This document shows, in pieces, positions 1 through 64,000 of a DNA stretch of 64,000 bases. The notes under the pieces were generated by a model that was given only the letters and a program-made list of their open reading frames with translations, had not been told where the DNA came from and searched no databases. The DNA is taken from NCBI GenBank assembly GCA_021463845.1, contig JAJTXV010000003.1, forward strand, positions 186,001-250,000, in the 5' to 3' direction. A program made the position numbers and the translations under genes. Positions within the stretch are counted from its first letter, which is position 1. Each line of letters starts with the position of its first letter. The stretch is from Anaerolineales bacterium. Its GTDB lineage: Bacteria > Chloroflexota > Anaerolineae > Anaerolineales > UBA11579.

Positions 1-2175
1 CGCTTCGGCGCGGCGGTGGCAGGCCGGGCACAGGCTGATGAGGTTCTCAAGCTTGTTGCCCTCCGCAAACGAGCGGAAGCTGCGCAGCGGCTGCTTGTGG
101 TGCACGTCCAGCGGCTCGGGGGCGCCACACACCTGGCAGCGGTGCCCGTCGCGCTCCAATGCCGCCTTGCGCACCGCCGCCCAGTCCGGCCCGTAATCGT
201 TGGCGTCGTTGGTCCACAGGCCCTGCTCGCGCAGGCGCACGATCGTGTCCTCGCCGATACTGAACCAGTAGCCATACGTATTGAGCTCGATCGGCGGCAG
301 GCTCAGCTGCCCGCCGCCCGGGTTTTCCGGGTCCACCAGGCTGCTGCCGCTCCACTGGATCTTGTCGTAGCCGGTGATCTCGACCGTGATGTTGAGCTCG
401 CCATAATGCTTGCTGCCGCCCGGCGCAGGCTGCTGCTTGTGCTCTTCCACCAGCGAGACGGTGCTGCGGCTCTTGGGCACGGTGTAGTAGTCGGCCTCGA
501 TCGGGCGCAGGTAGGCCACCTTCTCATCGAGGTCGAGCTTGTCCACGAAATACGTGCGGCCATCGTGAATATAGATAGCGTCTGGATGAACCAGCCACAG
601 CGCCGCGTTCGGCTCCACTTCGCCCACCAACTGCCATACGCCCTTGTCGTCCCGCGCCTGGATGACCACTGAGTCAGTGCTGGCACCGCGCAGGCTCACG
701 CCGCGCGAGGGCTGCTGCTCCTGCATCCAATAATATTTGCCGCCCGAAGCGCGCAGCTCGCCGCCCTCGGCCAGCAGGCGCAGAAACTCCTCCACTTCGG
801 CGGCCGGCACTGTGCCGAAGTTCTCGCCCGGCTGGAAGGGCAGCTCGAAGGCCGCGCAGCGCAGGTGCGAGAGCAGAATGAGCAAATTGTCCGGGTTGAT
901 CAGAGCGCGCTCTGGCGTGCGGCCCAGTAAATACTCCGGATGCCGCGCCAGATATTGATCCAGCGGGTTGGCCGAAGCGACCAGCACGCCGAGGGCGGGC
1001 TGCTCGCCGCGGCCGGAGCGGCCGGCCTGCTGCCAAGTGGCCGCCACGCTGCCGGGGTAGCCAGCCAGCACGGCCGCGCCCATGCCGCCAATGTCCACGC
1101 CCAGCTCGAGCGCGTTGGTGGCCACCACGGCGCGCAGCTCGCCGCTGCGCAGGCCGCTCTCGATCTCGCGACGCTCGGCAGCCAGGTAGCCGCCGCGGTA
1201 GCCACGGATGCTGCCCTCGCCCGCGGCGGTGCGGTCGCGCAGATTTTTTAACATCACTTCCACCATGCGCCGCGTGCGGCCGAACAGGATGGTCTGCACG
1301 TCATAGGCCAGCAGGTCGCTCACTAAGCGCACGCTCTCCTGATACAGGCTGGCGCGCAGGCCTAGCTGCTCGTCCACCACTGGCGGGTTGTACACCAGAA
1401 AGTTGCGCGGGCCGCGCGGCGCGCCGTCGTCTTCGATGAGTGTGACCTGGCGCTCGATGAGGCGCTCGGCCAGCTCACGCGGATTGGCAATGGTGGCCGA
1501 GGCCAGCACGAACTGCGGGCGAGCGCCATAGAAGCGCGTGACACGCGCCAGCCGCCGCAGCACATTGGCCACATGCGAGCCGAACACGCCGCGGTAATAG
1601 TGCATCTCGTCAATGACGATGTATTTGAGATTGCCAAAGAACTCGGCCCACTGGGTATGCGAGGGCAGGATGCTGTAGTGCAGCATGTCGGGATTGCTGA
1701 TGAGCAGGTGCGCCTTGCGGCGGATGTTCGTGCGGTGGTGCGTGGGCGTGTCACCATCGTAGGCCGCGGCCGGCACGCTGGCCGCCGCATCAGCTGCCGC
1801 CAGCCATGTATCCAGCTCGTCGCGCTGATCGTGGGCCAGCGCCTTGGTCGGGAACAGGTACAGTGCCCGCGCACTCTCATCGCGCAGCAGGGTGTCGAGG
1901 ACCGGCAGGTTGTAGCACAGGGTCTTGCCGCTGGCCGTGCCGGTCACCACCGCCACGTCCTCGCGCTCCCGCAGGCCGCGGTAGGCGGCCGCTTGGTGGC
2001 TGTAGAGCTGGCCGTACCCCAGGCGGGCAAAGGCCGCCGCCAACGCCGGGTGCAGTTCATTGGGCAGCGGCTCGTAGCGGCCCGGGCGGGCCGGGTCTCG
2101 GTGCCAGCGGGTGACGTTGCCGCCGACGCCGGGCTCGGCGCGCCAATGGGCCAGCAGGGCTTCCAAATTCGCCAT
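1..2175 (-). CDS. DEAD/DEAH-box helicase with C-terminal HNH-like domain (3' end outside window)
   Basis: Superfamily 2 helicase resembling the YprA/DUF1998 group, thought to act in DNA or RNA remodelling. The frame is open for 725 codons from the ATG at 2175 to the window edge. Visible motifs are Walker A TGTASGKT (about residue 80), motif II DEMH (about 188), motif III SAT (about 224) and motif VI with GRSGRG (about 387). The last 70 or so residues form a CxxC, HH, CxxCH pattern (CQVCG, DVHHKQP, CPACH), which is an HNH endonuclease-like zinc fold. In relatives the C-terminus is usually a zinc-binding DUF1998 domain; whether one follows here cannot be seen. The start was chosen because translation begins MANLEALLAHW and a TACAAT -10 box lies 7 nt upstream, so the mRNA is probably leaderless. 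The function of the HNH part is inferred from motif only. Confidence 0.88.
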   Translation of the reverse strand, partial: MANLEALLAHWRAEPGVGGNVTRWHRDPARPGRYEPLPNELHPALAAAFARLGYGQLYSHQAAAYRGLREREDVAVVTGTASGKTLCYNLPVLDTLLRDESARALYLFPTKALAHDQRDELDTWLAAADAAASVPAAAYDGDTPTHHRTNIRRKAHLLISNPDMLHYSILPSHTQWAEFFGNLKYIVIDEMHYYRGVFGSHVANVLRRLARVTRFYGARPQFVLASATIANPRELAERLIERQVTLIEDDGAPRGPRNFLVYNPPVVDEQLGLRASLYQESVRLVSDLLAYDVQTILFGRTRRMVEVMLKNLRDRTAAGEGSIRGYRGGYLAAERREIESGLRSGELRAVVATNALELGVDIGGMGAAVLAGYPGSVAATWQQAGRSGRGEQPALGVLVASANPLDQYLARHPEYLLGRTPERALINPDNLLILLSHLRCAAFELPFQPGENFGTVPAAEVEEFLRLLAEGGELRASGGKYYWMQEQQPSRGVSLRGASTDSVVIQARDDKGVWQLVGEVEPNAALWLVHPDAIYIHDGRTYFVDKLDLDEKVAYLRPIEADYYTVPKSRSTVSLVEEHKQQPAPGGSKHYGELNITVEITGYDKIQWSGSSLVDPENPGGGQLSLPPIELNTYGYWFSIGEDTIVRLREQGLWTNDANDYGPDWAAVRKAALERDGHRCQVCGAPEPLDVHHKQPLRSFRSFAEGNKLENLISLCPACHRRAEA

Positions 2176-2726
2176 GTTGCGGATTGTAGCAGGAATGGAA
2201 CGGATATTCTATGTGGTTGAGGATTGACCACAGATGAACACAGATAAACACAGATAAAAGCGGATGAAGCTGAACCACAGAGCACAAAGAGGACAAAGTT
2301 TCTACCCAAGCGGAAATGACTTTGACCACAAATTTGCCGAGCATTCCGGTTCTGGCGCGGCAGGAGCTTCCTAGATGAACAAGGGTATATAGACATCTCT
2401 TTGCGAAGGGGGCCTGGGGGAACCAACTTTGGTTCGCCCCAGCGGGGTGCGGGGCAGAGCCCCGCAAAAGAGAAGAAAAGGCAAAGTGCGTAAAGATCGA
2501 GATTGTCACGTCGCAACAAACGGCTCGCCAAAAAGCAGGTTCGCCTTGTTGTTCCTTGTGATCAAGATTGAAGAAGAAACTATTCAGTGCAGTGAAGAAT
2601 CAATCTATCAATAGACACCAGATTGCCCCATGGGAAATCAAAACAAGCCGATAGAAATCATTTTCTAAGAACTGAGGGCTTAAATCTGAATCAAGAAATA
2701 ACTTACTTGCTAGAGAAACATAGCTA
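2176..2726. other. AT-rich gene-free interval with short repeats and hairpins
   Basis: I see no gene here. At 2229-2258 there are three tandem copies of a 10-bp unit, CACAGATRAA, followed by a related ACCACAGAGCACAAAGAGG stretch. This resembles non-coding sequence scattered in many bacterial genomes that gives spurious translations such as FICVYLCSSVV. At 2416-2440 and 2448-2466 there are two adjacent hairpins (GAACCAA/TTGGTTC and TGCGGGGC/GCCCCGCA). Neither is followed by a T-run on the minus strand, so they are not obvious terminators. The stretch from about 2500 to 2726 holds nothing I recognise. Base composition is clearly lower in GC than the flanking genes. Confidence 0.6.
2183..2188 (-). 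promoter_or_regulatory. -10 box TACAAT of the helicase gene
   Basis: TACAAT on the minus strand is separated from the ATG at 2175 by 7 nt. There is no room for a Shine-Dalgarno sequence, so transcription probably starts at or next to the start codon. No clear -35 box is visible. Confidence 0.5.
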
Positions 2727-3245
2727 CTATTCTTTTCTTTGTCTCTTGGTCTTCATCTTGCTTTGACTCTTTGCTTTAGTCTTAGCTTCATTGATACGCG
2801 GTTGTTTTCTTGCAGATTTTTTAGCTGTTGGCTTGCTAGTCAAATCTCTATGACAAAATCTGCAATATGTTGCTTCGAGTCTAATAACTTCGGCGCAGTA
2901 TGGGCATTTCTTCTCTTCAACCTGATCAATGATTTTTGGTGTCTGATTAGATTGAGACTTCTCAAGTTTTTTAGCGACCCGCTTTAGAGCCGCTCTAAGC
3001 TCTTCCTCGCTCATCAACGATGAGAGAAATTCTTCTTGTTGTTGCTTTGGGATCTCGGCAACATGGCCACAAGAAGCGCAAATGATAATCTGCTTCTTGT
3101 CATAGGAAAAAGTCGGTATGAAGTAAAGTGTGAATTTCTTTCCGTATTGGAAAACTCCAAATGGCCGAATGTTGGCGCAAATTGGACAGTTATATATAAC
3201 ATAGCCTAGATGTTGCTGAAAACCTTTGTGACCCCAGATTAGCAT
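2727..3245 (-). CDS. Double zinc-ribbon protein, AT-rich, probably acquired
   Basis: 172-residue protein of unknown role. The N-terminal part (residues 1-65) has the layout of zinc_ribbon_15 proteins: WGHKG, then CPIC, a FTLYFIPTFSYDKK segment and CASCGH. The C-terminal part carries CPYCAEVIRLEATYCRFCH, which matches the UPF0547-type zinc ribbon (CPYCAExIxxxAxxCRxCxRDL). A Lys/Arg-rich tail (KTKAKSQSKMKTKRQRKE) could bind nucleic acid, but that is inference. The gene starts 5 nt after the stop of the AHCY-like gene on the same strand, yet its base and codon use (AAA, ATT, TTT) is unlike any neighbour. This suggests horizontal acquisition together with the surrounding AT-rich island. Confidence 0.8.
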   Translation of the reverse strand: MLIWGHKGFQQHLGYVIYNCPICANIRPFGVFQYGKKFTLYFIPTFSYDKKQIIICASCGHVAEIPKQQQEEFLSSLMSEEELRAALKRVAKKLEKSQSNQTPKIIDQVEEKKCPYCAEVIRLEATYCRFCHRDLTSKPTAKKSARKQPRINEAKTKAKSQSKMKTKRQRKE

Positions 3246-3250
3246 CTTGG

Positions 3251-4387
3251 TTAGTCCCGTCTATTAGTAATACCACACTTTGAAGTCAACCTTCCCAAAT
3301 TCCCCTCCAGCCCCAACTCCTCGCCGATCCCCTCCAGGTTCTCGTCGGGCCAGGCGCGGCGCCATTCGGTCAGGATCCAGCGGTCCATCTCGGGCGGCAG
3401 GGCGTGGATGCCGGGCGCATACGCCTCCGGCTGGCGCGCCCAGGCCTCCAGCGCCATCACATGGGCGGCCAACGGCGGGTCCACATAGCGGTTGAGCGTG
3501 GGCTGGGCCAGGTGAAAGTTGAGCGGCACTCGCGTACCACCCAGCACTTCGTCCTCGGTGAAGGCCGGGCCGTACTCATCCTCGGCGCCCAGGCTCACCA
3601 GCACCGGCCGGCCGGCGCGCAGCCAGGCCGGCGGCAGCAGGCGGCTGTGCAAGCCGGGTTGCCCGGTCACCGAGATCACGATGTCGGCCGGCGCCAGGGC
3701 GGCCTGCAACTCAGCCCGCGCAGCGCTGTCCAGGGCCACAAAGCCTTCAGCCGCCGCCCGCTGGCGGGCCGAGAGGCTGGCGTCCACCACAGTGACCTGC
3801 AGGCCGGCGGCCCGGGCGCGGCGGGCCACGCCGCGGCCGATCTTGCCGTAGCCGAACTGCACCGCCTGCTTACCCTGCAGCGCATCATCCGGGCGCAGCT
3901 GCTGCCAGGCCCGCACGAAGCCATCGCCCGTGCCAAAGAAACCTTCGATGAGTTTGGATCGGCAATCATCGGCGCTCACCACCGGGCAGCCGATGTGGGT
4001 GTAGTGCAGCACGCCGGTGCGGGTAACCTCCGCCGCGGCCCGCGGCGTGCGCACCCGGCCCAGCACCGCATTGACGTCGACAAAGATGTCGGCGGCCTGG
4101 GCGGCTTCGGCAAGCGGCAGCACGCGCACGCCGGCCGCGGCCAGCTCGGCCTCCACCACGGCCGAGGCCGGGCTGCGGTGGGCGTCACTCAGCACCAGCT
4201 CAGCCCCGCCGGCCGCCAGCGCTTCGGCCACAGCCAGCGAATTGCGCACCAGGATGTGCGAGAACGCAACGAGCAGCCCCGCAAAGGGCTGCTCGTCTGT
4301 ATAGCGGGCGATCAACGCCCGCAAAATGGGCAAAGTGTCTTTTTCTGCCAGCTGGGCCGGGGTGGAGAAGAGCGAGGACAGCGGCAT
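3251..4387 (-). CDS. S-adenosylhomocysteinase-like NAD-binding protein
   Basis: 378 residues with a central Rossmann signature GYGKIGRGVARRARAAG (about residue 180), of the type used by adenosylhomocysteinase (AHCY) to hold NAD. Around it are a DVNAVLGR region, THIGCPVVSADDCRSK and a later VSLGAEDEYGP segment, again reminiscent of AHCY. The protein is shorter than true AHCY (about 430 residues) and lacks the usual N-terminal SNPLSTQDDVAAAL-like substrate motif, so it may act on a related nucleoside thioether or not be an enzyme. It is the last native gene of the 8046-to-3251 operon, 12 nt after the PD40 lipoprotein. Its last 12 or so codons (ending GITNRRD) are AT-rich like the island beyond, so the native C-terminus may have been replaced. 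No strong ribosome site is seen before the ATG. Confidence 0.6.
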   Translation of the reverse strand: MPLSSLFSTPAQLAEKDTLPILRALIARYTDEQPFAGLLVAFSHILVRNSLAVAEALAAGGAELVLSDAHRSPASAVVEAELAAAGVRVLPLAEAAQAADIFVDVNAVLGRVRTPRAAAEVTRTGVLHYTHIGCPVVSADDCRSKLIEGFFGTGDGFVRAWQQLRPDDALQGKQAVQFGYGKIGRGVARRARAAGLQVTVVDASLSARQRAAAEGFVALDSAARAELQAALAPADIVISVTGQPGLHSRLLPPAWLRAGRPVLVSLGAEDEYGPAFTEDEVLGGTRVPLNFHLAQPTLNRYVDPPLAAHVMALEAWARQPEAYAPGIHALPPEMDRWILTEWRRAWPDENLEGIGEELGLEGNLGRLTSKCGITNRRD

Positions 4388-4399
4388 GGCGGCTCAGGC

Positions 4400-5476
4400 T
4401 TATGGCGTGGGGATGGGCTGGCCGGGGATGGCGCCGCCCGGCTCGCCCTCAATGGCATCATCGAGCGCCGCGATCGTGGTCACGGGCGACCAGGCCGGCA
4501 GCAACGCATACGGGCTCTCGGTGGGCAGGTGCCACGGGTTGGCCGGGTCGTCGAGCGACAGGATGAACAGTTGGAAGTTGCCCGCCCGCGAGGAGTGGAA
4601 CACCACATAGCGCCCGTCCGGAGAGAAGGTCGGGTGGCCGTCTTCGGCCGGGTTGTCGGTCAGCTGGGTCAGGTCGCTGCCATCCGGGCGCATCATGTAG
4701 ATGTCAGCGTTGCCGTTGCGCCAGGTCTCGAAGGCGATCCATTCACCATCCGGCGACCAGCTCGGCCGCCAGTCCAGGCCCCACTGGTCGGTCAGCTGGC
4801 GCAGGTCGGTGCCGTCGGCATTGATGATGAAGATCTCGGAGTTGCCCGTGCGCCGCGAGGTGAACACGATCTGCTCACCATCCGGCGACCAGGCCGGCTC
4901 GTAGTCGTAAGCCACATGGTCGGTCAGCTGCAGCAGCTCGTTGCCCTCGCTGTCCATGATGAATAAGTCACGGTTGCCGTCGCGCTCCGACATGTAGACG
5001 ATCTTGGTGCCGTCCGGCGAATAACTGGGATAGCAATCAAAGCCGGGCAGCGAGGTGAGGGCATGGTGCGCCCGGTCAGAAAGGTTCATGTAATAGATAT
5101 CGCGCGAAACGTCCGAGTTGGGGATCGCATCGTAGGCGATACCGCTGCCATCCGGCGACCAGACCGGCGCTTCGGCAAAACCATTCGGGAACTCGCCCGT
5201 CAGGTTGATATCAAAGCTGCCGTCAGGCCGCATGACCCACACATCTCGCCGCCCACCGATGCTGGCGGTATAGGTGAGCCAGCCCAGCTCGTGCAGCTCC
5301 AGGGCCGTCTCGGGCGCCAGCGTGGCCACGGCCTGCGGCTCCAGCGTTACGCGCGGCGTGCGGCTGGGCGTTGGGGTCAGGGTGGGCAGGCGCGTATTGG
5401 GCGGCGTACACGCCGCCAGCAAAAGGCTGGCGGCCAGCAGCAGGCTGGCCCCTATCGGCAGGCGCGGCGACCTCAC
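4400..5476 (-). CDS. PD40/TolB-like beta-propeller lipoprotein
   Basis: 358-residue predicted lipoprotein. A basic n-region and hydrophobic stretch end in the lipobox LLAAC (Cys at about residue 22), followed by a Thr/Pro-rich linker. The rest contains at least six PD40 repeats of the form WSPDG..IVF, each with a DLFIMDSEG or DIYMMRPDG strand, as in the TolB propeller. The protein should sit on the outer face of the membrane and mediate protein or ligand binding. It overlaps the SbcD-like gene by 4 nt (ATGA) and ends 12 nt before the AHCY-like gene, so it is co-transcribed. The specific ligand is unknown. Confidence 0.82.
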   Translation of the reverse strand: MRSPRLPIGASLLLAASLLLAACTPPNTRLPTLTPTPSRTPRVTLEPQAVATLAPETALELHELGWLTYTASIGGRRDVWVMRPDGSFDINLTGEFPNGFAEAPVWSPDGSGIAYDAIPNSDVSRDIYYMNLSDRAHHALTSLPGFDCYPSYSPDGTKIVYMSERDGNRDLFIMDSEGNELLQLTDHVAYDYEPAWSPDGEQIVFTSRRTGNSEIFIINADGTDLRQLTDQWGLDWRPSWSPDGEWIAFETWRNGNADIYMMRPDGSDLTQLTDNPAEDGHPTFSPDGRYVVFHSSRAGNFQLFILSLDDPANPWHLPTESPYALLPAWSPVTTIAALDDAIEGEPGGAIPGQPIPTP

Positions 5477-6714
5477 AGCTCGTCCTGCAGCGGGGTTTCG
5501 ATGATGTCGCGCGCCAGCTGGGTCAGCATGCTGCGCGATGCTTCGTCACTGAGCTGGATGGTGTCCCAGTAGATGTCGAGCAAGTCGTACGGGGTCATCT
5601 CGCTCACCACGCGGCCCTCGGCAATGCGGCTGCGCGGCCCCATCTGCGGGCGCTTGATGAGATGGAACTCGAAGGCGCTGGCGGCCGCCCCGCGGATGCG
5701 GGCCTCATCAATGAAGGGCTCCCATTCGCGTGGGTAATACACCACCAGGCGCACAATCGCGTCCTGCATCTCGGCCGCCGGGGGCAGCTTGGCCATGATC
5801 TCGGCCGTCACGTTGAGCTCGTTCTCCGGCGTGGCGCTGCCCGTCCAGAACTTGCGGATGTTGCGCAACTGGCGCCAATCGAGCTGGGTTTCGCCCTTGT
5901 TCACATCGGCGATAACGAAGAATTTGTCATCGCGTGCCTCGCCGAAGTCAATGCGCTCGATCGAGCCGGGATACACCACCGGGGGCTGGCCGCCCTCGTT
6001 GAGGTTCTGTTTTTTGTGGATGTGGCCCAGGGCGACATAGTCAAGGCGTTTGTCCTTGACCAGGCTGCCGGAGAGCACCAGGTCATTGCCCAGCATCACG
6101 GTGTGCTCGCCGCCGTACACCGCGCCTTGCACCGAGGCATGCGCGGCCAGCACGATCGGCAGGCTGTGGTCGGCGTCAGTTTCCAGGTAGCCGGTCACCA
6201 GGGCGCTGAGGCGCTCGGCCATCTGCTCGTAGATGTCGCCGGCGGCTTCGCCCTGGCTGGCGAGGAACGCCAGCATGCCGGAGCGCGTAATCCACGGCAG
6301 GGCGATGACCTGCAGCGGCAGATCCCACAGATCGGCCGGGCCGAGGAACTGCGGCTGGTCGAGCACCTTGATATACGGCACCTCAAGGGTGGCGTACTCT
6401 TCGAGGGCATGGGCGCGGCCCAGGCTGGGCGAGAGGTCATGGTTGCCAACCAGCAGCAACGTGGGGATCTTCGCCTTGGAGAGCTTGATCATGCGGCGGC
6501 CCCACTCGCGCATGAAGGTGGGGGCCGGGTTGCGGTCCTTGTAGGCATCGCCGGCAAAGAGCACCAGGTCGACCTTCTCGCGAATGGCGGTGTCGATGAT
6601 CTCGTCGAGCGAGCGCAAGTAGTCCATCACGCGGATCGGCAGGCCGGTGTTGGGGTCCTGGCGGCCGGTGTTGGCCATGTCAATGTGGGCGTCGGCGAAG
6701 TGCAGGATCTTCAT
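5473..6714 (-). CDS. SbcD/Mre11-like metallophosphoesterase
   Basis: 413-residue calcineurin-like phosphoesterase of the SbcD/Mre11 branch. Metal-binding motifs are seen in order: DAHID (residues 9-13), GDAYKD (about 55), GNHD (about 90), AHAS and GHIHKKQ (about 225). The capping region that follows is typical of exonuclease SbcD. SbcD/Mre11 normally pairs with the ATPase SbcC/Rad50 to process DNA ends; no such ATPase is encoded in this window. It is placed between a C39 peptidase (3-nt gap) and a PD40 lipoprotein (4-nt overlap), which is unusual company for a repair nuclease. It may be a phosphoesterase with another substrate. Confidence 0.78.
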   Translation of the reverse strand: MKILHFADAHIDMANTGRQDPNTGLPIRVMDYLRSLDEIIDTAIREKVDLVLFAGDAYKDRNPAPTFMREWGRRMIKLSKAKIPTLLLVGNHDLSPSLGRAHALEEYATLEVPYIKVLDQPQFLGPADLWDLPLQVIALPWITRSGMLAFLASQGEAAGDIYEQMAERLSALVTGYLETDADHSLPIVLAAHASVQGAVYGGEHTVMLGNDLVLSGSLVKDKRLDYVALGHIHKKQNLNEGGQPPVVYPGSIERIDFGEARDDKFFVIADVNKGETQLDWRQLRNIRKFWTGSATPENELNVTAEIMAKLPPAAEMQDAIVRLVVYYPREWEPFIDEARIRGAAASAFEFHLIKRPQMGPRSRIAEGRVVSEMTPYDLLDIYWDTIQLSDEASRSMLTQLARDIIETPLQDEL

Positions 6715-6717
6715 ATG

Positions 6718-8046
6718 TCAGGGGCTCACGCCCAGGCGCTGCAGCTGGGCAATGCCGGGGCCAAAGTTGGGGTTGAGGCGCACAGCCTCGCGGTAGTCGG
6801 CGATGGCGTTGTCGATCTCGCCAATCGCTTCGCGGGCCAGGCCGCGCCAGTAGATGCTCTCTTCCAGGGTCGGCTCAGCGATGGTGGCCAGGGTGGTGTT
6901 GGCCAGGTTGATCGTGTCCTGGTAGCGGGCGCTGTAATAGTAGGCCCAATACGGCCAACTCTGATACCACAGCATGCGGTACGGCCGCGCGTCGGGGTCG
7001 AGGCCCTGGTAGAGCTGGAAGGCATAGTCGTAGGCGTGGGCCGCGTCGGCGTACTCGAACAGTCGCACATGGCTGGTGCCTACATTGAACCAGGCGTAGT
7101 ATGCATCGAGCCCGGTCAGGGTCTCGGTATCGGCGCGGGCGATCTGCATGGCGTTGGCGAAGGCCCACTCTTCGTCAGCCCAGGGGCCGAGCGCCTCCAG
7201 CACGGCAGCCTGCTGCCCTTCGGGATAGACCACGATGAACAGGAAGTTGAACTGGCGCCAGGCCGCATGGAAATCATCGTAGGGCCAGCGCATGTTCTTG
7301 CCGGTGCCGTTCTCGCCGCCGCGCTCGTAGGTATCCTGCACGATGAAGACGCCTTCAACGTCGTCATAGCCGGTGACGAACTGGTAGTGCCCCAACCAGG
7401 AGTACTTGCCGCTGGCGTCCGTGGTGTAGTAGCCCTTCTCGACGATGGCGGGGTAGCCGGCGGCCAACAGACGCTTGAGCGTCTCGAGCTCGCCGCCCAT
7501 GCGGATGAGGGCCTGCATCCCCGGGACCTGTGTGTTGACAAAGTCCTGCATCTCGTACGGCATGACGTTCTTGTCTTCGGGCTGGTTGGGGTTGTTGCCA
7601 ATGCCGGGCTTGACGTAGCGAGCCACGTCGTCACGGTCACCCTGCCAGCCCCAGAAGTTCAGCGCCATGGTCATATTGGCCGGGCCGCAGTAGTTCCAGC
7701 GGTTGTGCTGGTCTACATAAGTGAAGCCGTCCAGCTGCACCTGGGGCGGCAGCGGCACGGCGGTCGCCTCCGCGGTGGGCTGAGCGGTGCGGGTGGGCTG
7801 CTGGGTGGGCTGGCTGATGGTGGTAATTTGCGGCTGGAACACCGCCTCTTCCGGCGGATTAAAAAAGTAGACGATGCTGGTGCGCAGCGCGTCTACGCGC
7901 CAAGCCAGGCGTTCTTTGACCGGCGGCAGGTTATAGACCAGCACGGCCAGCAGGATAACGCCGAGCAGGATGGCGAGGATGCGCAGCCATTTGGGTGTTG
8001 GCGGGCGGCGGCGTCTATTTTTGGGGCTGAGATAGGGCTCTTGCAT
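6718..8046 (-). CDS. Membrane-anchored C39-like peptidase with TPR tail
   Basis: 442 residues. A basic N-terminus (NRRRRPPTPKW) is followed by one membrane segment (residues 22-42), a Gln/Thr/Pro linker and a papain-like C39_2 domain with the nucleophile in NYCGPANMTMAL and the catalytic His in GHYQFVTGYDD, followed by VQDTYERG. The C-terminal 180 residues are helical repeats; the last is a clear TPR (YWRGLAREAIGEIDNAIADY). The peptidase domain should face the cell exterior. It is the first gene of the operon that continues with the SbcD-like, lipoprotein and AHCY-like genes. Substrate unknown. C39_2 domains can cleave leader peptides but many act on other targets. Confidence 0.82.
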   Translation of the reverse strand: MQEPYLSPKNRRRRPPTPKWLRILAILLGVILLAVLVYNLPPVKERLAWRVDALRTSIVYFFNPPEEAVFQPQITTISQPTQQPTRTAQPTAEATAVPLPPQVQLDGFTYVDQHNRWNYCGPANMTMALNFWGWQGDRDDVARYVKPGIGNNPNQPEDKNVMPYEMQDFVNTQVPGMQALIRMGGELETLKRLLAAGYPAIVEKGYYTTDASGKYSWLGHYQFVTGYDDVEGVFIVQDTYERGGENGTGKNMRWPYDDFHAAWRQFNFLFIVVYPEGQQAAVLEALGPWADEEWAFANAMQIARADTETLTGLDAYYAWFNVGTSHVRLFEYADAAHAYDYAFQLYQGLDPDARPYRMLWYQSWPYWAYYYSARYQDTINLANTTLATIAEPTLEESIYWRGLAREAIGEIDNAIADYREAVRLNPNFGPGIAQLQRLGVSP

Positions 8047-8108
8047 GAATTAAGAGCGATTCTATCATCCGCAGATTAAGGCGGACTAAAGCGGCGAGGA
8101 CGGCGCAA

Positions 8109-8936
8109 TCAGGCGCGGCTGGCGCGCTCTGAGGCGACTGCGCTCTGGCTGGCGGCCTCGACGAGACCGGGCGCGAGGCGCCCGAGGTACCAGACCATGC
8201 GCGCCCGCGCCGGCGCCACGATGGTGGCGGCGTTCTTCTCCACGCCGCGCAAAGCTTCGGCGGCGAACTTGTCGGCGGGGTACGGCGGCCCGGCCAGTTT
8301 GGTGAGAAAACGGCGCACGTCCGGCGTCCAGGGCATACCTTTGATATCCGCCGGGGGCGGCGCGTCAAGCATGGGCGTCTCCACGGAGGCGGGGCACAGC
8401 ACGCTGACGCGCACTCCGTAGGCGGCAGCCTCGATGCGCAGACTGTGGCTCAGGCCGACGATGGCGTGCTTGGTCATGGAATACGGCGCCAGCAGCGGCG
8501 CCGGGCCGAGGCCGGCCAGCGAAGCAGTATTGACGATGTGCCCGGCACGCTGTTTGACCATCTGCGGGTAGGCGGCGGCGATACCGTTGAGCGTGCCGCG
8601 AATGTTGATATCAATGATGCGATCCCAGGCCTCAGCCGGGATCTCGTAGGCTTCACCTGCAATGCCAATGCCGGCATTGTTGAACAAGTAGTCAAGGCGG
8701 CCGTGCTGCTGGATGATGGCGTCCATGCATTTCTGGAAGGCCTTGGCATCGCGCACATCCAGTTTGACGGCGCTGGCCTGCGAGCCAATCTCTGAGGCGG
8801 CAGCCTGAGCAGCCGCGAGGTCTATATCTGCAATGGTGACCTGGCCGCCGCGCCCAGCGATCGCAATGGCTAGCGCCCGGCCAATACCGGAGCCTCCACC
8901 CGTGATCAATGTGGTTGTGTTCTCCCACTTTTTCAT
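8109..8936 (-). CDS. Short-chain dehydrogenase/reductase
   Basis: 275-residue NAD(P)-dependent SDR oxidoreductase. The cofactor motif TGGGSGIGRA lies at residues 12-21, LFNNAGIG near 90, and the catalytic Ser-Tyr-Lys set near NTASLAGLG...APYSMTKHA (YSMTK). The start at 8936 (MKKWENTT) is favoured over upstream in-frame codons because AGGAGGTG precedes it by 4 nt. The last 40 residues form an Arg/Ala-rich tail. The substrate cannot be inferred. It is a monocistronic unit divergent from the DEAD-box helicase. Confidence 0.87.
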   Translation of the reverse strand: MKKWENTTTLITGGGSGIGRALAIAIAGRGGQVTIADIDLAAAQAAASEIGSQASAVKLDVRDAKAFQKCMDAIIQQHGRLDYLFNNAGIGIAGEAYEIPAEAWDRIIDINIRGTLNGIAAAYPQMVKQRAGHIVNTASLAGLGPAPLLAPYSMTKHAIVGLSHSLRIEAAAYGVRVSVLCPASVETPMLDAPPPADIKGMPWTPDVRRFLTKLAGPPYPADKFAAEALRGVEKNAATIVAPARARMVWYLGRLAPGLVEAASQSAVASERASRA

Positions 8937-9036
8937 TGAGCACCTCCTAAAGTGAAGCCTCATTATTGCATAGAATGCAGCCTTGAACAGGTGCGAGCCA
9001 CTATAATCAAGCCACACTTTAAACAAGAAAGTATCC

Positions 9037-10512
9037 ATGGAAAATTCGACATCAACACCCAGCCTACCTGAAACTACTCTTAGCCAACTCAGCAGCCGCA
9101 TCCAGGACGCGGCGCAACGCGCTGGCTGGACGCAATTGACCCCCGTGCAAGCCAAAGCCATCCCATACATGGTCGAAGGCAAAGACCTGATGGTGCAAGC
9201 GCGCACCGGCAGCGGCAAGACCGGCTCATTCCTGTTGCCGATGCTGGAGCGGCTCGACGCCAGCCGCAATGAGCCGCAGGCGCTGATACTGGTGCCCACG
9301 CGAGAGCTGGCCAGCCAGGTGACCAAGGACGCCCAAGTGCTGTTCCCCGGCAGCGGGCTGGACGTGGTGCCGGTGTACGGCGGCGTGGGCTACGGCCCGC
9401 AACTGGAAGGATTCGAGCGCGGCGCGCAGGTGATCGTAGGCACGCCTGGCCGCGTGCTGGATCATTTGCTCAAGCGCAACCTCAACTTGAATTCACTGCG
9501 CATGCTGGTGCTCGATGAGGCTGACCGCATGCTTTCGATGGGCTTTTATCCCGACATGCTGGAGGTGCAACGCTACCTGCCCAAGCAGGGCGTGCAGGCC
9601 AGCATGTTCTCTGCCACCTTCCCGCAGACGGTACAGAGCCTGGCCCAGCGCTTTTTGGATGCGCCCGACTTTCTGAGCCTGAGCCGCGACCATGTGCACG
9701 TCACCAACGTGGAGCATGTGGTGATGACCGTGCCGCGCATGGACAAGGACCGCACGCTGGTGCGCCTGCTGGAGATCGAGAACCCGCACCAGGCGATCAT
9801 TTTCTGCAATACCAAGGTGCGGGTGAACTATGTCACCACGGTGCTGCAGCGCTTTGGCTTCAACGCGGCGGAACTGAGCTCGGAACTCTCGCAGGCGGCC
9901 CGTGAGAAGGTGCTCAGCCAGCTCAAGGATGGCTCGCTGAACTTTCTGGTGGCCACGGATGTGGCAGCGCGCGGCATCGACATCCCGGAGTTGGAACTGG
10001 TGATCCTATACGAGCCGCCTGAAGAGGCCGAGCTATACATCCACCGGGCCGGACGCACCGGCCGGGCCGGTGCGGGCGGCGTGGCGATCAGCCTGATCAT
10101 CACCGGCATCGAGGAACGCGAGCTCAAGAAGATCGCCGCGATCTACAAGATCGAATTCACCGAACGCCCTGCCCCCACCGAAGAGGACGTGGCCAGCATT
10201 GTCTCGCAGCGCCTGACGGCCCAGCTGGAAGCCGAATTGCGCGGGCGTGACAAGCTGCGCGTGGAGCGCAGCCAGCGCTTCCGCCAGCTGGCACGCCAAC
10301 TGGCCGAGACCGACGAGGGCCAGGCCCTGCTGGCGATGCTGCTGGACGACAGCTACCATGCCGCGGCGCACCCGCAGCAGGTGATATCGGCTTACAAGCC
10401 GCCGGCCAGTCCACAGCCGCCCCAGGGCGGGGGGCAAGGCGGCGGCCGCCGCGACGGTGGACGCGATGGCGGCCGCCGGGACGGCGGCCGGCGCCCCGGG
10501 CGCAGACGCTAG
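9037..10512 (+). CDS. DEAD-box ATP-dependent RNA helicase with RGG-like tail
   Basis: 491-residue DEAD-box RNA helicase. Visible motifs are Q-motif TPVQAKAIP, Walker A ARTGSGKT, PTRELA, TPGR, DEAD (VLDEADRML), SAT, DVAARGID and HRAGRTGRAG. Such proteins unwind short RNA duplexes in ribosome assembly, mRNA decay or cold adaptation. Residues 455-491 are Gly/Arg repeats (GGRRDGGRDGG) that usually bind RNA. A TATAAT box at 9002-9007 lies about 30 nt before the ATG, so this gene has a short leader. It ends at a strong bidirectional terminator. Confidence 0.92.
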   Translation: MENSTSTPSLPETTLSQLSSRIQDAAQRAGWTQLTPVQAKAIPYMVEGKDLMVQARTGSGKTGSFLLPMLERLDASRNEPQALILVPTRELASQVTKDAQVLFPGSGLDVVPVYGGVGYGPQLEGFERGAQVIVGTPGRVLDHLLKRNLNLNSLRMLVLDEADRMLSMGFYPDMLEVQRYLPKQGVQASMFSATFPQTVQSLAQRFLDAPDFLSLSRDHVHVTNVEHVVMTVPRMDKDRTLVRLLEIENPHQAIIFCNTKVRVNYVTTVLQRFGFNAAELSSELSQAAREKVLSQLKDGSLNFLVATDVAARGIDIPELELVILYEPPEEAELYIHRAGRTGRAGAGGVAISLIITGIEERELKKIAAIYKIEFTERPAPTEEDVASIVSQRLTAQLEAELRGRDKLRVERSQRFRQLARQLAETDEGQALLAMLLDDSYHAAAHPQQVISAYKPPASPQPPQGGGQGGGRRDGGRDGGRRDGGRRPGRRR

Positions 10513-10524
10513 AACAAAAAAAAA

Positions 10525-10553
10525 ACAGGCCCCTGCCGATGGCAGGGGCCTGT
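10525..10553. terminator. Bidirectional rho-independent terminator
   Basis: A perfect 13-bp stem (ACAGGCCCCTGCC with its complement, 10525-10537 and 10541-10553) with a GAT loop. An A-run lies on the left (10514-10525) and TTTT on the right, so it can stop both the helicase gene and the convergent gene at 10576. Confidence 0.92.
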
Positions 10554-10575
10554 TTTGAACCTCAGGCAGGCGCAG

Positions 10576-11295
10576 TTAGTTGTTTACGTTGACAAACAAA
10601 TCGAGCAGGTTGTTGAGCCAGTTGCCGTTGGACTGAGTGTTGGCGTTGGCGTTCACATTCACGTCAACATCCGGGTCGACATCGGCATCCACGTCAGCGG
10701 TCAGCAAAGTGCCATTGCCGTTGTTCAGGCTGATGGCAGAATTGCTATCCACATTGACACGGGGATCCAGGCTGGCATTGGTGTTGGAGTTGATGCACAG
10801 CAAGCCCAGGAAACAACGCTCGGTCTCGCCGGCATTCACATCGGCGTTCAGATTGATGCCACCGCTGTTGCTGGTATCGGCATCCACGTCAATGTTCAGA
10901 CCACCAGCGGTACCAGCGGACGAACCGCCAGTGTTGACGCTGGCATCCAGACACAGGAAGCCGAGCAGACAGCCGGAGTCACCCGAGCCGCTGCCATTGC
11001 CGCCGCCGTTGTTGCCTCCGTTGCCATTGCCGTTGCCGTCACCATTGCCATCCCCGTTGTCACCGCCACCATTACCGTTGCCGTTACCACCCGGCACAGA
11101 GATGTTCACATCCCCGCCGGTGTTGGCAGGCGGCTGTTGGGCGCGGTTCTCATTGAAGGCCTGGATGGCAGCCTCCAGCGGCGGCGAGCTAAAGCGAAGA
11201 CCGGCCGCTGCGGCGCCCCATACACACAGGGTTGCAGCAGCCAGTAAAGCGAGCACTGTAGCCAGCAGCCATTTACGACGATTTTGATTTTCCAT
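10576..11295 (-). CDS. Exported low-complexity Asn/Asp/Gly/Val-rich protein
   Basis: 239-residue protein that I do not recognise. An N-terminal hydrophobic segment (residues 8-30) acts as signal or anchor. A Gly/Asn/Asp-rich stretch (NGNGNGGGDNGDGNGDG) follows, then two similar modules starting with a cysteine pair: CLLGFLCLDASVNTG and CFLGLLCINSNTN. The C-terminal part alternates Asp/Asn with small hydrophobics (DVDADVDPDVDVNVNANAN), a pattern that suggests beta-strand stacking. The start at 11295 is fixed by AAGGAGGAAC upstream. Two copies of a near-palindromic motif lie 116 and 169 bp before it. A secreted surface or matrix protein is a reasonable guess. Alternating repeats can also mimic calcium-binding DxD patterns. 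Confidence 0.72.
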   Translation of the reverse strand: MENQNRRKWLLATVLALLAAATLCVWGAAAAGLRFSSPPLEAAIQAFNENRAQQPPANTGGDVNISVPGGNGNGNGGGDNGDGNGDGNGNGNGGNNGGGNGSGSGDSGCLLGFLCLDASVNTGGSSAGTAGGLNIDVDADTSNSGGINLNADVNAGETERCFLGLLCINSNTNASLDPRVNVDSNSAISLNNGNGTLLTADVDADVDPDVDVNVNANANTQSNGNWLNNLLDLFVNVNN

Positions 11296-11410
11296 TGCTA
11301 GTTCCTCCTTGTTGCATTGCAACTGCGCGCTGCTATTCTGACGAACGCAAGCCTGTCGGCGCGCGTTACAAATCGATGGATTAAGAGAATCGGGCGTGGC
11401 TTAAGACTCT

Positions 11411-11478
11411 TTGCACGCATGCAAGAAAAACTGATTCAAGCTATGAACAAATCACTGACTTATTTGCATGCGTGTAAG
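11411..11478. promoter_or_regulatory. Two copies of TTGCANNNRTGYAAG (candidate operator)
   Basis: Copies at 11411-11425 and 11464-11478 match TTGCANNNRTGYAAG and share the next four bases, GAAA. Their starts are 53 bp apart, close to five helical turns, so a protein could bind both on one DNA face. They lie upstream of the exported protein gene at 10576-11295. A third copy occurs at 39416-39430. Confidence 0.45.
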
Positions 11479-11496
11479 AAAATGCACAAAACAAAC

Positions 11497-11525
11497 AAAA
11501 ATGCGAGCCGGTGGCTCGCATTTTT
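11497..11525 (-). terminator. Terminator downstream of dnaK
   Basis: A stem of AAAAATGCGAGCC (11497-11509) with its complement (11513-11525) and a GGT loop. On the minus strand it is followed by T-rich sequence. It lies 20 bp after the dnaK stop. Confidence 0.88.
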
Positions 11526-11545
11526 GTTAGCGTGTTTTTTGTGAC

Positions 11546-13462
11546 TTACGCTTCGCGGAATTCGCCTTCCACGACGCCTTCGTCATTCGGATCGTGCCCG
11601 TTGGCGCCGCTGCCATTGTGCGCAGCTGCGCTGTGCGAGCCCGCGCCATTGGCGGCCTGATCCTGAGCATACAACTGCTGGCTGATGGCGTGGAACGCGT
11701 TCTGCAAGTCCTCGCTGAGCTGCTGGATGCGCTGACGGTCTTCGCCTTCAACTGCTTTGTGCAGCTCGGTTACCTTGGCTTCGATGCTGCTGCGCTCGGC
11801 AGCCGGCACCTTGTCACCAAGTTCCTTCAGGGTCTTCTCGGTCTGGTAGGCCAGACTGTCAGCGGCGTTGCGGGCCTCGACCAGCTCACGGCGCTGGCGA
11901 TCCTCGCTCTCGTGGGCCTTGGCCTGCTCAACCATGCGCTCCACTTCATTCTTGCTGAGGTTAGTGGAGGCGGTGACGATGATGCGCTGCTCCTTGCCGC
12001 TGGCCTTGTCCTTGGCGGTCACGCTGAGGATGCCGTTGGCGTCGATGTCAAAGGTGACCTCGACCTGGGGCATGCCGCGCGGGGCGACAGGGATGCCGTC
12101 AAGGCGGAAGTGGCCCAGGCTCATGTTGTCGGCGGCCTGGGTGCGCTCACCCTGCAGGATGTGGATGTCCACGGCGGTCTGGTTGTCCTCGGCCGTCGAG
12201 TACACCTCAGTCTTCTTGACCGGGATGGTGGTGTTGCGCTCGATCATCTTGGTCATCACGCCGCCCAGGGTTTCGACGCCCAGGGAGAGCGGGGTCACAT
12301 CGAGCAGCAACACATCCTTGACCTCGCCGCCCAGCACGCCAGCCTGAATGGCGGCACCCACCGCGACGACTTCGTCAGGATTGACGCCCTTGTGCGGCTC
12401 CTTGCCGCTAAGAGTGCGCACCAGCTCCTGCACCATCGGCATGCGGGTGGAGCCACCCACCAGCACAACCTCATCGATGGCGCTGGCTTGCAGACCGGCA
12501 TCCTTCATGGCGGCCTCAAAGGGGCCGCGCAGGCGGGCCAGCAGTTTCTCCGTCAGCTGCTCGAACTTGGCGCGGCTGAGCTTGTACTGCAAGTGTTTGG
12601 GGCCGGAAGCATCGGCCGTGACGTAGGGCAGATTGATGTCCGTCTCGGTCAGGGTGGAGAGCTCTATCTTGGCCTTCTCGGCGGCTTCACGCAAACGCTG
12701 AAGCGCCTGACGATCTGCACGCAGGTCAATGCCCTGCTCCTTCTTGTATTCGTCAGCCAGCCAGTTCACGATGGCCTCGTCCCAGTCATCACCACCCAAG
12801 TGGGTGTCACCGTTGGTGCTCTTGACCTCGATGACGCCGTCGCCCACTTCAAGCAGGCTGACGTCGAAGGTGCCGCCACCCAGGTCAAAAACCAGGATGG
12901 TCTCATTGGACTTCTTGTCGAGCCCGTAGGCCAGAGCGGCCGCGGTGGGCTCGTTGATGATTCGCAAGACATCCAGGCCGGCGATCTTGCCGGCGTCCTT
13001 GGTGGCCTGACGCTGGCTGTCGTTGAAGTAGGCCGGCACGGTGATGACCGCCTGGCTGACCTTCTCGCCCAGGTAGGCTTCGGCATCCGCCTTGAGCTTA
13101 CCCAGCACCATGGCTGAGATCTCCTGCGGGCTGTATTCCTTGCCAGTGGCGGGCAGCTTGATGCGGGCGTCGCCGCCGGCGCCTTCGATCACCTCGTACG
13201 GCACCATGCTGCGCTCGTCGGCCACGTCCGCAAAGCGGCGGCCGATGAAACGCTTAATCGAGGAGACGGTGTTCTCCGGGTTGATGACGGCCTGGCGCTT
13301 GGCGGTTTGGCCGACCAGGCGCTCGCCGTTCTTGCTGAAGGCGACAACCGACGGCAGCAGACGGCCGCCCTCGGCGGTCGAGATGACGACGGGCTCGCCG
13401 CCTTCGATAGTGGCGACCACGCTATTGGTGGTACCCAGGTCAATACCTATGATCTTGGACAT
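11546..13462 (-). CDS. dnaK: Chaperone protein DnaK (Hsp70)
   Basis: 638-residue Hsp70, the usual length. The nucleotide-binding domain shows [11 protein letters not shown] (residues 5-15), [12 protein letters not shown] and [12 protein letters not shown], plus VGGSTRMP. The substrate-binding domain contains [14 protein letters not shown]. The C-terminal tail is Ala/Gly/His/Asn-rich and ends GEFREA instead of the common EEV-type end. AGGAGTAAACA precedes the ATG. No grpE, dnaJ or hrcA lies next to it, and I see no CIRCE element (TTAGCACTC-N9-GAGTGCTAA) upstream, so heat-shock control may differ. Confidence 0.97.
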
Positions 13463-13629
13463 TGTTTACTCCTATTGATAAGTTTTGTACGGTCTATTCA
13501 CGCACGTAGTAGAGGATAGTGCGGCAACGCAAGAGGGGCGTTAACGGGACATTGGATTCGTGTTAGCAAGCTAGCTGCCGGGCTGGTGTTAAAATGCGAG
13601 TATTCCTATTAATAGAGAAGACAGCCCAG

Positions 13630-14448
13630 ATGACTGAAACCACACAGGAACTGCGCGCCCGTATAGACGGCCTAATGCGCCAGTATTATGAGAACTACTA
13701 CCGCAAGGACCTGAGCCTGCGGGATTGGCGCGAGCGCATCGAGAGCCGCCTGAACGAAGAGCAAACCTTTGCCGAGCCCAACATCCGCAGGGTGGAAAAC
13801 TGGATGGGGATTGATTTTGCCGGACAGCGGGTGCTGATCGTAGGCGCGGGTACAGGCGCGGAAAGCGTGGTGCTGCACCAGCGCGGCGCGGAAGTGCACG
13901 GCATCGAGCCGTACAACAAGGCCATGGAGATCGTGTACTTGAAGGCTGACCAGCACAACATCCCCCGCGAGCGGTTTCAGCAGGCGGTGGCGGAAAAGAT
14001 CCCCCACCCCGATGAGAGTTTTGACTTTGTGTACTGCTATACCGTGCTAGAGCATGTGCAGGATGTGACCGCCAGCATTGATGAGATGCTGCGGGTGTGC
14101 AAGACCGGTGGTTTGGTTTACATCCAGACTCCTGAGTACCGCTTCCCGTACGAAGGGCACTACAAGATCAAGCGCGTACCGTTCAGCCCGCGTTGGCTGA
14201 CCGGGCTGCAACTTATGGTTTCCGGCCGCTCGACAGCTTTTCTACGAACGGTTAATTTCGTGACCGCTCCACAACTTAACCGCATCTTCCTTGACCGCAA
14301 TGTACTGACGATACGCACGGAACCGGACTGGTTACGCATATGGGAACCCGTTCGCAAGCAAAACCCGCTGCAGTATTGGTTCGCTAAGACATTTGGCTTC
14401 GGGAGGGAACAGTACATATTTCTTCGTAAGTTAGGGCCAGCTGGATGA
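13630..14448 (+). CDS. SAM-dependent methyltransferase (Methyltransf_11 type)
   Basis: 272-residue class I methyltransferase. The SAM-binding motif VLIVGAGTGAESV lies near residue 65 and the post-II motif FDFVYCYTVLEHV near 130. The start at 13630 (MTETTQELR) is preferred to an upstream in-frame ATG at 13594, because a TTAAAAT -10 box immediately precedes 13594 and would leave that codon at the transcript end. It heads an operon with a second methyltransferase and a glycosyltransferase, coupled by ATGA overlaps, which suggests modification of a glycan or glycolipid. Confidence 0.82.
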   Translation: MTETTQELRARIDGLMRQYYENYYRKDLSLRDWRERIESRLNEEQTFAEPNIRRVENWMGIDFAGQRVLIVGAGTGAESVVLHQRGAEVHGIEPYNKAMEIVYLKADQHNIPRERFQQAVAEKIPHPDESFDFVYCYTVLEHVQDVTASIDEMLRVCKTGGLVYIQTPEYRFPYEGHYKIKRVPFSPRWLTGLQLMVSGRSTAFLRTVNFVTAPQLNRIFLDRNVLTIRTEPDWLRIWEPVRKQNPLQYWFAKTFGFGREQYIFLRKLGPAG

Positions 14449-15179
14449 ACCACCCGAGAGGCTTGGCGCCACAAACTCCACAAGTGATCCCGCTGAATGA
14501 CGAGCTGTCCTACTCGCTGCGGCGCCAGCAGGTAGATGAGTTCTTGACGCGCCAGCTGGCCAGCCTGCCCGAGGGCAGCCGCCTGCTGGACCTCGGCGGC
14601 GTGAAGCAGGGCCAGCGCGGCCACGGCCAGCGTGTGAGCGAGCGGCTGCAGGTGACCGTGGCCAACATCGTGTCTGATAAGGGTCTGGATGTGAAGGCCG
14701 ACGCAGCCTGGCTGCCGCTGGCGGCTGACAGCTACCCAGCGGTACTGTGCTCAGAGGTTCTGGAGCATGTGAGCGACCCACGGCCGGTGCTGGCCGAGAT
14801 CTACCGGGTGCTGCAGCCCGGCGGCACGGTGCTGATCACGGTGCCGTTCATGTTCCGCCAGCATGCTGACCCGGCGGATTATGGGCGCTATACCGAATGG
14901 TTCTGGGCGGAGAACCTCGCCCTCGTGGGTTTTAGTGACTTCGATATTGAGAAGCAAGGCTTGTTTGGTAGCGTGCTGGCCGATATGCTGCGCCACTGGT
15001 GGCAGCAAGGCGTGATAGAAGGCCGCGGGCCGTTGCCACGCCTGCAGCGCAGGCTTCTGCCGCGGCTGATGGCCGCCACCCGCCGCCGCGCCTTGCGCTT
15101 TGACGCCAAGCACCATGCGCACCCTATATGGAGCAGCTACGCGGGCGGCTTCGGCATCCGCGCCCGCAAACCGGCATGA
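14445..15179 (+). CDS. SAM-dependent methyltransferase
   Basis: 244-residue class I methyltransferase. A shortened SAM motif (LLDLGGVKQGQRG) is followed by a conserved VLCSEVLEHVSDP and LQPGGTVLITVPF. This is the arrangement of methyltransferases found in polysaccharide clusters. It overlaps the previous gene by 4 nt and the next by 4 nt, so the three are translated as a unit. The C-terminal third is Arg-rich. Substrate unknown, probably a sugar or lipid-linked sugar. Confidence 0.83.
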   Translation: MNHPRGLAPQTPQVIPLNDELSYSLRRQQVDEFLTRQLASLPEGSRLLDLGGVKQGQRGHGQRVSERLQVTVANIVSDKGLDVKADAAWLPLAADSYPAVLCSEVLEHVSDPRPVLAEIYRVLQPGGTVLITVPFMFRQHADPADYGRYTEWFWAENLALVGFSDFDIEKQGLFGSVLADMLRHWWQQGVIEGRGPLPRLQRRLLPRLMAATRRRALRFDAKHHAHPIWSSYAGGFGIRARKPA

Positions 15180-16258
15180 AAGCGCGGATCGCCTATTTGT
15201 TACAGATGTTTGGCGTGGGGGGCATGCCAAAGTGGTTGTACCGCCTGGCCGGTGAGCTGGGCGATGAATTCGACTTTCACTTCATTGCCACCCATTCCGA
15301 TTATGTATTGCCGGAGTACAGCAAGGTGGCAACGGTGTCCGTACTGCCGTTCCGCAAGCTGCCGCTGGCCTGGTATCTGTTGCGCCAACGGATCGACCTG
15401 GCGCAGATCGCCAATCTGCGCCTGTACGCCGATGCGGCCCGTCTGGCGCGCGTGCCGAGCGTGATCGAGCGGGTGGACGGCCTGCGCGGCGGCGCGGCGC
15501 TGGGCAGCAAGGATGGCCTGGACGCGGTGGTGGCTTCGACGCGCGGCATGGCCAGCTATCTTGAGCGCATGCTGCCCGCAAGTAAGATCTACACGATCTA
15601 CAACGGGGTAGACCTGGCCGCTTTTGACGCCGCGCCAGCGGAACGCTTTGGTCTGGGGCCAGACAAGATCATCGTCGGGCGCACCTCGCGCCTGGGCGGC
15701 GGCAAGAATATTTCGCTGCTGATCGCTGCAGTGAAGCAGCTGCGCCAGCAAGCCAAGTATGCGCATGTACATCTAGTGGTGTGCGGCGGCGACACGACCC
15801 AGCCGGGCGCGGTGCCGATGCTGGCCCGGCTGCGTGCCGAAGCGGAGCCGCTGGGCGACGCGGTCATCTTTACAGGAGAAGTGGCTGACCCGATGCCGAT
15901 CACCAAGGGCTTTGACATCGCCACGTGTACATCGCTGCCCAATAACGAGGGCATCCCAAATTCGCTGATCGAGGCGATGGCGGCCGGCAAGCCGGTGGTC
16001 GCCAGCGCTGTCGACGATATCCCCGAACTGGTGCAGGACGGCGTGACCGGGCTGCTGTTCGAGAGCGGGAACGCTGAACAGCTGACCGCGGCGCTGGCCC
16101 GGCTGGTGGACGATGCGAGCCTGCGGGCACGCATGGGTGCGGCGGGTCGCGAACGCATCGAACAGGAATTTGACCTGAAACAACAAGCCGAACAATACCG
16201 TCAGCTGTACCGCCGTTTGCTGCAGGACAACGGGCGTCACTGGCTAAATCGCTTTTAG
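15176..16258 (+). CDS. Glycosyltransferase family 4 protein
   Basis: 360-residue GT-B glycosyltransferase. The start at 15176 (MKARIAYLLQMFGVGG) overlaps the preceding stop as ATGA. The N-terminal half begins with the GGM acceptor loop. The C-terminal half has GRTSRLGGGKN, the EX7E region (NNEGIPNSLIEAMAAGKPVVAS) and AVDDIPELV, as in the GT4 family. It probably adds a sugar from a nucleotide donor to a membrane-linked acceptor. Its stop overlaps the convergent gene at 16255 by 4 nt. Confidence 0.88.
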   Translation: MKARIAYLLQMFGVGGMPKWLYRLAGELGDEFDFHFIATHSDYVLPEYSKVATVSVLPFRKLPLAWYLLRQRIDLAQIANLRLYADAARLARVPSVIERVDGLRGGAALGSKDGLDAVVASTRGMASYLERMLPASKIYTIYNGVDLAAFDAAPAERFGLGPDKIIVGRTSRLGGGKNISLLIAAVKQLRQQAKYAHVHLVVCGGDTTQPGAVPMLARLRAEAEPLGDAVIFTGEVADPMPITKGFDIATCTSLPNNEGIPNSLIEAMAAGKPVVASAVDDIPELVQDGVTGLLFESGNAEQLTAALARLVDDASLRARMGAAGRERIEQEFDLKQQAEQYRQLYRRLLQDNGRHWLNRF

Positions 16259-17352
16259 TCCAAACTGGATACTACAGGCTTCAGTCCCAAGAATTCCCCA
16301 TAGCGTTTGATGCTGGACTTGAGCGCCTTGGCATCGGCCTTCGCGTCGCCACCGAAGGGCGACTGCAGGGTGATGTAGACTTCGTCCTTGCGCAGTTCGC
16401 GCTTCCACATGCCGGCGGTGCGGCCATTGATGGCATAGAAGTGCGGCAACATCAGCGCGCCGCCTGCCCAGAAATCTTTGTAAGAGGCCGGCTCCGTGTG
16501 GCTGCGGTCGGCAAAGCCGATGCCGTATTCGTCAAAGTTAGGCAGCAGCCAGGCGCCGCGGGCGCTTTTCGCCGGCGGGAGCGCCTCAGACCACCAGTAG
16601 GTCTTGCCATCCAGCTCTGCGCTGTGCAGCCCGGCGGCCCGGGCGCCGGCGCGGCAATCCGCCTGGGTCAGGCCAGACCACCAGGCGAAGTCCTGCGCGG
16701 TGGCCGGGCCGCGAGCGCCGAAGTAGCGGCGGGCCAGCTCGGCCAGGGCATCATTGCGGGCCGGCAGGCGGCCGCGGGCCGGGGCACGTTCGTCGAGCAG
16801 CGTGTAGGTGAACTGCTTGCCGCGGCGCGGGCCGCTGGTGAGCAGGCCTTCCAGCTCGGCGAACATGACGATGTACGCCAGTCGGATCGAAGCCGGCTGG
16901 CCGGAGCCAATGGGCACGCCGCCCGCTTCCAGGGCGGCGGCGAGCTCTTTGCGGATGAGCTGGCGGCCGCCTTCCAGGCTGCGTTGAAAGATCTTCATGG
17001 CCCGCTTTTGGGTAACGGTATCTACGCCGGTTTGCCGGTACATGTGGCCATTGATGGCATGCACGCGCGGCGCGCTGAGCATCAGCATCCAGCGCATATC
17101 CGCAGCGGCAACAAAGTGCCAGGTGGGGCGCAGGATGTGCGTGCGCAGAATGCGGCCATCAGCAAACCAGGCCTCGACAGCGCTTTCAGTCCAACCGGCA
17201 GGCAGGCGCACAGCCAAGCCCCACAGGCCGCCGTAAAAATCCTGTGATTGCACGGCGCCTTGGGCGACAACGACCTCCAGCGGTGTGCTGAGCGGGTTGC
17301 CCGCCAGATGCTGGTTGGCGAGACGGCGGCGAATGATCTCAGCAGTATTCAT
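16255..17352 (-). CDS. Winged-helix (HTH_42) protein, AlkZ/YcaQ-like
   Basis: 365-residue protein of the HTH_42 family, which includes the DNA glycosylases AlkZ and YcaQ that unhook interstrand cross-links. The early QSQDFYGGLWGLAVR segment matches the catalytic Q-x-Q region of that family in position. ILRTHILRPTWHFV, MKIFQRSLEGG and LLPNFDEYGIGFADR are typical later motifs. The start MNTAEIIRRRLANQ at 17352 is where homologues begin; a longer reading to 17427 is possible but lacks family similarity. Glycosylase activity is inferred. The family also contains proteins of unknown function. Confidence 0.78.
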   Translation of the reverse strand: MNTAEIIRRRLANQHLAGNPLSTPLEVVVAQGAVQSQDFYGGLWGLAVRLPAGWTESAVEAWFADGRILRTHILRPTWHFVAAADMRWMLMLSAPRVHAINGHMYRQTGVDTVTQKRAMKIFQRSLEGGRQLIRKELAAALEAGGVPIGSGQPASIRLAYIVMFAELEGLLTSGPRRGKQFTYTLLDERAPARGRLPARNDALAELARRYFGARGPATAQDFAWWSGLTQADCRAGARAAGLHSAELDGKTYWWSEALPPAKSARGAWLLPNFDEYGIGFADRSHTEPASYKDFWAGGALMLPHFYAINGRTAGMWKRELRKDEVYITLQSPFGGDAKADAKALKSSIKRYGEFLGLKPVVSSLD

Positions 17353-17515
17353 TTTGACGCGAAGAATTTCTGCAGACTCTTGGGAACCGGTCGGCAGGCG
17401 CAGTGCTTCTGATGCTGGCGGTGCCAATGAATGCGTTGTGCTTGAGTTGGCTTGGGCGGCATCTTATGCTTGAGATGCCAGACTTTGTTGGGCTTAGGGG
17501 TTGGCATTGCTAAGG

Positions 17516-17603
17516 CGGAGAGGGAGGGATTCGAACCCTCGGTGGCCCGAAGGACCACAACAGTTTTCGAGACTGCCCCATTCGTCCACTCTGGCACCTC
17601 TCC
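17516..17603 (-). tRNA. tRNA-Ser(CGA)
   Basis: 88-nt cloverleaf on the minus strand: acceptor GGAGAGG/CCTCTCC, anticodon loop CTCGAAA (anticodon CGA, reads UCG), a long variable arm closed by GTGGTCC...GGGCCAC-like pairing, and TTCGAATCC in the T arm. CCA is not encoded. No integrase or duplicated 3' end is seen nearby. Confidence 0.96.
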
Positions 17604-17735
17604 ACTTGCGATTATAACGGAGTGGAAGAGCGCGGTGCAAACTCACCCGGAGTGAGAACCCTGTTCACCAGTCTGCATTGACCCTCTGCGAGCGCGAACT
17701 TAAGATGTGCACAGTTTTGTATTGAGGAGAACAAT

Positions 17736-18464
17736 GTGAGCAGAGGATTGACCGGCCTGGTATTGAAAGGTTACGGCGCGCGTGACTACGCCTTGACCTT
17801 GCTTTCAAAACAAACCATCACTCCGCACTTTGTGCGTTTTCGCTTTGCCAGTCCAGCCTTGTTTCAAGAGATCGAGTGGCACCCGGCCACCTGGCTGCGC
17901 TTCTGGTTCCCGGACCCGGCCGGCAGTACGCGTGAATGGCAGCGCGCCTACACGCTGGTGGCGGCCTACCCGGAGCAGGGTGAATTTGAAATTGATGTGC
18001 TGCTGCACCAGCCGCCCGGCCCGGCCACTGTGTGGTTCGAGGCCGCCAAGGCGGGCGACAAGCTGACTGGCACATTTCTCGGCTCACGCTTCCGCATGCC
18101 GCAGCCGGAGCCGGCTGGTTTCCTGCTGGTGGGCGATGCCTGCTCGACCCCGGCGCTCAACAACATCATCGCCGCGACCCAGCCCACCACGCCGCTGGAG
18201 GTCTACCTGGAAAGCAGCAGCCCGCAAGACGATGCCATTCCCGTTGCAACGCACCCGCTGTTAAACTTGCAGCGCGTGCCGCGCCGCGGGCCGGAGTCGC
18301 TGCTGGCTGCGATCGAACGCCGCCCGCGGGCGGGCTGGTTCGCCTGGGCCGCGGGAGAAGCGGGCACGATGAAACTGCTGCACAAAGCGCTGAAGACCGA
18401 ACACGGCTTTGACAAAGACAGCCTGCACGTGCAGTCGTATTGGTCTGAAACTGGAAAGCACTGA
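17736..18464 (+). CDS. Siderophore-interacting protein (FAD-linked ferric reductase family)
   Basis: 242-residue member of the SIP family, which uses FAD and NAD(P)H to reduce iron in siderophore complexes. The FAD-binding segment WQRAYTLVAAYPEQGEFEIDVLLH (usually RxYTvR) lies near residues 68-90, followed by the GDACSTPAL pyridine-nucleotide loop near 133. The start is GTG at 17736 with GAGGAGAACAA before it; the ATG two bases earlier runs into a stop. The alpha/beta hydrolase gene follows 8 nt later, so iron release by hydrolysis plus reduction is possible, though the hydrolase looks generic. Confidence 0.83.
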   Translation: MSRGLTGLVLKGYGARDYALTLLSKQTITPHFVRFRFASPALFQEIEWHPATWLRFWFPDPAGSTREWQRAYTLVAAYPEQGEFEIDVLLHQPPGPATVWFEAAKAGDKLTGTFLGSRFRMPQPEPAGFLLVGDACSTPALNNIIAATQPTTPLEVYLESSSPQDDAIPVATHPLLNLQRVPRRGPESLLAAIERRPRAGWFAWAAGEAGTMKLLHKALKTEHGFDKDSLHVQSYWSETGKH

Positions 18465-18472
18465 GGATAACG

Positions 18473-19321
18473 ATGACGCATACCTACGGAGAATCCAAAC
18501 ACTTCACGCTGCCGGACGGGCGCAAGCTGCACTATTGGCTGAAGGGCCAAGGCGGGCCGACAGTAGTGTTCGAGTCGGGCATGGGCTTCTCCGGCTCGAT
18601 GTGGGGGCAGGTACAGCCGGAGGTGGCCAACCTGGCCACGACCCTGGTCTATGACCGGGCCGGCACCGGCCGCAGCGACGAGTTGGCCGGCCCACACACG
18701 CTGGCAGTACTGGTTGCCGACCTGGCCGCGCTGCTGGGCAGCCTGCCGCAGCTGGCGCCGTTCATTCTGGTGGGCGCCAGTTGGGGCGGGCCGATCATCC
18801 GCCACCTGGCCGCCAGCGGCCAGGTGGCAGTGCGCGGGCTGGTGCTGGTGGACCAGAGCGATGAGAACGCGCCGGATTTCTTCACCCCGGCGGTGCGCAA
18901 GCAGTTCGAATCTACGCCCAAGATGCTGATCCCGATGGCCAAGCTGGGTTTGTACAAGCTGATGGGCCAGGGAGTTGGCAAGAACCAGCCGGCGGACGTG
19001 AGGAAAGACCACTACGATTATGACTTCACCGTGCGGGCCGCCGAGAACTTTGCGGCCGAGATCAGCCATTTCATCCCTGACATGGAGTGGCTGCGCGATA
19101 ACCCCAACCGGCTGGAAGGCATCGAAGTCAGCGTGATCAGCGGGATGAAGCCGGGACTGCTGGATGGCAAGCAGCGCAAATCGATCAATGCCGCCCACCG
19201 CAAGACGGCCGAGACGCTGGCCAATGGGCGTTTTGTGCCGGCTGAGAAGGCCGGGCACTATGTGATGTTCCACCAGCCGGAGCTGGTAGTAAGCGAGGTG
19301 GCGCGGCTGCTGGGTAAGTAG
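18473..19321 (+). CDS. Alpha/beta hydrolase
   Basis: 282-residue alpha/beta hydrolase fold enzyme. The oxyanion region is FESGMGFSGSMW, the nucleophile elbow is GASWGG (Ser near residue 103) and the catalytic His is in KAGHYVMFHQPE near the C-terminus. YDRAGTGRS is also typical. GAGGATAACG precedes the ATG. Co-transcribed with the siderophore-interacting protein. Substrate unknown: ester, lactone or siderophore are options. Confidence 0.86.
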   Translation: MTHTYGESKHFTLPDGRKLHYWLKGQGGPTVVFESGMGFSGSMWGQVQPEVANLATTLVYDRAGTGRSDELAGPHTLAVLVADLAALLGSLPQLAPFILVGASWGGPIIRHLAASGQVAVRGLVLVDQSDENAPDFFTPAVRKQFESTPKMLIPMAKLGLYKLMGQGVGKNQPADVRKDHYDYDFTVRAAENFAAEISHFIPDMEWLRDNPNRLEGIEVSVISGMKPGLLDGKQRKSINAAHRKTAETLANGRFVPAEKAGHYVMFHQPELVVSEVARLLGK

Positions 19322-19374
19322 CAATTCGGGGGCAATGACACATAGGGCGCAGCATGCGTCCTACATCAACTCCG

Positions 19375-19504
19375 TGTCATTCTGACCGGGTCAGTTCATC
19401 CACACCAGACCGCCGATGCCGGACTAGGGAAGAATCCTTGCTGGCACATCTTCCTACGTTGCGCTTGAGCTTATGCCAGGCGTAGGGCGCAGCATGCTGC
19501 GCCC
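19375..19504. repeat. Dispersed intergenic repeat (copy A) with palindrome
   Basis: 19375-19452 is a diverged copy of a sequence also present at 29365-29442; the two share a 20-bp identical core at 19397-19416. It resembles the TGTCATTCTGA...GAAGAATCCTTGC family found between genes in many genomes. 19485-19504 is a perfect 20-bp palindrome (GGGCGCAGCA and its complement). An incomplete form of that sequence lies at about 19344-19363. Confidence 0.65.
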
Positions 19505-19519
19505 CCTATCGCAGCAGCA

Positions 19520-20917
19520 TTACCAGAGCTCGGCTACATCGCCCATAGCGGGGAAGTGAACATTGGCAAAGCCATCCGCGTTGAGCTTTTCAGTGAGCGC
19601 GGTCGCCGGGCCGGCTTCGCCATGCACCAGGTAGATGTTACGCACAGTGTCTTTGACCGCCGCGGCGTATTCACGCAGGCCGTCCTGCCCGGCATGGGCC
19701 GAGAAGCCATTGATGCTGGCAACGCGGATCTTGCGGTCGTACTCGGTGCCAAAGATGCGGATACGCTCGGCACCCTCCACCAAGCGGCGGCCCAGGGTGT
19801 GCGGCGCCATCCACGAGACGATGAGCACCAAGCTGTTCTCGTCGTGCACGTTGTGCTCCAGATGGTGCAGCACACGGCCAACTTCCATCATGCCCGAAGC
19901 TGAAATGATGATCATGGGGTCTTTGCGGTCGTTGAGCGCCTTGGACTCATCCACCGAGCGAATGTAGGTCAGCATATCGAAGCCCAGCGCTTCGGAGTGA
20001 TTGCCGTTCTCCAGGAACTGGCGGGTCTCATCGTCGAGACATTCGGGATGGCGGCGGAAGATGTCCGAGACGTTGACGGCCAGCGGGCTGTCAACGTAGA
20101 CCGGCACCTTGGGCACCTCGCCGGCGGCCATGAGTTGGTGCAGGTGGTAGACGATCTCCTGCGTGCGGCCCACGGCGAAGGCGGGCACGATGACCTTGCC
20201 GCCGCGTTGCAGCGTATCACCGATGATGCCGCGCAACTGCTCGGCGGCCTGGCCAGGCGGCTGGTGGTTGCGGTCGCCATAGGTGCTTTCCATCAGCAGC
20301 GTGTCGGCCGCGCTGGGCATAACCGGATCTTTGATCAGGGTCAGACCTGGGCGGCCAATATCTCCCGAAAACCAGAAGCGGCGTTGCTTGCCGTGATCGT
20401 CAATATCCAACGCGATGGCCGCCGATCCCAAGATATGACCGGCCTCGATGAAAGTGGCCTGCACACCGGGGAAAACCTCAAAGGGCTCGGCGTACTTTTG
20501 TGGCACGAACTGGTCGTTGGTCTGGTTGGCATCTGCCACAGTGTAGAGCGGTACCACCGACGGTTCGCCGGGCTTGAGGCGGCGGTTGAGGTGGGCCGCG
20601 TCGCTCTCCTGAATGCGGGCCGAATCCTCCAGCATCACCTTGCACAGATCGACGGTGGCGCGCTGGGCATGGATCGGCCCGGCGTAGCCGTTCTTTACCA
20701 AATTGGGCAGATTGCCGCTGTGGTCAATGTGGGCGTGGGAGAGGATGACCGCATCCAACTCGCTGACGTCATAGCGGAAGTTGGTGTTGCGCAGGATAGC
20801 TTCCTTGCGCGGGCCTTGGTAGAGCCCGCAATCCAGCAGCAACTTGCGGCCATTGATCTCCAGCAGGTGCTGTGAACCTGTGACGGTCTGGGCCGCCCCA
20901 TGGAAATGAATTTGCAT
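19520..20917 (-). CDS. MBL-fold beta-CASP ribonuclease/hydrolase
   Basis: 465-residue metallo-beta-lactamase fold protein with beta-CASP and RMMBL parts, related to CPSF-type and YSH1-like RNases. The zinc motif HAHIDHSG lies at about residue 60, EAGHILGS and FSGDIGRPG follow, SASGMMEVGR is the beta-CASP signature, and SAHAGQDGL (RMMBL) lies near 410. It should cleave RNA endo- or exonucleolytically. It lies 12 nt downstream of the RNase D gene, so the pair forms an RNA-processing operon. Confidence 0.88.
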   Translation of the reverse strand: MQIHFHGAAQTVTGSQHLLEINGRKLLLDCGLYQGPRKEAILRNTNFRYDVSELDAVILSHAHIDHSGNLPNLVKNGYAGPIHAQRATVDLCKVMLEDSARIQESDAAHLNRRLKPGEPSVVPLYTVADANQTNDQFVPQKYAEPFEVFPGVQATFIEAGHILGSAAIALDIDDHGKQRRFWFSGDIGRPGLTLIKDPVMPSAADTLLMESTYGDRNHQPPGQAAEQLRGIIGDTLQRGGKVIVPAFAVGRTQEIVYHLHQLMAAGEVPKVPVYVDSPLAVNVSDIFRRHPECLDDETRQFLENGNHSEALGFDMLTYIRSVDESKALNDRKDPMIIISASGMMEVGRVLHHLEHNVHDENSLVLIVSWMAPHTLGRRLVEGAERIRIFGTEYDRKIRVASINGFSAHAGQDGLREYAAAVKDTVRNIYLVHGEAGPATALTEKLNADGFANVHFPAMGDVAELW

Positions 20918-20929
20918 GTGGGTCTGTCC

Positions 20930-22057
20930 TTAGTTGGGGTGCAGGGCCTTGAGCACGCCCTCTCCCCAGGTTTTGAAGCGCCACGGCACACTGGCGAACA
21001 GCGGTTCCAGCGCGGCCAGTGTGCTCGGGTTGGCGCGGGCTGTGCTTTCCATAATATCGCGCGGCAAAACCACATCTGACTCGACGTCGAGCTCCTTGGC
21101 GGCGGCCTTGCGCCACAGGCGCAAGAGCTCGAGCCGCTCGATGTAGCTTTCGTCATACGGCCGGCGCGAGGGGCGGCGCAGCGGGGCGGCCTGCAGGCCG
21201 CTGTGCACGGCCGCCAGGATGCCCTTGGCGTGGCGGCGGATCTGGCCCTCGCTCATACCACTGACGCTGGCCAGCTCTTCGGCAGTGCTGGGGGCCAGCT
21301 TGGCGATCTCGGTCAGAGTGGTGTCACCCATGATCTTGAAGAGCGGCAGGTCGGCCTGGGCGGCGCGGTTGGCCCGGTATTCGGCCAGCTGGTGCAGAAT
21401 GGCGGCCTGGCGCGGGTTGAGATCACGCGCGCCTTTGACGCGCCAGACCTCCGGCACGTCTTCCACATCAAGATTCGTACGGGTGATGTGCGGCAGGCGG
21501 GCAAAGTCCTCGTGGGCCAGATCCCAGCGGCCGGCGGCCTCCAGATCGGCCTTGAGCTTGTTGCGCAGCTGGATGAGGTAATGCGTATCCAGGCGCGCAT
21601 AGTCAAGCAGGGCGGGCAGCAGCGGGCGGGCGCCCCAGTCGGCGCGCTGGAAGCGCTTTTCCAGCTTGACGCCAAAATCCTCCTCAAGCAGGCTGCCGAG
21701 GCCGACGCGCTTGCGCCCCAGGATGCGGGCGGCGATCATGGTGTCGAACAGATTGGCAAATTCAAGCTGGTACTGGCGCTGCATGACGATGATGTCGTAT
21801 TCGGCAGCGTGGAAGATCTTTTCATGCGCCGGGCTGGCGAACAGCGCGGCCAGCGGCTCCAGATCCGGAATGGGGAACGGGTCGATCAGCGCGTCTTCGT
21901 GCGGGGTGGAGAACTGCAAAAGGCACAGCCGCTCACGGTAGGCATGCAGACTATTGGATTCTGTGTCTACGGCAATCAGTGTGTGGTTTTGCAAGCGCTC
22001 TGCCAGCGCAGTGAGGGCGGCGGTGGTGGTGATGAGTGCAGGCGTGCTACCAGACAT
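20930..22057 (-). CDS. rnd: Ribonuclease D
   Basis: 375-residue 3'-5' exoribonuclease. DEDD-family residues are visible: DTESNSL (about residue 31), FHAAEYD (about 83) and YARLDTHYL (about 153). An HRDC domain (residues 210-290, LNPRQAAILHQLAEYR) and a second helical region complete the usual RNase D layout. It matures tRNA 3' ends and other structured RNAs. A TATAAT box lies 9 nt before the ATG, so there is little or no 5' leader. Confidence 0.9.
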   Translation of the reverse strand: MSGSTPALITTTAALTALAERLQNHTLIAVDTESNSLHAYRERLCLLQFSTPHEDALIDPFPIPDLEPLAALFASPAHEKIFHAAEYDIIVMQRQYQLEFANLFDTMIAARILGRKRVGLGSLLEEDFGVKLEKRFQRADWGARPLLPALLDYARLDTHYLIQLRNKLKADLEAAGRWDLAHEDFARLPHITRTNLDVEDVPEVWRVKGARDLNPRQAAILHQLAEYRANRAAQADLPLFKIMGDTTLTEIAKLAPSTAEELASVSGMSEGQIRRHAKGILAAVHSGLQAAPLRRPSRRPYDESYIERLELLRLWRKAAAKELDVESDVVLPRDIMESTARANPSTLAALEPLFASVPWRFKTWGEGVLKALHPN

Positions 22058-22066
22058 GTGGCGGCT

Positions 22067-22072
22067 ATTATA
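22067..22072 (-). promoter_or_regulatory. -10 box TATAAT of the RNase D gene
   Basis: A consensus TATAAT on the minus strand, 9 nt before the start codon at 22057. The transcript would have at most a few untranslated bases. Confidence 0.55.
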
Positions 22073-22079
22073 TGTAAGA

Positions 22080-22186
22080 AGTGGGTAACACGAGGAATTA
22101 GTAATGAGCGATCCGTAATCAGGGTGGCCCCAACATGTTCACAGACGGCGTACCCATTCATTGCTCACCAATCACTGTTCCGTGTA
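22080..22186. repeat. Imperfect inverted-repeat element left of the methyltransferase gene
   Basis: Its two ends are loosely complementary (AATGAGCGATC versus CATTGCTCACC). Read on the minus strand it contains CTGATTACGGATCGCTCAT, which resembles CTGATTACTGATCCCTGCTCA in the element at 22918-23020. Probably a degenerate member of a dispersed family. Confidence 0.4.
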
Positions 22187-22192
22187 TATACT
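22187..22192 (+). promoter_or_regulatory. -10 box TATACT of the SpoU-type methyltransferase gene
   Basis: TATACT is followed by 6 nt and the ATG at 22199. There is no ribosome-binding site, so a leaderless mRNA is expected. Confidence 0.55.
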
Positions 22193-22198
22193 CTCGCT

Positions 22199-22930
22199 AT
22201 GGACAAACTGGTCCTCGAAGGCTGGGTATCCGTGCTGGCGGCGCTGCAGGCGCAGCGCCGCAGCATTGAAGCCGTGTATGTGCAGCAGGGCAAGGATGTG
22301 CGCAACCTGGGTCACATCGAGCGCCTAGCCGCCGAGGGCAGCATTGCCGTGCGCACCGTGCCCGCCGCCGAGATCGACGCACTGGCCCAGGGCAGCAGCC
22401 ACGGCGGCGTGCTGGCGCTGGCCGGCGGGCGCCGCTTTGAGCCGCTCGAAGCGCTGGCCGCGCCGCACGGCTGGGTGGTGATGCTGGACGGCGTGGAAGA
22501 CCCCTACAACTACGGCCAGGCCATCCGCGCCCTGTATGCGGCCGGCGCCAGCGGCCTGGTGGCCCCGCTGCGCAACTGGGATACGGCGCTCAACGTGGTG
22601 GCCCGCGCCAGCGCCGGAGCCAGCGAGCACATGCCCACCGCCCGCGCCGACGTGCTCGAGGCGCTGGCGTTCTTCAAGGGCCGCGGCTACCGCTGCCTGG
22701 CGGCCGCCAAGGCTCCCGGCAGCACGCCGCTGTACGCGGCCGACCTGCGCGGCCCGCTGTTCATGCTGATCGGCGGGGAGCGCCGCGGCCTGAACGCCGC
22801 AGCGCTGGCGCAGTGCGATGGGCTGGTCAGCATCCCGTATGGGCGTGAGTTCAAAGCCGAGCTGGACGTGACCTCCTCCACCGCCGCGATCGCGTTCGAG
22901 GTGATGCGCCAGCGAAAGTCTAGTGAGTAG
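22199..22930 (+). CDS. SpoU/TrmH-family RNA 2'-O-methyltransferase, divergent
   Basis: 243-residue SPOUT-class methyltransferase with an N-terminal substrate-binding domain (residues 1-85). Catalytic motif 1 is LDGVEDPYNYGQAIRALYAA (canonical DxxxDPxNxGxxxR), motif 2 is FMLIGGERRGL (canonical GxExxGL), and motif 3 is SIPYGREFKAELDVTSSTAA (canonical IPxxGxxxSLNVSxAA). In motif 3 the usual SLNVS is ELDVTSS, so Asn is Asp, which may affect SAM binding or specificity. The closest known members are RlmB-type 23S rRNA Gm methyltransferases. The start is set by the TATACT box 6 nt before the ATG. A longer upstream open frame is antisense to RNase D and rejected. Confidence 0.8.
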   Translation: MDKLVLEGWVSVLAALQAQRRSIEAVYVQQGKDVRNLGHIERLAAEGSIAVRTVPAAEIDALAQGSSHGGVLALAGGRRFEPLEALAAPHGWVVMLDGVEDPYNYGQAIRALYAAGASGLVAPLRNWDTALNVVARASAGASEHMPTARADVLEALAFFKGRGYRCLAAAKAPGSTPLYAADLRGPLFMLIGGERRGLNAAALAQCDGLVSIPYGREFKAELDVTSSTAAIAFEVMRQRKSSE

Positions 22931-23020
22931 TGAAGAGTTAGCAGGAAACGGGTATGGTGCCCACACCGATGCCTGTCTGGTCTACTACTCACTGATTACT
23001 GATCCCTGCTCACTTTTTCC
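22918..23020. repeat. Imperfect inverted-repeat element right of the methyltransferase gene
   Basis: AGTGAGTAGT at 22922-22931 is the reverse complement of ACTACTCACT at 22983-22992. The element overlaps the 3' end of the methyltransferase gene, including its stop codon. Similar to the element at 22080-22186. Confidence 0.5.
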
Positions 23021-23027
23021 TTGACCT

Positions 23028-23033
23028 TATACT
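23028..23033 (+). promoter_or_regulatory. -10 box TATACT of the DUF1697 gene
   Basis: TATACT followed by 6 nt and the ATG at 23040; same geometry as the promoter at 22187. No Shine-Dalgarno sequence fits. Confidence 0.5.
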
Positions 23034-23039
23034 TAAGCC

Positions 23040-23579
23040 ATGGCTAGCTACGTAGCCCTCTTGCGGGGCATCAACCTGGGCAAGCGCAGCGTCAAGATGG
23101 ACGCGTTGCGCAAGCTGTTCGAGGACATGGGCTACAGCGAGGTGCGCACGCTGCAGGCTGCCGGCAATGTCACCTTCTCTACCAACAGCAAAGACCCCAA
23201 GAAGCTGCGCAACGCCATCCAGGCGCAGTTTGCCGAGACATTTGGCTTCAGCTCAGACATTGTGGTGCGCAGCGCAGCCGAGATCGCCGCGCTGGTGAAA
23301 GCTGCGCCGTTCAAAAAAGTAAAAGCAGCCGAGGGCGTGCGCACGCACATCACCTTTCTCAATAATGAAGCCAAGAGCAAGACCAAGCTACCCTACTCCG
23401 ACCCGGATGGAGGCTTTGATGTTTATGCCGCCACAGCAGGGCACCTGGCCTGCGTGGTGTATCCCAAGACCAGCTCGCTGGACCTGATGGACTTTCTGGG
23501 CAAGGAATTTGGCGACGAGGCCACCACGCGCACCTGGAACACGGTGCAGAAGATCAACGAACTGTTGAACGCGAAATGA
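23040..23579 (+). CDS. DUF1697 family protein
   Basis: 179 residues starting with the hallmark YVALLRGINLGKRSVKMDAL, followed by LQAAGNVTFST and a C-terminal RTWNTVQKINEL, the conserved DUF1697 blocks. Biochemical role unknown. Its stop overlaps the ATG of the YdeI-like gene (ATGA), so the two are coupled. Both families are often present as small accessory genes. Confidence 0.9.
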   Translation: MASYVALLRGINLGKRSVKMDALRKLFEDMGYSEVRTLQAAGNVTFSTNSKDPKKLRNAIQAQFAETFGFSSDIVVRSAAEIAALVKAAPFKKVKAAEGVRTHITFLNNEAKSKTKLPYSDPDGGFDVYAATAGHLACVVYPKTSSLDLMDFLGKEFGDEATTRTWNTVQKINELLNAK

Positions 23580-24163
23580 AGCCAGTATTCTTTGAGACCC
23601 AGGCCGCCCTGCGCAAGTGGCTGATGAAGAATCACAAGACCGCCGACGAACTCTGGGTGGGCATGTACAAGAAGCACACCGGCAAGCCCAGCATCACCTG
23701 GCTGCAAGTCGTGGATGAGGTGCTTTGTTTCGGCTGGATCGATGGCATCCGCAAAGGCATTGACGCCGATAGCTTCACCAACCGCATCACGCCGCGCCGC
23801 AAAGGCAGCCACTGGAGCGCAGTCAACTTGAAGCGCGTGCTGGAACTGCAAGCCGAGGGCCGCATGACGCCGGCAGGCATGAAAGCCTACGAGGAACGCG
23901 ACCCGGCCAAGAGCCAGCAATACTCCAACGAGCAGCGAGGGATGGCCTGGCCGCCGGTGCTGGAAGCGAGATTCAAAAAGAGCAAGCAGGCCTGGGCGCA
24001 TTTCAACGCCCAACCGCCCGGTTACCGCAAGACCATCACCTGGTGGGTGATCAGCGCCAAGCGCGAGGAAACACAGATGAAGCGGCTGGCGCGGGTGATC
24101 GAGGTATCCGCGGCCGGTGGCCGCGTAGACCTGGGCTCGCCCTTTGGCGGCGGCAAGCCTTAG
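23576..24163 (+). CDS. YdeI/OmpD-associated family protein
   Basis: 195-residue protein of the YdeI-like family. Conserved blocks include WLMKNHKTADELWVGMYKK, the VVDEVLCFGWIDGIRK motif, RITPRRKGSHWSAVN and a C-terminal WWVISAKREETQMKRLARV. The family is linked by annotation to bacteriocin or peptide tolerance, but no reaction is known. It ends in a 4-nt convergent overlap with the MFS gene. Confidence 0.87.
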   Translation: MKPVFFETQAALRKWLMKNHKTADELWVGMYKKHTGKPSITWLQVVDEVLCFGWIDGIRKGIDADSFTNRITPRRKGSHWSAVNLKRVLELQAEGRMTPAGMKAYEERDPAKSQQYSNEQRGMAWPPVLEARFKKSKQAWAHFNAQPPGYRKTITWWVISAKREETQMKRLARVIEVSAAGGRVDLGSPFGGGKP

Positions 24164-25443
24164 CCGGCCGTACTCACCGCATCGGGCAGTTCGCGCTCCA
24201 CGTAGCGCATGCGCGGGTAAGCGTACATCGCCAGCGCAGCCGTCACCATCCCCAAGCCAGACAGCAGCAACATCAAGCCGATCCCACGGCCCGGCCCGGC
24301 GCCCAGCAAGGCGCCCAGCGCCCCGCGGCCCAGCGAGCCGCCCACAGCCATGGCCGGCTCAAAGAACTGGTCAGCCAGCGGGGCGGCGAACAGCATCGAG
24401 ACCAGCACGCCGGCCCGCGAGATCATCAGGATCAGCGAGAACACCCGCCCCTGCAGATTGTCAGGCACTTTGGTCTGCACCACGGCGCGGATGGATGCGT
24501 TGATGGTGGTGATGGGGAACATGAACAGGAAGAAACCCACCGCGATCAGAACCGGGCTGGGTTGCAGGCCGCTGGCGGCCAGGCCCAACCCGCTCACGAT
24601 GGCGCACAGCACCATCGTCAGGACCTTGCGCTGCGGCTGGCGCCCGGCGCTGGCCCACACGCCGCCCAGCAGCAAACCCACGCTGGACACGCTCTGCATC
24701 ACGCTGAGTACCTGGGCACTAGTGAAACCCAGGATCATCGGCGTGGAGAGTACGGTGCTGGCGCTGAGCATCAGGTTCAACAGGGCCACCAGCACGCCTA
24801 GGGCGATCAGGCCGGGGCGGCTGCGCAGATAGTCGTAGCCCATGCGCAGATCAGCCAGCAGGCTGACCTTGGCGCCCTGGGCGGCCGGCTGCGGGATGCG
24901 CGCCAGCAGCAGCATCAGGGCGGCCACACCGAAGCCCGCCAGATCCAGCCCGAAGATGAAGCTCAACCCGAGCGTGCCGTAGGCGGCCGCTGCCGCCACC
25001 GGCGATAGGATGGCGGCCAGCGAGTTGGCCGTCTGCACCATGGCGTTGGCGCGGCTCAGCTGCTCACGCGGCACCAGGCTGCTGACGATGGTCTGGTAGG
25101 CCAGCAGCTGGAAGATGCCGGCCGCCGAGGTGACGAAAGCAGCCAGATACAGCTGCCACAATTGCAGCTGGCCCTGGCTGAACAGCAACAGAAGCAGCAG
25201 GGTCATCACCGCGGTGGCGGTATCGGCCAGCAGCATGACCGTTTTGCGGTTCAGGCGGTCCACCAGCACGCCGGCGAAGGGGCTGACGATGAACGGCGGG
25301 ATAGCATTGAACAGCGCGATCAGCACGAACGGCGTGGCCTGGCCGGTCTGCTCGTAGACCCACAGGCCAAGAGCAAAGCCGGTCATGCCGGAGCTGATGA
25401 GCGAGACAACCTGCCCCGCCCAGATGATCAGAAAGGTTCGCAT
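24160..25443 (-). CDS. MFS efflux transporter
   Basis: 427-residue major facilitator with about 12 membrane segments. FVSPFAGVLVDRLNRKTVM (residues 50-68) is the motif A loop between TM2 and TM3 (GxLaDrxxrkxx). The layout matches MefA-like/TMS_MFS_3 drug-efflux proteins. The start at 25443 (MRTFLIIWAGQVVSL) has GGAG 6 nt upstream. The long in-frame extension to 25665 overlaps the next gene and is rejected. Substrate unknown. Confidence 0.87.
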   Translation of the reverse strand: MRTFLIIWAGQVVSLISSGMTGFALGLWVYEQTGQATPFVLIALFNAIPPFIVSPFAGVLVDRLNRKTVMLLADTATAVMTLLLLLLFSQGQLQLWQLYLAAFVTSAAGIFQLLAYQTIVSSLVPREQLSRANAMVQTANSLAAILSPVAAAAAYGTLGLSFIFGLDLAGFGVAALMLLLARIPQPAAQGAKVSLLADLRMGYDYLRSRPGLIALGVLVALLNLMLSASTVLSTPMILGFTSAQVLSVMQSVSSVGLLLGGVWASAGRQPQRKVLTMVLCAIVSGLGLAASGLQPSPVLIAVGFFLFMFPITTINASIRAVVQTKVPDNLQGRVFSLILMISRAGVLVSMLFAAPLADQFFEPAMAVGGSLGRGALGALLGAGPGRGIGLMLLLSGLGMVTAALAMYAYPRMRYVERELPDAVSTAG

Positions 25444-25472
25444 AGGTCTCCAGTGCGAAAGTGGATAGCAAA

Positions 25473-25494
25473 ACGCACGCGTAGCCGCGTGCGT
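25473..25494 (-). terminator. Hairpin terminator of the 25517-25858 gene
   Basis: A 9-bp stem ACGCACGCG (25473-25481) with its complement (25486-25494) and a 4-nt loop. On the minus strand it is followed by TTTT. It separates the small gene from the MFS gene. Confidence 0.65.
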
Positions 25495-25516
25495 CAGGGT
25501 ATTGGCAGCAGTCTGT

Positions 25517-25858
25517 TTAGACCAGCGGTGCGCCCTCCAGCCAGTCCTGCGGCAGGTCGCCGCGCCCCTCACCCAAAACAAGGAAGGTACCCTGGTGGGT
25601 CTTCTTGAGGCGCAGGCGCCGGCCCAGCTCAAATTCAGAGGCCCACTGCTCGCGGCGGTCGCCAATATAGAAGCGTTTGCCCGACTGCAGGCGTTGGATC
25701 AGCGCGGCCCGGTCGAGCAGGACGATGTCTGACCAGGTGGGGCCGCGGCGCTCGTAGGCGCGCACCCAGTCCAACTGGCCGTTGGCGTCCAGATGCACGG
25801 CTTCCACTACGCCGTGGGCCTTGCGGTTGTTGCGAACAAAGTTCTTTGTTTTAAACAT
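25517..25858 (-). CDS. Small unknown protein starting directly after tRNA-Pro
   Basis: 113-residue protein that I do not recognise. It has a basic N-terminus (MFKTKNFVRNNRKAHG), a central DIVLLDRAALIQRLQSGKRFYIG segment and ends DWLEGAPLV. There is no signal peptide or membrane segment. The ATG begins 2 nt after the 3' end of tRNA-Pro on the same strand. Cleavage of the tRNA precursor would therefore leave an mRNA starting CUAUG with no ribosome site. GC content and codon use match the neighbours, and a terminator follows, supporting a real gene. Confidence 0.65.
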   Translation of the reverse strand: MFKTKNFVRNNRKAHGVVEAVHLDANGQLDWVRAYERRGPTWSDIVLLDRAALIQRLQSGKRFYIGDRREQWASEFELGRRLRLKKTHQGTFLVLGEGRGDLPQDWLEGAPLV

Positions 25859-25860
25859 AG

Positions 25861-25934
25861 TCGGGGTGGGCGGATTCGAACCGCCGACCACCGCGTCCCA
25901 AACGCGGTGCGCTGCCAGGCTGCGCTACACCCCG
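25861..25934 (-). tRNA. tRNA-Pro(UGG)
   Basis: 74-nt cloverleaf on the minus strand: acceptor CGGGGTG/CACCCCG, anticodon stem CCGCG/CGCGG with loop TTTGGGA (anticodon UGG), T loop GGTTCGAATCC, discriminator A. CCA is not encoded. The gene at 25517-25858 starts immediately downstream. Confidence 0.96.
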
Positions 25935-26084
25935 CAGCAGACCCAGTATACCAATGAGCACTGCCCGAGGCAGGCTCATCTCGGCAAGAGAAGGCCGATT
26001 AACAAAGCGCTGATACAGCGATGATCGATTTCTTATACAGGCGGGCTAGCATTCCAGTCAAACCTTATTGATAGGAGCGTAACC

Positions 26085-26471
26085 ATGATGACCCTTTACC
26101 TCAACCCCCGCACCCGCCGCTTCAGCCAGGTGCGCAACACCAGCGTGCACGTGCCCGTGGATGTCAGCGCCAATGGCGAAGAGTACGTCTTGCGGGCCTA
26201 CCTGCCCGGCCTGAAGGCCGAGGACGTCCAGATCGAAGTGCTGGAGAACACCGTCACCCTCCAGGGTGAGTTCGCCAACCAGGTCCTGGACGAGAACGAG
26301 CAGGTCCTGCTGAGCGAGCTGCCCAGCGGCCGCTTCGAGCGCACCCTGCGCCTGCCCAGCGACCTGGACGCCGAGCGCGCCCAGGCCGAGATGCAGGATG
26401 GCGTACTGACCTTGCACGTGGCCAAGGCTGAGCACGCCAAGAGCAAGAAGATCGCCGTTCAGGCTAAGTAA
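26085..26471 (+). CDS. Hsp20/alpha-crystallin small heat-shock protein
   Basis: 128-residue small heat-shock protein. The alpha-crystallin domain spans residues 20-115, with VPVDVSANGEEYVLRAYLPG at the start, GRFERTLRLPSDLD in the middle and the signature DGVLTLHVAKAE near the end (canonical A/NGVLxxxxPK). It holds unfolding proteins in a refoldable state. AGGAGCGTAACC precedes the ATG. It is a single-gene unit between a tRNA and a strong terminator. Confidence 0.93.
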   Translation: MMTLYLNPRTRRFSQVRNTSVHVPVDVSANGEEYVLRAYLPGLKAEDVQIEVLENTVTLQGEFANQVLDENEQVLLSELPSGRFERTLRLPSDLDAERAQAEMQDGVLTLHVAKAEHAKSKKIAVQAK

Positions 26472-26486
26472 GCCTGCCCGCGCAAC

Positions 26487-26515
26487 AAAGAGCCGGACGT
26501 TCTGTCCGGCTCTTT
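26487..26515 (+). terminator. Terminator of the Hsp20 gene
   Basis: A 12-bp stem AAAGAGCCGGAC (26487-26498) with its complement (26504-26515), loop GTTCT, followed by TT and T-rich sequence. Confidence 0.9.
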
Positions 26516-26534
26516 TTATTGCGCACACATCCGC

Positions 26535-26540
26535 TATACT
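26535..26540 (+). promoter_or_regulatory. -10 box TATACT before the 26548 gene
   Basis: TATACT followed by 7 nt and the ATG at 26548. It sits just after the Hsp20 terminator and leaves no space for a leader. Confidence 0.5.
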
Positions 26541-26547
26541 AGTACCC

Positions 26548-26991
26548 ATGCGCAGCCAGTACCCGCATACTGAGGAGCTCTATACAGCCAGCCGGCACCC
26601 GGCGGCCCGCCGCCGCCATGTGCGCCAGGTCTGGCTGCAGATCGCCCTGCCCTTGCTGCTCGGCACCGCTCTGGGGGGCGTTGGCCTGTATGCTTTGCTC
26701 ACCTCGCAGGCGGGCACGGCTACCCGGGCCTCGCAGTTAGCTACCATTGTGCTCACGATCCCCTTGTTGGTCATGGGCGTGGTCCTGCTTTTGGCGCTGG
26801 TGGCGGCCATCTACCTGCTGGCCCGCGCCATGCGCTGGATCCCTGAACACACCATCTACGTGCACCGCTGGCTGCAACAGGCCAACACGGCCATCCTGCG
26901 CGGCGCAGACTATGCTGCTAAACCCATGCTGGCCGCCCAAAGCTGGGCCAACGCATTCAGCCGAATTTTCAACAGGAACCGCCTGCCATGA
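26548..26991 (+). CDS. Two-pass membrane protein of unknown function
   Basis: 147 residues. A basic cytoplasmic start (SRHPAARRRHVRQ) is followed by two membrane helices (about residues 30-52 and 66-91) and an amphipathic C-terminal region ending NAFSRIFNRNRLP. I do not recognise the family. It overlaps the next small membrane protein by 4 nt (ATGA), so the two probably act together. The gene appears leaderless. Confidence 0.72.
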   Translation: MRSQYPHTEELYTASRHPAARRRHVRQVWLQIALPLLLGTALGGVGLYALLTSQAGTATRASQLATIVLTIPLLVMGVVLLLALVAAIYLLARAMRWIPEHTIYVHRWLQQANTAILRGADYAAKPMLAAQSWANAFSRIFNRNRLP

Positions 26992-27182
26992 ACAACCGGT
27001 CAGGTTTGCTGGCGGTTAGTGCAGTCTTGGGCGCCCTGATGGGCGTTGCGGCGGGCGTGCTGCTGTTGCGCCGGGCGGAGCAGCGCGGCAGCCAGGTGGC
27101 CATCAGCGGCAGCGAGGGCCTGAGCATTGGCCTGCTGGTGATCGGCTTGCTGCGCCAGATCGCCACCCTGGGCGACGAATAG
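26988..27182 (+). CDS. Small membrane protein of unknown function
   Basis: 64 residues. One clear N-terminal membrane segment (residues 6-27, LLAVSAVLGALMGVAAGVLLL) has a Gly zipper-like pattern, followed by basic RRAEQRG and a weaker hydrophobic stretch (SIGLLVIGLLRQIATL). Translationally coupled to the preceding two-pass protein. Family not recognised. Confidence 0.65.
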   Translation: MNNRSGLLAVSAVLGALMGVAAGVLLLRRAEQRGSQVAISGSEGLSIGLLVIGLLRQIATLGDE

Positions 27183-27200
27183 TTTTTTTTGTCCATGAAC

Positions 27201-27235
27201 ATTCCTTGACAGGAATATTCCAGATAGGGTATATA
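27201..27235 (+). promoter_or_regulatory. ArsR-type promoter with overlapping dyads
   Basis: A -35 box TTGACA (27206-27211) and -10 TATATA (27230-27235) with an 18-bp spacer; the GTG start follows the -10 by 6 nt. The dyad ATTCCT-N4-AGGAAT (27201-27216) and the palindrome GGAATATTCC (27212-27221) cover the -35 and spacer, as expected for an autoregulated ArsR-family operator. Confidence 0.6.
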
Positions 27236-27241
27236 TAAAGC

Positions 27242-27595
27242 GTGAATAGCGAAGTCTTCACGGCCCTGGCCGAACCCAACCGCTTACGTATGGTGGAATA
27301 CTTGCGCAGCGGCCCGCGCTCGGTGGGCGAGATCGCCGAGGCGCTGCAGCTGCGCCAGCCACAGGTTTCCAAGCACCTGCAGGTGCTGCGCACGGCCGGC
27401 CTGGTGCAGGCCCAGGCCGTAGCACAGCGGCGCATGTATGCCCTGCAAGCCAGCCGCTTCCGCCAGCTGGAAAGCTGGCTCGACACCTTCGCACGCGTCT
27501 GGGAGGGCCGCCTCGACGCATTGGAGCAGCACCTGTTTGAAGTACAAACTCAACCCAAACGCCGTGGCCTGACCCGGCCAGGCAACAAACACTAG
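27242..27595 (+). CDS. ArsR/SmtB-family transcriptional regulator
   Basis: 117-residue winged-helix repressor. Helix-turn-helix SVGEIAEALQLRQPQVSKHLQVLRTAGLV lies at residues 22-50. No metal-binding ELCVCDL-type cysteines are present, so it probably senses something other than a thiophilic metal. The start is GTG at 27242. It heads the operon with a PhnB-like protein and an AHSA1-like protein, a grouping seen widely in bacteria. The promoter dyads at 27201-27221 suggest autoregulation. Confidence 0.87.
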   Translation: MNSEVFTALAEPNRLRMVEYLRSGPRSVGEIAEALQLRQPQVSKHLQVLRTAGLVQAQAVAQRRMYALQASRFRQLESWLDTFARVWEGRLDALEQHLFEVQTQPKRRGLTRPGNKH

Positions 27596-27604
27596 GAGTT
27601 AGCC

Positions 27605-28069
27605 ATGCAAAAAGTTGTGACTTTCCTTGTTTTCAACAACGGTCGCGGCAGCGAGGCGCTCGATTTTTATGCCTCAGTGTTCAAAGACGCCAAGATCACT
27701 AACAAGACGCAGACCCCCGACGGCCAACTGGCCATGGGCCAATTTGAACTGCACGGCCAGGAGTTTTACGCCATCGACGCGCCCGGCGACAATTTCCGCT
27801 TCACCGAAGGCATCTCGTTGTTCATCAACTGCGAAACACAGGAAGAAGTGGATCATTTCTGGGAGCGGTTGGCCGAAGACGGCGGCGAGCATTCCATGTG
27901 CGGCTGGGTCAAGGACCGCTTTGGCGTGTGGTGGCAGGTGGTGCCGACCCTGCTTGGCAAGCTCATGGGCGACCAGGATCCGGAGAAGGCCGGCCGCGTG
28001 GTGCAGGCCATGCTGAAGATGCGCAAGCTGGACATGCAGGGCCTGCAAGACGCCTATGACGGCAAGTAG
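27605..28069 (+). CDS. PhnB-like VOC-fold protein
   Basis: 154-residue member of the VOC superfamily, PhnB/3-demethylubiquinone methyltransferase-like group. Conserved segments are VVTFLVFNNGRGSEALDFYASVF, GQEFYAIDAP, LFINCETQEEVDHFWERLAEDGG and CGWVKDRFGVWWQVVP. It is usually found beside ArsR and AHSA1 genes, as here. AGGAGTTAGCC precedes the ATG. Ligand and reaction unknown. Confidence 0.88.
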   Translation: MQKVVTFLVFNNGRGSEALDFYASVFKDAKITNKTQTPDGQLAMGQFELHGQEFYAIDAPGDNFRFTEGISLFINCETQEEVDHFWERLAEDGGEHSMCGWVKDRFGVWWQVVPTLLGKLMGDQDPEKAGRVVQAMLKMRKLDMQGLQDAYDGK

Positions 28070-28550
28070 CCCGGCGGCCACCCAAGACCTGGTGGTGCGG
28101 CGCATTGTCAATGCACCGCTGGAGCTGGCCTGGCGCGCCTGGAGCACGCCGGAGCAGATGCGCCGCTGGTGGGGGCCTCAGGACTACACCTGCCCGGTGT
28201 GCGAGATGGACTTCCGCCAGGGCGGGCGCACGCTGGTGAGCATGCGCGCCTCGGATGGCGCCGAGCACTACTCGCTTATCGAATACACGCGCATCATCCC
28301 CAATCAGCACATTGAGTACGTCCACAACCTGGCCGACGCCAGCGGAGCGCGCATCGCGCCTGAAACCATCGGGCTGCCGGCCGACTTTCCGCAAGACCAG
28401 CGCACAGTGGTCAGCTTCCGCGCCCTGGGCACCTTCACCGAGATCATCATCACGCAGTACGCCGTGCCGGTGACTCCGTTCCGCGTCTACGCCGCCCTGG
28501 GCCTGCACGAAATGATGGATAAGATCACTCAGGCTACCGAGAGCGCATGA
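28056..28550 (+). CDS. SRPBCC/AHSA1-like domain protein
   Basis: 164-residue START-like (AHSA1) protein with a hydrophobic ligand cavity. Typical motifs are RIVNAPLELAWRAWSTPEQMRRWWGP near the N-terminus and a C-terminal long helix ending ALGLHEMMDKITQ. It overlaps the PhnB-like gene by 14 nt and the AlkD-like gene by 4 nt. The ligand is unknown. The ArsR link suggests it responds to a small hydrophobic molecule. Confidence 0.87.
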   Translation: MTASSPAATQDLVVRRIVNAPLELAWRAWSTPEQMRRWWGPQDYTCPVCEMDFRQGGRTLVSMRASDGAEHYSLIEYTRIIPNQHIEYVHNLADASGARIAPETIGLPADFPQDQRTVVSFRALGTFTEIIITQYAVPVTPFRVYAALGLHEMMDKITQATESA

Positions 28551-29269
28551 CTCCCACCCTCACCGCCGCTAATTTCATCAAGCAGCTCAAGACGAAACAG
28601 TCAGACGTGGAACTGCACAAGATCCAGCGCTACTTTAAATCTGGCGCAGGCGAGTATGGTGAGGGTGACACCTTCATTGGCGTGCGCATGGGTGATGTGT
28701 TTGCGCTGGCCAAGCAGTTCATGGGCATGCCGGCTGCCGAGCTCGAGAAGTTGATGGAAAGCAAGCTACACGAGGTACGCGCCGGCGCCATGAGCATTAT
28801 GGATAAAGACGCCCGCAGCAAGAAAACCACGCCAGCGCGCCGCGCTGAGTTGTACAAACTCTACCTGCGCCGCCATGACCGCATCAACAACTGGGACCTG
28901 GTGGATTTGGCCGCAGTGCACGTAGTGGGCGGTTACCTTCACGACAAGCCACGCAAGCCGCTGTACACTCTGGCGCGCTCCAAGAATATGTGGGAGCGAC
29001 GCACCGCTATCGTGGCCACCGGCTACTTCCTGCGCCACGGCGAACTGGACGACACCTTCGCCATTGCCGAGATGCTGCTCAACGACAAGGAAGATCTGCT
29101 GCATAAGGCCGCTGGCGGCTGGCTGCGCTTCGCCGGCGACCAGGACCCGGCCCGCATGCGTGCCTTCCTGGATACGTATGCAGCCAGCATGCCGCGCACC
29201 ATGCTGCGCTACGCCATCGAGCATCTCAAGCCAGCCGAGCGCAAGCGCTACATGGCCGCAGGCAAGTAG
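28547..29269 (+). CDS. AlkD-like DNA alkylation repair protein
   Basis: 240-residue all-helical HEAT-repeat protein of the AlkD family, which removes N3/N7-alkylated bases. Motifs include GDTFIGVRMGDVFALAKQF, NNWDLVDLAA and WERRTAIVATGYFLRHG; the W, D and R of these blocks match the AlkD catalytic cleft. It overlaps the AHSA1-like gene by ATGA and is the last gene of the ArsR operon. Base excision is inferred from family. Confidence 0.88.
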   Translation: MTPTLTAANFIKQLKTKQSDVELHKIQRYFKSGAGEYGEGDTFIGVRMGDVFALAKQFMGMPAAELEKLMESKLHEVRAGAMSIMDKDARSKKTTPARRAELYKLYLRRHDRINNWDLVDLAAVHVVGGYLHDKPRKPLYTLARSKNMWERRTAIVATGYFLRHGELDDTFAIAEMLLNDKEDLLHKAAGGWLRFAGDQDPARMRAFLDTYAASMPRTMLRYAIEHLKPAERKRYMAAGK

Positions 29270-29320
29270 CCCTCGCTGGACACTACAGCTTAGGGGGCGC
29301 TTAGCACAAAACAAGCACGC

Positions 29321-29357
29321 AGGGTGGGTTGCGCTGCTTCGCAGCGCAACCCACCCT
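29321..29357. repeat. Perfect 17-bp hairpin with TTC loop
   Basis: AGGGTGGGTTGCGCTGC (29321-29337) is exactly complementary to 29341-29357. No T-run follows, so it is more like a dispersed REP-type palindrome than a terminator, though it may protect the AlkD mRNA 3' end. Confidence 0.7.
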
Positions 29358-29364
29358 CCCATCA

Positions 29365-29442
29365 TGTCATCCTGAGCGGTATCTCCATCCACACCAGACC
29401 GCCGAACCCCGACCAGCGAAGGATCCTTGCGGGCAAGTCTTT
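29365..29442. repeat. Dispersed intergenic repeat (copy B)
   Basis: A diverged copy of the sequence at 19375-19452, sharing an exact 20-bp core at 29386-29405 and the GAAGGATCCTTGC-like end. Confidence 0.6.
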
Positions 29443-29759
29443 CAAAGCAGCGCGTGTAGACGCCTAACGCATCTGATTCGCGCAGCGTCTGTCCAACCGC
29501 TTGACAAGCGCGTGGCGCACCTTGCCCCACGTTTCCACCTGCGTTATAGATGGCAGGATGCCTGCCACACACCCATACGAGTGCTCAGTCACCAGCATGC
29601 CCGCTCCAAAGTTGTTACTTATAAGTTTTGACCCCCACCCCCTCTCGCGCATAATAACTTGCTCAGGGCTGGAGTTTCCTCTACCCCTTCGGATACAGGG
29701 TTTAACCCTGTTGAACTCCATATTCTCGCTGGTCTATATGAGAATTCGGGCGCGCCTCC

Positions 29760-29786
29760 TATACTCGTGGCACGTGGATATCCACG
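29760..29786 (+). promoter_or_regulatory. Promoter with palindromic operator of the iron ABC operon
   Basis: The -10 box TATACT at 29760-29765 is followed after 7 nt by the perfect palindrome CGTGGATATCCACG (29773-29786), so the palindrome starts at or just after the predicted transcription start. A repressor bound there would block transcription. An iron-responsive repressor is the natural candidate, but the sequence is not a canonical Fur or DtxR box. Confidence 0.5.
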
Positions 29787-29812
29787 AATACGCTGTTCGC
29801 AAGAAGGAGAAC

Positions 29813-30901
29813 ATGTCCCGCAAGTTTGTTTTGTTCAGTTTCATCGTCATGGTTGGTTTGCTTCTGGCCGCTTGTGCGCCAGCGACCCAGCCGACTGCGG
29901 AAGCCCCTGTGGTTTCCGAGCCGACCGAGCCTGCTGCCCCCGTTGAGGAAGAAGCCGCACCTGCCGACCCTGGCAAACTGGTTATCTACTCAGGCCGCAG
30001 CGAAGGCTTGGTTGCTCCGATCATCCAGCAGTTCGCCGATGCCACTGGCATCGAAGTCGAAGTGCGCTATGGCAGCACCGCTGAAATAGCAGCTGCCCTG
30101 CTCGAAGAAGGCGCCAACTCCCCGGCGGATGTCTTCTACGCTCAGGACCCGGGCGGCATCGGCGCGGTTGAAGACGCCGGCCTGCTGGCCCAACTGCCGG
30201 CCAGCATCCTCGAGCGGGTAGCCTCCGGCTACGCCTCCCCCAACGGCTACTGGGTCGGCATCACCGCCCGCGCCCGCATTGTGGTCTACAACACCGAGGC
30301 GATCAACCCGGCCGAGCTGCCGGCCGACCTGCGCGGTTTCACTGCGCCAGAGTGGAACGGCCGCATCGGCGTGCCGCCCACCAACGCCTCCTTCGTCACC
30401 ATGGTGACCGCCATGCGCCAGCTGTGGGGCGAGGATGAGACCCGCGCCTGGCTGGAGGGTATTGCCGCCAACAACCCGGTCTACTACTCCAACAACACTG
30501 GCGTAGTTGAGGCTGTGGCCGCAGGCGAAGTGGAAGTTGGCTTCGTCAACCACTACTACCTGTACCGCTTCCTGGCGGAACAGGGCGAAGGCTACGGCGC
30601 CCGCAACCACTACCTGAACAATGGCGGCCCGGATTCGCTGGTGATGGTGTCTGGCGCCGGTATCCTGGCCAGCAGCCAGAACCAGGACAACGCCCAGCGC
30701 TTCCTTCAGTTCATGCTGTCGCAGGTGGCCCAGCAGTACTTTGCCAGCAGCACCTACGAGTACCCGCTGGTTGAAGGTGTATCCACCTCCACCCTGCTGG
30801 TTCCGCTGAGCGAGCTGACCACGCCGGACATCGCCATGGGCGGTCTGTCTGACATGAGCGGCAGCGCAGCCATGATCGAAGAAGCGGGCATGGTACCCTA
30901 G
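29813..30901 (+). CDS. Ferric-iron ABC transporter substrate-binding lipoprotein
   Basis: 362-residue solute-binding lipoprotein. Signal peptide MSRKFVLFSFIVMVGLLLAAC ends at the lipobox Cys (residue 21), then a Pro/Glu/Ala linker. The mature part follows the FbpA/FutA family: KLVIYSGRSEGLVAPIIQQF, ADVFYAQDPGGIGAV and YWVGITARARIVVYN. Late tyrosines in NHYYLYRFL correspond to the iron-binding pair. AAGAAGGAGAAC precedes the ATG. The permease and ATPase follow directly, completing a ferric ion importer. Confidence 0.9.
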   Translation: MSRKFVLFSFIVMVGLLLAACAPATQPTAEAPVVSEPTEPAAPVEEEAAPADPGKLVIYSGRSEGLVAPIIQQFADATGIEVEVRYGSTAEIAAALLEEGANSPADVFYAQDPGGIGAVEDAGLLAQLPASILERVASGYASPNGYWVGITARARIVVYNTEAINPAELPADLRGFTAPEWNGRIGVPPTNASFVTMVTAMRQLWGEDETRAWLEGIAANNPVYYSNNTGVVEAVAAGEVEVGFVNHYYLYRFLAEQGEGYGARNHYLNNGGPDSLVMVSGAGILASSQNQDNAQRFLQFMLSQVAQQYFASSTYEYPLVEGVSTSTLLVPLSELTTPDIAMGGLSDMSGSAAMIEEAGMVP

Positions 30902-30905
30902 CCGC

Positions 30906-32537
30906 GTGCTAGAGGTTCCGCGCTCCATCGTTCGTGATCAAAAGGTACGGCGGGTCTGGGCAGCAATGCCCAGCCCCCGTGCCTTTTTGTTGTTGTGGCT
31001 GCCCGCCATCCTGGCCGCCGCAGCCGTGCTGCTGCCGGTGGCCTACCTGCTGCTGCGGGCCGCCAACGGCGGCGACGCAGCCTGGGTGACCCTGCAGCGC
31101 CCCAACACGCTGGACACTTTGCTGCGCACCGCCTGGCTCGGCATCTCGGTCACCTTTGTGTGCCTGCTGCTGGCGGTGCCGATCGCCTGGCTGACCGTGC
31201 GCACCGATCTGCCGCTGCGCCGCCTGTGGGCGGTGCTAACGCCGCTGCCGCTAGTCATTCCCAGCTATGTCGGTGCGTTCCTATACGCTTCGGCGCTGGG
31301 GCCGCGCGGCTTGCTGCAAGGCCTGCTCGAAGAGCCGTTCGGTATCACACGCCTGCCGGATATTTACGGCTTCCCCGGTGCGCTGCTGGTGCTGAGCCTG
31401 CTCAACTATCCGTATGTGCTGCTGGTAGTACGCGCCGCCCTGCTGCGCATGGACCCAGCCCAGGAGGAGGCCGCCCGCAGCCTGGGCCACGGCCCGTGGT
31501 CTGCGTTCTGGCATGTGACCTTTGCCCAGCTGCGCCCGGCCATGGCCTCTGGCTCGCTACTGGTAGTGCTGTATGTGCTGCGCGATTTCGGCGCAGTGGC
31601 GGTGATGCGCTACACCACCTTCACGCGCGCCATCTATATTCAGTACCAAAGCGCGCTCGACCGTTCGGCCGCGGCGGTATTGGCGCTGATGTTGATCTTA
31701 TTTTCGGTAGTGGTCTTATTTCTGGAGAGCAGGGCGCGCGGCCAGGTGAACCAGCTCAGCAGCGCCGCCAATCACCGCAAGCCGGAACGCGTGCGCCTGG
31801 GTGTATGGCGCTGGCCGGCCGCCGCGTTCTGCGCCACCGTCGTCGGCCTGGCCCTGCTGCTGCCGGCGGGGGTCTTGCTGTACTGGCTGGTGCGCGGTTG
31901 GCTGGCCGGCGAAACGCTGGACAATACCACCCAGCTGATCTGGAACTCGGTCAGCGCCTCAGGGCTGGGCGCGCTGGTGGTGGTGCTGATGGCGCTGCCG
32001 GTGGCCTATTTGCTGGCGCGCCGGCCCAGCCCGGCCAGCAGCCTGATCGGCAGCATCACCAACCTCGCCTTTGCGCTGCCCGGCATCGTGATCGCCCTGG
32101 CGCTGGTGTTCTTCGGCGCCAACTACGCCCTGCCGCTGTACCAAACCATGCCCATGCTGGTGTTCGCGTACCTGATCCTGTTCCTCCCCCAAGCCGTGGC
32201 CGCTGTGCGAGCCTCGTTCCAGCGCGTGCCCGCTCAGCTGGAGGAAGCGGCCCGCAGCCTGGGCAGCGGGCCGCTGGGCGTGCTGCACCGCGTCACCCTG
32301 CCGCTGCTGCGGCCGGGTGTCAGCGCGGCGGCGGCGCTGGTGTTCCTCACCGCCATGAAAGAGCTGCCCACCACCCTGCTGCTGGCCCCGATCGGTTTCA
32401 AGACCCTGGCCACCAGCGTGTGGTCGTTTGTCTCGGAAGCCTTCTTTGCGCGGGCGGCCGCGCCGGCTTTGCTATTGATCCTCACGTCTTCGCTGCCAAT
32501 GGCGCTGCTGGTTCTGCGCGAAGAGAATGAAAGTTAA
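30906..32537 (+). CDS. Ferric-iron ABC transporter permease (FbpB-like, fused duplicate)
   Basis: 543-residue inner-membrane protein with about 12 helices in two homologous halves, as in FbpB/HitB permeases. Two EAA loops that contact the ATPase are visible: EEAARSLGHGPWSAFWHVTF (about residue 185) and EEAARSLGSGPLGVLHRVTL (about 450). The GTG at 30906 is 4 nt after the previous stop. An in-frame ATG at 30966 (MPSPRAFLLLW) is an equally possible start, as neither has a strong ribosome site. Confidence 0.88.
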   Translation: MLEVPRSIVRDQKVRRVWAAMPSPRAFLLLWLPAILAAAAVLLPVAYLLLRAANGGDAAWVTLQRPNTLDTLLRTAWLGISVTFVCLLLAVPIAWLTVRTDLPLRRLWAVLTPLPLVIPSYVGAFLYASALGPRGLLQGLLEEPFGITRLPDIYGFPGALLVLSLLNYPYVLLVVRAALLRMDPAQEEAARSLGHGPWSAFWHVTFAQLRPAMASGSLLVVLYVLRDFGAVAVMRYTTFTRAIYIQYQSALDRSAAAVLALMLILFSVVVLFLESRARGQVNQLSSAANHRKPERVRLGVWRWPAAAFCATVVGLALLLPAGVLLYWLVRGWLAGETLDNTTQLIWNSVSASGLGALVVVLMALPVAYLLARRPSPASSLIGSITNLAFALPGIVIALALVFFGANYALPLYQTMPMLVFAYLILFLPQAVAAVRASFQRVPAQLEEAARSLGSGPLGVLHRVTLPLLRPGVSAAAALVFLTAMKELPTTLLLAPIGFKTLATSVWSFVSEAFFARAAAPALLLILTSSLPMALLVLREENES

Positions 32538-32549
32538 GATCACGCTGCG

Positions 32550-33629
32550 ATGACAAAACCCCCCGCCTTAGAACTGCGCCAGGTCAGCAAAACCTTTGGC
32601 AAGGCCAATGGCCAGGCCGGAGTCCACCCTGCCGTACAAAATGTAGACCTGAGCCTGCCAGAAGGGGAAGTGCTGGCGCTGCTTGGCCCCAGCGGCTGCG
32701 GCAAAACCACCATCCTGCGCCTGATCGCCGGCTTTGAGCGGCCTGATGAAGGCCAAGTACGCATCGGCGGCCAGCTGGCCGCCGGCGGCCTCAGCTTCAC
32801 CCCGCCCGAGGCGCGCGGCGTAGGCATGGTGTTTCAGGACTATGCGCTCTTTCCGCATCTCAGCATCGGCGACAATGTCACGTTCGGGTTGAAGGGTCTG
32901 AACCGCAAGCAGCGGGCGGAGAAGTTGGGCTTTATTCTGCGCCTGGTGGGGCTGGAGGGCCGCGCCGCGGATTACCCGCACCAACTCTCAGGCGGCGAGC
33001 GCCAGCGCGTAGCGCTGGCACGCGCCCTGGTGCCCGAGCCGCGCCTGCTGCTGCTCGACGAGCCGCTCAGCAGCCTGGACGCCGACCTGCGCATGAAAAT
33101 GCGCGAGGATCTGCGCGTGCTGCTCAAGGTCGGCAAGCTCACCGCCATCTTCGTGACCCACGACCAGGAGGAAGCGCTGTACCTGGGCGACCGGCTGGCG
33201 GTGATGAGCCAGGGCCGCGTAGAGCAGGTGGGCAAGCCGGAAGATATCTTCCACCAACCGGCCACGCGCTTCGTGGCCGAGTTCATGGGCAACAGCGATT
33301 TCCTGCCCGGGCGGCGCACGCCGCACGGGGTGGAAACCGAGATCGGTTTGATCCCGCAGGCAGTGGATGCGCCGGAGGGCGCAGACCTGCAGCTGGTGCT
33401 GCGCGCAGATGATGTGCGCTTTGAGCCGCAAGCCGGCAGCCCGTCGATCGTGCTGGCGCGGCACTTCCGCGGCGCCATGAACGTCTACCGCCTGCGCCTG
33501 CCTTCCGGGCGGCTGCTGCACGCCTTCGCGCCGCATGAGCAGCGGCTGCCGCCAGGCACGCCAGTGCGGATATGGGTGGATAGCCAGCATCCACTGGCCT
33601 GGTTCGAGTCGACAGACCATCAGAACTAA
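32550..33629 (+). CDS. Ferric-iron ABC transporter ATP-binding protein (FbpC-like)
   Basis: 359-residue ABC ATPase. Walker A GPSGCGKTT (about residue 49), Q loop FQDYALFPHL, signature LSGGERQRVALARAL, Walker B LLLLDEPLSSLD and switch His in FVTHDQEEA. The C-terminal 120 residues form a TOBE-type regulatory domain (LVLRADDVRF...). Powers the permease encoded just upstream. The order binding protein, permease, ATPase is the standard Fbp operon. Confidence 0.92.
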   Translation: MTKPPALELRQVSKTFGKANGQAGVHPAVQNVDLSLPEGEVLALLGPSGCGKTTILRLIAGFERPDEGQVRIGGQLAAGGLSFTPPEARGVGMVFQDYALFPHLSIGDNVTFGLKGLNRKQRAEKLGFILRLVGLEGRAADYPHQLSGGERQRVALARALVPEPRLLLLDEPLSSLDADLRMKMREDLRVLLKVGKLTAIFVTHDQEEALYLGDRLAVMSQGRVEQVGKPEDIFHQPATRFVAEFMGNSDFLPGRRTPHGVETEIGLIPQAVDAPEGADLQLVLRADDVRFEPQAGSPSIVLARHFRGAMNVYRLRLPSGRLLHAFAPHEQRLPPGTPVRIWVDSQHPLAWFESTDHQN

Positions 33630-33687
33630 GCAACCAAGCAACTCGTCTTCTGGTCTGCTGGTCATTTAGTTCATCGCAATCCCACTC

Positions 33688-33693
33688 TATAAT
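33688..33693 (+). promoter_or_regulatory. -10 box TATAAT before the PfkB-like gene
   Basis: Consensus TATAAT followed by 7 nt and the ATG at 33701; leaderless geometry. TTTAGT 17 bp upstream is at best a weak -35. Confidence 0.55.
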
Positions 33694-33700
33694 CGATACC

Positions 33701-34711
33701 ATGACTGAAACCCCCTCTTGCATTCTCTTTGGCCGCCTCCAGCGCGACACCATCATTAATGCGGCCGGGCAGGCACGCGTTGACCAGCCGGGCGGCAACC
33801 TGCTGTATGCCGCCGCCGCGTATCAGATCTGGGGCAACCGGCCCGGTTTGTTGAGCCGGGTGGGCAGCGATTTCCCGGCCGAGTGGGAGCAGCAGCTTGG
33901 TGGGCAGACCCTGGATACGCGCGGGGTTGTGCGTCTGGCTGAGCCGCATGACCTGCGCCGTTTTGTAGCCTACAGCGATGTGGCTACTGCCCACCGCGAG
34001 AACCCGATCAAGTATTTTGCGCGCCACAACCTGCCCTTCCCCAAGAGCCTGCTGGGCTACCAGGCGGCGGTGGAGCGGCTGGATCCCAAGCGAGAGCGCA
34101 ATGCGCTCTCGCTGCGGCCGGAGGATGTGCCGGCCGACTATCGCGGCGCAGGTGCAGCGCACCTGTGCCCGCTGGACTATCACAGCCACAAGCTGCTGCC
34201 GGCCGCCCTGCGCGAGCAGGGGACACCCATCGTCACGCTGGATGCCGGGCGCGGCTACATGCACCCGGACTTTCTGGCGGAAATGCCCGAACTGGTGAAT
34301 GGGCTGACCGTGTTCCTGACCACCGAGGAGCGCCTGGTGACCCTGTTCGCCAACCGCAGCCAGGACACCTGGAAGATGATCGAGACGCTGGGCAGCTTCA
34401 ATTGCAAGGCGGTGGTGGTGCACAGCGTGCACCGCGGCCAGTGGGTGCTGGATGTGGAGGCGCGCAAGCGCTACCAGGTGCCGCCCTACCCAAGCCGTGT
34501 AGCCGATATCACCAATGCCGGCAGCAGCTTTTGCGGCGGCTTTATTGCTGGCCTGCAGCGCACCCAGGACTTCCTGCGAGCCACCCTGTACGGCAACTCG
34601 CTGCAATCGCTGGCCATGGAAGGCAGCGGCGCCTTCTATGTAGGCGAAACCCTGCCGGGCCTGGCCGAATCTCGGCTGAATTCGCTAGCAGGCGCCGTCC
34701 AGGCCGTCTAA
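33701..34711 (+). CDS. PfkB-fold protein lacking the catalytic aspartate
   Basis: 336 residues with the ribokinase/PfkB fold. The N-terminal signature PGGNLLYAAAAYQIWG and GLLSRVGSDFP are present. The C-terminal signature that should read D-x-x-G-A-G-D-x-F reads DITNAGSSFCGGF: the catalytic Asp is Ser275 and a Gly is Asn. A phosphotransfer enzyme would be badly impaired, so this may be a sugar-binding or regulatory pseudokinase. A frameshift is unlikely since the frame is intact on both sides. It is monocistronic, with an apparently leaderless start and a strong terminator. Confidence 0.8.
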   Translation: MTETPSCILFGRLQRDTIINAAGQARVDQPGGNLLYAAAAYQIWGNRPGLLSRVGSDFPAEWEQQLGGQTLDTRGVVRLAEPHDLRRFVAYSDVATAHRENPIKYFARHNLPFPKSLLGYQAAVERLDPKRERNALSLRPEDVPADYRGAGAAHLCPLDYHSHKLLPAALREQGTPIVTLDAGRGYMHPDFLAEMPELVNGLTVFLTTEERLVTLFANRSQDTWKMIETLGSFNCKAVVVHSVHRGQWVLDVEARKRYQVPPYPSRVADITNAGSSFCGGFIAGLQRTQDFLRATLYGNSLQSLAMEGSGAFYVGETLPGLAESRLNSLAGAVQAV

Positions 34712-34732
34712 GCGATCTTGACCCTGTAAACC

Positions 34733-34762
34733 AAAGCGGGCTGCATATGCGCAGCCCGCTTT
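34733..34762 (+). terminator. Terminator of the PfkB-like gene
   Basis: A 12-bp stem AAAGCGGGCTGC (34733-34744) with its complement (34751-34762), loop ATATGC, followed by a run of T. Confidence 0.92.
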
Positions 34763-34893
34763 TTTTATTGTCTTGAACACGGGAACTAACACTTTTGCAA
34801 AGAGTACCCGTATCCTATTCAAATACAACCATTACCTAACTAAAATCTAACCAATATTCGAGTTCTCCTCAACTCGGAAGGCAGGTTAGAAAG

Positions 34894-35757
34894 ATGAAAT
34901 CGCTCAGCATCCTCGTACTCCTCGGTACCCTCTCCGCAATCATCATCGGAGCCTTTTTTGCCATTACCCCGGCCCGCGCCCAAGACAGCGCCCCGGCGGT
35001 AGCCGCGGCAAGCCAGGAACAGGCTGCCGTGGTGGCTCCGGTTACTGGCAGCCAGGAAGTGGCCGCCCCGGCCGTTGAAGCCGTAGCCCCTGCAGCTGCC
35101 GAAGCCGCCGCTGTGGAGCCCGGGGTAGCCCTGGCCCAGACCTTCACCGTAAGCCTGCAGAAGGATACCAGCAGCCCAGTGGTTGAGGCTGCGCCCGCCG
35201 CAGCCGAACTGGCTGCACTGGAAGCGGCCCCGGCCGCACAGGCTGAGCCCGCCCCGGCCGTGGCTGCCTTCAGCAGCTTCGTAGGCTCGGTGACCAACGG
35301 CAACAGCGCCCAGGTGACCGGCATCTATGTGGACGGCGTGATGGCCTACGGCGTGGTTGGCCAGGGCGGCAATGCCGCCTTCGTCAGCGAGCAGCCCAAT
35401 GTGGTGACCCAGTTTGGCCTGGCTTCCCAGTACGGCAGCCAGGGCTTCCTGGCCCACAATTACCTGGCCGGCGGCGCCTTCGCCACCATCGGCATCGGCC
35501 AGACCATCACCCTGGTGTACGGCGATGGCAGCACGCGTGACTTCCAGGTGACCGGCACGCAGAGCTACCAGGCCCTCTCCCCCGACTCAACCCAATCCAA
35601 CTTTGTGGATCTGAACAGCGGTGAGCAGATCAGCGCTTCCACCCTGTTCCACAAGGTATACAACAGCAAGAACTCCCTGGTGCTGCAGACCTGCATTGAG
35701 CAGGACGGCATCAGCACCTGGGGCCGATTGTTCATTACCGCGGTTCCGCTAAGCTGA
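34894..35757 (+). CDS. Secreted sortase-like protein (paralogue of 58220-59356)
   Basis: 287 residues. A signal peptide (residues 1-29, cut after ARA) is followed by a long Ala/Pro/Glu-rich linker (30-130) and a C-terminal domain. That domain has AHNYLAGG (His188), YGDGSTRDFQV, LVLQTCI (Cys267) and STWGRLFI (Arg278). The order His, Thr-Cys, Arg with these spacings is that of the sortase triad, although overall sequence differs from known classes. About half the residues of this domain match the C-terminal domain of the protein at 58220. A canonical sortase and a sorting-motif protein are encoded just downstream on the other strand. Enzymatic activity is inferred. The 5' region can fold (CTAACC/GGTTAG, CGAGTT/AACTCG). 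Confidence 0.68.
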   Translation: MKSLSILVLLGTLSAIIIGAFFAITPARAQDSAPAVAAASQEQAAVVAPVTGSQEVAAPAVEAVAPAAAEAAAVEPGVALAQTFTVSLQKDTSSPVVEAAPAAAELAALEAAPAAQAEPAPAVAAFSSFVGSVTNGNSAQVTGIYVDGVMAYGVVGQGGNAAFVSEQPNVVTQFGLASQYGSQGFLAHNYLAGGAFATIGIGQTITLVYGDGSTRDFQVTGTQSYQALSPDSTQSNFVDLNSGEQISASTLFHKVYNSKNSLVLQTCIEQDGISTWGRLFITAVPLS

Positions 35758-35795
35758 GCGAGCTTCTCTAACCGAGGAAGCGGAACTGTTCCCCT

Positions 35796-35829
35796 AAAAG
35801 ATCCCCGCTTGAGGAGGCGGGGATCTTTT
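35796..35829 (+). terminator. Terminator of the sortase-like gene
   Basis: A 13-bp stem AAAAGATCCCCGC (35796-35808) with its complement (35817-35829), an 8-nt loop, followed by TTT. Confidence 0.9.
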
Positions 35830-35866
35830 TTTGTTATATGCATGCACAGCTGGGGACTGCTTCGGG

Positions 35867-35897
35867 GCTAAAAGTTGCATGTTATGCAACTTTTAGC
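35867..35897. repeat. Perfect 14-bp hairpin between convergent genes
   Basis: GCTAAAAGTTGCAT (35867-35880) and its exact complement (35884-35897) with a GTT loop. It lies just beyond the stop of the sortase gene (minus strand). There is no T-run, so it is a weak terminator candidate or an mRNA end-stabilising structure. Confidence 0.6.
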
Positions 35898-35917
35898 AAC
35901 GCTTGCAATGACAACGC

Positions 35918-36667
35918 TTACGAGCTGGGGCTAAAAGGTACAGCGACGATCAGAACGCGGTGGGTATTGCTCTCGTAGGGCCAGCAGGTGATGACCGTCA
36001 GGCGTTCGTCTTCGGTGGGCTGGATCCACTCGGCGTTGGCAGTGCGCACATCCATTGGCTGGTTACGCTCCGGCAGCACAGCCGTGTACACGACGACGTA
36101 ATCGAACATCTCACCCTGCGAGAAGACTTCGATCACATCTCCCTTTTGCAGGCGGTATAGGTCACGGAAGACTTCACCATAAATGTTGTGATGGCCATTC
36201 AGCACGGTGTTGCCGGGCGCGCCCAGGCCAGCCGAGGTTTCGTGCCAGCCCACGGCGCGGTAATCCGGCGCCAGCCACTGCTGAAAGACATCATCTTCAT
36301 AGGTTAGGTCGATCGAGCCGATCGGAATGATGGTGGCATCCAGCGCAATCGTGGGGATGACGATGCGGTCAGGCACCTTGCCCACAACAACTTCCTGGGC
36401 CTCGTGCGGCACAGGCGTGGGGAAGCCATCCGGTGCCGCATCTACTGAGACCAGGCTGGGGTCAGCCGAGCCAGCCGCCGAGTACACCGGCAGGAAGCCG
36501 GCCTGCTGGGCATCATCGGCTGCCAGGTCAATGGCCGGCATGGTGGCGACGTCGAAGACGCCTTTGCCCAAAGCAAAGAAAATAACCAGCATGCCAAGCA
36601 GAACAATCCCAATGAAGAGGGCATTGGATTCTTTCTTTTGAGGTTCGGGGGAGTAAGCGTCCATCAT
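35918..36667 (-). CDS. Sortase (class D/E-like transpeptidase)
   Basis: 249-residue canonical sortase, anchored by one N-terminal membrane helix (residues 17-36). The catalytic set is NGHHNIYG (His159), LTVITCWP (Cys228) and HRVLI (Arg237). It cleaves an LPXTG-like motif and joins the surface protein to the envelope. The adjacent protein at 36775-38520 ends with IPITG, a membrane segment and charged residues, and is the obvious substrate. A TAAAAT -10 box lies 8 nt before the first ATG. A second ATG follows directly (MMDAYS). Confidence 0.93.
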   Translation of the reverse strand: MMDAYSPEPQKKESNALFIGIVLLGMLVIFFALGKGVFDVATMPAIDLAADDAQQAGFLPVYSAAGSADPSLVSVDAAPDGFPTPVPHEAQEVVVGKVPDRIVIPTIALDATIIPIGSIDLTYEDDVFQQWLAPDYRAVGWHETSAGLGAPGNTVLNGHHNIYGEVFRDLYRLQKGDVIEVFSQGEMFDYVVVYTAVLPERNQPMDVRTANAEWIQPTEDERLTVITCWPYESNTHRVLIVAVPFSPSS

Positions 36668-36675
36668 GTAGGGTG

Positions 36676-36681
36676 ATTTTA
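36676..36681 (-). promoter_or_regulatory. -10 box TAAAAT of the sortase gene
   Basis: TAAAAT on the minus strand, 8 nt before the ATG at 36667; near-leaderless geometry. It lies between the sortase gene and the terminator of the substrate gene. Confidence 0.4.
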
Positions 36682-36719
36682 TCTTGTACGCCTTAGAAAA
36701 TCAGATGCGAAGGTGACAA

Positions 36720-36753
36720 AAAAGCGGGGCCGCTTTGCAGTGGCCCCGCTTTT
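36720..36753 (-). terminator. Terminator of the surface-protein gene
   Basis: A 12-bp stem AAAAGCGGGGCC (36720-36731) with its complement (36742-36753). On the minus strand it is followed by TTTTTT. Confidence 0.88.
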
Positions 36754-36774
36754 ATTACTTGTCAGCGAGTGAGA

Positions 36775-38520
36775 CTATTCTTCGTCCTCGTCTTCGTAGT
36801 CGTCTTCCGAGACGCGGTTCTGGCGGTCACGGTCGAGCTTCATGCCGATGCCGAGCAGGATCAGGGCGAAGCCGAACACGCCAATGCCGAGGTTCAGGAA
36901 CATGTTGTCCCGGAAGATGGCCGGCAGCTCGATGCCCGTGATGGGGATGAGCACGCCCGGCGTGGGGCTGGGAGTGACCGTGGGCGTGGGCAGCTCACCG
37001 TTACACAGCGTGCCGCTGTTGTTGTTGGTCAGCGTCTTCGACTGCCCGTCAGCCGGGTCGATCCACATGATCGAGACCGTGTTGGGCAGGGCGCCATCCA
37101 CCGGTGTACCGAAGGCGATGGTGCTGTTGCCCGGCACCGTGATAGGTCCGCCGGAGGCGCTGCCGCCAACGACCCACCACACGAAGTTGATGGAGCTGGC
37201 GTTGGCGTTGCTGACCTCCCAGCGCAGGTCGCCGCCGGAAGCCTCGTTGGGATTGACGATCTGGCCTTGCTGGTCCACACACAGGCCCACGAAGGTGAGG
37301 CCGTCACCGGTGATGGGCACGAACACGGTGGGCGTGGGCGAGAAGGTAGCCGTAAAGGTCGGCGTGTTGGTCGGCGGCTCGGTGTTGGTCGGCGTCAGGC
37401 TGGCCGCCTGGGTGCCGGTCACCGTCAGCGAAGGCGTGAAGGTGGCGGAAGGCGAAGCCGTGCCGGTGGGCGTGAAGGTCGAGGTAAAGGTCGCCGTCGA
37501 CGTGAAGGTAGCCGTATTGGTCGGCGTGAAGGTGCTCGTGAAGGTCGCCGTGTTGGTGGGCGTAAAGGTGCTGGTAAAGGTTGCGCTGGGCGTCAGCGTG
37601 CCGGTCGGCGTGATGCTGGGCGTCAGCGTAATGGTGGGCGTATCGGTCGGCGTGGGGGTAGCCGTATCGGTAGCCGTGGGGGTGGCAGTGAAAGTAGCCG
37701 TGGCGGTTGAAGTGTAGGTGGCCGTGGCAGTGGGCGTATCGGTCGGGGTCGCCGTGGCAGTGTAGGTCGCGGTGGCGGTCGGCGTGTCAGTCGGTGTAGC
37801 CGTGGCCGTGTAGGTAGGCGTGTTGGACGGCGTGAAGGTCGCGGTAAAGGTCGGCGTAGCGGTGGCCGTGGGCGTGTTCGACGGCGTCAGTGTGGCCGTG
37901 TACGTAGGCGTGTTTGACGGCGTGAATGTAGCCGTAAAGGTGGGCGTGTTGGTGGCCGTCGGGGTGTTGGATGGCGTCAGTGTGGCTGTGTAGGTGGCCG
38001 TGTTTGACGGCGTGAATGTTGCCGTAAAGGTGGGCGTGTTGGACGGCGTCAGCGTAGCTGTGTTGGTAGGTGTATTGGACGGCGTGAGGGTTGCGGTATT
38101 GGTGGGTGTATTGGTGGCCGTGTTCGTAGCCGTATTGGTGGCGGTATTGGTCGGCGTGCGAGTGGGGGTTGGCGTGTTGACCTTGTGATCGCCCTTGTCT
38201 TCGCAGTCGACCGTACCCTTCACGCGCCAAGACCAGCTGCTGGTGGGCGGAGTGATCGTGCCGATGGTGGTCCATGAGGTGCCCGCGGGCAAGGCCGGCA
38301 CATTGAAGATGGCGGTGCGGCTGGAGCTGCCGTTCAGAAAGACTTCAGCTTGCTGGGCAGTTTCAAATACGCTGGACTCGTTTTCGACCTGAACAGTGCC
38401 GTTGGACGTGACGCGGAAGTTGTAACGCGCACAATCCCACGCTTGAGCCACGGTTGCCGTAGCGGCAGCGACGACGCTGACGATGACAACTGCAAACAAA
38501 ATTTTACGCAGAGTACTCAT
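36775..38520 (-). CDS. Thr/Pro-stalk surface protein with IPITG sorting signal
   Basis: 581 residues. Signal peptide (cut after AQA, about residue 27), an N-terminal globular part of about 90 residues, then about 280 residues of Thr/Pro/Ser/Ala repeats ([11 protein letters not shown] and variants) that should form an extended stalk, possibly O-glycosylated. A second globular part ([15 protein letters not shown]...) follows. The C-terminus has IPITG (residues 525-529), a hydrophobic span, KLDRDR and an acidic tail DDYEDEDEE, which is a sortase sorting signal with an extra acidic tail. The start could be the ATG at 38520 or the GTG at 38526 that overlaps the stop of the response regulator. Either way the two genes are co-transcribed. 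Confidence 0.85.
37321..38180 (-). repeat. Degenerate tandem repeats coding the Thr/Pro stalk
   Basis: About 860 bp of short in-frame repeats. Recurrent units encode TPTNTAT, TPSNTPT and [11 protein letters not shown]. Unit copies differ mainly at third codon positions and unit lengths vary, so it is a coding low-complexity tract and not a CRISPR array. Confidence 0.85.
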
Positions 38521-38522
38521 GC

Positions 38523-39284
38523 TCACTCACTTGCCAGCTGGTAGCCAAAGCGGGTCTTGTTCAGAATAAGTTCAGGGCGGCTTGGGTCTTTTTCAATTTT
38601 CTGGCGCAGCAGATAGACGATCCATTTGATGCGCTCGCGGATCTTTTCGTTGTCCTCGCCCCATACTTCGCGGGCAAGCGTATCGTAGGAGACTGGTTTG
38701 GGGTGCTGGCGGGCCAGGATCTCCAGCACGGCAAATTCACGCGGGGTCAGATCGATCAGCTGCTCGCGCAGCGTTACCTGGTGGGCCTGCATGTCAACCG
38801 AGAGCCCATGGTCAGGGAAGACCAGGACGGAGGCAGGCTTGCTGGGGCCGGAACGGCGCAGCGCGGCTTCAATACGAGCGACGACTTCATCCCCCACGAA
38901 GGGCTTGGACACATAATCATCGGCGCCCTCTTTGAGGCCGCGCACGATGTTCTCTTTTTGGCTGAGGGCCGAAAGGATGATGATGGGCGCGTCACTGATG
39001 GCGCGCAGCTGGCTGAGGGTCTCCCAACCGTCCATCTCAGGCATCATAAGATCGAGCAGCACCACACTGGGGTTGGCGTCCATCCATTTGCGCAGGGCCT
39101 GCTTGCCATCCGAGGCGCCCACGACGTTCATGCCGGCGCGGCGCAAGGTCAGCTTGAGCAGGTTCAGCGTGTCAGGATCGTCTTCGACCACCATAACCAC
39201 GCGTTGAGAGCCGAGCTCATGCACGGCATCTAAATCCAACCCCGCGTTGGTGGTTTGAACGTCTTTTTCTTCAGCCAACAGCAC
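38523..39284 (-). CDS. OmpR-family response regulator
   Basis: 253 residues. A receiver domain (residues 28-145) with acidic pocket VVEDDPDT, phospho-acceptor in [14 protein letters not shown], and Lys in YVSKPF, then a winged-helix DNA-binding domain ([16 protein letters not shown]...). Unusually, about 25 residues precede the receiver. The start is GTG at 39284 with no strong ribosome site. No sensor kinase is encoded in the window. It is immediately upstream of, and overlaps or abuts, the Thr/Pro surface-protein gene, so it may control its own operon. A TTGCANNNRTGYAAG motif lies about 130 bp before its start. Confidence 0.9.
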
Positions 39285-39415
39285 AACTACTCACTTCTAA
39301 AATTAGTTCAGGATAAAAATTTCCTAAGCAATAAATCTACTTTTGATTGCGCACAATTCAACTGCGAGTCAATCAATTTTCGACTTTTTACTCAGCACAA
39401 AATCATAACATGCAC

Positions 39416-39430
39416 TTGCAGAAATGCAAG
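39416..39430. promoter_or_regulatory. Third copy of TTGCANNNRTGYAAG
   Basis: TTGCAGAAATGCAAG matches the two copies at 11411 and 11464 with the same spacing. It lies in the region upstream of the response regulator gene and downstream of the TadE/G-like gene. The rest of 39285-39508 is AT-rich with no other signal seen. Confidence 0.4.
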
Positions 39431-39508
39431 CACCCAAAATCCCCAGTTAACAAGCCTGTTAGCCGCAGGAAGACCGGTGCGGAGATTTCGACCAGAAACT
39501 AACCGCCC

Positions 39509-40867
39509 CTACTCGGAAAGCTCGATCAGAGAGCTACCGCCGGAGCCAAATACCACGCTCGGGTCGTAGTTGATTGTGATCGTGCCGGCTCCTGAAACAT
39601 AGTAGCGCCAGGCAATCATCTGAGCATTAAGGGTCTTGTTCGTGCCTGAGCCTTCCATCACCACGCGGGAGTTGGCCGCATAGACCGTACCGCGAATAAG
39701 GGTCACGCCGGCGCCTGAAACGCGCAATTCGGAACTCGTCTCGCGGCCCATAAAAATGGCCATGCCAGCATACGGGCCGCTGGTCTGGGCCGTCAGGGTG
39801 ACATTACCGCTGGCACCAATGTTTACCGGCCCATCCGCCACAAACAGCATGACCCCATTGCCGGTTACCTGAGCGGCGCCGCTAACGTTAAAGCCACCGC
39901 CCGCGGCAATGTAGTACAGGCCAGGGGATAGCACGGCGCGGGCGTCTGAACTGATGTTCATGGTGTTGTAACGCCCTGGCTGCAGGGTGACCGGATTGCT
40001 GCCGGTGCACCAATGATTGCCGAGGTTTAGGTTGCCGCCGGTATAGACGCCACTAATGAAGGCAGCATTGCAGCCTGGCATGCTGGGCGCAGCCGCCAGG
40101 GCCGGCGCTGAGGGTGTTGGCACCGCGGCCAGCGGGTCAACCATGGCAGCACCAATACCCTGGGGCGGGAAAGGGCCGAGGACAGTGCTGGGGCTCAGCC
40201 AGCCGGGCACACTGTAGCCGCCGCGCATCTGCAGCCAATCGCCCTCCAGGCGAGGCTCAGTGCAATGAGGCGGGCCGTAGCTGTGGATATATACAGATGA
40301 CGAATTAGTAGAGTTGACAAAGATGCCGCCATCGTTGACCTTGATGCAGCCACTGGGCGCCATCTCGATCGTGCGATCCTGGCTGGGATTAAGTGCGATC
40401 AGGCCGTTGCCGCCGCCGATCGGGCCGCCACCGCTGGTGCAGCGGGCTATGGCGCGAGCACTGACCTCTGGTGTGCCAGAGAAGACGATGCGGCCCAGGC
40501 CCATCGAAATGCGGCTGGTGATCGTAACCACAACATACTCATCATCACCTGCATAGGTGCCGCTGCTCGGCGGAGTTTGCACAGTGACCGTAACGTTGGG
40601 CGGAGAAGCGGTGAAACCGTTCTGGGTGGCAGAGGCGGTTCCTGCAGTAGTGGCGTTGCCAGAGTTGCACATGGCAAAGGCCGCCGCCAGGGCCGCATTG
40701 TCGGCGGCATTCTGCACGGCGCGGCGCTGGGTGTACAAGCGGCCGCCATCGATCGCCAGTCCCATAATGCCAAGCAGGCCAACGAAGACAAGCACGAGAA
40801 GAACAATGGCCTGGCCGCGCTCGCTATTGGCGTGCCTGGGGGGCAGAGAACGATTGCCTTTGCGCAT
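39509..40867 (-). CDS. TadE/G-like Flp pilus-assembly protein
   Basis: 452 residues. The N-terminus ERGQAIVLLVLVFVGLLGIMGLAIDGGRLYTQRRAVQNAADNAALAA-type region (residues 16-63) is the Putative Flp pilus-assembly TadE/G-like domain: a type IV pilin-like membrane helix followed by a conserved aspartate and an alpha-helical YxxRRxxQNAADxAALA segment. The remaining 390 residues are Gly/Ser/Asn-rich with beta-solenoid-like repeats and several cysteines, probably outside the cell. No other tad genes are in the window. GTAGGAG precedes the ATG by about 10 nt. Confidence 0.82.
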   Translation of the reverse strand: MRKGNRSLPPRHANSERGQAIVLLVLVFVGLLGIMGLAIDGGRLYTQRRAVQNAADNAALAAAFAMCNSGNATTAGTASATQNGFTASPPNVTVTVQTPPSSGTYAGDDEYVVVTITSRISMGLGRIVFSGTPEVSARAIARCTSGGGPIGGGNGLIALNPSQDRTIEMAPSGCIKVNDGGIFVNSTNSSSVYIHSYGPPHCTEPRLEGDWLQMRGGYSVPGWLSPSTVLGPFPPQGIGAAMVDPLAAVPTPSAPALAAAPSMPGCNAAFISGVYTGGNLNLGNHWCTGSNPVTLQPGRYNTMNISSDARAVLSPGLYYIAAGGGFNVSGAAQVTGNGVMLFVADGPVNIGASGNVTLTAQTSGPYAGMAIFMGRETSSELRVSGAGVTLIRGTVYAANSRVVMEGSGTNKTLNAQMIAWRYYVSGAGTITINYDPSVVFGSGGSSLIELSE

Positions 40868-40939
40868 AACTTAAATACTCCTACCGCCTAGTATAGCCAG
40901 TAGTGAGCGATTCTTGCCCCGTTACTTAATGCCCAGTGT

Positions 40940-42343
40940 TTATGGAACGGCCGCGAAAGACACAAAGGGCGTGGCGAAGGTATCCACCACCTCAGCCAAA
41001 CCCGCGGTATCCATCAGGGTGAGGGTGGCTCCACCCTCACCCTGCTCCAGCAGCAGGAAGCGGCTGGCGTCCAGCCATTCCGCCTGCACGGCGAATGGGC
41101 TGGAGCCGGCCAGGCTGGCCAGCAGGGTGCTGCTGCTATCGGCGGCGGTGGCCAGGCCCAGGCGCAGCCCGCTATCCATATACGAGTACAGGTAGCGGCT
41201 GTTATCCGGCGACCAGTCGAGGAAGCGGGCCTGCGGATCACTGATCACAGGCGATTCATTGCTGCCATCACTGAGGGCGACCACCAGCTCATTCATGCCG
41301 CTGCCAGGATCGCCGATCGGGCGCAGGTAGGCGATCCGCCCGGCATCGGGCGAGAAGGCTACCTCGCCCATGACGAAGAAGGCGGCCTGAATGCTGCCGG
41401 CTTCAAAAGCAGGCGTGCCATCCAGCGGGATCCACCACAGGGCCGTCTCGGGGGTGCCCTCAGCCAAACCATCGGCAGGGGGAATAGCGACCATGAGCGA
41501 ATTGCTGTCTTGCGACCAGTTGAGCGGCGGGCTGTAGAGGTATTCGCTATAGGTGATCACCATCGGGAACGTGATCAGGTCGCGGCGCAGGAAACTGCCA
41601 TCCGCGTTGATGACGCCCACGCTGGTGGGCGAAGAGAAGGCGAGCTGGGTACCATCCGGTGAGAAGGCAAAGGTGCCGCCGGCCTGCTCAACCCCCAGCA
41701 GCGTGGTAAGCGAACCTGTATCGACATGGATTAGATTGATATCGTTGCGCTGGGTCAGCCCCACGCCCGGATGCAGCATCTGGGTATTGAAGGCAAGTGT
41801 GTAGGTGTTGGGCTGGAATTCAAAGCGCAGCACGGAGACAATGTTGTCTCCGGCAGGCACAGGCTGGGCGGCAAGATAGGCGGTATCGATCAGGGCGCGG
41901 TTGTTGGTGCCGTCACTGCTTACAGACCAAAGCTCGTTCAGGGTCTCGGGAGCCACAAACTCAACCGAGGGATCATGCATTGGGTTGGGCATGCTGCGAG
42001 TGTAGGCGATCCGGCAGCCATTGTCTGAAAGGGTCAGCGCCTGCACATCGCCCGAAGTGGTGAGCTGGGTGCGCATGCCTCCTTGGACCCACAGCCACAC
42101 ATCGCCGTCTTTTACATAGGCCACGCTGGTGAGCCCGGCATTGGCGCAGGCCGGCTCGGTTGGGGCTTGGGTCGCGACTTCACCCAGGGTCGGCGCGGCG
42201 GTAGGCACCGGCTGGCCGGCAGCCTGCAGGGTGGCGGCCACGCTGGTGGACACCTGGTCTGTGGTGCTGGCGCCCGGCGCACAGGCGGCCAACAGCAGCG
42301 CAAGCAAGACGACGATGATGTGACTAAAGGTGTGGGTTCGCAT
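40940..42343 (-). CDS. PD40-type beta-propeller lipoprotein
   Basis: 467-residue lipoprotein. The lipobox LLAAC sits at residues 17-21, followed by a Ser/Thr/Pro/Ala linker and a CANAG start to the folded part. Degenerate TolB/PD40 blades are visible (FAFSPDGTQLAF, VAFSPDAGRIAYL, LDWSPDNSRYLYS). Similar in plan to the lipoprotein at 4400-5476. GGAG lies 8 nt before the ATG. It is divergent from the MarR-ABC exporter operon, with which it shares an 86-bp promoter region. Confidence 0.8.
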   Translation of the reverse strand: MRTHTFSHIIVVLLALLLAACAPGASTTDQVSTSVAATLQAAGQPVPTAAPTLGEVATQAPTEPACANAGLTSVAYVKDGDVWLWVQGGMRTQLTTSGDVQALTLSDNGCRIAYTRSMPNPMHDPSVEFVAPETLNELWSVSSDGTNNRALIDTAYLAAQPVPAGDNIVSVLRFEFQPNTYTLAFNTQMLHPGVGLTQRNDINLIHVDTGSLTTLLGVEQAGGTFAFSPDGTQLAFSSPTSVGVINADGSFLRRDLITFPMVITYSEYLYSPPLNWSQDSNSLMVAIPPADGLAEGTPETALWWIPLDGTPAFEAGSIQAAFFVMGEVAFSPDAGRIAYLRPIGDPGSGMNELVVALSDGSNESPVISDPQARFLDWSPDNSRYLYSYMDSGLRLGLATAADSSSTLLASLAGSSPFAVQAEWLDASRFLLLEQGEGGATLTLMDTAGLAEVVDTFATPFVSFAAVP

Positions 42344-42393
42344 GGCAATACTCCGCTTGAAGATAACGAATTTTAATCCACTCGTTGCAACAA

Positions 42394-42422
42394 TTGACAG
42401 TTAGCCATCAAACTATTAGACT
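42394..42422 (+). promoter_or_regulatory. Promoter of the MarR-ABC exporter operon
   Basis: -35 TTGACA (42394-42399), 17-bp spacer, -10 TAGACT (42417-42422), then 7 nt and the ATG at 42430. This is the best complete example of the leaderless promoter pattern in the window. Confidence 0.7.
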
Positions 42423-42429
42423 TCTAACT

Positions 42430-42906
42430 ATGCAGCCTTCACTTGCCAGCCTGGTGTGTACTGCCCTTATGCGGATCGGTACGCACATGGCCACAGGGTT
42501 TGACCAACACTTTGCAGAACAAAAGATGACTCAGGCGCAGTTCCGCATGCTGCTCTCCACCTGGCTGGAGGGCAAACACGAGGGCGTAACGCCCTCACGC
42601 CTGGCCGACCATATGCTGGTGGAACGCGCCACGGTCTCAGCCTTGAGCCGCGTGCTGGTGGAACGCGGCTGGCTCAAGCGAATTGCCGGCGAGAACCGGC
42701 GCAGCCACCGGCTGGTGCTTACTCCGGCGGGCGGGCGCCAGCTGGAGCAGTTGGCGCCGCTGGCGGTACAGCTGGCAGAGGACACGCTGGCCGATCTTTC
42801 CAAGGCACAGCTCAAGGCCCTGCTGGAAAGCCTGGATCTGATCGAAAGCCGCCTGCGTTCACACAAAGCGGGCGAACAAGAGTTGGAAAAGAGAGTGAAA
42901 TCATGA
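42430..42906 (+). CDS. MarR-family transcriptional regulator
   Basis: 158-residue winged-helix regulator. The DNA-binding core VTPSRLADHMLVERATVSALSRVLVERGWL lies at residues 53-82, followed by the wing RIAGENRRSHRLVLTPAG. The start at 42430 is set by the promoter 7 nt upstream. It overlaps the ABC ATPase gene by ATGA, so it probably represses the exporter and itself until a drug-like ligand binds. Confidence 0.87.
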   Translation: MQPSLASLVCTALMRIGTHMATGFDQHFAEQKMTQAQFRMLLSTWLEGKHEGVTPSRLADHMLVERATVSALSRVLVERGWLKRIAGENRRSHRLVLTPAGGRQLEQLAPLAVQLAEDTLADLSKAQLKALLESLDLIESRLRSHKAGEQELEKRVKS

Positions 42907-43850
42907 CAGAAATGATCCTGCAGGCCAACAATCTGCACAAGCAGTATGACAAAGTGCACGCGGTGCAAGGCATCAGCTTTGATATTCAACAAGGCGAGAT
43001 CTTCAGCCTGCTTGGCCCAAATGGCGCCGGCAAAACCACCACGATCTCGATGCTGAGCTGCCTGCTCAGCCCCACCGAGGGCGATGCGTTGATCGACGGG
43101 CACTCGGTACGCACGCAGGCCAACGCGGTCAAGCAGGTGATCGGCGTGGTACCGCAGGAGATCGCCCTGTACCCGGACCTGACGGCGCGTGAGAACCTGC
43201 GCTTCTGGGGCGGCATGTATAACCTCAGCGGGGCGCGCTTGAAAGAGCGCGTGGAGGAAACCCTGGAGATCGCTGGGCTGAGCGACCGCGCCAACGAGAA
43301 AGTGGAGACTTACTCCGGCGGCATGAAACGGCGCATCAACATCGCCGTTGGCCTGCTGCACGAGCCGAAGGTGCTGTTCATGGATGAGCCGACCGTGGGC
43401 ATTGACCCGCAGAGCCGTCGCCGTATCCTGGATACCGTGCTTGAGCTCAACCAGCGCGGCCTCACAGTGCTCTACACGACCCACTATATGGAAGAGGCCG
43501 CCGAGCTGAGCCGCCGCATCGGCATTGTCGACCACGGCAAGCTGATTGCCCTGGGCACGCAGGATGAGCTGACCAAGCTGGTGGGCGAAAGCGACACGGT
43601 GCGCATCGGCATCAGCGGTGTGAGCGACACGCAAGCGCTGCTGGCAGCGCTTGGGGCGCTCAACGGCGTGCACCACGCCGGGCTGGAAGAAGACGAGCTG
43701 GTGCTGCAGGCTACCAACGCCAATGCGCGGCTGAGCCAGATCATTGGCGCCATCAGCGCCGGCGGCGGCCAGGTCAAGAGCATCAAAGTGGCTGAGCCGA
43801 ACCTGGAAGCGGTGTTCCTGCACCTGACCGGCCGCGCCCTGCGAGACTGA
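42903..43850 (+). CDS. ABC transporter ATP-binding protein (DrrA-like)
   Basis: 315-residue ATPase of the ABC-2 export group. Walker [10 protein letters not shown] (about residue 40), Q loop [13 protein letters not shown], signature [16 protein letters not shown], Walker [13 protein letters not shown], and TTHYMEEA for the H loop. The C-terminal 80 residues form the DrrA-type extension. Works with the two permeases that follow at 2-nt spacing and 4-nt overlap. Confidence 0.92.
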
Positions 43851-43852
43851 AA

Positions 43853-45100
43853 ATGAAGGCTTTACAGATCGCAATCAAGGACACCCTGACGCGCTTCCGT
43901 GACTGGAAGGCGCTGGCCGGCATGCTGGCCGCGCCGCTCATCATCAGCGCCCTGATCGGCCTCGCTTTCGGCGACCTGGGCGGCGACGAGGCGCCGATCG
44001 AGAACATTCCGGTAGTGCTGGTAAATCTGGACGAAGGCGAACTGGGCCAGGCCTACGAAGAAGTGCTCACCAGCCCCGATCTGAGCAACCTGATCGCACT
44101 CGAAAGCATGCAAGACCCTGAGGCGGCCAAAGCCCGCATCGAAGCCGGCGAATTGCGCGCTGTCATCGTAGTGCCGGCCGGGTTTAGCGAAACAGTCATC
44201 CCGGATGCAGAGGGCAACCGCGGCCAGGCCAGCGTGGAGCTGTACACTGACCCGGCGGCCGAGATCAGCCCGGTGATCGTGCGCAGCATTGTCGAGCGCA
44301 TCACGGCGGCGATCAACACCACCCTGCTGGCAGGCCAGGTAGCCGGCAACCAGGCCGCGGGCTATGCCCCGCTGCTGGGGCCGGCCATGGCGCAGTTGGG
44401 CGCCGCCATCCAGGCTGAGCTGCAAAGCGACAGCCTAAATCTGGAAGAGCCGCTGCTGGACCTCAACGTAGTGAGCACGGGCGAAACTGGGGAGAGCGTG
44501 GACCCGTTCGCGTTCTTCATCCCGGGCATGGCCGTGTTCTTTTTGATGTTCAGCATGTTCGAGGGTTCGCGCTCGATCCTGCAGGAGGAGCGCCACTGGA
44601 CCCTGCAGCGGCTGATGACCACGCCGACGCCTACCTGGGAGATCATCCTCGGCAAGATGGGCGGCACCTTTCTCACAGGTTTGCTGCAATTCACCATCCT
44701 GATGGTCAGCTCAACATACCTCTTCGGCGTCGACTGGGGCACGTCCATCATTGGTCTTGTCGTTCTGGTGGTGCTGACTGTCTTCGCCGCCAGCGGCCTG
44801 GGCGCCATGCTGACCGCGTTCTCGCGCAACGAGAACCAGGCCGGTGTGGTGGGCAGCGCGGTCTCGCTGGTGTTCGGCGCCCTGGGCGGCAGCTTCTTCC
44901 CCACCGATGGTCTGACCGGCATCATCAACATTGCCAGCAAGCTCACCGTCAACCGCTGGGCCATGGATGGCTTTCTGGCGCTGACCATCCAGCGTCAGGG
45001 TTTGGCCGGCATTCAAACACCGATACTGGTGCTGGCCTCGATCGGCATTGTTACCTTTGTTTTGGCCATTCTGGCCTTTCAGAAACGGTTCGTAAAATGA
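43853..45100 (+). CDS. ABC-2 type permease
   Basis: 415 residues with the ABC-2 layout: one N-terminal membrane helix (residues 22-42), a large extracytoplasmic domain (about 45-215) and five C-terminal helices. The conserved region ERHWTLQRLMTTPTPTWEIILGKMGGTFL couples to the ATPase. Forms a heterodimer with the next permease. Substrate unknown: drugs or lipids. Confidence 0.88.
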   Translation: MKALQIAIKDTLTRFRDWKALAGMLAAPLIISALIGLAFGDLGGDEAPIENIPVVLVNLDEGELGQAYEEVLTSPDLSNLIALESMQDPEAAKARIEAGELRAVIVVPAGFSETVIPDAEGNRGQASVELYTDPAAEISPVIVRSIVERITAAINTTLLAGQVAGNQAAGYAPLLGPAMAQLGAAIQAELQSDSLNLEEPLLDLNVVSTGETGESVDPFAFFIPGMAVFFLMFSMFEGSRSILQEERHWTLQRLMTTPTPTWEIILGKMGGTFLTGLLQFTILMVSSTYLFGVDWGTSIIGLVVLVVLTVFAASGLGAMLTAFSRNENQAGVVGSAVSLVFGALGGSFFPTDGLTGIINIASKLTVNRWAMDGFLALTIQRQGLAGIQTPILVLASIGIVTFVLAILAFQKRFVK

Positions 45101-46326
45101 GCCAACTCAAAAAGCTTTTGCAAATTGCGTGGCTGTATCTTTACACCACCTACAAAGACCGCAGCACCCTCCTTTGGGGGTTGGCGCTGCCATTGATCTT
45201 TACAACCGTACTGGGCGTGGGCATGCAAGGCTTTGCCTCGAGTGACGAACCGCCCACCTGGCAGCTGGCCGTGGTGAATGGCGACGCGGGTGATACGGGA
45301 GCTCAACTGATCGCGGCGCTGGATGCGCATCCCAGCCTGGCTGCCTATGCGGCCCCCGCCAGCGAAGCGGCCCAGCAACTGGCGGACGGAGACATCGCGG
45401 CGGTACTAACTCTGCCTGCTGAGCTCAGTGAAAATTTGCTGGCCGGGGAGCACACGCAGCTGCTCTTTGAGACCAACGTATCCGAGCCGCGTGCCGCCCA
45501 AGTAGTGGAACAGGCTGTGCTGGCGGCGCTGTACGAGGTCAGCGCCAGTGTCGAGATCGCCAATACCAGCCTGCGCGTGGCCGAGCGCCTGGAGTTGTTC
45601 GCACTGGATGGCGCGCCGGGCGAAGGCGAGTACCTGCAAGACGGGCTGGCCGCAGCCCGCCAAGCCCAGGAGGACCAGCCCATCAGCCTGCAAACCAGCG
45701 CGGTCAGCCGCCTGGAAGAGCAGCAAGACGTGCCGATCGGCTTCTCGCAAGCCTCACCCGGCAACATGGTGATCTTCTCGATGTTCTTCATCGTATATGG
45801 GGCCAGCAGCATTCTGCTGGAGCGCGAGCAGGGCACCCTGCGCCGCTTGCTCACCATGCCGGTGAGCAAGCTCTCCATTCTGGGCGGCAAGCTGCTGGGT
45901 GTGTTCATTGCCGGCGTGACCCAGATCAGCCTGCTGGTCATCGTGGGTCAGGTAGCCTTCAATGTGCCCTGGGGCCAGTCGCCGGCGGCTCTGGCGGCCA
46001 TGATCGTCGCCTTCGCCTTCTGCATCACCAGCATGGGCATGCTGCTGGCGGCGCTGGTGCGTACCTACGCCCAGATCGACGCCATGAGCATGATGCTGAT
46101 CCTGCCCTTGGCCGGCCTGGGCGGCGCCATGTGGCCGATCGAGATCGTGCCAGACTTCATGCAGAAGATCGCCACCTACCTACCCACCGGCTGGGCTATG
46201 CGCGGCTTTCAGGACATCATCATCCGCGGCTTTGGCCTGGCCGAGGTACTGCCTGCGGCCGGAGTGCTGGTGCTGTTTGGGGTTGTGTTCCTGGCGCTGG
46301 GCGTGTGGCGCTTCAAGTACGAGTAA
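45097..46326 (+). CDS. ABC-2 type permease (second subunit)
   Basis: 409 residues, same layout as the preceding permease, with the cytoplasmic coupling segment LEREQGTLRRLLTMPVSKLSILGGKLLGVF. The ATG overlaps the preceding stop by 4 nt. Two unequal permeases with one ATPase fit an ABC-2 exporter under MarR control. Confidence 0.88.
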   Translation: MSQLKKLLQIAWLYLYTTYKDRSTLLWGLALPLIFTTVLGVGMQGFASSDEPPTWQLAVVNGDAGDTGAQLIAALDAHPSLAAYAAPASEAAQQLADGDIAAVLTLPAELSENLLAGEHTQLLFETNVSEPRAAQVVEQAVLAALYEVSASVEIANTSLRVAERLELFALDGAPGEGEYLQDGLAAARQAQEDQPISLQTSAVSRLEEQQDVPIGFSQASPGNMVIFSMFFIVYGASSILLEREQGTLRRLLTMPVSKLSILGGKLLGVFIAGVTQISLLVIVGQVAFNVPWGQSPAALAAMIVAFAFCITSMGMLLAALVRTYAQIDAMSMMLILPLAGLGGAMWPIEIVPDFMQKIATYLPTGWAMRGFQDIIIRGFGLAEVLPAAGVLVLFGVVFLALGVWRFKYE

Positions 46327-46337
46327 GAGGAGCAAGC

Positions 46338-46792
46338 ATGTATCACTTTGTTTTGAAGCGCATTCTGCGGTCTGCTTTCGCCAAGATCAATCGAGGCGAG
46401 TACGAATCAATCGTGAACCAGTTTGCTCTCGTGTTTGAACACACCTTTTACGGGGAGCATGCTCTTGGTGGCACGCGCACAACCCCTGAAAGCAACCGAA
46501 GATGGTACCAACGCTTGGCAAAAATCTTTCCCGATCTACACTTCACCATCACTACTATCGATGTGAGCGGCTGGCCGTGGAACACAACAGCCAGTGTGGA
46601 ATGGAAAGACCGCTTCAGTGGCCCAGATGGAACAATCCACAATAACCAGGCGTGCATGTGTTCAGATTTAAATGGGGCCGAGTGACCTCACTGCATATCT
46701 ATACGGACACCTACAAGCTTGCTGCCATTCTCGATTCATTCGCACGCAATGGCCGCCCAGAAGCGGGCGAGACACAGATTGAAGACAAATAG
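46338..46792 (+). pseudogene. SnoaL-like (NTF2-fold) gene with a frameshift near 46650
   Basis: The frame from ATG 46338 (GAGGAGCAAGC before it) encodes MYHFVLKRILRSAFAKIN... and stops at 46683-46685 after IHNNQACMCSDLNGAE. From 46652 another frame continues to a stop at 46790-46792 and reads VHVFRFKWGRVTSLHIYTDT, then KLAAILDSF, which is the expected C-terminal end of SnoaL-like polyketide-cyclase/isomerase-fold proteins. Adding one G in the GG run at 46649-46650 restores an intact protein of about 151 residues (NNQGVHVFRF). This is either a recent mutation or a sequencing or assembly error. Its role, if any, would be isomerase-like or ligand binding. Confidence 0.78.
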
Positions 46793-46818
46793 AGCCAGTA
46801 TTTCTTTGGATAAAAGCA

Positions 46819-46848
46819 AAAAAAGCCTGCGTTTCCGCAGGCTTTTTT
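46819..46848. terminator. Bidirectional terminator
   Basis: Stem AAAAAAGCCTGCG (46819-46831) with its complement (46836-46848), loop TTTC, and A/T runs on both sides. It serves the exporter operon (plus) and the unknown gene at 46851 (minus). Confidence 0.9.
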
Positions 46849-46850
46849 AT

Positions 46851-47372
46851 TTATTTGTCTTCTTCCTCGGGCAGTTTAGGCGTCACCCAAAGGAACCAGT
46901 ATTGCGACTTGGGGTACATGGCCTGCTGGCCCGCATCCCACGCGAAGTCGCTTGATTCCACCAACGGCTTAAGAATGGCGTCGAGCCCCGCCAGCTGTTG
47001 GCTGCCCTTCGGCGCCTCGGGCGCCAAGAGCTGCAGCAGCACGCGGGCGCGCACTTCCGCCTTGTAGTAGCGGGCATGCTGCTTGGGCTTGTCGGCCAGC
47101 TCGGTCAGGTAGTTGGACCACTGGCGCATGCGCGCCGCAAACTCGCGCTCAGCCTTCTTCTCCCAGGCGTTGCCCCACTCTTTGCGGGCGTCAGCCAGGG
47201 CCGCCGCGTCGGCGGCGCTGAGCTTGCCGGCCGCCTTCAGGCTGGCGGCCGCCAGCAGCAGGTTGCCCAAGGTGAGCTGCGGGTCACGGTCCATAGCCCA
47301 AAAGACTTCGTCAGATTGCAAATAGGCCTTGAGTTGCTCCAGCCCATCGGTCAGGAAACGTTGGTTATCCAT
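46851..47372 (-). CDS. Unknown soluble alpha-helical protein
   Basis: 173 residues, not recognised. Predicted to be mostly helical, with an Ala/Lys-rich middle (AADAAALADARKEWGNAWEKKAEREFAARMRQW, in two helices) and a C-terminal MYPKSQYWFLWVTPKLPEEEDK. There is no signal peptide or membrane segment. The start at 47372 (MDNQRFLTDGL) is supported by a TATCAT -10 box 7 nt upstream. An in-frame upstream codon at 47402 would precede that promoter. Confidence 0.7.
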   Translation of the reverse strand: MDNQRFLTDGLEQLKAYLQSDEVFWAMDRDPQLTLGNLLLAAASLKAAGKLSAADAAALADARKEWGNAWEKKAEREFAARMRQWSNYLTELADKPKQHARYYKAEVRARVLLQLLAPEAPKGSQQLAGLDAILKPLVESSDFAWDAGQQAMYPKSQYWFLWVTPKLPEEEDK

Positions 47373-47379
47373 GGGTGCA

Positions 47380-47385
47380 ATGATA
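47380..47385 (-). promoter_or_regulatory. -10 box TATCAT of the 46851-47372 gene
   Basis: TATCAT on the minus strand, 7 nt before the ATG at 47372. No -35 box is apparent. Confidence 0.45.
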
Positions 47386-47469
47386 CTCGCTGGATAAAGC
47401 ACGATGGAGCGCTGAAATAAACAAGCCCTCGTGGAAGACGTGCCAACAGGGATTCCTCGCTCAACTAAA

Positions 47470-47498
47470 AAAACGGCGGGCCAATGGCCCGCCGTTTT
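47470..47498 (-). terminator. Terminator of the E1-E2 dehydrogenase operon
   Basis: A 13-bp stem AAAACGGCGGGCC (47470-47482) with its complement (47486-47498), loop AAT, flanked by A/T runs. It follows the E2 stop by 20 bp. Confidence 0.92.
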
Positions 47499-47517
47499 GA
47501 TTCTGCATGGTCACGCA

Positions 47518-48777
47518 CTACATGAGCAGCGCGATCGGGTTCTCAATGTAAGCGGCCAGCGCCTGCAGGTACTGGGCGCCCTCGGCGCCATCACTGATGC
47601 GGTGGTCGATCGACATGGTGACGCGCATGCGGTTGCCCACCGCGATCTGGCCATTCTTGACCACCGGCACTTCCTGCGCCGCGCCCACGGCCAAAATGGC
47701 GGCCTCGGGTGGATTGACGATGGCGGTGAAGCTGTGCACATCGTACATACCCAGGTTGCTGATCGAGAAGGTGGAGCCCTCAATGTCATCCGGGCTCACC
47801 TTGCCGTCACGCACGCGGCCGGCCATCTCACGCACTTCTTGCGAGATCTGGCGCAGGGGCTTGCGGTCCGCATCGCGGCACACGACCACCAGCAGACCGC
47901 CTTCAACGGCGACGGCCACGCCAACGTTGACCTGGCCAAGCTGCACAATCGCGTCGCCATCCAACTTGGCGTTGAGATTGGGATACTGGCGCAGTGTCAG
48001 CGCGGCGGCTTTGATGATGAAGTCATTGACGCTCAGCTTCTCGCCGCTGCCTTCAAGGGCGGCGTTTGCCTGGGCGCGTGCGTCCAGCAGGCGGTCCACA
48101 TCGTACTCATGAGTGACGTAGAAGTGCGGGATCTCCTGGCGGGACTGCACCATGCGGCGGCCGATGGCGGCGCGCAGCCGCGAGAGCGGCACGCGCTTGT
48201 CAGCCGGCGCCGGGCCAAGATCGGCCAACTGTAGGCCGGGCAGCGCCAGGCTGCCGCCGCCCGCTTTGGCGCCCTCAACATCACGCTTGGTGATGCGCCC
48301 CAGCGGGCCGGAGCCGCGTACGGACTTGAGATTAACGCCGCGCTCCTGGGCGATCTTGCGCGCCAGGGGCGAGGCGCGTACGCCGTCGGGCAAGTTGCCG
48401 CCGGCATCGGCGGGCTGCTCGGCCTTGGCCGCCGTAGCCTTGGCGGCTGGCTTTTCGGCGGCAGGCTCCTGCTTGGCCGGCTTGTCTTCGGCTTTGGCGG
48501 CTGCCGCCGGCGCGGCCGCGCCGCCCTCGTAGGTCTCACCCTCGGCGCCGATGGCGGCGATGGGGTTGCTGACCGGCACGGGCGTGCCTTCGGTGACAAG
48601 GTGCTTGAGCACCACGCCGCTGTACTGTGATTCGACTTCGACTGTAGCCTTATCGGTCTCGATCTCGGCCAGCAGCTCGCCTTTTTCTACTTTGTCGCCT
48701 TCTTTTTTAGCCCAGCGCAGCAAAGTGCCTTCGGCCATATCAAAGCCGAGTTTGGGCATGGTTACGATATCGGCCAT
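47518..48777 (-). CDS. Dihydrolipoamide acyltransferase (E2) of a 2-oxoacid dehydrogenase
   Basis: 419 residues. N-terminal lipoyl domain (residues 1-80) with the lipoylated Lys in EIETDKATVEVES, an Ala/Lys/Pro linker, a peripheral-subunit binding domain (about 130-170, RASPLARKIAQERGV...GRITKRDV), and the catalytic domain ending in DHRISDGAEGAQYL with the HxxxDG active-site His. It transfers the acyl group from lipoate to CoA. It overlaps the E1beta stop by 1 nt (TAATG). The complex is most likely pyruvate or acetoin dehydrogenase. Confidence 0.92.
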   Translation of the reverse strand: MADIVTMPKLGFDMAEGTLLRWAKKEGDKVEKGELLAEIETDKATVEVESQYSGVVLKHLVTEGTPVPVSNPIAAIGAEGETYEGGAAAPAAAAKAEDKPAKQEPAAEKPAAKATAAKAEQPADAGGNLPDGVRASPLARKIAQERGVNLKSVRGSGPLGRITKRDVEGAKAGGGSLALPGLQLADLGPAPADKRVPLSRLRAAIGRRMVQSRQEIPHFYVTHEYDVDRLLDARAQANAALEGSGEKLSVNDFIIKAAALTLRQYPNLNAKLDGDAIVQLGQVNVGVAVAVEGGLLVVVCRDADRKPLRQISQEVREMAGRVRDGKVSPDDIEGSTFSISNLGMYDVHSFTAIVNPPEAAILAVGAAQEVPVVKNGQIAVGNRMRVTMSIDHRISDGAEGAQYLQALAAYIENPIALLM

Positions 48778-49748
48778 TACAGCACCTCTTTCACCGCCGC
48801 CACCACATCATCCACCTGCGGCAGCGCAAATTGCTCCAGTGCCGCGTTGTAAGGCAGCGGCACTTCTTTCTGCGCCACACGCTTGATGGGTGCATCGGCA
48901 TAGTCAAAGGCGGCCTCGTACAGGCGGGTGGCCACTTCAGCCCCCACGCCGTAGCTGGGCCAGCCTTCTTCCACGATGACGGCACGGTTGGTCTTCTTGA
49001 ACGATTCGAGCGCCGGCCCCATGTCCAGCGGGCGCAGCGAGCGCAGATCGACAATTTCCACTTCAATGCCCTCAGCCGAGAGTTGCTCGGCGGCGGCCAT
49101 CGAGAGCTGCAAGCCCTTGCAGTAGGTCACGATGGTGACCGCGTCGCCCTCGCGCTGCACTTTGGATACGCCGATGGGCGTGGTGTAGTCGCCTTCGGGC
49201 ACTTCGCCGCGGATCTGGTACATGGCGGCATGCTCGATGAACAGCACCGGGTCATTGTCGCGGATGGCGGCTTTGAGCAGGCCCTTGGCGTCCGCCGGGG
49301 TGCCGGGCGAGACGACCTTGAGGCCTGGGAAATGAGCAAAGATCGCATCCGGTGTTTGCGAATGCGTGGCGCCTAGCTGCCGCCCGCCGCCGCCCGCGGT
49401 GCGGATGACCAGCGGCACGCTCATCTGCCCACCGAACATGGTGTGCATCTTGGGCGCTTCATTAACAATGTAGTCCATCGCCACGAAGGCGAAGTTGATC
49501 GTCATGATCTCGGAGACCGGGCGCAGGCCCACCATGCTGGCGCCAATCCCGGCGCCGACGATGGCCGATTCGGCAATGGGGGTGTCGCGCACCCGCTTCT
49601 CGCCAAAATGATCCAGGAAACCTTTGGTGACTGCATAGGTGCCGCCCCACACACCCACTTCCTGCCCCATGATGAATACCTTGGGGTCACGCTCCATCTC
49701 TTCCCATAGGGCATCGGAGATGGCCTGGCGCATAGTAATGATTGCCAT
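48777..49748 (-). CDS. 2-oxoacid (pyruvate) dehydrogenase E1 beta subunit
   Basis: 323-residue transketolase-like E1beta. MRQAISDALWEEMERDPKVFIMGQEVG, NFAFVAMDYIVNEAPKMHTMFGG, the conserved RTAGGGGRQLGATHSQ and VIVEEGWPSYGVGAEVA segments are typical. It completes the TPP site with E1alpha. AAGGAGTAAGC precedes the ATG. Lies 2 nt after E1alpha in the operon. Confidence 0.93.
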   Translation of the reverse strand: MAIITMRQAISDALWEEMERDPKVFIMGQEVGVWGGTYAVTKGFLDHFGEKRVRDTPIAESAIVGAGIGASMVGLRPVSEIMTINFAFVAMDYIVNEAPKMHTMFGGQMSVPLVIRTAGGGGRQLGATHSQTPDAIFAHFPGLKVVSPGTPADAKGLLKAAIRDNDPVLFIEHAAMYQIRGEVPEGDYTTPIGVSKVQREGDAVTIVTYCKGLQLSMAAAEQLSAEGIEVEIVDLRSLRPLDMGPALESFKKTNRAVIVEEGWPSYGVGAEVATRLYEAAFDYADAPIKRVAQKEVPLPYNAALEQFALPQVDDVVAAVKEVL

Positions 49749-49750
49749 GC

Positions 49751-50722
49751 TTACTCCTTACTCGCGTACATATAGTCGTAGAGGGTGTCAAAGCCCGGGT
49801 CGGGGCTGGCCTCTGCGAATTCAATGGCTTCGTTGACTTCCACTTCCACGGCTTCTTCGATCTTGTCCAGGTCAGCCTTGGCGGCGATCTTGTCACCCAC
49901 GATATAGCGGTGGTAAATGCCGATCGGGTCGCTCTTCTCCCACTTGGTGACTTCGTCTTTTTCGCGGTAGCGCTGCGGGTCACCCATGGAGTGCCCTTGG
50001 AAGCGATAGGTCATGACTTCGAGGAAGTACGGACCTTTGCCGCTGCGAATGTGATCCAGCGCAGCGCCCACGGCCTCGCGCACCTTCATGATGTCCATGC
50101 CGTCTTCGAGCCGGGAGTGCGGGATGCCGTAGCCCTCCGCCTTCATGTGGATCTGCTCCACGGCCGAGGCGCGGTCTACCGCGGTGCCCATGCCGTACTG
50201 GTTGTTCTCGCACAGCCACAGCACCGGCAGGTTCCATACCTTGGAGAGGTTGACGCCTTCATGGAAGAAGCCGATGTTGGTGGCGCCATCGCCAAACATG
50301 CAGATGGTTACGCCGTCACGGCCCTCGTACTGGTCACCCAGGGCCATGCCCGCCGCGATCGGCAGGTGGGCGCCCACAATGGCATGGCCGCCCCAGAAGT
50401 TCTTCTCGACATCCGCCATGTGCATGGAGCCACCGCGGCCCTTGGAGACGCCGGTTTCCTTGCCCAGCAGTTCAGCGATCACGGCCTTAGCCGAAATGCC
50501 GACATTGAGCGCCACACCGTGGTCACGGTAGGCGGTGATGATACGGTCTTGCGGCTGGCGCACCGAGACGATGCCGGTGCTCACCGCTTCCTGCCCGATA
50601 TACAGGTGCAAAAAGCCGCCAATTTTGCCAGCCTGGTACAACTCCGCCGAACGTTCTTCAACCCGGCGGATGAGTACCATCTGGCGGTACAACTCCAGGT
50701 GGTCCTTCTTCTTTAAAGCCAT
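49751..50722 (-). CDS. 2-oxoacid (pyruvate) dehydrogenase E1 alpha subunit
   Basis: 323-residue E1alpha. The TPP-binding motif GDGATNIGFFHEGVNLSKVWNLPVLWLCENN (GDG...NN) is intact, as are the phosphorylation-loop-like RFQGHSMGD and GGSMHMAD segments. The start at 50722 (MALKKKDHLELY) has AGGAGCACCCAC upstream; an in-frame codon at 50746 is less likely. It begins the E1alpha-E1beta-E2 operon. No lipoamide dehydrogenase (E3) is in the window. Acetoin dehydrogenase is an alternative reading because the E1alpha/E1beta split is shared. Confidence 0.92.
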   Translation of the reverse strand: MALKKKDHLELYRQMVLIRRVEERSAELYQAGKIGGFLHLYIGQEAVSTGIVSVRQPQDRIITAYRDHGVALNVGISAKAVIAELLGKETGVSKGRGGSMHMADVEKNFWGGHAIVGAHLPIAAGMALGDQYEGRDGVTICMFGDGATNIGFFHEGVNLSKVWNLPVLWLCENNQYGMGTAVDRASAVEQIHMKAEGYGIPHSRLEDGMDIMKVREAVGAALDHIRSGKGPYFLEVMTYRFQGHSMGDPQRYREKDEVTKWEKSDPIGIYHRYIVGDKIAAKADLDKIEEAVEVEVNEAIEFAEASPDPGFDTLYDYMYASKE

Positions 50723-50845
50723 GTGGGTGCTCCTGCTTACTAACAACCCCCGCGCAGGGCAGGCGTTGTGAAGATCATGCCAAAAATTGATTATACCTAA
50801 GCTGGCTGGATACCCTCGCTATAATCCGGAACGGAGGAGGACGGC

Positions 50846-51187
50846 ATGAAACTCAACCACATCAACCTGACTGTCACGGATGTTGAGGCCGCAGCCAGAT
50901 TCCTCGAAACATACATGGGCATGCGCTATCAGGGCGGCAACCGCGGCATGGGCTTTTTGTATGATGACGATGATTTGGTGCTGACTCTGATGAAGGGTCG
51001 GGCCGCAGAAGTGAAGTACCCGCCCAATTTTCACATCGGCTTTATTCTCGCCACCGAGGCCGAAGTGGATGAAGTCAACCGCCGGCTGAAACAGGATGGC
51101 TATGAGGTTGCGCCGCCCGAGCATTTGCACGGCTATACCTTTTATGTCGACGCGCCCGGAGGCTTCATGGTTGAAGTGCAGTGCTAG
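50846..51187 (+). CDS. VOC-family (glyoxalase-like) protein
   Basis: 113 residues with the VOC fold. MKLNHINLTVTDVEAAARFLETYMGM begins the first module, and PGGFMVEVQC ends the second with a metal-ligand-like Glu. It lies behind a TATAAT box (about 50830) and a good ribosome site (GGAGGAGGACGGC). A small single-gene unit divergent from the E1-E2 operon. Substrate unknown: resistance or lyase activities occur in the family. Confidence 0.85.
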   Translation: MKLNHINLTVTDVEAAARFLETYMGMRYQGGNRGMGFLYDDDDLVLTLMKGRAAEVKYPPNFHIGFILATEAEVDEVNRRLKQDGYEVAPPEHLHGYTFYVDAPGGFMVEVQC

Positions 51188-51206
51188 CGAGCACATCTGA
51201 GAGGCT

Positions 51207-51212
51207 TATAAT
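51207..51212 (+). promoter_or_regulatory. -10 box TATAAT of the thioesterase gene
   Basis: Consensus TATAAT followed by 6 nt and the ATG at 51219; leaderless geometry. Confidence 0.55.
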
Positions 51213-51218
51213 CCCGCA

Positions 51219-51695
51219 ATGGATTTTAGCAAACTGCCCCTGACTTTCGAAGGCTCCGTACAAGAAGAGCATCTGGACTTTCTCGGCCACATGAACGTGA
51301 TGTGGTACACGCACTTTTTTGACCGGGCCACCTGGAATTGGTACAACAGCTTCGGCTTTGGCCACGAATATCACACCCAGAGCGGCAATGGCAGCTTTGC
51401 GCTGGAGTCACATACTCGCTACCAGGCCGAGCTACGCATGGGCGAGGGCTTCAAGGTCTACTCACGCGCCTTGCAGCGCAATCCGAAGTTGTTCCTGATG
51501 ATGCATTTCATGGTGCGCAGCCGTGACGGCCAGATTGCTGCCATCACTGAGCTGCTGGGCATCCACATTGATATGGCCACCCGCCGCAGCTCCCCGCTGC
51601 CCAAGGAGATCGCCGCCTTGTGGGATGCGCAGATCGCCATCGGCAACAACGCCGGCTGGGACGCGCCGGTGAGCGGCGCGATCAAGATCGGGTAA
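51219..51695 (+). CDS. Hot-dog-fold acyl-CoA thioesterase
   Basis: 158-residue 4HBT-type thioesterase. HLDFLGHMNVMWYTHFFDRATW (residues 17-38) contains the D-x-x-GH-x-N catalytic region, and YQAELRMGEGFKVYSR lines the CoA site. It probably hydrolyses an acyl-CoA. Followed after 3 nt by a VOC-family gene, with which it is likely co-transcribed. The start is supported by the TATAAT box. Confidence 0.85.
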   Translation: MDFSKLPLTFEGSVQEEHLDFLGHMNVMWYTHFFDRATWNWYNSFGFGHEYHTQSGNGSFALESHTRYQAELRMGEGFKVYSRALQRNPKLFLMMHFMVRSRDGQIAAITELLGIHIDMATRRSSPLPKEIAALWDAQIAIGNNAGWDAPVSGAIKIG

Positions 51696-51698
51696 AAG

Positions 51699-52094
51699 AT
51701 GGCGGTTGCCGAGCTGCGCGTAGCGCTGACCACCGAGGACTACGAGCGCGTCGTCGCCTTTTACCGAGACGGCCTGGGGCTGGACCCGGCCGCGTTGTGG
51801 ACCAATGACGAGGGCGGCCGCGGCCAGATGTTCCACGCCGGGCGGGCCGCGCTGGAGGTCTTCGACCCCAGTTATGCCGCCAGCGTTGACGAGATCGAAG
51901 TCGGCCGCCGGGTCAGCGGGCAGATCCGCTTCTGTTTTGAAGTGGCGGACATTCACGCCGCGGTGGCCCGCGCTCAGGAATATGGCGCCGTGCTGGAGCA
52001 CGAGCCCATGCTCACTCCGTGGAATGACCTCAACGCCCGCTTGCGTTCACCCGACGGGTTGCAGATCACCCTGTTTCAGCCTATCAGCGAATAA
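51699..52094 (+). CDS. VOC-family (glyoxalase/bleomycin-resistance-like) protein
   Basis: 131 residues with the VOC fold: ELRVALTTEDYERVVAFYRDGLGLDPA, a central QMFHAGRAALEVFDP strand and C-terminal LRSPDGLQITLFQP. Metal ligands are only partly present. Co-transcribed with the thioesterase (3-nt gap). Ligand unknown. Confidence 0.84.
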   Translation: MAVAELRVALTTEDYERVVAFYRDGLGLDPAALWTNDEGGRGQMFHAGRAALEVFDPSYAASVDEIEVGRRVSGQIRFCFEVADIHAAVARAQEYGAVLEHEPMLTPWNDLNARLRSPDGLQITLFQPISE

Positions 52095-52099
52095 CTCGC

Positions 52100-52381
52100 T
52101 TACTCCGTAGCGAGTGCAATGTTGGCGCAGGGTGCGCCGCACTGTTGCACTTCAAAGAAGATCGCGTCGATGCTGGGCTCCATGGTGGATACTTGGGCGC
52201 CGTTGCGCAGGGTCAGGACCACGCGCAGGCTGTGGGCCTGAAAGATCTGAGTGACCTGGCCGTCGTGCAACAGGGCCACAGCTTCATCCCAGGAGATCTC
52301 GGCGCCGTCTGGCGGCAATGCGCCAGGGGCACAGGCGGCCAGCAACGCGAGCAATAATGTGGCAAACAATAGTTTCTTCAT
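52100..52381 (-). CDS. Small predicted lipoprotein
   Basis: 93 residues. The signal peptide MKKLLFATLLLALLAAC ends at a lipobox (Cys17). The remainder has a short folded part (ISWDEAVALLHDGQVTQIFQ...VVLTLRNGAQVSTMEPSI) with CGAPC near the end. The first half resembles the N-terminal extracytoplasmic region of FtsH-type proteins (EAVALLHDGQVTQI), which is weak similarity. Start at 52381 chosen for GGAGGCACTT before the ATG. Confidence 0.7.
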   Translation of the reverse strand: MKKLLFATLLLALLAACAPGALPPDGAEISWDEAVALLHDGQVTQIFQAHSLRVVLTLRNGAQVSTMEPSIDAIFFEVQQCGAPCANIALATE

Positions 52382-52425
52382 AAGTGCCTCCATGCTGTTA
52401 AACGCTACGAGCCAACCAGGAGTTC

Positions 52426-52932
52426 CTAAGCGGCCTTCACCAGCTCCACAACTTTGTCAGGCACCAGGCGGCCCTCATCGTTCTGGCGCTCAAGATAGCG
52501 GGCCAGCCAGCGGCCCGTGGGCTTGTTCTCTTTCATGGGGTCAAGCTTCTCGGCAATTCCGGCCGCGTCGAGCACTTCGGGCCAGCAGGTAACGCCGAAC
52601 TTCTTGAAGTTGCCGCCTTTCACTACCCAGCGTGGGTGCTCGCCGCCGGCGGCCAACTGAATGCTCTCGAGTTCAAACGCCTTCTGCGCAGCGCTGCCGT
52701 TTTGCACAGCTTTCGCGGCGCGGTCGTTGCCTTCGGCAACGGCGGTTGAGTCAACAACCGCGGCCGCTACCCACGGCGTCCAACCCTGTTCGGCCAACAG
52801 CTTGATAAAGGCACTGACGCGCAGGACAAATTCCTTGTCAGACTGTTCGTCTGCCTGGCGCAGAGTGAATTGATCTTTGCTTCCACTGGGGCTGAGGAAA
52901 TAGCCGTTGAATGAGGCGCGTGCTTCTTGCAT
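52426..52932 (-). CDS. Unknown soluble protein
   Basis: 168 residues, not recognised. It contains FSLRQADEQ-like FTLRQADEQSDKEFVLRVSAFIKLLAEQGWTPW-type N-terminal segments in two pieces, GNFKKFGVTCWPEVLDAAGI and a helical C-terminus (RWLARYLERQNDEGR). No signal or membrane segment. The ATG at 52932 has CGGAGCAGAT before it; an in-frame ATG at 52980 lies only 4 nt after a TCTAAT box, so transcription likely starts there and translation at 52932. Confidence 0.65.
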   Translation of the reverse strand: MQEARASFNGYFLSPSGSKDQFTLRQADEQSDKEFVLRVSAFIKLLAEQGWTPWVAAAVVDSTAVAEGNDRAAKAVQNGSAAQKAFELESIQLAAGGEHPRWVVKGGNFKKFGVTCWPEVLDAAGIAEKLDPMKENKPTGRWLARYLERQNDEGRLVPDKVVELVKAA

Positions 52933-53048
52933 ATCTGCTCCGTTCCACTTGTCCGCTGAGATTGGATTTGCCAGGCGCATTGCGATTAGAATCGCATCGT
53001 TGCATCAGGCGGTTATGCTAAAATGAACAAGTGTTCTAGGACTTCATA

Positions 53049-54224
53049 ATGCCATTGGATTTTCTCTCTGTCAAGCAGCAGTCCGCCCAAATCGCTGCCA
53101 ATGCGCCCCAAGAGCAGCAGCGCATCCAGGCTTTGCGCAGCAAAGCGGCTGAGCTGCTGGCCGAACACGCCGACAAAGGCGCCGAACTGCGCGCCAAAGT
53201 GGAGCTGGCCGCCCAGCTGGACAGCTGGCTGCGCAGCGCCAAGCCCACCGGCGAGGCGCTGACCGCCAGCTTCCCGCTGCCCGCCGCGCCCGGCAGCCTC
53301 ATGGTCATCGCCGCCGATGGCTCGCAGATCAACCCTGACCGCCACGCCGCGCTCAACTTCTATCTGGTGAACCTGGGCGCCATCCTCATGCGCACCCACA
53401 GCGGGCAGGCCCCGCTGCAGCGCGTGGATACCCGCCTGCACTATGCCGAATACAGCTCCACCGGCAGCGTAACGCAGGATCAGGTGGGCCTGGAGCGCGA
53501 CACCAACGAGCGCATCTTCCTGGCCAGCCTGGCTGCCGAAGCGCACGACCTGCCCGTCCTCACCCTCACCGACGGCCCGCTGGAGCTGTGGGGCAGCCGC
53601 AGCCAGGACCCGCAGGAGCAGCAGAGCTACCTGGGCGCGCTCGAAAAATACTTGACCGCCCTGCAAGCTCTGCACGCCGCCAACGCCATCACCGCCGGCT
53701 ATGTCGATAAGCCGCGCGCCGACCTGGTGGTGCGCGCCCTCGAGATCGTCGCGACGCCGCAGGAGCTACTGGGCGATACGCGCAAGCTGCGCTATCTGCG
53801 CGGCGTCACCGATGCCGACTTGTTCGCTTTTCTGGCCCCGGGCGAACGCTCGGCCTTGTTTGCGCAGCAAAGCCAGCTGGCCTCCCGCTACGAAGGCCCG
53901 CTGGCGCTGCACTTCTTCTATCTCAATGTGGGCGACGAGCGTCAAAGCAACCTGGCCCGCGTCGAAGTACCGGCCTGGGTCGCCGAAGACCGCGGCAGGC
54001 TGGATACGTTGCACGCCGCCTTAGTGGAGCAGTGCAAGCTGCTCACCTCGCGCCCCTACCCCTATGTGTTGCACCGCGCCCACGAGATCGCCGTGGTGAC
54101 CCGCGCCGAAAAAGACGAAGTGACCAGCATGCTGCAACGCGCCCTGGAAGCCGAGGGCGTGCACACCGGCGATATGTCGCACAAGCAGGCCCTCAAAGAT
54201 CTGCCGGGCCGTGGAAGGAATTAA
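53049..54224 (+). CDS. NurA-domain 5'-3' nuclease
   Basis: 391-residue NurA-fold nuclease. Acidic active-site positions are seen in VIAADGSQINPDR (about residue 95), LTLTDGPLELW (about 178) and AGYVDKPRADL (about 217), and the conserved end YPYVLHRAHEIAVVT lies near 340. A coiled N-terminal region precedes. NurA works with the HerA translocase in DNA-end resection in archaea and some bacteria; herA is encoded two genes downstream. In some bacteria HerA-coupled nucleases act in phage defence, but this one lacks other defence neighbours. Confidence 0.87.
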   Translation: MPLDFLSVKQQSAQIAANAPQEQQRIQALRSKAAELLAEHADKGAELRAKVELAAQLDSWLRSAKPTGEALTASFPLPAAPGSLMVIAADGSQINPDRHAALNFYLVNLGAILMRTHSGQAPLQRVDTRLHYAEYSSTGSVTQDQVGLERDTNERIFLASLAAEAHDLPVLTLTDGPLELWGSRSQDPQEQQSYLGALEKYLTALQALHAANAITAGYVDKPRADLVVRALEIVATPQELLGDTRKLRYLRGVTDADLFAFLAPGERSALFAQQSQLASRYEGPLALHFFYLNVGDERQSNLARVEVPAWVAEDRGRLDTLHAALVEQCKLLTSRPYPYVLHRAHEIAVVTRAEKDEVTSMLQRALEAEGVHTGDMSHKQALKDLPGRGRN

Positions 54225-54833
54225 ATGAGCGAGACCAACTACCCCATCGGGCGCCTGCTGCGCTCCGGCATCACCGGCTTTGTAGCCGGCTGCCCCATCG
54301 TCGAGCAGGAGCGGCCCAGCTTCGGCGCCCTGGTGCGCGCCCCACTCGGCCCGAATGACTCGATCTACGGCGTTGTACACGAGCTGAGCATCCTGGATGA
54401 TGGCCTGGTGCGCCAGCTGGTGACGCGTGACCAGCCAGTCGACGCCACCGTGATCGCTGATAACCGCGTCAATCGCACCGTGCCGATGGAGATCAGCGTG
54501 CTGGCCGTGGGCCACAGCAAGGACGGCGCCATCAGCCACGCGCTGGCGCCGCGCGCCCCGCTAAGCCTTGACGCCATTAACCAATGCAGCCCCGAGGAGA
54601 TCGTGGCCTTCACCAACCACGGCAGCTTCGGCTACCTGCGCCACCTGCTGCGCGACACCGAGCTGCCGGTAGGCGAGCTGGTGGCCGCCCACGTGCGCCA
54701 GGCAGCGGCGGCCAACACCGCCGCCGGCAAGCCGGAGTGGAAGGCGCGCGCCACCCAGGAGCTGATCGCCCTGCTGCGCGACGACTATACGGTGCTGATG
54801 CAGGTATTGGGTGCATTGGCAGATGAATTTTAG
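54225..54833 (+). CDS. HAS-barrel-like protein between nurA and herA
   Basis: 202 residues. The N-terminal 60 residues (YPIGRLLRSGITGFVAGCPI...FGALVRAPLGPNDSIYGVVHELS) look like a HAS barrel, the beta-barrel that starts HerA and F-type ATPase subunits. The rest is helical, with SPEEIVAFTNHGSFGYLRHLLRD and a C-terminal helix. It begins 1 nt after the nurA stop, with GGAAGGAATT as ribosome site. It is probably a subunit or adaptor of the NurA-HerA complex. The name is inferred from pattern and context only. Confidence 0.6.
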   Translation: MSETNYPIGRLLRSGITGFVAGCPIVEQERPSFGALVRAPLGPNDSIYGVVHELSILDDGLVRQLVTRDQPVDATVIADNRVNRTVPMEISVLAVGHSKDGAISHALAPRAPLSLDAINQCSPEEIVAFTNHGSFGYLRHLLRDTELPVGELVAAHVRQAAAANTAAGKPEWKARATQELIALLRDDYTVLMQVLGALADEF

Positions 54834-55245
54834 ATTTGTGATTTTTGATTGCTGATTTGAGGGATGGCATGAACAAGCAAGAATTGCAGAAGCGCACAAA
54901 GGATTTCGGATTGCGTGCAATCAGACTCATTGATTCGCTACCGCGCTCAAACAGCGCATCCATCATTGGTAGGCAATTATTGCGCTCTGCCACCTCAGTT
55001 GGCGCCAACTATCGCTCTGCCTGCCGGGGGCGCTCCAAAGCGGAATTCATTGCCAAGCTGGGTATTGCGCTTGAAGAAGCTGACGAAACACATTACTGGC
55101 TCGAACTATTGATCGAATCCAAGCTAGTTTCACAACAGGCTGCGAATCCGCTGCTAAGCGAAGCGAACCAATTGGTCGCCATATTGACCGCCTCTGCCAA
55201 GACCGCGCGGTCAAATCAAAAATCTGCAATCAAAAATCACAAATC
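54833..55245. mobile_element. Inverted-repeat element carrying an S23-type gene (IVS-like)
   Basis: The ends are near-perfect inverted repeats: 54833-54858 pairs with 55220-55245 over 26 positions with one mismatch, and the outer 20 bp are perfect (GATTTGTGATTTTTGATTGC). The sequence is AT-rich compared with nurA and herA. ATTTT flanks both ends one base outside the repeats (54827-54831 and 55247-55251), a possible but low-complexity target duplication. The left end touches the stop codon of the HAS-barrel-like gene. The right end is within the S23-type coding region. 23S rRNA intervening sequences with S23 genes have the same plan: a stem closed around an S23 open frame and cut by RNase III. 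Confidence 0.7.
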
Positions 55246-55264
55246 GATTTTGAGGTCCTCATGA
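54869..55264 (+). CDS. Four-helix-bundle protein (S23/IVP family)
   Basis: 131 residues. Conserved blocks of the S23/TIGR02436 family: KRTKDFGLRAIRLIDSLPRS, SIIGRQLLRSATSVGANYRSACRGRSKAEFIAKLGIALEEADETHYWLELL in pieces, and LLSEANQLVAILTASAKTA. The family forms a pentameric four-helix bundle; its role is unknown, and a relative (Avd) serves diversity-generating retroelements, of which there is no sign here. The C-terminal tail (SNQKSAIKNHKSILRSS) is encoded by the right inverted repeat. The stop overlaps the herA ATG (ATGA), so the gene is coupled to herA. Confidence 0.88.
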   Translation: MNKQELQKRTKDFGLRAIRLIDSLPRSNSASIIGRQLLRSATSVGANYRSACRGRSKAEFIAKLGIALEEADETHYWLELLIESKLVSQQAANPLLSEANQLVAILTASAKTARSNQKSAIKNHKSILRSS

Positions 55265-56967
55265 CTGACTCTCCCCATTACATAGGTTACATCGTCGGCG
55301 GTAATCTCAAGGACAATCTCACCGTGCGCCTCACCGTGCCTTCGCACGAGGTACAAGAGGGCGCGTTTGTGGTTGTGGAAAGCGGCGACTGGCTGTTCCA
55401 CGGCCTGGTGACCGACCTGCAGCTCGGCGACACCGACCCGCGCTTCGCTGACGAGTCCGGCAGCCGCCTGCCCGCCGAGCTGGCCGCCATGCTGCACGGC
55501 CAGACGCTCTTCACCAATCTGCAGATGCTGCCCGCCCTGATGATGGAGCGCGGCCCGGAACCCGGCAGCCCGGAGTACCAGCAGTGGCTCGACGCCATCA
55601 AGGCCGGCATACTTCCCAAGCCGCGTGCCCTGCCAGTCAAGACCATTCCGCCGCACCGCGCCCAGGTGCGCCTGGCCAGCGAAGGCGACATCGCCGAGAT
55701 CTTCGGCGACCCCACAGACAAGGACAACTTCGTGATCGGCTCCACGCGCGAGCAGGACCACCCCGTGGCGATCGACTTGCACAAGCTGGTGCAGCGCTCC
55801 TCAGGCGTGTTTGGCGCCACCGGCACCGGCAAGAGCTTCCTGACCCGTTTGCTGCTGGCCGGCCTCATCCATCACAACGCCGCCTCGGTGCTGGTGCTGG
55901 ACATGCACAACGAGTACGGCTTCGACGACACCTCGTCGGATACCAATGAGCGCGTCACCGGGCTCAAGACCAAGTTCCCCAGCCGAGTCCAGATCGTTGG
56001 CCTGGGTGCCGGCACCACCATCCGCGGCCAAAACCCCGACTTCCACCTGGAAGTCGCCATGAGTGACATCATGCCGCAGGACATCGAACTGCTCACCCGT
56101 GAGCTCAACCTCAAGGAGACCACGCCCACCACGCTGGACGCGCTCGTCTCGAGCTTCGGAGCGCGCAACTGGTTCAAAGCCTTCAAGGACATGAAGTCCA
56201 ACGCCGTCATCGAAGGCGACGACGGCAAGAAGATCCCCGCGCCCGACAGCGTGGCCGCATGGGCGCGTGAGCGCGGCGTCAACGAGATGGCCGCCGAAGG
56301 CTTGCACAGCAAGCTCAGCCGCGTGTTCAACCTGCCCTATGTCGTCGAGCGGCCTGCTATGGATGGCATCGGCGAGGTCATCAAGGCCCTGGAGGCCGGC
56401 AAACATGTGGTGCTCTCCTTCGGCAAGCACGAGAGCGACCTGGACTATCTCTTGGTCAGCAACCTGTTGACCCGCCGCATCCGTGAGCGCTGGGAGCACA
56501 CCACCAACGAGTTCCGCACCACTGGCAAGCACGAGCCGCGCCCGCTGGTGATCGCCGTCGAAGAAGCCCATAAGCTGCTCAACCGTGAGATGGCCGCCCA
56601 GACCAGCTTCAGCACCATCGCCCGCGAGCTGCGCAAATACTACGTCACCCTGCTGATCATTGACCAGCGCCCTAGCCAGATCTACGACGAGGTCATGTCG
56701 CAGCTCGGCACGCGCATCTCCGGCTGGCTGGGCGACGATGACGACATCCGCGCCGTGCTCAGCGGCCTGGCCGGCCGTGACGCCCTGCGCGGCATGCTCG
56801 CCCGCCTGCAGCCCAAAGAGGAAGTCCTGCTGCTGGGCTGGGGCGTACCGATGCCGCTGCCGGTGCGCAGCCGCCGCTACGATGACAAATTCTGGCAGGA
56901 GCTGCTGGGCGACAAGGCAGCCGGCAGCAAAAGCGAGAAGCAGCTCAAGAAAGAGCTGGGGTTTTAA
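55261..56967 (+). CDS. HerA-type hexameric DNA translocase
   Basis: 568 residues. An N-terminal HAS barrel (about 1-60), then Walker A GATGTGKS (residues 185-192), Walker B with catalytic glutamates in VIAVEEAHKLL (about 430-440), and a sensor-like LLIIDQRPSQI. The C-terminal segment SEKQLKKELGF is short. HerA pumps DNA toward NurA for end resection. The gene is the last of the nurA operon and is preceded directly by the inverted-repeat element, so its expression depends on read-through of that element or on coupling to the S23-type gene. Confidence 0.9.
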   Translation: MTDSPHYIGYIVGGNLKDNLTVRLTVPSHEVQEGAFVVVESGDWLFHGLVTDLQLGDTDPRFADESGSRLPAELAAMLHGQTLFTNLQMLPALMMERGPEPGSPEYQQWLDAIKAGILPKPRALPVKTIPPHRAQVRLASEGDIAEIFGDPTDKDNFVIGSTREQDHPVAIDLHKLVQRSSGVFGATGTGKSFLTRLLLAGLIHHNAASVLVLDMHNEYGFDDTSSDTNERVTGLKTKFPSRVQIVGLGAGTTIRGQNPDFHLEVAMSDIMPQDIELLTRELNLKETTPTTLDALVSSFGARNWFKAFKDMKSNAVIEGDDGKKIPAPDSVAAWARERGVNEMAAEGLHSKLSRVFNLPYVVERPAMDGIGEVIKALEAGKHVVLSFGKHESDLDYLLVSNLLTRRIRERWEHTTNEFRTTGKHEPRPLVIAVEEAHKLLNREMAAQTSFSTIARELRKYYVTLLIIDQRPSQIYDEVMSQLGTRISGWLGDDDDIRAVLSGLAGRDALRGMLARLQPKEEVLLLGWGVPMPLPVRSRRYDDKFWQELLGDKAAGSKSEKQLKKELGF

Positions 56968-56980
56968 CTAAGGAGGCAGT

Positions 56981-57706
56981 ATGAATCGCAGGTTTGTTTC
57001 GGTCGCTCTAACGCTGTTCACTATTACGATCAATGCGCTAGCCAACATTCTGCCGTTCAACGGCCAGACCACGGGGGAGATCTCAGACCGCTTTGCAATT
57101 CGCTTTGTGCCAGCAGGATATGTATTCTCGATCTGGGGTCTCATTTATCTTGGCCTGATAGTCTTCGCAATCCACCAAGCCCTTCCATCTCAACGCGGCA
57201 CCAAAGTTCTCGACCAGATCGCCCCGGTCTACTGGATAGCCAGCTTGGCAAATACTGCCTGGATTGTGCTGTGGCACTATGAGCAATTCCCTATAACCAT
57301 CATCGTGATCGTGATTCTATTGTTGAGCCTGATCGCCATTTACCGCAAGGTTGATACTAAAGCAGATGCAAGTTTCCGTTGGTGCGTGCAGCTTCCGTTC
57401 AGCATCTATTTGGGATGGGTGTCAGTTGCTACGATAGCGAACGCCGCTCAAGTACTGACATATTTGGAGTGGAACGCGTGGGGCTTGAGCGCAGACACCT
57501 GGGCCGTTATCATGCTGGCTGTCGCCAGCCTGCTGGGCGTCGTCATGCTGCTGCGTGAGCGCAACGCCGCGTACGCATTGGTGCTGGTGTGGGCTTTTGT
57601 TGGCATTGCGCTCAAACAGGCCGATAGCGCTCTGGTTGCAAATGCTGCTTGGGTATTTGCGGGCCTGCTGGCGGCGGGCAGTGGCTTTACGGTATTCCGA
57701 AAATGA
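56981..57706 (+). CDS. TspO/MBR-related membrane protein
   Basis: 241-residue membrane protein with about seven helices. The FVPAGYVFSIWGLIYLGLIVFAIHQ segment (residues 42-66) is the signature of the longer tryptophan-rich sensory protein-like group, and NTAWIVLWHYEQFP resembles the TspO second block. TspO proteins bind porphyrins; this longer form is of uncertain function. AAGGAGGCAGT precedes the ATG. Coupled to the methyltransferase gene that follows. Confidence 0.78.
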   Translation: MNRRFVSVALTLFTITINALANILPFNGQTTGEISDRFAIRFVPAGYVFSIWGLIYLGLIVFAIHQALPSQRGTKVLDQIAPVYWIASLANTAWIVLWHYEQFPITIIVIVILLLSLIAIYRKVDTKADASFRWCVQLPFSIYLGWVSVATIANAAQVLTYLEWNAWGLSADTWAVIMLAVASLLGVVMLLRERNAAYALVLVWAFVGIALKQADSALVANAAWVFAGLLAAGSGFTVFRK

Positions 57707-58134
57707 CCAAAGCCACCCTCTTCGTACTCGTTCAGTTCGCCGCCATCGGCGCCATCCTGCTCACCGGGCCCTGGCTGCCGCAGCCGCCCGCCCTACTGGC
57801 GCTGCTGGCGGCGGGCATGGCGCTGGGCGCCTGGGCCATCCTCAGCATGGGCATCGGCAACTTCGGCGCCTCGCCGCTGCCGCTGGCCGGGGCGCGCCTG
57901 GTGCAGCGCGGGCCGTATGCGTACATCCGCCACCCTATGTACACGGGCTTGCTGCTGGCCACTCTGGCGCTGGTGCTGGCCGCGCCCAGCCCGCTACGCA
58001 TCGCTTTCTGGCTGGTGCTGCTCATCGATCTGCTACTCAAGCTGCACTATGAGGAAGCCTTGCTGGCCGCCAAATTCCCGGGCTACACCAAGTACCAGCA
58101 GGCCACCAAGAAGCTGATCCCTTTCCTCTTCTGA
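57703..58134 (+). CDS. Isoprenylcysteine carboxyl methyltransferase-family protein
   Basis: 143-residue membrane methyltransferase of the ICMT/PEMT type. Several hydrophobic helices and the SAM-site motif RGPYAYIRHPMYTGLLL followed by a C-terminal HYEEALLAAKFPGYTKYQQ (conserved E, Y) are present. Start at 57703 overlaps the preceding stop (ATGA); the longer in-frame start at 57649 is rejected. Bacterial members methylate small lipids or are uncharacterised. Confidence 0.85.
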   Translation: MTKATLFVLVQFAAIGAILLTGPWLPQPPALLALLAAGMALGAWAILSMGIGNFGASPLPLAGARLVQRGPYAYIRHPMYTGLLLATLALVLAAPSPLRIAFWLVLLIDLLLKLHYEEALLAAKFPGYTKYQQATKKLIPFLF

Positions 58135-58219
58135 CCGATCTTCCTTGCATTTCTGATAGGTGAAATAACCCGCCTTGGGTCTAAGATACCTAATCGGCTC
58201 CTAGCCAATTAGTACTAAC

Positions 58220-59356
58220 ATGCAGCTTTCAGAAACAAGCGGGCGAGTAAAGGCATTGCTCAAGGCTGGCCAACGGCAGCAAGCCCTGGCTTTGCTTTCC
58301 CATGCCCTGAAAGCCGACCCCAGCTACACCGAGGGCTGGTGGCTGCTTAGTTTCGCCATTGACGAACGCAGCAAGCAGATCTACGCCCTGCAGCGCGCCC
58401 TGGAGCTTAGCCCCAACAATCCCAAAGTGCTCGAACGCCTGGCCGCCCTCTCCCCGCAGCAGGCGCGCCAACAGCAGCCTGCGCTCGTCAAGCAGATGCC
58501 CGCCCGCGGCGCGGTCACCTCCACGCGTGAAGGCCGCTCTTGGGCCGGCGCCATCGCCGCCGGGCTGCTGGCCACGCTGGCCGTTGCCGGCGCGCTGACC
58601 CTGACCCTGCGGGTTACCCCCGCCAGCGCCCAGCAGGCCGCGCCCACCCTACCCGCGCTGGCCGCCGCCGAGCCAACCAGCACCAGCCCAGTCCTGCCTA
58701 CTGCAAGCGCGCCAGCGCCTACCCTCGGCGCAGCGGCGCCAACCGAGGCCGAACCTGAGCCAACTCTGGAGCCAACATACCTGCCCACGCTGGATACACC
58801 GGCGGATGACGGCGAAGTCACCGTGACCTTGATCACCGACTCAGACACCAGCGCCCTGCCGGCCTTCGACCAGTTCGTCCAGGGCCTCACCAACGGCAAC
58901 GGCAATCAACCGGTGGGAGTCTATGTTGAGGGCCGGTTCCAATACCCCATCGTGCAGCAACCCAGCAACGACCCCGCCTGGGTCACCAGCAATTTTGGCG
59001 AGGTGACCGAATTCCGCATTGTGCGCCAGCACACCGGAAACGAGGGGCTGATCGCCCACAACTACCTCGCCGGCGGCAGCTTCTACAGTCTGCAACCCGG
59101 CGATGTGGCCGAGCTCATCATGGGTGACGGCAGCGTGGTGGAATTCGAGATCTATGAGATCCACTCCTTCCAGGCGCTGAGCCCCAACAGCGCGCTGAGC
59201 GATTTTCTGAATTTGGATACCGGCGAAAAATTGACCGCCTCTGACCTCTTCTACCGCGTCTACGGTGGGGACATGACCCTCACGTTCCAAACATGCATCA
59301 ACCGCGACAATATCTCCACCTGGGGCCGCACCTTCATCATCGGAGCAGAACTGTAA
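58220..59356 (+). CDS. TPR plus membrane-anchored sortase-like protein
   Basis: 378 residues. Cytoplasmic N-terminal TPR-like helices (residues 1-80, KAGQRQQALALLSHALKADPSYTEGWWLL), one membrane helix (about 108-130), a Pro/Thr/Ala/Glu linker, and an extracytoplasmic sortase-like domain with AHNYLAGG (His280), FQTCI (Cys359) and STWGRTFI (Arg370). The domain is clearly related to that of 34894-35757. It overlaps the Wzz-like gene by 1 nt (TAATG), so it belongs to the polysaccharide operon. It could attach or trim envelope components. Transpeptidase activity is inferred only from the triad. Confidence 0.7.
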   Translation: MQLSETSGRVKALLKAGQRQQALALLSHALKADPSYTEGWWLLSFAIDERSKQIYALQRALELSPNNPKVLERLAALSPQQARQQQPALVKQMPARGAVTSTREGRSWAGAIAAGLLATLAVAGALTLTLRVTPASAQQAAPTLPALAAAEPTSTSPVLPTASAPAPTLGAAAPTEAEPEPTLEPTYLPTLDTPADDGEVTVTLITDSDTSALPAFDQFVQGLTNGNGNQPVGVYVEGRFQYPIVQQPSNDPAWVTSNFGEVTEFRIVRQHTGNEGLIAHNYLAGGSFYSLQPGDVAELIMGDGSVVEFEIYEIHSFQALSPNSALSDFLNLDTGEKLTASDLFYRVYGGDMTLTFQTCINRDNISTWGRTFIIGAEL

Positions 59357-60474
59357 TGGTTCGACATTACTTTGAGTTGATTCAAAGCAACTGGCGCTGG
59401 GTGGCCCTGTTCATTCTCGGCGCCTGCATCCTCTCAGTGGCCATCTCGCTCAGCGCCACACCCATCTACCGCGCCACCACTTCGTTCGTCATCTTCCCCA
59501 ACGAGAATCTGACCAGCAGCCGTGACGTAGTCTCCAGCCTGGACACGCTGGAAAAACGCACCGTCATCACCACTTACTCCGAGATCGTCGCCAGTGAGCG
59601 CGTCTACCAGAACACACAGCAGGGTATGCCTTCAGCGGGCGAGAACTTCGCCCACTACCAACGCAGCGTGGTTGTGCCGCCCGAATCCAACATCTTCTAT
59701 CTCAATGTAGACGGGCCGAACCCGGCCTTTGCGGCCGCACTGGCCAATCAGGTCGGCGCCCAGGGCATTGCCACCATCAAAGGCATCTACCAGGTCTTTG
59801 ACATCGCCGTGCTTGACGAAGCGCAGGCTGCCAGCGCGCCCATCAGCCCGCAGCCGCTGCGCTCGCTACTGCTGTTCGCCCTCAGCGGCTTACTGCTCGG
59901 CATCCTCTTCGTAGTGGTGCGCTACCAGATCAGCCGGCCCATCGAAGCCATCCGCGACCGCCTCAACCGCGACCCCGAGTCGGGCGCATACAAGCGCGCT
60001 CATTTCAGCAATCTGGTCGAACGCCGCATGGCCGAGCGGCCCGACGCGCCGCTCTCGCTGGCGCTCATCGAGCTCGAAAGCCTCAAGACCTTCGCCAACT
60101 CTCTGCCCAACGCCGTGCTGACCGACTTCCTGACCCACACGGTGGAGATCCTCAACAAGCAATTACGCGGCAATGATGCCGTGGGCCGCTGGAACGAAAC
60201 CGCCTTTGCCATCATGCTGCCCGACACTCCGCCGCAGCCCGCCGCCCGCACCCTGTTGCGCATCCGCCAGGGCTTGCTGCAGCCCATGGAAGAAAGCTCC
60301 GGCCTGTACAAGGTCTCGCTCAAACCCAGCGTGGGCCTCACCGCTTGGGAACAGGATGAAACGCTGAGCCAGCTGTTTTACAACGTTGAATTTGCCCTCG
60401 AGAAAGCCAATCAGGCCGCCGAGCGCATCTATATCTTCCCAATTGACCTCGGGCAGCCGAAAAATGGCAACTAA
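59356..60474 (+). CDS. Wzz-type chain-length protein fused to a degenerate GGDEF domain
   Basis: 372 residues. The N-terminal half has the Wzz/GNVR plan: membrane helix (about 17-37), a periplasmic-type region starting YRATTSFVIFPNEN, and a second helix (about 180-205). The C-terminal half (about 215-365) reads like a GGDEF domain (FSNLVERRMAER, LALIELESLKTFANSL, LRGNDAVGRWNETAFAIMLPDT, SVGLTAW). Where GGDEF should be is NETAF, so cyclase activity is unlikely. Wzz proteins set polysaccharide length; the second domain may sense cyclic-di-GMP or serve as scaffold. The ATG at 59356 shares one base with the preceding stop. Overlaps the BcsB-like gene by 11 nt. Confidence 0.72.
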   Translation: MVRHYFELIQSNWRWVALFILGACILSVAISLSATPIYRATTSFVIFPNENLTSSRDVVSSLDTLEKRTVITTYSEIVASERVYQNTQQGMPSAGENFAHYQRSVVVPPESNIFYLNVDGPNPAFAAALANQVGAQGIATIKGIYQVFDIAVLDEAQAASAPISPQPLRSLLLFALSGLLLGILFVVVRYQISRPIEAIRDRLNRDPESGAYKRAHFSNLVERRMAERPDAPLSLALIELESLKTFANSLPNAVLTDFLTHTVEILNKQLRGNDAVGRWNETAFAIMLPDTPPQPAARTLLRIRQGLLQPMEESSGLYKVSLKPSVGLTAWEQDETLSQLFYNVEFALEKANQAAERIYIFPIDLGQPKNGN

Positions 60475-62641
60475 ACGCCTCGCCCTGCTCCTGCTGGCCA
60501 TGAGCCTGCTCGCCTCCGTGCCCGCCGCGCCGGCCTTGCAAACCGGCGTCCAGCTGCGCGAGATCCCTCTGACCCAACTGGGCGCCGAGCCCTTCGCGGC
60601 ACTGCAAGGGCCGTACAGCAGCCTGGCCCTCACCTTCACAACGCCGCCCAATTGGGACCCCCAAACCGGCAGCACCCTCACCCTGGACCTGCAGAGCTTC
60701 TTTTCCAGCTTCGTGCCCGCCCAGGGTGAAGTAGCCCAGCAGAATTTGGTCGCCGGACACATTTCCGTCCGGCTGGATGGTGCAGTTCTGCATCGCAGCG
60801 TACTCAGCACCAATGGCGAGCAGCAGATCAGCCTGGCGCTGGAGCCGGGCATGTTGGCGGCCGGCCCGCAGCACATCCTGCACATTGATTGGGACGCTTC
60901 GGCCTCCTGCCAGTTCAATCTGTCCAGCACTGTATTGGTGCAGCCCAGCTCGTTGCTAAGCATCAGCTATGCCGAGGCGGCTGTGGAGCCTGCCTTGGCG
61001 CAGCTGCCCTACCCCTTCTATTCAGCCGATGCACTCGATCACCCCGGCACACTCATCGTGCTGCCGCCCAGCCCCACCCAGGGTCAGGTAGCCGCGGCCC
61101 TCACCGCCGCGGCCGCCCTGGGCCGCTTTGCGCCCCAGCAGCCCATTGAGCTGGTCGTCGAAAGCAGCCTCAGCGAAGATGACCTGGCCGATAAGCATCT
61201 GGTGTATGTCGGGCAAATTGAGTTGTTCCGCGATCTGCAAAGCCCCACCCTGCCGCACAATCAAGATTCCACGCTGCGCCAGCCCGCCGCCAACCGCGCC
61301 GGGCTGGGCTTCATCGAGGTGGCCCGTTCCCCGTGGAACATTCAGCGCGCCTTGCTGGTAGTGAGCGGCGGCAGCGAGGCGGCCGTGCAGCGCGCCACGC
61401 TCGCCGTGGGCAGCCCGCTGGTGCTCAATGATCGCGGCAACCTGGCCTACGTGCCGCAGGACACTCAGCCCAGCCTGCAGCCCACCGATACGCTGGCCAG
61501 CAACTTCTCGCAGCTGGGCCAGACGGATTTCACCTTCACGCGCTTCGGCCGCTCTGAGCTGCGCGTTCCCTTCTATATCTCACCAGACCGCGCCGTCAGT
61601 GACGCCGCCTTCCTCGATCTGCGCTTTGCCCACTCCCAACTGCTCGACTATTTGCGCTCCAGCGTCACCGTGCGCGTCAACGGCCAAGCCATCAGCACCA
61701 CCCGCCTGGTGGATCAAACCGCCCCGCGCCACAGTGAAGTCACCTTGCTGCCCGCCTCTATCCTCAAGCCGGGCATGAACGAACTGGTCATCTCGGCCGA
61801 AGTCGTGCCGTTGGACCTGTGCGCCAACCCTGCTGAGGGCGACCACTGGCTCACCATCTATGCCGACTCACTCATCAGTGTGCCCAGCTCCAACGACCCG
61901 TTGGTGCGCACGGAGCTGAGCCTCGGCGAGTTCCCGCTGCCTTTCCTGCACAACAACATGCAGGATACGGCTCTCCTGCTGCCGGGCAATGACCCGGCAG
62001 CCTGGGCCAATGCCGCCCGCTTGCTGCGCGGCTTGGCCGCCAGCTACCAGACCTGGCCGCTGCTGCCCAGCGTGCAGGTTGGCTCCAGCAGCGCCGCCTT
62101 TGCCGGTGCGCAGGCCAGCAACGTCATCCTGCTCGGCGATTTTGACGACTTTTTATCTGACCTGGAAATGCAAACCTTGTTCGCCGTGCAGCGCGCCGGC
62201 GACAGTGGCGAACTGGCCCTGAGCGATGGCAGCCGTTTGGGCTACTCGCCCACTGTGCCGCTGGCGATCGCCTCGCTCAACCGCCTGGCGGCCGAAGGCG
62301 CTACCTCGCTGGCCCTGCTGGGCAACACGCCCACCAGCCTGCAAGGCGTGGTCGAGGCGGTCACCGCGCCGGGCTTCCCGCGCCGCAGCCCGGGCGTGCT
62401 GCTGCTGGCGCAGCAGGGCAACACCGCCATTCAAGACACGCGGCCGGCCGCCTCCGGCCAGCCGCTGGCCACCACCGTGGCCGAACTGACCCAGGCGCCA
62501 AGCGGCCCGGTCTCCACGGGCAAGGGCTTCTGGCTCTGGCCGCTGCTGGCGCTCCTGCTGGCCGCCTTCGGTCTCATCGTCTGGGAGCAGTTGGCTGGCT
62601 GGGTGCGACGGAAGAAGCCCAAAAAAGAATCAAGCAGCTAA
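60464..62641 (+). CDS. BcsB-like cellulose synthase regulatory subunit
   Basis: 725 residues. Signal peptide (MATKRLALLLLAMSLLASVPAAPA), repeated jelly-roll and flavodoxin-like segments (FGRSELRVPFYISPDRAVSDAAFLDLRFAHSQLL, STLRQPAANRAGLGFIEV, DTALLLPG), and a C-terminal membrane helix (about 695-715) with a basic tail. This is the plan of BcsB, which guides a beta-glucan through the envelope for the BcsA synthase. BcsA is not in the window. The start at 60464 overlaps the Wzz-like stop. Third gene of the operon 58220-62641. Confidence 0.84.
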   Translation: MATKRLALLLLAMSLLASVPAAPALQTGVQLREIPLTQLGAEPFAALQGPYSSLALTFTTPPNWDPQTGSTLTLDLQSFFSSFVPAQGEVAQQNLVAGHISVRLDGAVLHRSVLSTNGEQQISLALEPGMLAAGPQHILHIDWDASASCQFNLSSTVLVQPSSLLSISYAEAAVEPALAQLPYPFYSADALDHPGTLIVLPPSPTQGQVAAALTAAAALGRFAPQQPIELVVESSLSEDDLADKHLVYVGQIELFRDLQSPTLPHNQDSTLRQPAANRAGLGFIEVARSPWNIQRALLVVSGGSEAAVQRATLAVGSPLVLNDRGNLAYVPQDTQPSLQPTDTLASNFSQLGQTDFTFTRFGRSELRVPFYISPDRAVSDAAFLDLRFAHSQLLDYLRSSVTVRVNGQAISTTRLVDQTAPRHSEVTLLPASILKPGMNELVISAEVVPLDLCANPAEGDHWLTIYADSLISVPSSNDPLVRTELSLGEFPLPFLHNNMQDTALLLPGNDPAAWANAARLLRGLAASYQTWPLLPSVQVGSSSAAFAGAQASNVILLGDFDDFLSDLEMQTLFAVQRAGDSGELALSDGSRLGYSPTVPLAIASLNRLAAEGATSLALLGNTPTSLQGVVEAVTAPGFPRRSPGVLLLAQQGNTAIQDTRPAASGQPLATTVAELTQAPSGPVSTGKGFWLWPLLALLLAAFGLIVWEQLAGWVRRKKPKKESSS

Positions 62642-62724
62642 AGATCAACCCCTTGATTTTGTCGCGCCATCGCCCCCGCCGGGCTAAAGATCGGCTATCC
62701 TGTCGCACCTGAGGAGGGAGGAGT

Positions 62725-62871
62725 ATGCCAAGCACGCCACAGCAGATATCTTTTCAGTTGCACGCCCCACCCCCACACCAAAAACGAACAACATCTCACC
62801 CCAACCCGGCAGTACACCTGCAGCTTATTAGGCACGGAAATCCGCTGTACTGGCATACTTCCTGCATATAG
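62725..62871 (+). CDS. Possible 48-residue open reading frame with a strong ribosome site
   Basis: ATG at 62725 follows GAGGAGGGAGGAGT, and the frame runs 48 codons to TAG at 62869-62871, ending ...WHTSCI. The peptide (MPSTPQQISFQLHAPPPHQ) has no known motif. It could be a leader peptide for the next gene, whose ATG is 6 nt after the TAG. Otherwise 62642-62877 holds no recognised signal. Confidence 0.4.
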   Translation: MPSTPQQISFQLHAPPPHQKRTTSHPNPAVHLQLIRHGNPLYWHTSCI

Positions 62872-62877
62872 GGGGTC

Positions 62878-64000
62878 ATGGAACTAAAAGGAAAAGGCTT
62901 CTACCTCTGGAAAATACAGCGGGCCTTTGAAGGCAACCCCGGCAAAATTGCGGATGCTGCCCAGAGCGCCGGCCTCAGTCACGTACTGATCAAAGTGGCT
63001 GACGGCGTCTATGACTACAACATCGCCAACGGCGTGGATATGGTGCCAGGCCTGGTGGCGGCGCTGCGCTCGCGCGGCATTTCCCCCTGGGGCTGGCAGT
63101 ACATCTACGGCGTCAACGCCGTCAATGAGGCCAAACGCGCCATCACCCGCGTCAAGCAGCTGGGGCTGGATGGCTTTGTGGTCAACGCAGAGAAGGAATT
63201 CAAAGCGGCCAACATGGCCAATACGGCCAAAGCCTACATGCAGGAATTGCGTGGCGGCCTGCCCAAGTTCCCCATTGCGCTCAGCACCTACCGCTACCCC
63301 AAGCAGCACACCGCCTTCCCCTTCACCGCCTTCCTGGAGTATTGCGACATCAACATGCCCCAGGTCTACTGGGTCGGCTCCAGCAACCCGGGCCAGCAGC
63401 TCAAGCGCAGCATCGACGAGTACAAGGCCGTCTCACCCGAGCTGCCGGTCATCCCCACCGGGGCCGCTTACGGGCAGGGCAGCTGGTCGCCCTCGGCCAG
63501 CCAGGTCATCGAATTCATGCAGACCGCCCGCACCATTGGCCTCAGCGCGGCCAACTTCTGGGAATGGCAGACCGCCTATATAAAGAATGATCTGTGGAGC
63601 GCGGTGAGCCACTTCGAGTGGGCCGCTGCTCCGGCCGAGGCGCCTGCGCCCCCACCCGCTCCGCCCGTGCAGAACCAGCCGGTCGAAACGCCCGCGCCCC
63701 TGTCCACTCCTCCGATCCAGCTCCCGCCGGCCGAGACACCCGTGCCTGCTCCGCCTGTGCAGAGCCTGCAGCCCGATCCTACCCCGCCGGCGTTCACCGC
63801 CCCGCCGAGTGACCCGCGGGTTGCCCTGGCGCAGGATATTGGCAACAAGCTCATCGCCGCTCTCAACTCGGGCTCCGCCAACAATGTCGTCTTCCTGTAT
63901 GAGACGGATGGGCGCCTGGTATGCAACGGCCAGGGCCGCACCGGCTCCCGCGAGCTGTACAGCTGGTACTCCGGTCTGCTGCGTGACACCTTCCCGGCCC
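62878..64000 (+). CDS. TIM-barrel glycosidase-like protein with Pro-rich linker (partial)
   Basis: 374 codons are visible; the gene leaves the window. The first 230 residues (KGFYLWKIQRAFEGNPGKIADAAQSAGLSHVLIKVADG..., WGWQYIYGVN, QLGLDGFVVNAEKEFK, ALSTYRYP, NMPQVYW) form a barrel resembling GH25-type or related sugar hydrolases, with acidic residues in VVNAEKE and the FWEWQTAY strand near the end. Residues 245-310 are a Pro/Ala/Thr/Val linker. A second domain begins at about 313 (VALAQDIGNKLIAALNSGSANNVVFLY) and looks like an SnoaL-type fold. There is no signal peptide, which is odd for a wall hydrolase. GGGGGTC precedes the ATG. Confidence 0.7.
   Translation, partial: MELKGKGFYLWKIQRAFEGNPGKIADAAQSAGLSHVLIKVADGVYDYNIANGVDMVPGLVAALRSRGISPWGWQYIYGVNAVNEAKRAITRVKQLGLDGFVVNAEKEFKAANMANTAKAYMQELRGGLPKFPIALSTYRYPKQHTAFPFTAFLEYCDINMPQVYWVGSSNPGQQLKRSIDEYKAVSPELPVIPTGAAYGQGSWSPSASQVIEFMQTARTIGLSAANFWEWQTAYIKNDLWSAVSHFEWAAAPAEAPAPPPAPPVQNQPVETPAPLSTPPIQLPPAETPVPAPPVQSLQPDPTPPAFTAPPSDPRVALAQDIGNKLIAALNSGSANNVVFLYETDGRLVCNGQGRTGSRELYSWYSGLLRDTFPA

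Follow-up and report, generated by a model that had tools for sequence, protein, structure and literature searches.

The S23/IVP gene located between a conserved 202-aa gene and herA was bracketed by two inverted arrays of 7-nt units, and the same arrangement was general, being found around most sampled S23 genes in about 17 bacterial phyla. The herA-locus element is read here, with a probability of about 0.52, as a minimal mobile element that ends in heptamer arrays bound by its own S23 pentamer. The reading starts from direct observations, namely the architecture, its generality, a shared unit linked to the S23 clade, a modal count of five units, presence, absence and swaps at one site, and arrays that carry no gene. 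From these we infer binding by S23, synapsis of the ends and movement at the DNA level.

Architecture of the element in the nurA–herA operon

The first-pass annotation of the window (the whole stretch of 64,000 nt that was analysed) had described an AT-rich segment of 413 bp with an S23 gene between the arms of a 26-bp inverted repeat containing one mismatch. The repeat was found at 54833–54858 and 55220–55245, where the 26 nt were 96% complementary (25/26) and the arms were 361 nt apart. Its perfect core measured 20 bp; elsewhere in the window, inverted pairs within 800 bp reached at most 17 bp. The GC content was 0.489 in the 413-bp segment and 0.27 in the repeat arms, compared with 0.624 in the window. 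The location of the element in a protein-coding operon also held, with nurA and herA assigned by Pfam (Table 1), and the 202-aa gene, previously called HAS-barrel-like, was without a Pfam match.

The tandem 7-nt structure of both arms had been missed. The left arm was read as GATTTGT GATTTTT GATTGCT GATTT (unit GATTTNN), and the TAG stop codon (54831–54833) of the gene upstream of the S23 gene fell within this array. The Shine-Dalgarno sequence of the S23 gene, GAGGG, was located at 54859–54863. As annotated at first, the C-terminal tail of the S23 protein was encoded by the right array, and its TGA codon (55262–55264) overlapped the herA ATG (55261–55263) in the form ATGA. Secondary to the main explanation, this overlap could plausibly affect herA translation locally. 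Most of the herA Shine-Dalgarno sequence was included in the right flank.

Table 1. Features of the element and its neighbours (coordinates of the window).
Feature	Position	Strand	Remarks
nurA	53049..54224	+	PF09376, 9.4e-19
Conserved 202-aa gene between nurA and herA	54225..54833	+	Conserved in relatives
Left flank GAATTTTAG	54825..54833	.	Possible first half of a duplicated target; suggestive only
Left (upstream) heptamer array	54827..54858	+	GATTTNN, ~4 units; lag-7 segment and inverted repeat
S23/IVP four-helix-bundle gene, 131 aa	54869..55264	+	PF05635, TIGR02436, AF2 model
Right (downstream) heptamer array	55214..55245	-	Reverse complement of the GATTTNN unit
Right flank GATTTTGAG	55246..55254	.	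Possible second half of a duplicated target; suggestive only
herA	55261..56967	+	PF01935, 2.5e-26

The genome to which the window belongs (G000; 2.33 Mb, 20 contigs) contained three S23 genes that were mutually diverged. The other two were also flanked by inverted 7-nt arrays, with the units CTGANNG and AAGGATG.

The S23 protein and its fold

The 131-aa protein matched the Pfam family 23S_rRNA_IVP (PF05635) with an E-value of 3.1e-20 (72.8 bits; curated cut-off 33.8) and the NCBIfam family TIGR02436 with 1.1e-26 (93.2 bits; curated cut-off 24). Its AlphaFold model (AF2) was composed of four helices with a pLDDT of 98, and matched the S23 structure 2rld with a TM-score of 0.87–0.90 and an r.m.s.d. 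of 1.7. The model also resembled 2gsc and, at greater distance, Avd (4dwl). Avd, which belongs to the diversity-generating retroelements (DGRs; 4dwl, 8ub7), has the same four-helix-bundle fold as S23, and is a pentamer with a nucleic-acid partner. The solved S23 and Avd structures contained five chains, and by analogy the S23 protein of the herA locus probably forms a five-membered ring. S23 carried no known recombinase signature.

Heptamer arrays around S23 genes across bacteria

When lags of 4–12 were compared in the flanks of S23 genes (130–150 nt), lag 7 was the best in 95.6 of 112 upstream and 98.8 of 111 downstream flanks (ties split). The same lag was best in 57 of 655 far flanks (~9%) and in 8 of 111 windows inside the S23 gene. 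In an enlarged set of 154 distinct S23 loci from about 17 phyla, period 7 was best in 132 upstream and 137 downstream flanks. A mostly cyanobacterial set was examined afterwards, in which period 7 was best in 28/46 upstream, 32/46 downstream and 29/264 far flanks, and period 8 formed a second mode. A single scan of named genomes, with a narrower S23 alignment as the query, gave 80 S23 loci from many phyla. The choice of loci by highest score favours some S23 clades, and the genomes compared were mostly draft assemblies.

Some S23 loci had period 8 or were without a clear array. At L058, L159, L167, L232 and several loci among L321–L340, the best period was 8, not 7, on both sides. Arrays of 7 nt were also found around most S23 loci sampled from 61 relatives. 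The presence of S23 itself was patchy, in 47 of the 61 relatives and in 75 of 251 genomes of the phylum.

Sequence, number and order of the units

The two arrays of one element shared one unit in inverted orientation, as the reverse complement fitted better in 80 of 91 cases. Read in the gene direction upstream and on the other strand downstream, the unit had the core T-N-A-G-Y, with frequencies of 0.87 for A and 0.97 for G. Its last two positions varied most, while the other five of the seven were kept in fixed phase and polarity. The unit at the herA locus (TGATTNN) was a divergent member of this core. Whole core-matched units most often numbered five on each side (37/101 and 48/118; median 5.0), and the commonest pair was (5,5); the count of five was looked for after the five-chain structures, the expectation was not logged beforehand, and four was not much rarer. 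Each S23 protomer would then contact one heptamer unit.

Unit sequence was linked to the S23 protein. Among sites whose flanks were unrelated, unit similarity correlated with S23 identity (Spearman 0.54), the highest value of 300 permutations being 0.13, and between phyla the coefficient was 0.55, the same with GC content partialled out. This correlation would follow from recognition of the unit by S23, and also from simple co-transmission of the gene and its arrays. Some residues covary with unit bases, but they are confounded by phylogeny and serve as a lead only.

The same regularities bear on the idea that the arrays are a mutational by-product, in which replication slippage would make the 7-nt arrays, template switching would match the two sides and S23 would play no part. 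Imperfect inverted repeats are known to be corrected to perfect ones by template switching. Array length also differed by whole units, both in copies of one element of genome G427 (3 or 4 TTTCAGG units) and among Coxiella strains (PMC4990558). However, a by-product of this kind is hard to reconcile with variation mainly at two of seven positions, with a unit identity that follows S23 similarity across phyla, with far flanks without period 7 and with a modal count of five, and we regard it as very unlikely.

The two arms showed no more colinearity in their heptamer order than expected at random. Among 98 elements the median rank p was 0.69, and three reached p ≤ 0.05. A matched stem is thus generally not maintained; the unit is kept rather than a continuous duplex, and the arms resemble rows of binding sites more than a conserved RNase III stem.

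The first-pass annotation had proposed such a stem, cut by RNase III as in the 23S rRNA intervening sequences (IVSs), through which the element would process or regulate the nurA–herA mRNA. The Coxiella 23S IVS with its S23 gene is indeed cut by RNase III in vitro (PMC4990558). In the predicted fold of the RNA of 54800–55280 the arms paired over 26 bp, which agreed with that proposal, but the total energy gave only z = -1.97 against shuffled sequences. Furthermore, the herA-locus element was exceptional in that its arms matched better (25/26) than the shared core alone predicts (p ~0.005 given that core). Against the proposal, the random order of units in 98 elements ruled out an RNase III stem as a general conserved feature, and the 23S rRNA signature oligonucleotides that were looked for were absent from all S23 loci tested (the 154-locus and the mostly cyanobacterial sets). 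As the main explanation the stem was left unsupported and appears improbable, though, with arms this well matched, cutting of the nurA–herA mRNA may still occur at this locus. Recognition of the arrays at the DNA level is favoured because they are inverted, face the same way at both ends and have no conserved duplex.

Presence, absence and exchange at two sites

The interval separating the 202-aa gene from herA was occupied in five genomes of the genus (that of the window, G007, G003, G009 and G010) and empty in four (G008, G005, G001 and G002). The HerA of G008 was 97% identical to that of the window. The empty sites in G008 and G005 showed that close relatives lack the element, and rather than all keeping the same S23 gene, relatives were either empty or carried another one. 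The first-pass annotation had named an empty site joined exactly at the repeat ends as proof of insertion; the empty allele GATGAGTTTGAGGCGTAACTTATG aligned up to the arrays but gave no clean joint there. The candidate target duplication rested on a comparison of the two flanks (Table 1) with the empty site of G008, GAGTTTGAG. At the sites compared, no movement was observed, nor any clear target duplication or excision footprint.

Filled sites differed in the element that they carried. HerA was 97.5% identical between the genome of the window and G007, whereas their S23 proteins were 68% identical and their units were GATTTNN and AGAATGC, respectively. The tree conflict of this pair alone was not significant (AU p 0.076). 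HerA of G009 and G010 was 98.3% identical, compared with ~60% for S23, and a tree keeping the S23 proteins of G009 and G010 together, in the host-like grouping, was rejected (p 0.004).

A second site was located between a fumarylacetoacetate-hydrolase-like and a homogentisate-dioxygenase-like gene, both named from reading the sequence. The genome of the window carried an S23 gene of the TCAGC type and G008 one of the TAAGC type at this site, with flanks that were 91–97% alike. G007 and G005 were without S23, and the allele without the gene had another intergenic sequence. The swaps at both sites indicate that the S23 gene and its arrays were replaced together, while the flanks stayed those of the host.

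Other sequences were also observed at the herA site. In G004, a GIY-YIG-like gene, assigned by eye, was located where relatives carry S23 (L099:690-1830), together with repeated palindromes of the CGTCATTGCGAGGAGGGCG type and, immediately upstream of herA, an array of AAATCNN heptamers. A CAATCAG heptamer array was found within the first herA codons of G009 and G010 and added residues to HerA (L101:1700-1790 and L100:1560-1600).

S23 genes of the herA-site family also adjoined herA in the other genera represented by G017, G028, G033 and G058, and the association is therefore old, which counts against frequent movement. Such persistence speaks for the main rival explanation, a long-resident regulatory module useful to the host, in which S23 would bind the arrays and regulate its own operon and the genes beside gene-less arrays, inherited in place and exchanged by homologous recombination with no transposition of its own. 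The overlap of the S23 stop with the herA start, and the way in which unit identity tracks S23 identity, are in keeping with such a module, and the swaps could stem from recombination between related alleles. The module accounts less well for close relatives without the element whose operon is not obviously lost, for swaps that exchange gene and arrays within flanks retaining host sequence, and for the patchy presence of S23 described above. Together with the evidence on gene-less arrays below, which falls on both sides, these points leave the resident module rather unlikely.

Gene-less arrays and multicopy families

The pattern TCAGCNNTCAGCNNTCAGC, which describes TCAGCNN arrays, gave 55 overlapping matches at about 25 places in the genome of the window, and the reversed pattern gave one. 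Just one of these places corresponded to an S23 gene. Several of the gene-less arrays formed inverted pairs, and many began at a stop codon or adjoined a terminator-like hairpin. One inverted gene-less array was absent in G005 and G001, where the flanks were joined or nearly so, which counts against the resident module. On the other side, a gene-less AATCNAA array before a uridine-kinase-like gene (L022:985-1024; L381, L383) was nearly identical in the genome of the window, G005 and G002, and supports it; this array looks as if it is under constraint. The absence in two relatives and the near-identity in three species suggest that some arrays come and go and that some may serve the host.

Near-identical S23 copies at several places were not found in the genome of the window, with its three diverged S23 genes. 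The only multicopy S23 family was found in G427 (Cyanobacteriota, the phylum of G304; L346–L356), with eleven S23-bearing copies that were ~96–99% alike over the S23 part. These copies were MITE-like, with 16-bp terminal repeats (TAACTGACGTTACGCA/TGCGTAACATCAGTTA) and the TTTCAGG units mentioned above. As proof of movement driven by S23 the family was rejected, since the terminal repeats were unrelated and the S23 gene was broken by a nested element; the family moves inside a different element. Duplicated S23 copies in G362 and G142 were uninformative, being identical over the whole sequence retrieved or part of larger duplications. In G142, two S23 copies ~88% alike lay within an apparent repeated-domain gene (L363), and a third was on another contig (L364). 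A REP-like palindrome, GAAAGTTGCATGAATATGCAACTTTC (query 1464–1526; L374), had many copies in the genome of the window and in relatives.

Comparison with known systems

The herA-locus element resembles the 23S rRNA IVS of Coxiella burnetii in protein family, size (413 and 428 nt, respectively) and terminal inverted repeats. The IVS lies within a 23S rRNA gene, whereas the herA-locus element lies between protein genes and has heptamer arrays at both ends. Tandem GACAGAT heptamers have been reported upstream of the S23 gene in the Coxiella IVS (PMC4990558).

Unlike in DGRs, no reverse transcriptase was found among the neighbours at the herA locus (NurA, the conserved 202-aa protein and HerA), and to our knowledge no described DGR includes heptamer arrays. 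REP elements with RAYT genes and MITEs share with S23 elements the short repeats that bracket a gene and the many gene-less intergenic copies. However, S23 elements end in tandem 7-nt arrays whose sequence is not fixed from one element to another, their sole protein is S23 and not a Y1 or DDE transposase, and they have no clear target duplication.

Dispersed intergenic tandem arrays of 7 nt, like the gene-less arrays described here, include the STRR of Nostoc and Calothrix, GGGAATC of Xanthomonas and TAACTGA of Beggiatoaceae and Microcystis (PMC4692102, PMC4679880). On the other strand TAACTGA reads TCAGTTA and fits the T-N-A-G-Y core. Bacterial heptameric repeats have been reported as over-represented and unexplained, with S23 not mentioned (PMC4692102, PMC4679880). 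A general rule that S23 genes lie between inverted heptamer arrays was not stated in the literature searched, which included few subscription papers, and the rule is new only as far as that search reaches.

Proposed mechanism and implications

In the mobile-element reading, the element is made up of an S23/IVP gene and, on either side of it, an array of about five 7-nt units with the core T-N-A-G-Y, the two arrays being inverted. A five-membered S23 ring, as in solved relatives, would bind the arrays, most likely with one unit per protomer. Both ends would be recognised by S23 and could be brought together as DNA. The element would enter intergenic gaps, downstream of one gene's stop codon and upstream of the following ribosome-binding site, positions at which it may do little harm. 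End arrays without the S23 gene would spread too, and movement may be rare or need help.

More tentatively, and at somewhat less than even odds, S23/IVP genes in general may be the coding part of small mobile elements that occur throughout bacteria, with inverted ends of about five heptamers, the protomers of the pentamer contacting one unit apiece. The heptameric repeats scattered through many bacterial genomes would then be gene-less relatives, and the 23S IVS a special case that landed in rRNA.

For decades, the S23/IVP proteins have been regarded as hypothetical passengers of 23S IVSs. Joining them with heptamer repeats gives S23 a testable function, the binding of a 7-nt unit by each protomer, and gives some of the unexplained 7-letter repeats of bacteria a testable origin. 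It also points to a possible relative of the ancestor of the DGR Avd protein. At the herA locus, the element would represent a way for a few hundred bases to enter a repair operon that stays unbroken. These results suggest that S23 and its arrays are a type of small mobile element not recognised so far, from which some of the unexplained 7-letter repeats may derive.
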